From contig VBLN01000183.1 in the NCBI GenBank assembly GCA_005878685.1, positions 5,148 to 15,960 of the forward strand: a DNA stretch of 10,813 nt, written 5' to 3'. The translations under genes were made by a program, and so were the position numbers. This document shows positions 1 to 10,813 of the stretch, piece after piece. The number at the start of each line of letters is the position of its first letter. The first letter of the stretch is position 1. This DNA is from Deltaproteobacteria bacterium. Its GTDB lineage: Bacteria; Desulfobacterota; Binatia; UBA9968. The notes below the pieces were generated by a model. That model was given only the letters and a program-made list of their open reading frames with translations. It ran no database searches and was not told the DNA's origin.

Positions 1-285
1 CATCTCGCTCGGATCTAGGGTCTGGCGGTGGCGGAAAACGGAGATGATGATCGCCAACCCTATGACCGCCTCGGCCGCGGCGACCGTCATGACAAAGAAG
101 ACGATGACCTGACCCTCCATAGAGCCGATAGAGCGGGAGAAGGCGACAAAGGTCAGATTGACCGCGTTAAGCATAAGCTCGATCGACATCAGGATCACGA
201 TAAGATTCCGCCGGATAATGACGCCGGCGACGCCGATCGCGAACAGGACGGCGCTTAAAACAAGATAATAATCGAGCGGCACCAT
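1..285 (-). CDS. nuoK: NADH-quinone oxidoreductase subunit K (partial, 3' end outside window)
   Basis: This is the small antiporter-like (MrpC-type) membrane subunit of complex I, part of the proton-pumping arm. The 95 codons visible begin [18 protein letters not shown] and contain the family signature around residues 32-47 ([16 protein letters not shown]), with the conserved buried Glu in the second helix. A second conserved Glu lies near [11 protein letters not shown]. Three hydrophobic helices are seen. Family members are about 100 residues, so only a few C-terminal codons are missing at the left edge. The start codon lies 7 nt after the nuoJ stop, and a purine-rich GAGGGGGG stretch inside the nuoJ end can serve as its ribosome binding site. 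Translational coupling with nuoJ is likely. Confidence 0.95.
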
Positions 286-292
286 GACCGAT

Positions 293-790
293 TCATGCCC
301 CCCTCTTCGCGAGGACAACCGCGCCGATGATCGCCACGAGGAGCAGCAGCGAGGCGATCTCGAACGGGAGGACAAAATCCGTAAAGAGAGTCTGCGCCAG
401 CAGCTCGGGGCTGCCGAAGGATCCGCTTAGGGAGGGGCTTCGGCCATCCAGCTCGAAAGATTTGGAAACCAAGAACAGAATCTCGATGACTAGAAGCAAT
501 GCGGTGAGCGAGCCAAAGCCCCACCAGAAGTTCTGCCGCTGTTCCAAGAGAGCCGAGTTCAACAGCATGATGACAAAAAGGAACAGGACCATGATCGCGC
601 CGGCATAGACCAGGATCTGCAGGAATCCCACCATCGGCGCGTCCAGCGTGAGAAAGAGAACGGCGACAAGAAAGAGCGTGGCCACAAGAGCCATCGCGCT
701 GCGCACAATGTTTCTTTGAAAGATCACCAGCAGCGACGAGACTGTGGATAGAGCGGCCAGAATGAGAAAGAGAAATTGGTCTCCGGTCAT
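293..790 (-). CDS. nuoJ: NADH-quinone oxidoreductase subunit J
   Basis: This membrane-arm subunit of complex I lies next to NuoK and NuoH and carries the flexible helix implicated in coupling. At 165 residues it is a normal family length. It shows about five hydrophobic segments and the family signature near residues 53-75 ([20 protein letters not shown]), which contains the conserved [10 protein letters not shown] motif. The ATG sits only 4 nt after the nuoH stop (TAA GGCC ATG). AAGG at that junction is the only visible ribosome-binding element, so coupling to nuoH translation is likely. In the usual operon order nuoI would separate nuoH and nuoJ; here it is absent. Confidence 0.96.
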
Positions 791-794
791 GGCC

Positions 795-1860
795 TTACGG
801 ATTTTTCTGCAGGGCGATGATCAAAACCGCCGTGACCGCAACGTTGGCGAGGGCCAAGGGCAGGAGCATCTTCCAGCCCAAGCGCATCACCTGATCGTAA
901 CGAAATCGCGGCAGGCTCCAGCGCAGCAGGATCTGCAACCAACAGAAAAAGATGACCTTTAGGGTAAAGGCGCCCACCTGAAGAATCGTCACTGCCAAGT
1001 GCGGCAGAAGAAGGCTTCCACCCCACGGAAAGTGAAAGCCGTCGCGCATGAGGAAGGGAACCTGCCAACCGCCAAAAAAAAGCGTGGTCGTGAGACCCGC
1101 TGCGGTGACGATCTCGGCAAACTCGCCGGCAAAAAACATGAGAAATTTTCCCCCGGAGTACTCCACATGATAGCCGGCGACTAATTCTGATTCCGCCTCC
1201 GGCACATCAAAAGGTATCCGCTTGGTTTCCGCGATGGCCGCGGTGAAGAACAGCAAGAAGGCCACGGGCTGGAGAAAAATTCCCCAAGCCGGCAGCCAGC
1301 CCCAGAGAAGGCTCCCCTGAGCGCGCGCGATTCCCTACAATTCGAGTGTCTCATAGATCATAACAACGCCTATCACCGAAAGGCCCATCTCTCACTCCTC
1401 CGAGCAGCGAGAACTTATTGTCCGAGGCCCAGGCGCCGATCACGATTCCATAAACGCTCAACGAAGTCATGGCAAAGACATAAAGGATGCCAACGTTGAG
1501 ATCCGCGACCTGCAGGTTGATCACCCGATTCCCCAGGATAAGAACATCCCCGAAGGGAATCACCGCAAAGGTCACGAGAGCTGGAAAGAAGGCGAGACAG
1601 GGAGCCAGCGTGTGCAACAATTTGTCTCCCCGTGGAGGGATAAAATCTTCTTTCGTGAGAAATTTGACCGGATCGGCAATAAGGGTATTGACGAGCCCCA
1701 AGCCGGCAAAGCCAAAGACGGAGGCTCGGTTGGCGCCGATCCGGTCCTGGATCAGCGCGCTCCCTTTGCGCTCGATCCAGCCCAAGAGACCGGCGAGATT
1801 GAGCACCATGAAGAGGACGAGCAGAGCCTTAGCGGCGATGATCCCGAGGTCAATTATCAT
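795..1860 (-). pseudogene. nuoH: NADH-quinone oxidoreductase subunit H, interrupted by a deletion and a stop codon
   Basis: NuoH is the membrane subunit that forms the quinone-access chamber with NuoB and NuoD. The N-terminal piece (1860 down to 1351, 169 aa) has the typical start and the WIERKGSALIQDRIGANRA motif. Near 1389 the reading switches frame. After LLGGVR the family normally has about 11 residues ending in a tyrosine-glutamate segment (SSAQMISYE-like) before MGLS. Here MGLSVIGVVMIYETLEL follows at once in another frame, consistent with loss of about 32 nt. That second frame then hits TAG at 1337-1335 before continuing [20 protein letters not shown]. It ends with the well-conserved [20 protein letters not shown] region and stops at 795. 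Restoring 32 nt gives about 365 residues, a normal length. The start overlaps the nuoG stop by 4 nt (ATGA). The gene is either truly inactivated or mis-assembled here. Confidence 0.88.
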
Positions 1861-3443
1861 AGTTGCTTTGTCTCATCGCTCAGTTGAATCCCCAGCTCTC
1901 CAATCGTCGCGTAGCTCAGCCCGCCATATCGCGGAATCTGCCGAGAGATCTCCTGAAAGATCTCGGCGGGCGTGTGACTTGAAATTTTTTCGCCGACGTC
2001 GGGCAGGAGGCGGGCGAAAATCTGCCAGTCATGCAGAGCCCCGACAGGGGGCACCAAGGCCGCGTTGAGTTTCTGGACTCTACCTTTACGGTTCGTGTAG
2101 GTGCCCTCCTTTTCCGCAAAGTTCGTTGCGGGAAGCACCACATGGGCCAGTTTCGCCGTCGAGGTGAGCTCCGTGTCCTGGACGACCAAAAAAGAAAGTT
2201 TCTCGAGAGCCTGACGGATCTTCTCTCCGTTTCCAGGCAGAGAAACCAAATCTTCGCCGACTATATAGGCGCCGCGAAACTTTCCCTCGATCAGCTCCCG
2301 GAGCAACAAGTCAAAGCCTCCATTGGTACTCACTCCCATATCACGTGCGCCCTGGAAATTCGGCGACCGGTCGGGGCTCTTGAGAACTTTTTCCGTCTCC
2401 GTGAGCTCTCTTTCCTGATAAAAGACTTCCAGGGCTGGTTGAGCAGAGAGTTTCGCGATGACCTTGCCAAAGAGAAACGCTTCCTCATTCGTGTTTCTGC
2501 CTGACAGAACTCCGGCCAAGGGGTCGGCTTTACCGAGACCGGTGAGCGCAGCCCAGAGAGCGGTCTCCCAGTCCGTAGGGACGAGCCCTCCCTCTTGCCG
2601 AATCAAAGGAGAGGTGAGCCGTTCCACTTCAGTGAGGGCATGAAAACAATATCTCCCCTCATCGCAGAGCCAATGGCTGTTGACCTCCTCATTGACTCGC
2701 GGCTTGAAGCGCGCGATCCGGTTCTGGTAGGTCTCGACGGAAATATTGCACCCAGTACTGCAACCAGGACAAACAGAGGGCGTCTTTTTGAGATACCAGA
2801 CCCTTACTTTGAAGCGAAAGTCGCGGTCGGTCAGCGCGCCGACCGGACAGATATCGACGACATTCACTGAAAGCGGGTTATCCAGAGTCCTACCCGGAAA
2901 GCGTGTGATCGTGGAGTGGTCGCCTCTGTTGAGCACCTCCAGCTCCCCCGTGCGCGTCACCTCCTGGAGAAACCGCACACAACGGGTGCACTTGATGCAG
3001 CGCTCCCCATCGAAGACCACATACGGTCCGAAGATTTCCCGCTTCCGGTCATGCTCTTTCCTCTCTTCAAACCGGCTTCCTTGAAGATCATGCTGCATGT
3101 AGTAGTCCTGGAGCCAGCATTCCCCTGACTGATCGCAGATTGGACAGTCCAGAGGGTGATTGACAAGGAGAAACTCCATGACCGACTTTCTCGCCTCCAC
3201 CACCTTGGGGCTCTGTGTCAGCACCACCATCCCTTCGCTTACGTCCGTATTGCAGGCGATCTGGAGCCGAGGCATCTTTTCAATCTCGACGAGGCACATC
3301 CGGCAGTTGCCGGCGATGGAGAGCTTAGGATGATAGCAGTAATAGGGAATCACGATGCCCGCGTCCGCGGCGGCCTGGATCACCTTCTTACCCTTGGTCG
3401 TTACGACCTCTCGCCCGTCAATGGTGAGTTTCACCGGATCCAT
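1857..3443 (-). CDS. nuoG: NADH-quinone oxidoreductase subunit G, compact form with N7 motif
   Basis: NuoG is the large iron-sulfur subunit of the NADH-dehydrogenase module and passes electrons from NuoF towards NuoI. In 528 residues all cluster sites are visible. The [2Fe-2S] ligands are C36, C47, C50 and C64. The His-ligated N5 site is H96, C100, C103 and C109. N4 is C149, C152, C155 and C199. The CxxCxxxCx27C motif of the optional N7 cluster is C225, C228, C232 and C260. A degenerate molybdopterin-oxidoreductase domain follows, with the typical VVLPATNFAEKEGTYTNRKG stretch near residues 446-465. This domain is short: NuoG is commonly 680-900 residues. The preceding spacer is 60 nt, carries repeat sequence, and offers only a weak ribosome binding site (TTTGAG). 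The stop overlaps the nuoH start. Confidence 0.96.
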   Translation of the reverse strand: MDPVKLTIDGREVVTTKGKKVIQAAADAGIVIPYYCYHPKLSIAGNCRMCLVEIEKMPRLQIACNTDVSEGMVVLTQSPKVVEARKSVMEFLLVNHPLDCPICDQSGECWLQDYYMQHDLQGSRFEERKEHDRKREIFGPYVVFDGERCIKCTRCVRFLQEVTRTGELEVLNRGDHSTITRFPGRTLDNPLSVNVVDICPVGALTDRDFRFKVRVWYLKKTPSVCPGCSTGCNISVETYQNRIARFKPRVNEEVNSHWLCDEGRYCFHALTEVERLTSPLIRQEGGLVPTDWETALWAALTGLGKADPLAGVLSGRNTNEEAFLFGKVIAKLSAQPALEVFYQERELTETEKVLKSPDRSPNFQGARDMGVSTNGGFDLLLRELIEGKFRGAYIVGEDLVSLPGNGEKIRQALEKLSFLVVQDTELTSTAKLAHVVLPATNFAEKEGTYTNRKGRVQKLNAALVPPVGALHDWQIFARLLPDVGEKISSHTPAEIFQEISRQIPRYGGLSYATIGELGIQLSDETKQL

Positions 3444-3451
3444 GTTCTCAA

Positions 3452-3504
3452 AGGGCTATCAGCTGTCAGATTAGTTTCGAGTTTGGCGTTTCGTGTTTGT
3501 GCGT
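3452..3504. repeat. Related TTTCG-rich repeat arm and GCTATCA/GCTGTCA units in the nuoF-nuoG spacer
   Basis: The stretch 3474-3504 aligns without gaps to the right-hand arm of the nuoD-nuoE element at about 23 of 31 positions, but the opposite arm is missing. Next to it (3455-3469) are two near-identical heptamers, GCTATCA and GCTGTCA. The spacer is otherwise without features and provides only a weak ribosome binding site to nuoG. Confidence 0.55.
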
Positions 3505-4769
3505 CAAGTGAGCACGCACCTCTTCTGTCGTATGTGTTCCTCAAACTCGTCGCGATATTTTTTGATGAAGGCTGCAGCGGGCATCGCTGCCGCGTCCCCA
3601 AAGGGGCAGATCGTTCTTCCGATAATGTTGCCACTGATATTTAAGATGAGATCCAGATCCGCCTTTTCTCCGCTCCCATTGTCGATGCGTGCAAAAATCT
3701 TCTCCATCCAATGACACCCCTCGCGGCACGGGCTGCACTGGCCGCACGACTCATGGGCAAAGAAGCGGGCGATGTTCCAAGCGGTCTTGACCATGCAGGT
3801 CGAATCGTCCATGACAATCACGCCACCGGAGCCAAGCAAGGTCCCTGCCGCCTGCATTGACTCGTAGTCCATCCGCACCCCTTCAATCTCATCCGCGCGC
3901 AGCACCGGCATCGAGGCGCCGCCGGGGATCACCCCCTTGAGCTTTTTCCCTCCCGGAACGCCGCCGCAATCTTCCTCCAAGAACTGCCTGAAGGGGTAGC
4001 CCATCTCTACCTCATAGACTCCTGGGTTACGGATATGGCCGCTGACGCAAAAGAGTTTCGTCCCTTTGCTCTTCTCGGTCCCGATCGCGGCATAGCGAGC
4101 AGCCCCCTGATCGATGATCCAGGGAACCACGGCCAGGGTCTCGACGTTGTTGACGATCGTCGGACAGCCGAAGAGGCCATGCGTCGCCGGGAAAGGTGGC
4201 TTCACCTTAGGCCAGCCCCTTCCGCCTTCTAAAGACGAGAGCAGACCGGTCTCCTCGCCGCAGATGTAAGCGCCTGCGCCCCGGTGCAAGATCAGTTCGA
4301 GATCATAGCCCGAACCCGAAATATTTTTACCCAGGTAGCCTGCCTGATAAGCTTCCGCGATTGCCCTTTCCAGAACTTTCGCACCGAAGGCAAGCTCGCC
4401 GCGAATATAGATGAAGGCGGTGTGGGACTGTATGGCGTAGGAAGCGAGGATGACTCCTTCGACCATGGCGTGGGGATCCTTCTCGATCAGCAGCCGGTCC
4501 TTAAAAGTGCCAGGCTCGCTCTCATCCGCGTTGCAGATCAAATATTTAGGCTTCAGACTGTCCTTGGGAACGAAACTCCACTTCATTCCTGTCGGAAAGC
4601 CCGCGCCCCCTCGCCCTCGAAGCCCCGATGCTTTCACCTCTTCGGTCACGCGCTCCGGAGTCATTTCCTTTAAGGCTTTTCTTAAGGCGCGGTAGCCGCC
4701 GCGGGACTCATAGACCTGTAGTGTGTGCGAGTCCTGGATATCTATGTTTCTCAGCAGAATTTTTTCCAT
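3504..4769 (-). CDS. nuoF: NADH-quinone oxidoreductase subunit F (NADH- and FMN-binding)
   Basis: NuoF oxidises NADH, holds FMN and passes electrons to the N3 [4Fe-4S] cluster. The 421-residue protein is full length. It shows the glycine-rich NADH/FMN site GLRGRGGAGFPTGMKW (residues 49-64), the FMN-contacting ICNADESEPGTFKDR (78-92), and GAGAYICGEETGLLSSLEG (164-182, slightly different from the common GEETALLNSIEG). N3 ligands are C342, C345 and C348 in ESCGQCSPCREG, plus C388 in TICPFGDAA. The ATG follows the nuoE stop directly (TAG ATG), with a GAGAG element about 10 nt upstream inside nuoE. A 60-nt repeat-bearing spacer separates it from nuoG. Confidence 0.98.
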   Translation of the reverse strand: MEKILLRNIDIQDSHTLQVYESRGGYRALRKALKEMTPERVTEEVKASGLRGRGGAGFPTGMKWSFVPKDSLKPKYLICNADESEPGTFKDRLLIEKDPHAMVEGVILASYAIQSHTAFIYIRGELAFGAKVLERAIAEAYQAGYLGKNISGSGYDLELILHRGAGAYICGEETGLLSSLEGGRGWPKVKPPFPATHGLFGCPTIVNNVETLAVVPWIIDQGAARYAAIGTEKSKGTKLFCVSGHIRNPGVYEVEMGYPFRQFLEEDCGGVPGGKKLKGVIPGGASMPVLRADEIEGVRMDYESMQAAGTLLGSGGVIVMDDSTCMVKTAWNIARFFAHESCGQCSPCREGCHWMEKIFARIDNGSGEKADLDLILNISGNIIGRTICPFGDAAAMPAAAFIKKYRDEFEEHIRQKRCVLT

Positions 4770-5243
4770 CTATTTTAGACTCTCGAGAACATCATCTACT
4801 TTCGCTTCCGTCAGATTTTCATAGTAGTCTTCGTTGACCTGCATCATGGGAGCTGTCCCACAGGAGGCCAGACACTCAACCTCGGTCAAGGTGAAGTTCC
4901 CATCTGACGTCGTCTCTCCTACCTGAATGCCCAGTTTCCTTTTGAGGCGGGCCGCCATCCTTTCCGCTCCCATGAGGGCGCACGGAAGCGTGCGACAGAC
5001 TTGGATGTGATATTTTCCCACGGGCTTCATGTTAAGCATGGTGTAGAAGCTCACCACGCTGTAGACCCGCGCCGCAGGGAGCTCGATGATTTTGGCTACG
5101 TATTCCATCGCCTGAAGTCTTAAGTGGCCGAACTCCTTTTGCGCCATGGAAAGGACCGGAATAAGGGCAGCTTCTTTCTTGGGATAGCGCCCGACAAGTT
5201 CTTCGAACCTCCGCCAAGTCTCTGGTGAGAACTCAAGGGCCAT
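4770..5243 (-). CDS. nuoE: NADH-quinone oxidoreductase subunit E ([2Fe-2S], 24 kDa subunit)
   Basis: This thioredoxin-like subunit of the NADH-dehydrogenase module carries the N1a [2Fe-2S] cluster next to the NuoF flavin. The 157-residue length is typical. The four ligands are visible in two pairs, C83/C88 (CRTLPC) and C124/C128 (CLASC), followed by GTAPMMQVNEDYYENLT, the classic C-terminal motif. The N-terminal helical part (LVGRYPKKEAALIPVL) also matches the family. A GAAGG element 4-5 nt before the ATG supports this start. The upstream 80-nt spacer carries the inverted repeat described separately. Confidence 0.97.
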   Translation of the reverse strand: MALEFSPETWRRFEELVGRYPKKEAALIPVLSMAQKEFGHLRLQAMEYVAKIIELPAARVYSVVSFYTMLNMKPVGKYHIQVCRTLPCALMGAERMAARLKRKLGIQVGETTSDGNFTLTEVECLASCGTAPMMQVNEDYYENLTEAKVDDVLESLK

Positions 5244-5255
5244 CTGACCTTCTCT

Positions 5256-5324
5256 GTTCCGAGTTTCGGGTTTCTGGTTTCGGGTCTTCGTCTAACTCGA
5301 AACTCGATACTCGAAACGCGAAAC
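5256..5324. repeat. Long imperfect inverted repeat in the nuoD-nuoE spacer
   Basis: The two 30-nt arms (5256-5285 and 5295-5324) match in inverted orientation at 23 of 30 positions around a 9-nt loop. Each arm is itself built of 7-8-nt TTTCGAG/TTTCGGG-like units. The element begins at the last base of the nuoD stop codon and ends 12 nt before the nuoE start, so it fills the spacer without touching the reading frames. In RNA it would form a long hairpin and might act in mRNA processing or stability. It resembles the short palindromic intergenic repeats found dispersed in many genomes. Confidence 0.75.
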
Positions 5325-6514
5325 TATCTATCGCATTCTCCACCGATCATGTTGATCATACCAAAGGTCGGCACGATGTCCGCTACCATGTGTCCCTTGA
5401 TCATTTCATGAAAAGCAGACATTCCGATGAATGAAGGGGGCCGGACCCGGATCCGGTACGGCCGGCCACCGCCATCGCTCACAATATAAAATCCTAGCTC
5501 CCCGTTGCCTCCCTCCACTGCGAAATAAACCTCTCCGGGAGGAACTTTAATCCCCTCCATGATGAGCTTGAAATGATTCATCAAGCCTTCGATGCTATTA
5601 TAGACCTTCTCTTTCTCCGGGAGCGCGATGCGCGGATCCTCCAGCATGATCGGGCCAGGCGGCAGTCTCTTCAATGCCTGCTCCACGATCCGCATGCTCT
5701 GCTCGATCTCCTGGATGCGGACGACGAAGCGATCGTAGTTGTCGCCCTTGACTCCTAGAGGGACTTCGAATTCCATCTGATTATAGACCAGATAGGGATC
5801 GGCCTTGCGCACGTCATACGAGACCCCCGTCGCGCGCAGCAGCGGACCGGTGAGCCCATAGGCCAACGCGGTCTCCTTGGAGATCACTCCCACGTTGGAC
5901 ACGCGATCAATGAAGATGCGATTCCGAGAGAGCAGCCGATCACAGTCCGCCAGAATCCTCCGGACTTTCTCGAAGGCCCGTCCCACCTGATCGTCAAAGT
6001 CGTGTGGGAGATCGTGCTTCAAACCACCGATGCGGACGTAAGTGACGGTCAAGCGGGCGCCGGTCACCGCCTCGACGATCCGCATGATGAGTTCCCGCGC
6101 CTCCATCATGTAAAAGCCGACCGTAATCGCGCCGAGCTCCGACGCGGACATCCCGCAGCAGGTCAGGTGGTCGAAGATACGGGAGAGCTCGCTCACGATG
6201 ACCCGAATAAACCGGCATCTCGGCGGCGTCTCGATCCCCAGCAGCTTTTCTACAGCCATCGCATAGCCGACATTATTGATCAGCGGCGAGGCGTAGTTGA
6301 GTCGATCCGTGTAAGGAATGACCTGGGTCCAGATCGCCTGCTCGCAGCTCTTGGCAAACCCGCGATGTAAGAAGCCCACTTCTACATCGCAATCCAACAC
6401 CTTCTCGCCTTCAAGTTTGAGATTGAACTTGATCGTGCCGTGCGTGGCGGGATGGGAAGGCCCCATCTGCAGCTCCATCGTCTCCCCGGGAAGCTCTTTT
6501 ACGGTGGTTTTCAT
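5324..6514 (-). CDS. nuoD: NADH-quinone oxidoreductase subunit D (49 kDa subunit)
   Basis: NuoD forms the quinone-binding site with NuoB and NuoH and descends from the [NiFe]-hydrogenase large subunit. It has 396 residues from the chosen start MKTTVKELPGETMELQMG. Family landmarks are GPSHPATHGTIKF near residues 18-30 (the His-bearing loop that lines the quinone pocket), VGFLHRGFAKSCEQ, TDRLNYASPLINNVGY, and the C-terminal GHMVADIVPTFGMINMIGG. The reading frame is open a further 43 codons upstream to 6643, but those codons overlap nuoC and look unlike NuoD, so the ATG at 6514 is preferred. No clear ribosome binding site precedes it; the internal ATG at MELQMG, preceded by GGGGAG, is an alternative. 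It starts 17 nt after nuoC ends. Confidence 0.96.
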   Translation of the reverse strand: MKTTVKELPGETMELQMGPSHPATHGTIKFNLKLEGEKVLDCDVEVGFLHRGFAKSCEQAIWTQVIPYTDRLNYASPLINNVGYAMAVEKLLGIETPPRCRFIRVIVSELSRIFDHLTCCGMSASELGAITVGFYMMEARELIMRIVEAVTGARLTVTYVRIGGLKHDLPHDFDDQVGRAFEKVRRILADCDRLLSRNRIFIDRVSNVGVISKETALAYGLTGPLLRATGVSYDVRKADPYLVYNQMEFEVPLGVKGDNYDRFVVRIQEIEQSMRIVEQALKRLPPGPIMLEDPRIALPEKEKVYNSIEGLMNHFKLIMEGIKVPPGEVYFAVEGGNGELGFYIVSDGGGRPYRIRVRPPSFIGMSAFHEMIKGHMVADIVPTFGMINMIGGECDR

Positions 6515-6531
6515 CGTCTGTGGAAAGAGCG

Positions 6532-7101
6532 TCAGGATCGGCTCTTGGCGCCAATGTTGTGCTGCAGTTGCATCAGCTTGTTGTGTGATCTCTGATCCAC
6601 GAAGGTATCCTGAACCTCTCTTTCGGGGACCAAGGGCTGGCATTGATTCACTGGATAGTCCTTGCGCAGAGGATAGCCTTGGAATTCTTCGTAAAGCAAA
6701 ATTCTCCTAAGATCGGGATGTCCGTGGAAACGAATACCGAACATATCCCACACCTCCCGCTCCAGCCAGTCGGCCCCCCTCCACAACGGGGTAAGCGACT
6801 CTACGACCGGGTCTTCCTCAGGGACAGGGACTTTGATTCTTAACCGGTGCTTTAGGAGAAGCGAATAGAGATGATAAACCACTTCAAAGCGCGGCTCCTT
6901 TTTACCGAGGTAATCCACTGCTGTGATATCGGTAAGAAAATTGAAATCGAGCTTGGGGTCCTCTTTTAGCGAGCGAAAGAACTCCCTGAGCCCCGCGCCG
7001 GAGATGACGATGGTATCATCGCCGCGGAAGGCGTGAGAGTCGAGAATCTTTGCCGCAAACTTTTCTTGCAGATACTCGATAGTAGGATTAACTCTTTCCA
7101 C
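6532..7101 (-). CDS. nuoC: NADH-quinone oxidoreductase subunit C (30 kDa subunit)
   Basis: NuoC is a peripheral-arm subunit that buttresses NuoD. The 189-residue product contains the family signature at about residues 114-150 (LEREVWDMFGIRFHGHPDLR and then RILLYEEFQGYPLRKDYP). It is separate here rather than fused to NuoD as in E. coli. The start is a GTG codon at 7101, in the context GAGAGTCG GTG, 6 nt after the nuoA stop. The usual neighbour nuoB is not present between the two. Confidence 0.96.
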   Translation of the reverse strand: MERVNPTIEYLQEKFAAKILDSHAFRGDDTIVISGAGLREFFRSLKEDPKLDFNFLTDITAVDYLGKKEPRFEVVYHLYSLLLKHRLRIKVPVPEEDPVVESLTPLWRGADWLEREVWDMFGIRFHGHPDLRRILLYEEFQGYPLRKDYPVNQCQPLVPEREVQDTFVDQRSHNKLMQLQHNIGAKSRS

Positions 7102-7107
7102 CGACTC

Positions 7108-7464
7108 TCACTCCCACTCCAACGCTCCTTTCCTCCACGCATAAATGAAGCCAATCACCAAGATGAGCAGAAAGATTCCCATCTCTACGAGGCCCAAGAT
7201 TCCTAGACGGCGAAAGAGAATAGCCCAAGGATAGAGAAAGACCACCTCGATATCGAAGATGAGAAAGAGCATGGCTATCAGGTAAAATTTCACCGGGAAG
7301 CGGATCCGGGCATCTCCCTTGGGCGAGTTGCCAGACTCAAAGGGCTCTCCCTTAACCGGGCTTGGCTTCTTGGGACCCACTTTCTCGGCAATGAGGAGAA
7401 GGGCAAGCACGACGATCCCAGCAAAGAAAAAAAGAATTGCTACAGCTAGATAGGGATCAGCCAT
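7108..7464 (-). CDS. nuoA: NADH-quinone oxidoreductase subunit A
   Basis: NuoA is a three-helix membrane subunit at the junction of the two arms of complex I and is the first gene of the operon here. The 118 residues give helices at roughly 5-27, 58-80 and 88-110. The cytosolic loop includes FESGNSPKGDARIRFPVKFY, and FDIEVVFLYPWAI carries the conserved acidic residues of the second helix. There is no Shine-Dalgarno sequence before the ATG: the 14 nt upstream read AATATCGATCTCTT and directly follow the U-tract of an intrinsic terminator. Expression therefore needs an explanation such as read-through, attenuation or leaderless translation. Confidence 0.97.
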   Translation of the reverse strand: MADPYLAVAILFFFAGIVVLALLLIAEKVGPKKPSPVKGEPFESGNSPKGDARIRFPVKFYLIAMLFLIFDIEVVFLYPWAILFRRLGILGLVEMGIFLLILVIGFIYAWRKGALEWE

Positions 7465-7473
7465 AAGAGATCG

Positions 7474-7503
7474 ATATTAAAAAAAACCATACCTCTCAGT
7501 CGA
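7474..7503 (-). promoter_or_regulatory. Possible leaderless-transcript promoter inside the terminator before nuoA
   Basis: TCGACT (7503-7498) and TAATAT (7479-7474), 18 nt apart, each match the sigma70 consensus at 4 of 6 positions. Initiation would fall near 7467, about 3 nt before the nuoA ATG. This would fit the lack of a Shine-Dalgarno sequence, but the match is weak and overlaps the hairpin loop and U-tract. Confidence 0.2.
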
Positions 7504-7512
7504 GAGGTATGG
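7479..7512 (-). terminator. Intrinsic terminator just upstream of nuoA
   Basis: On the minus strand the sequence CCATACCTCTC, loop GACT, GAGAGGTATGG forms a perfect 11-bp stem followed by eight T and then AATAT. It lies downstream of hsp20 (stop at 7687), so it could end the hsp20 transcript. It also ends only 14 nt before the nuoA ATG, leaving almost no room for a conventional nuo promoter downstream of it. It may therefore be a leader attenuator of the nuo operon. Confidence 0.85.
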
Positions 7513-7541
7513 AGACAGCTCCGGCGACGCCGTCAGGAGAG

Positions 7542-7564
7542 CCAATATAATTTTTTTTTATTGG
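7542..7564. promoter_or_regulatory. AT-rich palindrome, possible operator
   Basis: CCAATA and TATTGG are perfect inverted hexamers 11 nt apart, with a run of nine T (plus strand) between them. The site coincides with the candidate nuo -10 and start region, as expected of a repressor site. No regulator can be named. Confidence 0.25.
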
Positions 7565-7583
7565 AAAAAAGGCTATAAGTCAA
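7555..7583 (-). promoter_or_regulatory. Candidate sigma70 promoter for the nuo operon
   Basis: On the minus strand TTGACT (7583-7578) and TAAAAA (7560-7555) are separated by 17 nt. Transcription from here would start near 7548 and give a leader of about 84 nt. That leader would contain a small CGGC-GTC-GCCG hairpin near 7520-7532 and then the terminator before nuoA. The -10 overlaps a palindrome, CCAATA-N11-TATTGG (7542-7564). This is a sequence match only. Confidence 0.4.
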
Positions 7584-7686
7584 GGTAAGAAGCCGCGCCA
7601 CCGGGCGGCATGTCAAGGAATTCAAGAGCGTCTATTGTAAGGCTTCTAGTGTGATTTTTACCTGCTGCCATCTTCCAGGTCAACAA

Positions 7687-8163
7687 TTAAGCTTGCACTC
7701 TTATCTTGACCCGCTTGGTCTTCGCTTGTTCTGCCTTGGGAAGCGTCACTCGTAAGAGCCCGTCCTCGTAACGGGCTTGACCCCTATCAGGATTCACCTC
7801 GCAAGGCAAGGCTACCGCTCGCGCAAACGAGCCACAGCTCCGCTCAGAATACGAATAGTTTCTTTCCCGTTTCTCGTACGAGCGCTCCTTATTGCCTCTG
7901 ATCACGAGACGATCCTCAGTAACCTCCACCTTAAAGTCATTCTTGCCGAGGCCAGGAAGCTCGGCGATCACAATGACCTCATCGTCGGTCTCGCCAATAT
8001 CGACCGCAGGACCACCCGACTCAAAGACAGGCGGCAAAGAAAATCCTTCCTCATCCACGGGACTCCCTCTCCGCTTTGATAACCAACGATCAAATGCTCT
8101 GTTGACGTTTTCGCGTAATTGCATCAGGTTATTCTTCCACGAAGTAGGAACCAATTCTGCCAT
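7687..8163 (-). CDS. Small heat-shock protein, Hsp20/alpha-crystallin family
   Basis: This is an ATP-independent holdase chaperone that forms oligomers and binds unfolding proteins. It has 158 residues from MAELVPTSWKNN. An N-terminal region of about 50 residues is followed by the alpha-crystallin domain (about 52-142), with PAVDIGETDDEVIVIAELPG, VTEDRLVIRGNKE and the diagnostic ARYEDGLLRVTLPK. The tail ends VKIRVQA, where KIRV resembles the I-x-I/V anchoring motif. The frame extends 12 codons further upstream to 8199. The ATG at 8163 is chosen because AAAGGAGGTG lies 7-8 nt before it. That Shine-Dalgarno sequence is perfectly paired with an upstream CCTCCTTT, suggesting temperature-controlled translation. 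The gene lies upstream of the nuo operon on the same strand. Confidence 0.95.
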   Translation of the reverse strand: MAELVPTSWKNNLMQLRENVNRAFDRWLSKRRGSPVDEEGFSLPPVFESGGPAVDIGETDDEVIVIAELPGLGKNDFKVEVTEDRLVIRGNKERSYEKRERNYSYSERSCGSFARAVALPCEVNPDRGQARYEDGLLRVTLPKAEQAKTKRVKIRVQA

Positions 8164-8172
8164 AACCTTGCA

Positions 8173-8205
8173 CCTCCTTTTCAAATCTAAATTCCGCAAA
8201 GGAGG
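8173..8205 (-). promoter_or_regulatory. Candidate RNA thermometer hairpin covering the hsp20 ribosome binding site
   Basis: On the minus strand CCTCCTTT (8205-8198) is a perfect 8-nt complement of the Shine-Dalgarno AAAGGAGG (8180-8173), with a further G-U pair outside (8206/8172). The 17-nt interval can add a small GAAT/ATTT helix capped by TTAG, separated from the main stem by an internal loop. A hairpin that hides the ribosome binding site in the 5' leader of a small heat-shock gene is the known layout of ROSE-like and fourU-type thermometers. This one matches neither consensus closely, so its class is unassigned. Confidence 0.55.
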
Positions 8206-8228
8206 CTGAAGTTCGATTCGGTGTGGTT

Positions 8229-8334
8229 TTAGCTTACCTTCACCTCGATCTTCTTAGGCTTTGCCTCCTCTGCTTTTGCAAGATTCAATGTCAGAACACC
8301 GTGCAGACTAAAGTTAGCCACGACCGGCCCTTTG
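8229..8334 (-). pseudogene. 3' remnant of a second Hsp20 gene
   Basis: The last 35 or so codons read DKGPVVANFSLHGVLTLNLA and then KAEEAKPKKIEVKVS. This is the C-terminal end of an Hsp20 protein: the A-x-x-x-x-GVLTL beta-strand motif, a Lys/Glu-rich linker and the I-E-V anchoring motif. Upstream of about 8334 no frame gives the rest of the alpha-crystallin domain, so at least 100 codons are missing. The stump lies 65 nt upstream of the intact minus-strand hsp20 start, suggesting a former tandem pair. Its sequence differs from both intact copies in the window. Confidence 0.7.
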
Positions 8335-8451
8335 TCAAGAAGCACACACGAGCCCCTGCCCTCGCTCGATGTAGGGGGCCCACCAAGGCGGCTTCCTTGA
8401 CGCGCTGCAAGGTTGTGATTAGATTTTGTACGCCAAGGATGGAAAAAAGAA
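8335..8451. other. Non-coding stretch between hsp20 remnant and small membrane ORF
   Basis: I see no gene here. It contains a GC-rich segment (8351-8395), with CCCCT at 8353-8357 and AGGGGGCCCACCA at 8373-8385, and the breakpoint at which homology to Hsp20 ends. Its right part holds the promoter candidate listed separately. Confidence 0.5.
8397..8425 (+). promoter_or_regulatory. Candidate sigma70 promoter for the small membrane ORF
   Basis: TTGACG (8397-8402, 5 of 6 consensus) and TAGATT (8420-8425, 4 of 6) are separated by exactly 17 nt. The predicted start near 8432 is about 20 nt before the ATG at 8452, with AAGGAT in between as a possible ribosome binding site. Confidence 0.45.
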
Positions 8452-8697
8452 ATGAACATTTTCTTTTACATCTTTGTAGCGGTTGGCGGCGGGATCTTGG
8501 CTGCGATCCTGGCTATCACCCTGGTTATCTTCATCGTTAGCTTTGGAGGATGGCTGGCCACTTTGGTCCCATCGTTTAGAAAATGGAACAAAGATTCAAC
8601 CCTTCAAAGGCCGGCAGCTGCTGAGTGGATACAAAAGGCGGCCGCTTGCCAGCCCAAGAAAATTTCCAATCGCCTGTCGAACAATCCCTCTTACTGA
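8452..8697 (+). CDS. Small membrane protein of unknown function
   Basis: I do not recognise this 81-residue protein. Its N-terminal half (residues about 3-42) is strongly hydrophobic and glycine-rich (FVAVGGGILAAILAITLVIF), enough for one long or two short membrane spans. It then turns basic and polar (SFRKWNKDSTLQ and onward), with the C-terminus ending NRLSNNPSY. A promoter-like sequence with 17-nt spacing precedes it and AAGGAT lies 13 nt before the ATG. The tail looks less constrained than the hydrophobic part, so a truncated or spurious ORF is possible. It lies between divergent hsp20 genes, so a membrane-stress role can be guessed but not shown. Confidence 0.5.
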   Translation: MNIFFYIFVAVGGGILAAILAITLVIFIVSFGGWLATLVPSFRKWNKDSTLQRPAAAEWIQKAAACQPKKISNRLSNNPSY

Positions 8698-8754
8698 GCG
8701 AAAGAGACTTCCCTAGCGAGCAGCGATTTCGACTTTTTCTGAGATAGAGTCCTC

Positions 8755-8782
8755 TTGACAGCCTCATCAGCGTGCTTATTTT
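8755..8782 (+). promoter_or_regulatory. Candidate sigma70 promoter for the plus-strand hsp20
   Basis: A perfect -35 TTGACA (8755-8760) is followed after 16 nt by TATTTT (8777-8782, 4 of 6 consensus). The start would fall near 8789, giving a leader of about 42 nt before the hsp20 ATG. I see no CIRCE inverted repeat and no good sigma32-type -10 sequence in this interval. Confidence 0.5.
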
Positions 8783-8830
8783 TCAAGTGAATCGATGACG
8801 TATAACTCTCTATGAAAGGAGGTGAGTGAT

Positions 8831-9322
8831 ATGAGAGCATTGGTACCGCGGAATCCCTTTCAAGAGCTGACCAACTGGCACAGGGACATTGATGATCTCT
8901 TTAACCGGTTCTTCCGGTCCTTCTTGGCTGATGAGGACCAGAAGGGCACGTTGCCTTTGGCCAATTGGTTACCCGTCATGGAGGCCTTCGAGAAAGACGG
9001 CCGGTACGTCATCCGTATGGATCTGCCGGGCGTAGATCCTAAAGAGGTGGAACTCTCTGTAGTGGAGGACTCCTTGATCATCAAGGGGGAGCGGAAGAAG
9101 ACCCAAGAGGTCAAGGAAAAGGATTATCACTACAGCGAGACCGCGCACGGCAGGTTTGAGCGGAGCCTTGCCCTCCCAAAAGGAGTGGACAAGGACAAGA
9201 TAACCGCTCGCTATGAGCACGGCGTCCTTGAGATCTCCATGCCGCTCCCTGAAGAAGCGGTGGCGAAGAACGTGCCGATTGAAGTCAGCGGTAGCGAACC
9301 CAAGCAACTCCGGGCAGCCTGA
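8831..9322 (+). CDS. Small heat-shock protein, Hsp20/alpha-crystallin family
   Basis: This is a second holdase chaperone of 163 residues. The N-terminal part has an amphipathic FQELTNWHRDIDDLFNRFF segment (residues 10-28), typical of bacterial class A Hsp20. The alpha-crystallin domain runs from about 48 to 138 with FEKDGRYVIRMDLPGVDPKE, DSLIIKGERK and ITARYEHGVLEISMPLP. The C-terminal VPIEVSG carries the I-E-V anchoring motif. The ATG at 8831 is chosen because AAAGGAGG lies 8 nt before it; the GTG at 8822 would leave no spacing to that site. Unlike the minus-strand copy, I find no strong complement hiding the ribosome binding site. It is followed by its own terminator. Confidence 0.96.
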   Translation: MRALVPRNPFQELTNWHRDIDDLFNRFFRSFLADEDQKGTLPLANWLPVMEAFEKDGRYVIRMDLPGVDPKEVELSVVEDSLIIKGERKKTQEVKEKDYHYSETAHGRFERSLALPKGVDKDKITARYEHGVLEISMPLPEEAVAKNVPIEVSGSEPKQLRAA

Positions 9323-9358
9323 TCTGCCTTGAGCCATCCACTGCCTCTCTGAGACAGG

Positions 9359-9390
9359 AAACCCTCCGTGCAGGAGGGTTTTTTTATTTT
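9359..9390 (+). terminator. Intrinsic terminator of the plus-strand hsp20
   Basis: AAACCCTCC, loop GTGCA and GGAGGGTTT form a 9-bp perfect stem followed by TTTTTATTTTT. It lies 37 nt after the hsp20 stop. On the opposite strand the stem is not followed by a T-run, so it does not obviously serve the convergent lon gene. Confidence 0.93.
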
Positions 9391-9458
9391 TAGGTCCTAC
9401 TTCGCAGCTTGTTCAGCTGTCTTCCCGGATGAGAGACCTCAAACAAATCGACCAGCTC

Positions 9459-10813
9459 CTATAGCGCTGGAGGGAGCGAATCGCCAGAGGGTAATTCAGA
9501 CTGGGAACGAGATGGCTCTGTGCCCTGCTCCCTTTTATCCGGCTCCAGCGCAAGGCTCAATGCTTGATCGACTGTTTCCAAAAATTCAAACCGCATGGAC
9601 TCTCTGACAGGCGCAGGGACTTCCTCTAAATCTTTCCGGTTGAAATCGGGAAGCAACACGGACGAAATTCCAGCGCGTTTTGCCGCCAGTACTTTTTCTT
9701 TAATGCCACCGACGGGTAAAACCAATCCACGCAAACTGATCTCGCCGGTCATAGCGACATCGTTCCTTATACGACGGCCGGTAAATAAGGAGACTAAAGC
9801 AACAAAAATCGTAATCCCCGCGCTCGGTCCATCCTTGGGAATGGCCCCTGCAGGAATATGCACATGCAAATCGTTCTTTCTGAATAGCTCCGCGTCTATG
9901 CCGATCATTGCAGCCCGGGACTTCACCAAGCTCAGCGCGGCTTGGGCGCTTTCCTTCATCACATCGCCTAGTTGACCGGTAAGGATCAATTTCCCCTCGC
10001 CGGCCATTTTCGTCGCCTCAACAAATAAAATATCTCCACCCACCGGCGTCCAGGCGAGTCCCGTCGCCACACCCGGCAGGCTTGTGCGCAGCGCGACCTC
10101 ATTAAAAAATTTGGCTGGTCCGAGATAGGTCAACACCAATCCAGCATCGATCGTTATGCCGCCTTTGAACCCTTCGGCGAAACGAGTAGCCACGCCGCGG
10201 CAAATCGCCGCAATCTGCCGCTCCAGTTGTCGAACCCCCGCCTCTCGCGTATAACCGCGGATCACTTCTCGCAACGCATCTTCCGTAAAAGTCAATTGCT
10301 CGCTCTGCAATCCAGACGCCTCAAGCTGACGCGGCACGAGATAGCGTAGAGCGATCTTCAATTTATCCTCTTCAGCATAACCCGGCAGCTCAATGATCTC
10401 CATGCGATCCCGTAAGGGAGCCGGGACGGTGTCCAGGATATTCGCAGTGGCGATAAAAAACACCTGGCTCAAATCGAACGGCACGTCCAGATAGTGATCC
10501 TGAAAGCTCGCGTTTTGTTCAGGATCCAAGACTTCCAGCAATGCCGCGCTCGGGTCGCCGTGGAAACTGGCGCTGAGCTTATCGACCTCGTCCAGCATGA
10601 AGACCGGATTTTTGCTTCGCGCTCTTTTGATTCCTTGGATGATCCGGCCGGGCAAAGCGCCTATATAGGTGCGACGGTGTCCTCGAATCTCCGCCTCATC
10701 GTGAACGCCCCCGAGACTCTGACGCACGAACTTGCGGTTTGTAGCACGGCTAATGCTTTGGCCTAGAGACGTTTTGCTCATCCCAGTCGGACCGACGAGA
10801 CAAAGGATCGGGC
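9459..10813 (-). CDS. lon: ATP-dependent protease Lon, C-terminal part (N-terminus outside window) with altered Walker A
   Basis: Lon unfolds and degrades damaged proteins in the cytoplasm. About 450 residues are visible, from the Walker A motif to the end, where a full protein would be about 800. Motifs in order are: Walker [10 protein letters not shown] (about 10793-10767); [20 protein letters not shown]; Walker [11 protein letters not shown]; sensor 1 FIATAN; the LRDRMEII arginine-finger region; sensor 2 [10 protein letters not shown]; and the protease domain. The catalytic Ser is at 9824-9822 in KDGPSAG and the catalytic Lys at 9695-9693 in GGIKEK. In Walker A the Gly before the Lys (consensus GxxGxGKT) is Ser (AGC, 10778-10776), one transition away from Gly. 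The C-terminus has a hydrophilic tail of about 29 residues. The gene converges on the plus-strand hsp20, and no terminator is visible after its TAG stop. Confidence 0.96.

Follow-up and report, generated by a model that had tools for sequence, protein, structure and literature searches.

The hspC locus

The window, by which we mean the whole stretch of 10,813 nt that was analysed, carries on its minus strand a gene for a small heat-shock protein, hspC, whose product matches the Pfam HSP20 domain (E = 1.2e-20) and whose leader features are collected with the gene itself in Table 1. The first-pass annotation of this DNA had reported an exact complement of the Shine-Dalgarno sequence (SD) of the minus-strand hsp20 gene at a distance of 17 nt, and the coordinates confirm it. 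The eight Watson-Crick pairs between the SD and the anti-SD arm are joined by one G·U pair into an unbroken stem of 9 bp, as judged from sequence and fold. The small inner helix that the annotation had called AU-rich is present in the minimum-energy fold, although the term is a loose one for four weak pairs, of which one is C-G, two are G·U, and one is A-U. The plus-strand hsp20 gene of the window (ATG at 8831), which had been proposed as an internal contrast, holds up in that role: its SD is the same as that of hspC (AAAGGAGGTG), and complements to it within 160 nt do not exceed 5 nt. The 3′ end of 16S rRNA was absent from the 16S pieces found in this genome.

Table 1 Features of hspC and its leader in the window
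Feature	Position	Strand	Basis and remarks
hspC, small heat-shock protein gene (HSP20 domain)	7687..8163	-	Open reading frame; ATG at 8163
Shine-Dalgarno sequence AAAGGAGG	8173..8180	-	Sequence and pattern match; 9 nt 5′ of the hspC ATG
17-nt loop with weak 4-pair inner helix	8181..8197	-	Fold
Anti-SD arm CCTCCTTT, perfect complement of the SD	8198..8205	-	Sequence
3′ relic of hspB, ending HGVLTLNLAKAEEAKPKKIEVKVS	8229..8339	-	Translation; stop at 8231-8229
Competing arm GCAGAGGAGGC in the relic	8263..8273	-	11 bp with 8206-8196; would free the SD
Relic arm facing the SD-AUG spacer, AUG and next codons (8172-8155)	8277..8296	-	Predicted pairing
Candidate hsp20-type promoter in the relic	8311..8338	-	TTGACA 8338-8333, spacer 16, TAACTT 8316-8311

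In the window, hspC has no hspA next to it and hspB survives as a 3′ relic, which on its own has no Pfam match and whose C-terminal motif is also found in the hspB of orthologous loci. The contig, C435 of the genome L076, is a heat-shock island adjoining lon, with two hsp20 genes on the plus strand and, on the minus strand, hspC and one more hsp20-like open-reading frame (MPPDLWELWIWQ...).

A candidate promoter within the hspB relic

The hsp20 leaders of relatives often carry the motif TTGACA-N11/12-GTGCTTAGNTTT at 44–90 nt before the start codon, and of 29 TTGAC sites at this distance 27 conform to it. This recurrent promoter of hsp20 genes in the class was seen, at 44–92 nt, in L003, L027, L029, L151, L154, L160, L163, L174, and others. 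TTGAC was present within 250 nt in 39 of 101 hsp20 leaders, compared with 16.75 expected from shuffles; these leaders represent 104 distinct genes minus three that lacked an SD or upstream sequence, and they take in E. coli ibpA and ibpB as well as a few doubtful matches. On a position weight matrix built from 24 promoter sites in other genomes, the candidate in the hspB relic scores 15.7 bits, while the training sites, each left out in turn, have a median of 21.4 bits with 14.0 bits at the 10% point. A site scoring as high occurs once in the 59 other contigs scanned (763 kb, both strands counted), which corresponds to about 0.0003 expected in 250 nt. The hsp20 promoter matches on C435 score 27.1, 24.9, 15.7, and 13.3 bits. 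A generic sigma-70 scan did not list the relic promoter, and the best rpoH pieces in this genome (145 and 131 bits, on neighbouring stretches of contig C451) fell below the cut-off of 323.

From this candidate we infer that the hspC mRNA probably starts near 8304 and has a leader of about 141 nt. A transcription start downstream of 8198, which the annotation had named as fatal to its proposal, is not what the analysis in silico found: the predicted promoter lies upstream, which would place the complement inside the hspC mRNA. The TTGAC of the putative −35 element coincides with the conserved hspB codons (I/L)-D, with TTGACC at this place in L048 and L050, so the relic promoter may have arisen from coding sequence.

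A second and stronger hsp20-type promoter match (8397-8426, plus strand, 23.4 bits) lies 5′ of a plus-strand open-reading frame at 8452-8694 that encodes 81 amino acids with a membrane-like N-terminus. Its product had no Pfam match and no relative in the other loci fetched, and it may be a small heat-induced membrane protein.

Occurrence of the SD complement

The SD complement was searched as the pattern CCTCCTTTN{4,34}AAAGGAGG, with the reversed pattern as the control. In the 3.79-Mb genome to which the window belongs, the pattern occurs at a single place, the hspC leader. Across 193 genomes, this one included, it was found at 12 places in 11 genomes, compared with 27 places for the reversed control, indicating that the SD-complement pattern as such is not enriched and is no commoner than chance. 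A start codon 3–13 nt downstream, opening a reading frame of at least 40 amino acids, was present at 8 of the 12 places, hspC included (ATG in seven of the eight), and none of the other seven looks like HSP20 when judged by eye.

Measured over individual leaders, hspC stands out: its SD complement reaches 8 nt, compared with no more than 5 nt in any of the other 145 genes sampled from the same genome, and the same limit of 5 nt holds for the other 100 hsp20 leaders. A complement of at least 6 nt was thus found in 1 of 146 genes and in 1 of 101 leaders, hspC in both cases. By rough arithmetic, chance alone would give about 0.05 such 8-mers in the 41 hsp20 leaders whose SD is at least 8 nt long. 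When the 45-nt hspC leader was shuffled, the SD was equally closed in 2% of 200 shuffles; for 90 nt of leader extended by 25 coding nucleotides, the opening cost was equalled in 16% of 300 shuffles; and a 9-bp stem appeared somewhere in 19 of 100 shuffles of the 65-nt gap before hspC. The hspC complement is moderately unusual, and its rarity is not overwhelming.

The hspB-hspC gap in related genomes

Of the 148 genomes in the class, eight, among them the one that holds the window, have a clear hspC, with scores of at least 177 bits compared to at most 132 for the rest. A sample of 395 genomes drawn evenly from the phylum, with at most nine candidates scored per genome, gave two matches at E ≤ 1e-38, both already known orthologues, and scans of genome contigs and of viral contigs for further orthologues each returned one distant hsp20. 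A search with the hspC protein gave a 98% cluster, which is probably the window's own, and a relative (P0003) that is 77% identical over 89% of the query.

The gene order hspA-hspB-hspC is kept in all seven other hspC genomes (L005, L046, L048, L049, L050, L051, and L052). In each of them, the hspB-hspC gap (49–89 nt) folds into a strong, GC-rich hairpin (a hairpin is present in this gap of the window, too), and the z-score of the gap fold is −2.57 or lower in five, −0.66 in L050, and −1.39 in L051. The hspA-hspB gaps of the same seven genomes have no stem longer than 6 bp and z-scores between −1.3 and 1.6. Two orthologues from one genus, L046 and L005, have perfect gap stems of 13 and 11 bp with unrelated sequences, which suggests that the hairpin itself, rather than its letters, has been kept. 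Its role in the hspABC operon is perhaps in mRNA processing or differential stability, and in L051 perhaps in control of the SD.

In six of the seven orthologues, the main gap stem excludes the hspC SD. The exception is L051, whose longest stem (10 pairs, with G·U) includes the SD, and folding predicts a closed SD there (unpaired 0.01 in a 45-nt and 0.16 in a 60-nt fold). The gap sequence pairs more weakly with the SD in L048, L049, and L050 (SD unpaired 0.19–0.46). For L005 and L046, and for L052 in the 45-nt fold, the predictions leave the SD largely free. The partial closure in L048, L049, and L050 does not go beyond that of shuffled sequences (fractions 0.26–0.77, 45 nt). In L049, a fold of the gap alone pairs UUUU with the AGGA of the SD in a fourU-like stem of six pairs, and this pairing is lost when coding sequence is included (SD unpaired 0.79). 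The free-SD orthologues L005 and L046, together with the plus-strand hsp20 whose SD has no complement, are natural contrasts to hspC.

The exact SD complement was found in none of the seven orthologues, so that the pairing expected of a conserved regulatory RNA is not kept among them; no leader of a close relative, in which compensatory changes could show, was found. We also considered whether SD closure is common to hspC as a group, and this was set aside as not clear, since in local folds without coding sequence, run at two window sizes, a comparison of the eight hspC leaders with the other 93 hsp20 leaders gave one-sided p values of 0.19 and 0.05. Against the hspA and hspB leaders the values were 0.46 and 0.28, and correction by shuffles gave 0.71 and 0.44. 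In folds with coding sequence, four of the eight hspC were among the eight least accessible of the 101 hsp20 leaders. Closure of the SD may thus recur in hspC leaders; the exact complement is peculiar to the window.

Predicted folding of the hspC leader

Folding the leader at several temperatures, as the annotation had advised, gave a mixed outcome: the SD was predicted to be buried, but the hairpin did not melt up to 70 °C and the temperature trend of the long leader varied by energy model. For the SD hairpin alone, the unpaired probability of the SD is 0.055 at 37 °C and still no higher than 0.14 at 70 °C. Four energy parameter sets were used (Turner 2004, Turner 1999, Andronescu 2007, and Langdon 2018), and in the leader beginning at −90 all four kept the SD closed, with unpaired values of 0.01–0.05 at 37 °C and at most 0.09 at 60 °C. 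By one and the same method, the SD was unpaired at 0.10 in hspC, 0.14 in E. coli ibpA, and 0.09 in ibpB at 37 °C, and at 0.16, 0.16, and 0.22, respectively, at 60 °C. The opening costs of ibpA and ibpB are not above those of shuffles, 93% and 33% of which cost as much. Melting of the isolated hairpin was therefore rejected as a decisive test, as the two E. coli leaders also stay closed up to 60 °C, and the overlap of this yardstick with hspC means that such folding neither proves nor excludes a thermometer. Minimum-free-energy z-scores of the leader were likewise discarded as evidence, as they ran from −0.14 to −3.53 depending on the end points.

The predicted cost of opening the SD depends on where the transcript starts: at 37 °C it is 1.0–3.1 kcal/mol when the start lies between 8345 and 8275, and 4.0–7.3 kcal/mol when it lies between 8268 and 8212. 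Opening is cheaper in the longer transcripts because GCAGAGGAGGC, within the hspB relic, can pair with the anti-SD arm over 11 bp. None of 5000 shuffles paired equally well with the anti-SD arm, and an equally easy opening of the SD was reached by 1 of 3000 shuffles and by 37 of 3000 synonymous recodings of the relic; given the protein sequence, the chance of such a competing arm is about 1 in 80. When the relic was swapped for the natural hspB tails of six of the seven orthologues (L048 left out), the SD stayed closed in all six, at 7.0–8.3 kcal/mol, indicating that the competing arm is not conserved. The second relic arm in Table 1, predicted to cover the start codon, was matched by 41 of 5000 shuffles, and its pairing persists in three of the four parameter sets. 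In the long leader, opening the whole region from the SD through the AUG costs 7.6 kcal/mol, compared with a median of 6.9 in 93 hsp20 leaders.

With the Turner 2004 parameters, the long leader is predicted to pass from a closed form, in which the anti-SD arm pairs with the SD (probability 0.91 at 20 °C, 0.66 at 37 °C, and 0.26 at 60 °C), to an open form, in which the anti-SD arm pairs with the relic (0.06, 0.31, and 0.71 at the same temperatures). Andronescu 2007 gave the opposite trend, and under Turner 1999 and Langdon 2018 the open helix is mostly formed at all temperatures. Competition for the anti-SD arm is thus a robust prediction across the four energy models, whereas the direction of the temperature effect depends on the model. 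A clean thermoswitch, as suggested by Turner 2004 alone, was dropped as the main reading on account of this disagreement.

Comparison with known RNA thermometers

By sequence, the leader is neither a ROSE nor a fourU element, in agreement with the first-pass annotation. No match to the ROSE covariance models was found in the hspC leader at E values up to 10, with E. coli ibpA as a positive control at 100.4 bits (Rfam ROSE_2). Like the ROSE element of ibpA, the hspC hairpin precedes a small heat-shock gene and is predicted to close the SD to a similar degree, but its SD helix contains no mismatch and none of the non-canonical, heat-labile pairs expected of that type. A fourU element is defined in PMC4166951 by four U paired with AGGA. 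The likeness to the fourU of Salmonella agsA lies in a pyrimidine arm that pairs with the AGGA of the SD; the hspC arm (CCUCCUUU), however, has three U, and the AGGA faces UCCU, not UUUU, so that the arm (CCUCCUUUGC) offers no run of four U to the AGGA.

The Synechocystis hsp17 thermometer, as described in PMC4477652, contains an internal bulge (1x3) and its apparent melting temperature is 46 °C; replacement of the bulge by a C-G pair raised this temperature to 64 °C and abolished activity in the mutant. In comparison, the hspC SD helix is unbroken and without a destabilising bulge, and the hspC leader is probably longer. Structured leaders and intercistronic thermometers in operons of small and other heat-shock proteins are described in PMC4166951, with hspXYZ and groES as examples, so the kind of system is known and the hspC leader would be a variant of it. 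The Pseudomonas putida hspXYZ operon, as presented in the same source, shares with the relatives of the window three small heat-shock genes in a row and a structured gap before a downstream gene, but the gap hairpin of the hspABC orthologues mostly excludes the SD and the upstream genes are gone from the window. The E. coli cspA leader, which the same source describes as adopting mutually exclusive conformations, is like the hspC leader in its predicted alternatives. Expression of cspA is induced by cold; for hspC, the direction of any temperature effect differs between energy models.

Discussion

Given the conserved gap hairpin in relatives and the exact SD complement in the window, the best single reading, which we favour tentatively, is a lineage-specific translational brake on hspC exerted by SD pairing. 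Ancestrally, hspA, hspB, and hspC would have formed an operon in that order, with a hairpin between the last two genes. In the lineage of the window, the gap hairpin would have come to use the hspC SD as its 3′ arm, so that access of the 30S subunit would be held down, and the hspB relic would supply hspC with a heat-shock-type promoter of its own, starting transcription near 8304. An arm of the relic could then take the anti-SD arm away from the SD, and access to the SD would be set by the competition between the closed helix (anti-SD with SD) and the open helix (relic with anti-SD). Of the elements of this reading, the sequence, the gene order, the complementarity, and its single occurrence in the genome are observations, and the promoter, the start site, the structures, and the repression are inferences. 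Relief of the block by heat is possible. The proposal of an RNA thermometer on hspC survives in part, in that the gene encodes a small heat-shock protein and its SD is predicted to be buried; the exact pairing is missing from all seven orthologues, and the heat trend is model-dependent.

Following closely behind is the reading that hspC is controlled purely by transcription from an hsp20-type promoter, with the SD complement being a coincidence or a worn intercistronic hairpin of no regulatory role, and we regard this as a serious possibility that falls a little short of the brake. It draws support from the pattern counts, which do not exceed the control (12 vs 27 in 193 genomes), from other occurrences of the pattern, before genes that by eye lack the look of HSP20, from the ease with which shuffled gaps form a 9-bp stem (19 of 100), from the absence of the exact complement in the seven orthologues, from the group comparison of hspC leaders, which reached no clear significance, and from an SD-to-AUG opening cost close to the hsp20 median. 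What tells against a coincidence is that no other of the 146 genes or 101 hsp20 leaders has so long a complement and that this one falls on a heat-shock gene, a class in which working hairpins are known.

A classical thermometer of the hsp17 kind, in which the SD hairpin alone would be closed at growth temperature and melt on heat shock, appears unlikely. The occlusion of the SD is within the range of E. coli ibpA and ibpB, which themselves barely open by 60 °C, and the leader from −90 is closed under all four parameter sets. Set against this are the nine unbroken pairs, without bulge or mismatch, the slight opening of the isolated hairpin even at 70 °C, the loss of activity when the bulge of hsp17 was replaced by a C-G pair, as described in PMC4477652, and the competing arm that the predicted full leader contains. 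Strand exchange instead of melting, with heat shifting the leader from the anti-SD:SD to the relic:anti-SD helix, is improbable: the shift on warming appears under Turner 2004 and is reversed under Andronescu 2007, Turner 1999 and Langdon 2018 hold the leader mostly open throughout, and the pairing of the start codon by the relic remains in three of the four sets. We give equally little credence to the fuller version of this idea, a two-state switch built from the decaying neighbour, in which the relic would give the promoter, an anti-anti-SD arm, and an arm for the start codon, and the old hairpin would have captured the SD.

If the brake on hspC does not work, the locus would usefully caution against calling a thermometer from nothing more than a perfect SD complement 5′ of a heat-shock gene, as known thermometers such as those of E. 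coli ibpA and ibpB overlap ordinary hsp20 leaders in the computed measures. If the brake works, the hspC leader would show regulation at an early stage of its making, in which a broken paralogue has recently been turned into a promoter and pairing arms that serve the intact gene next to it.
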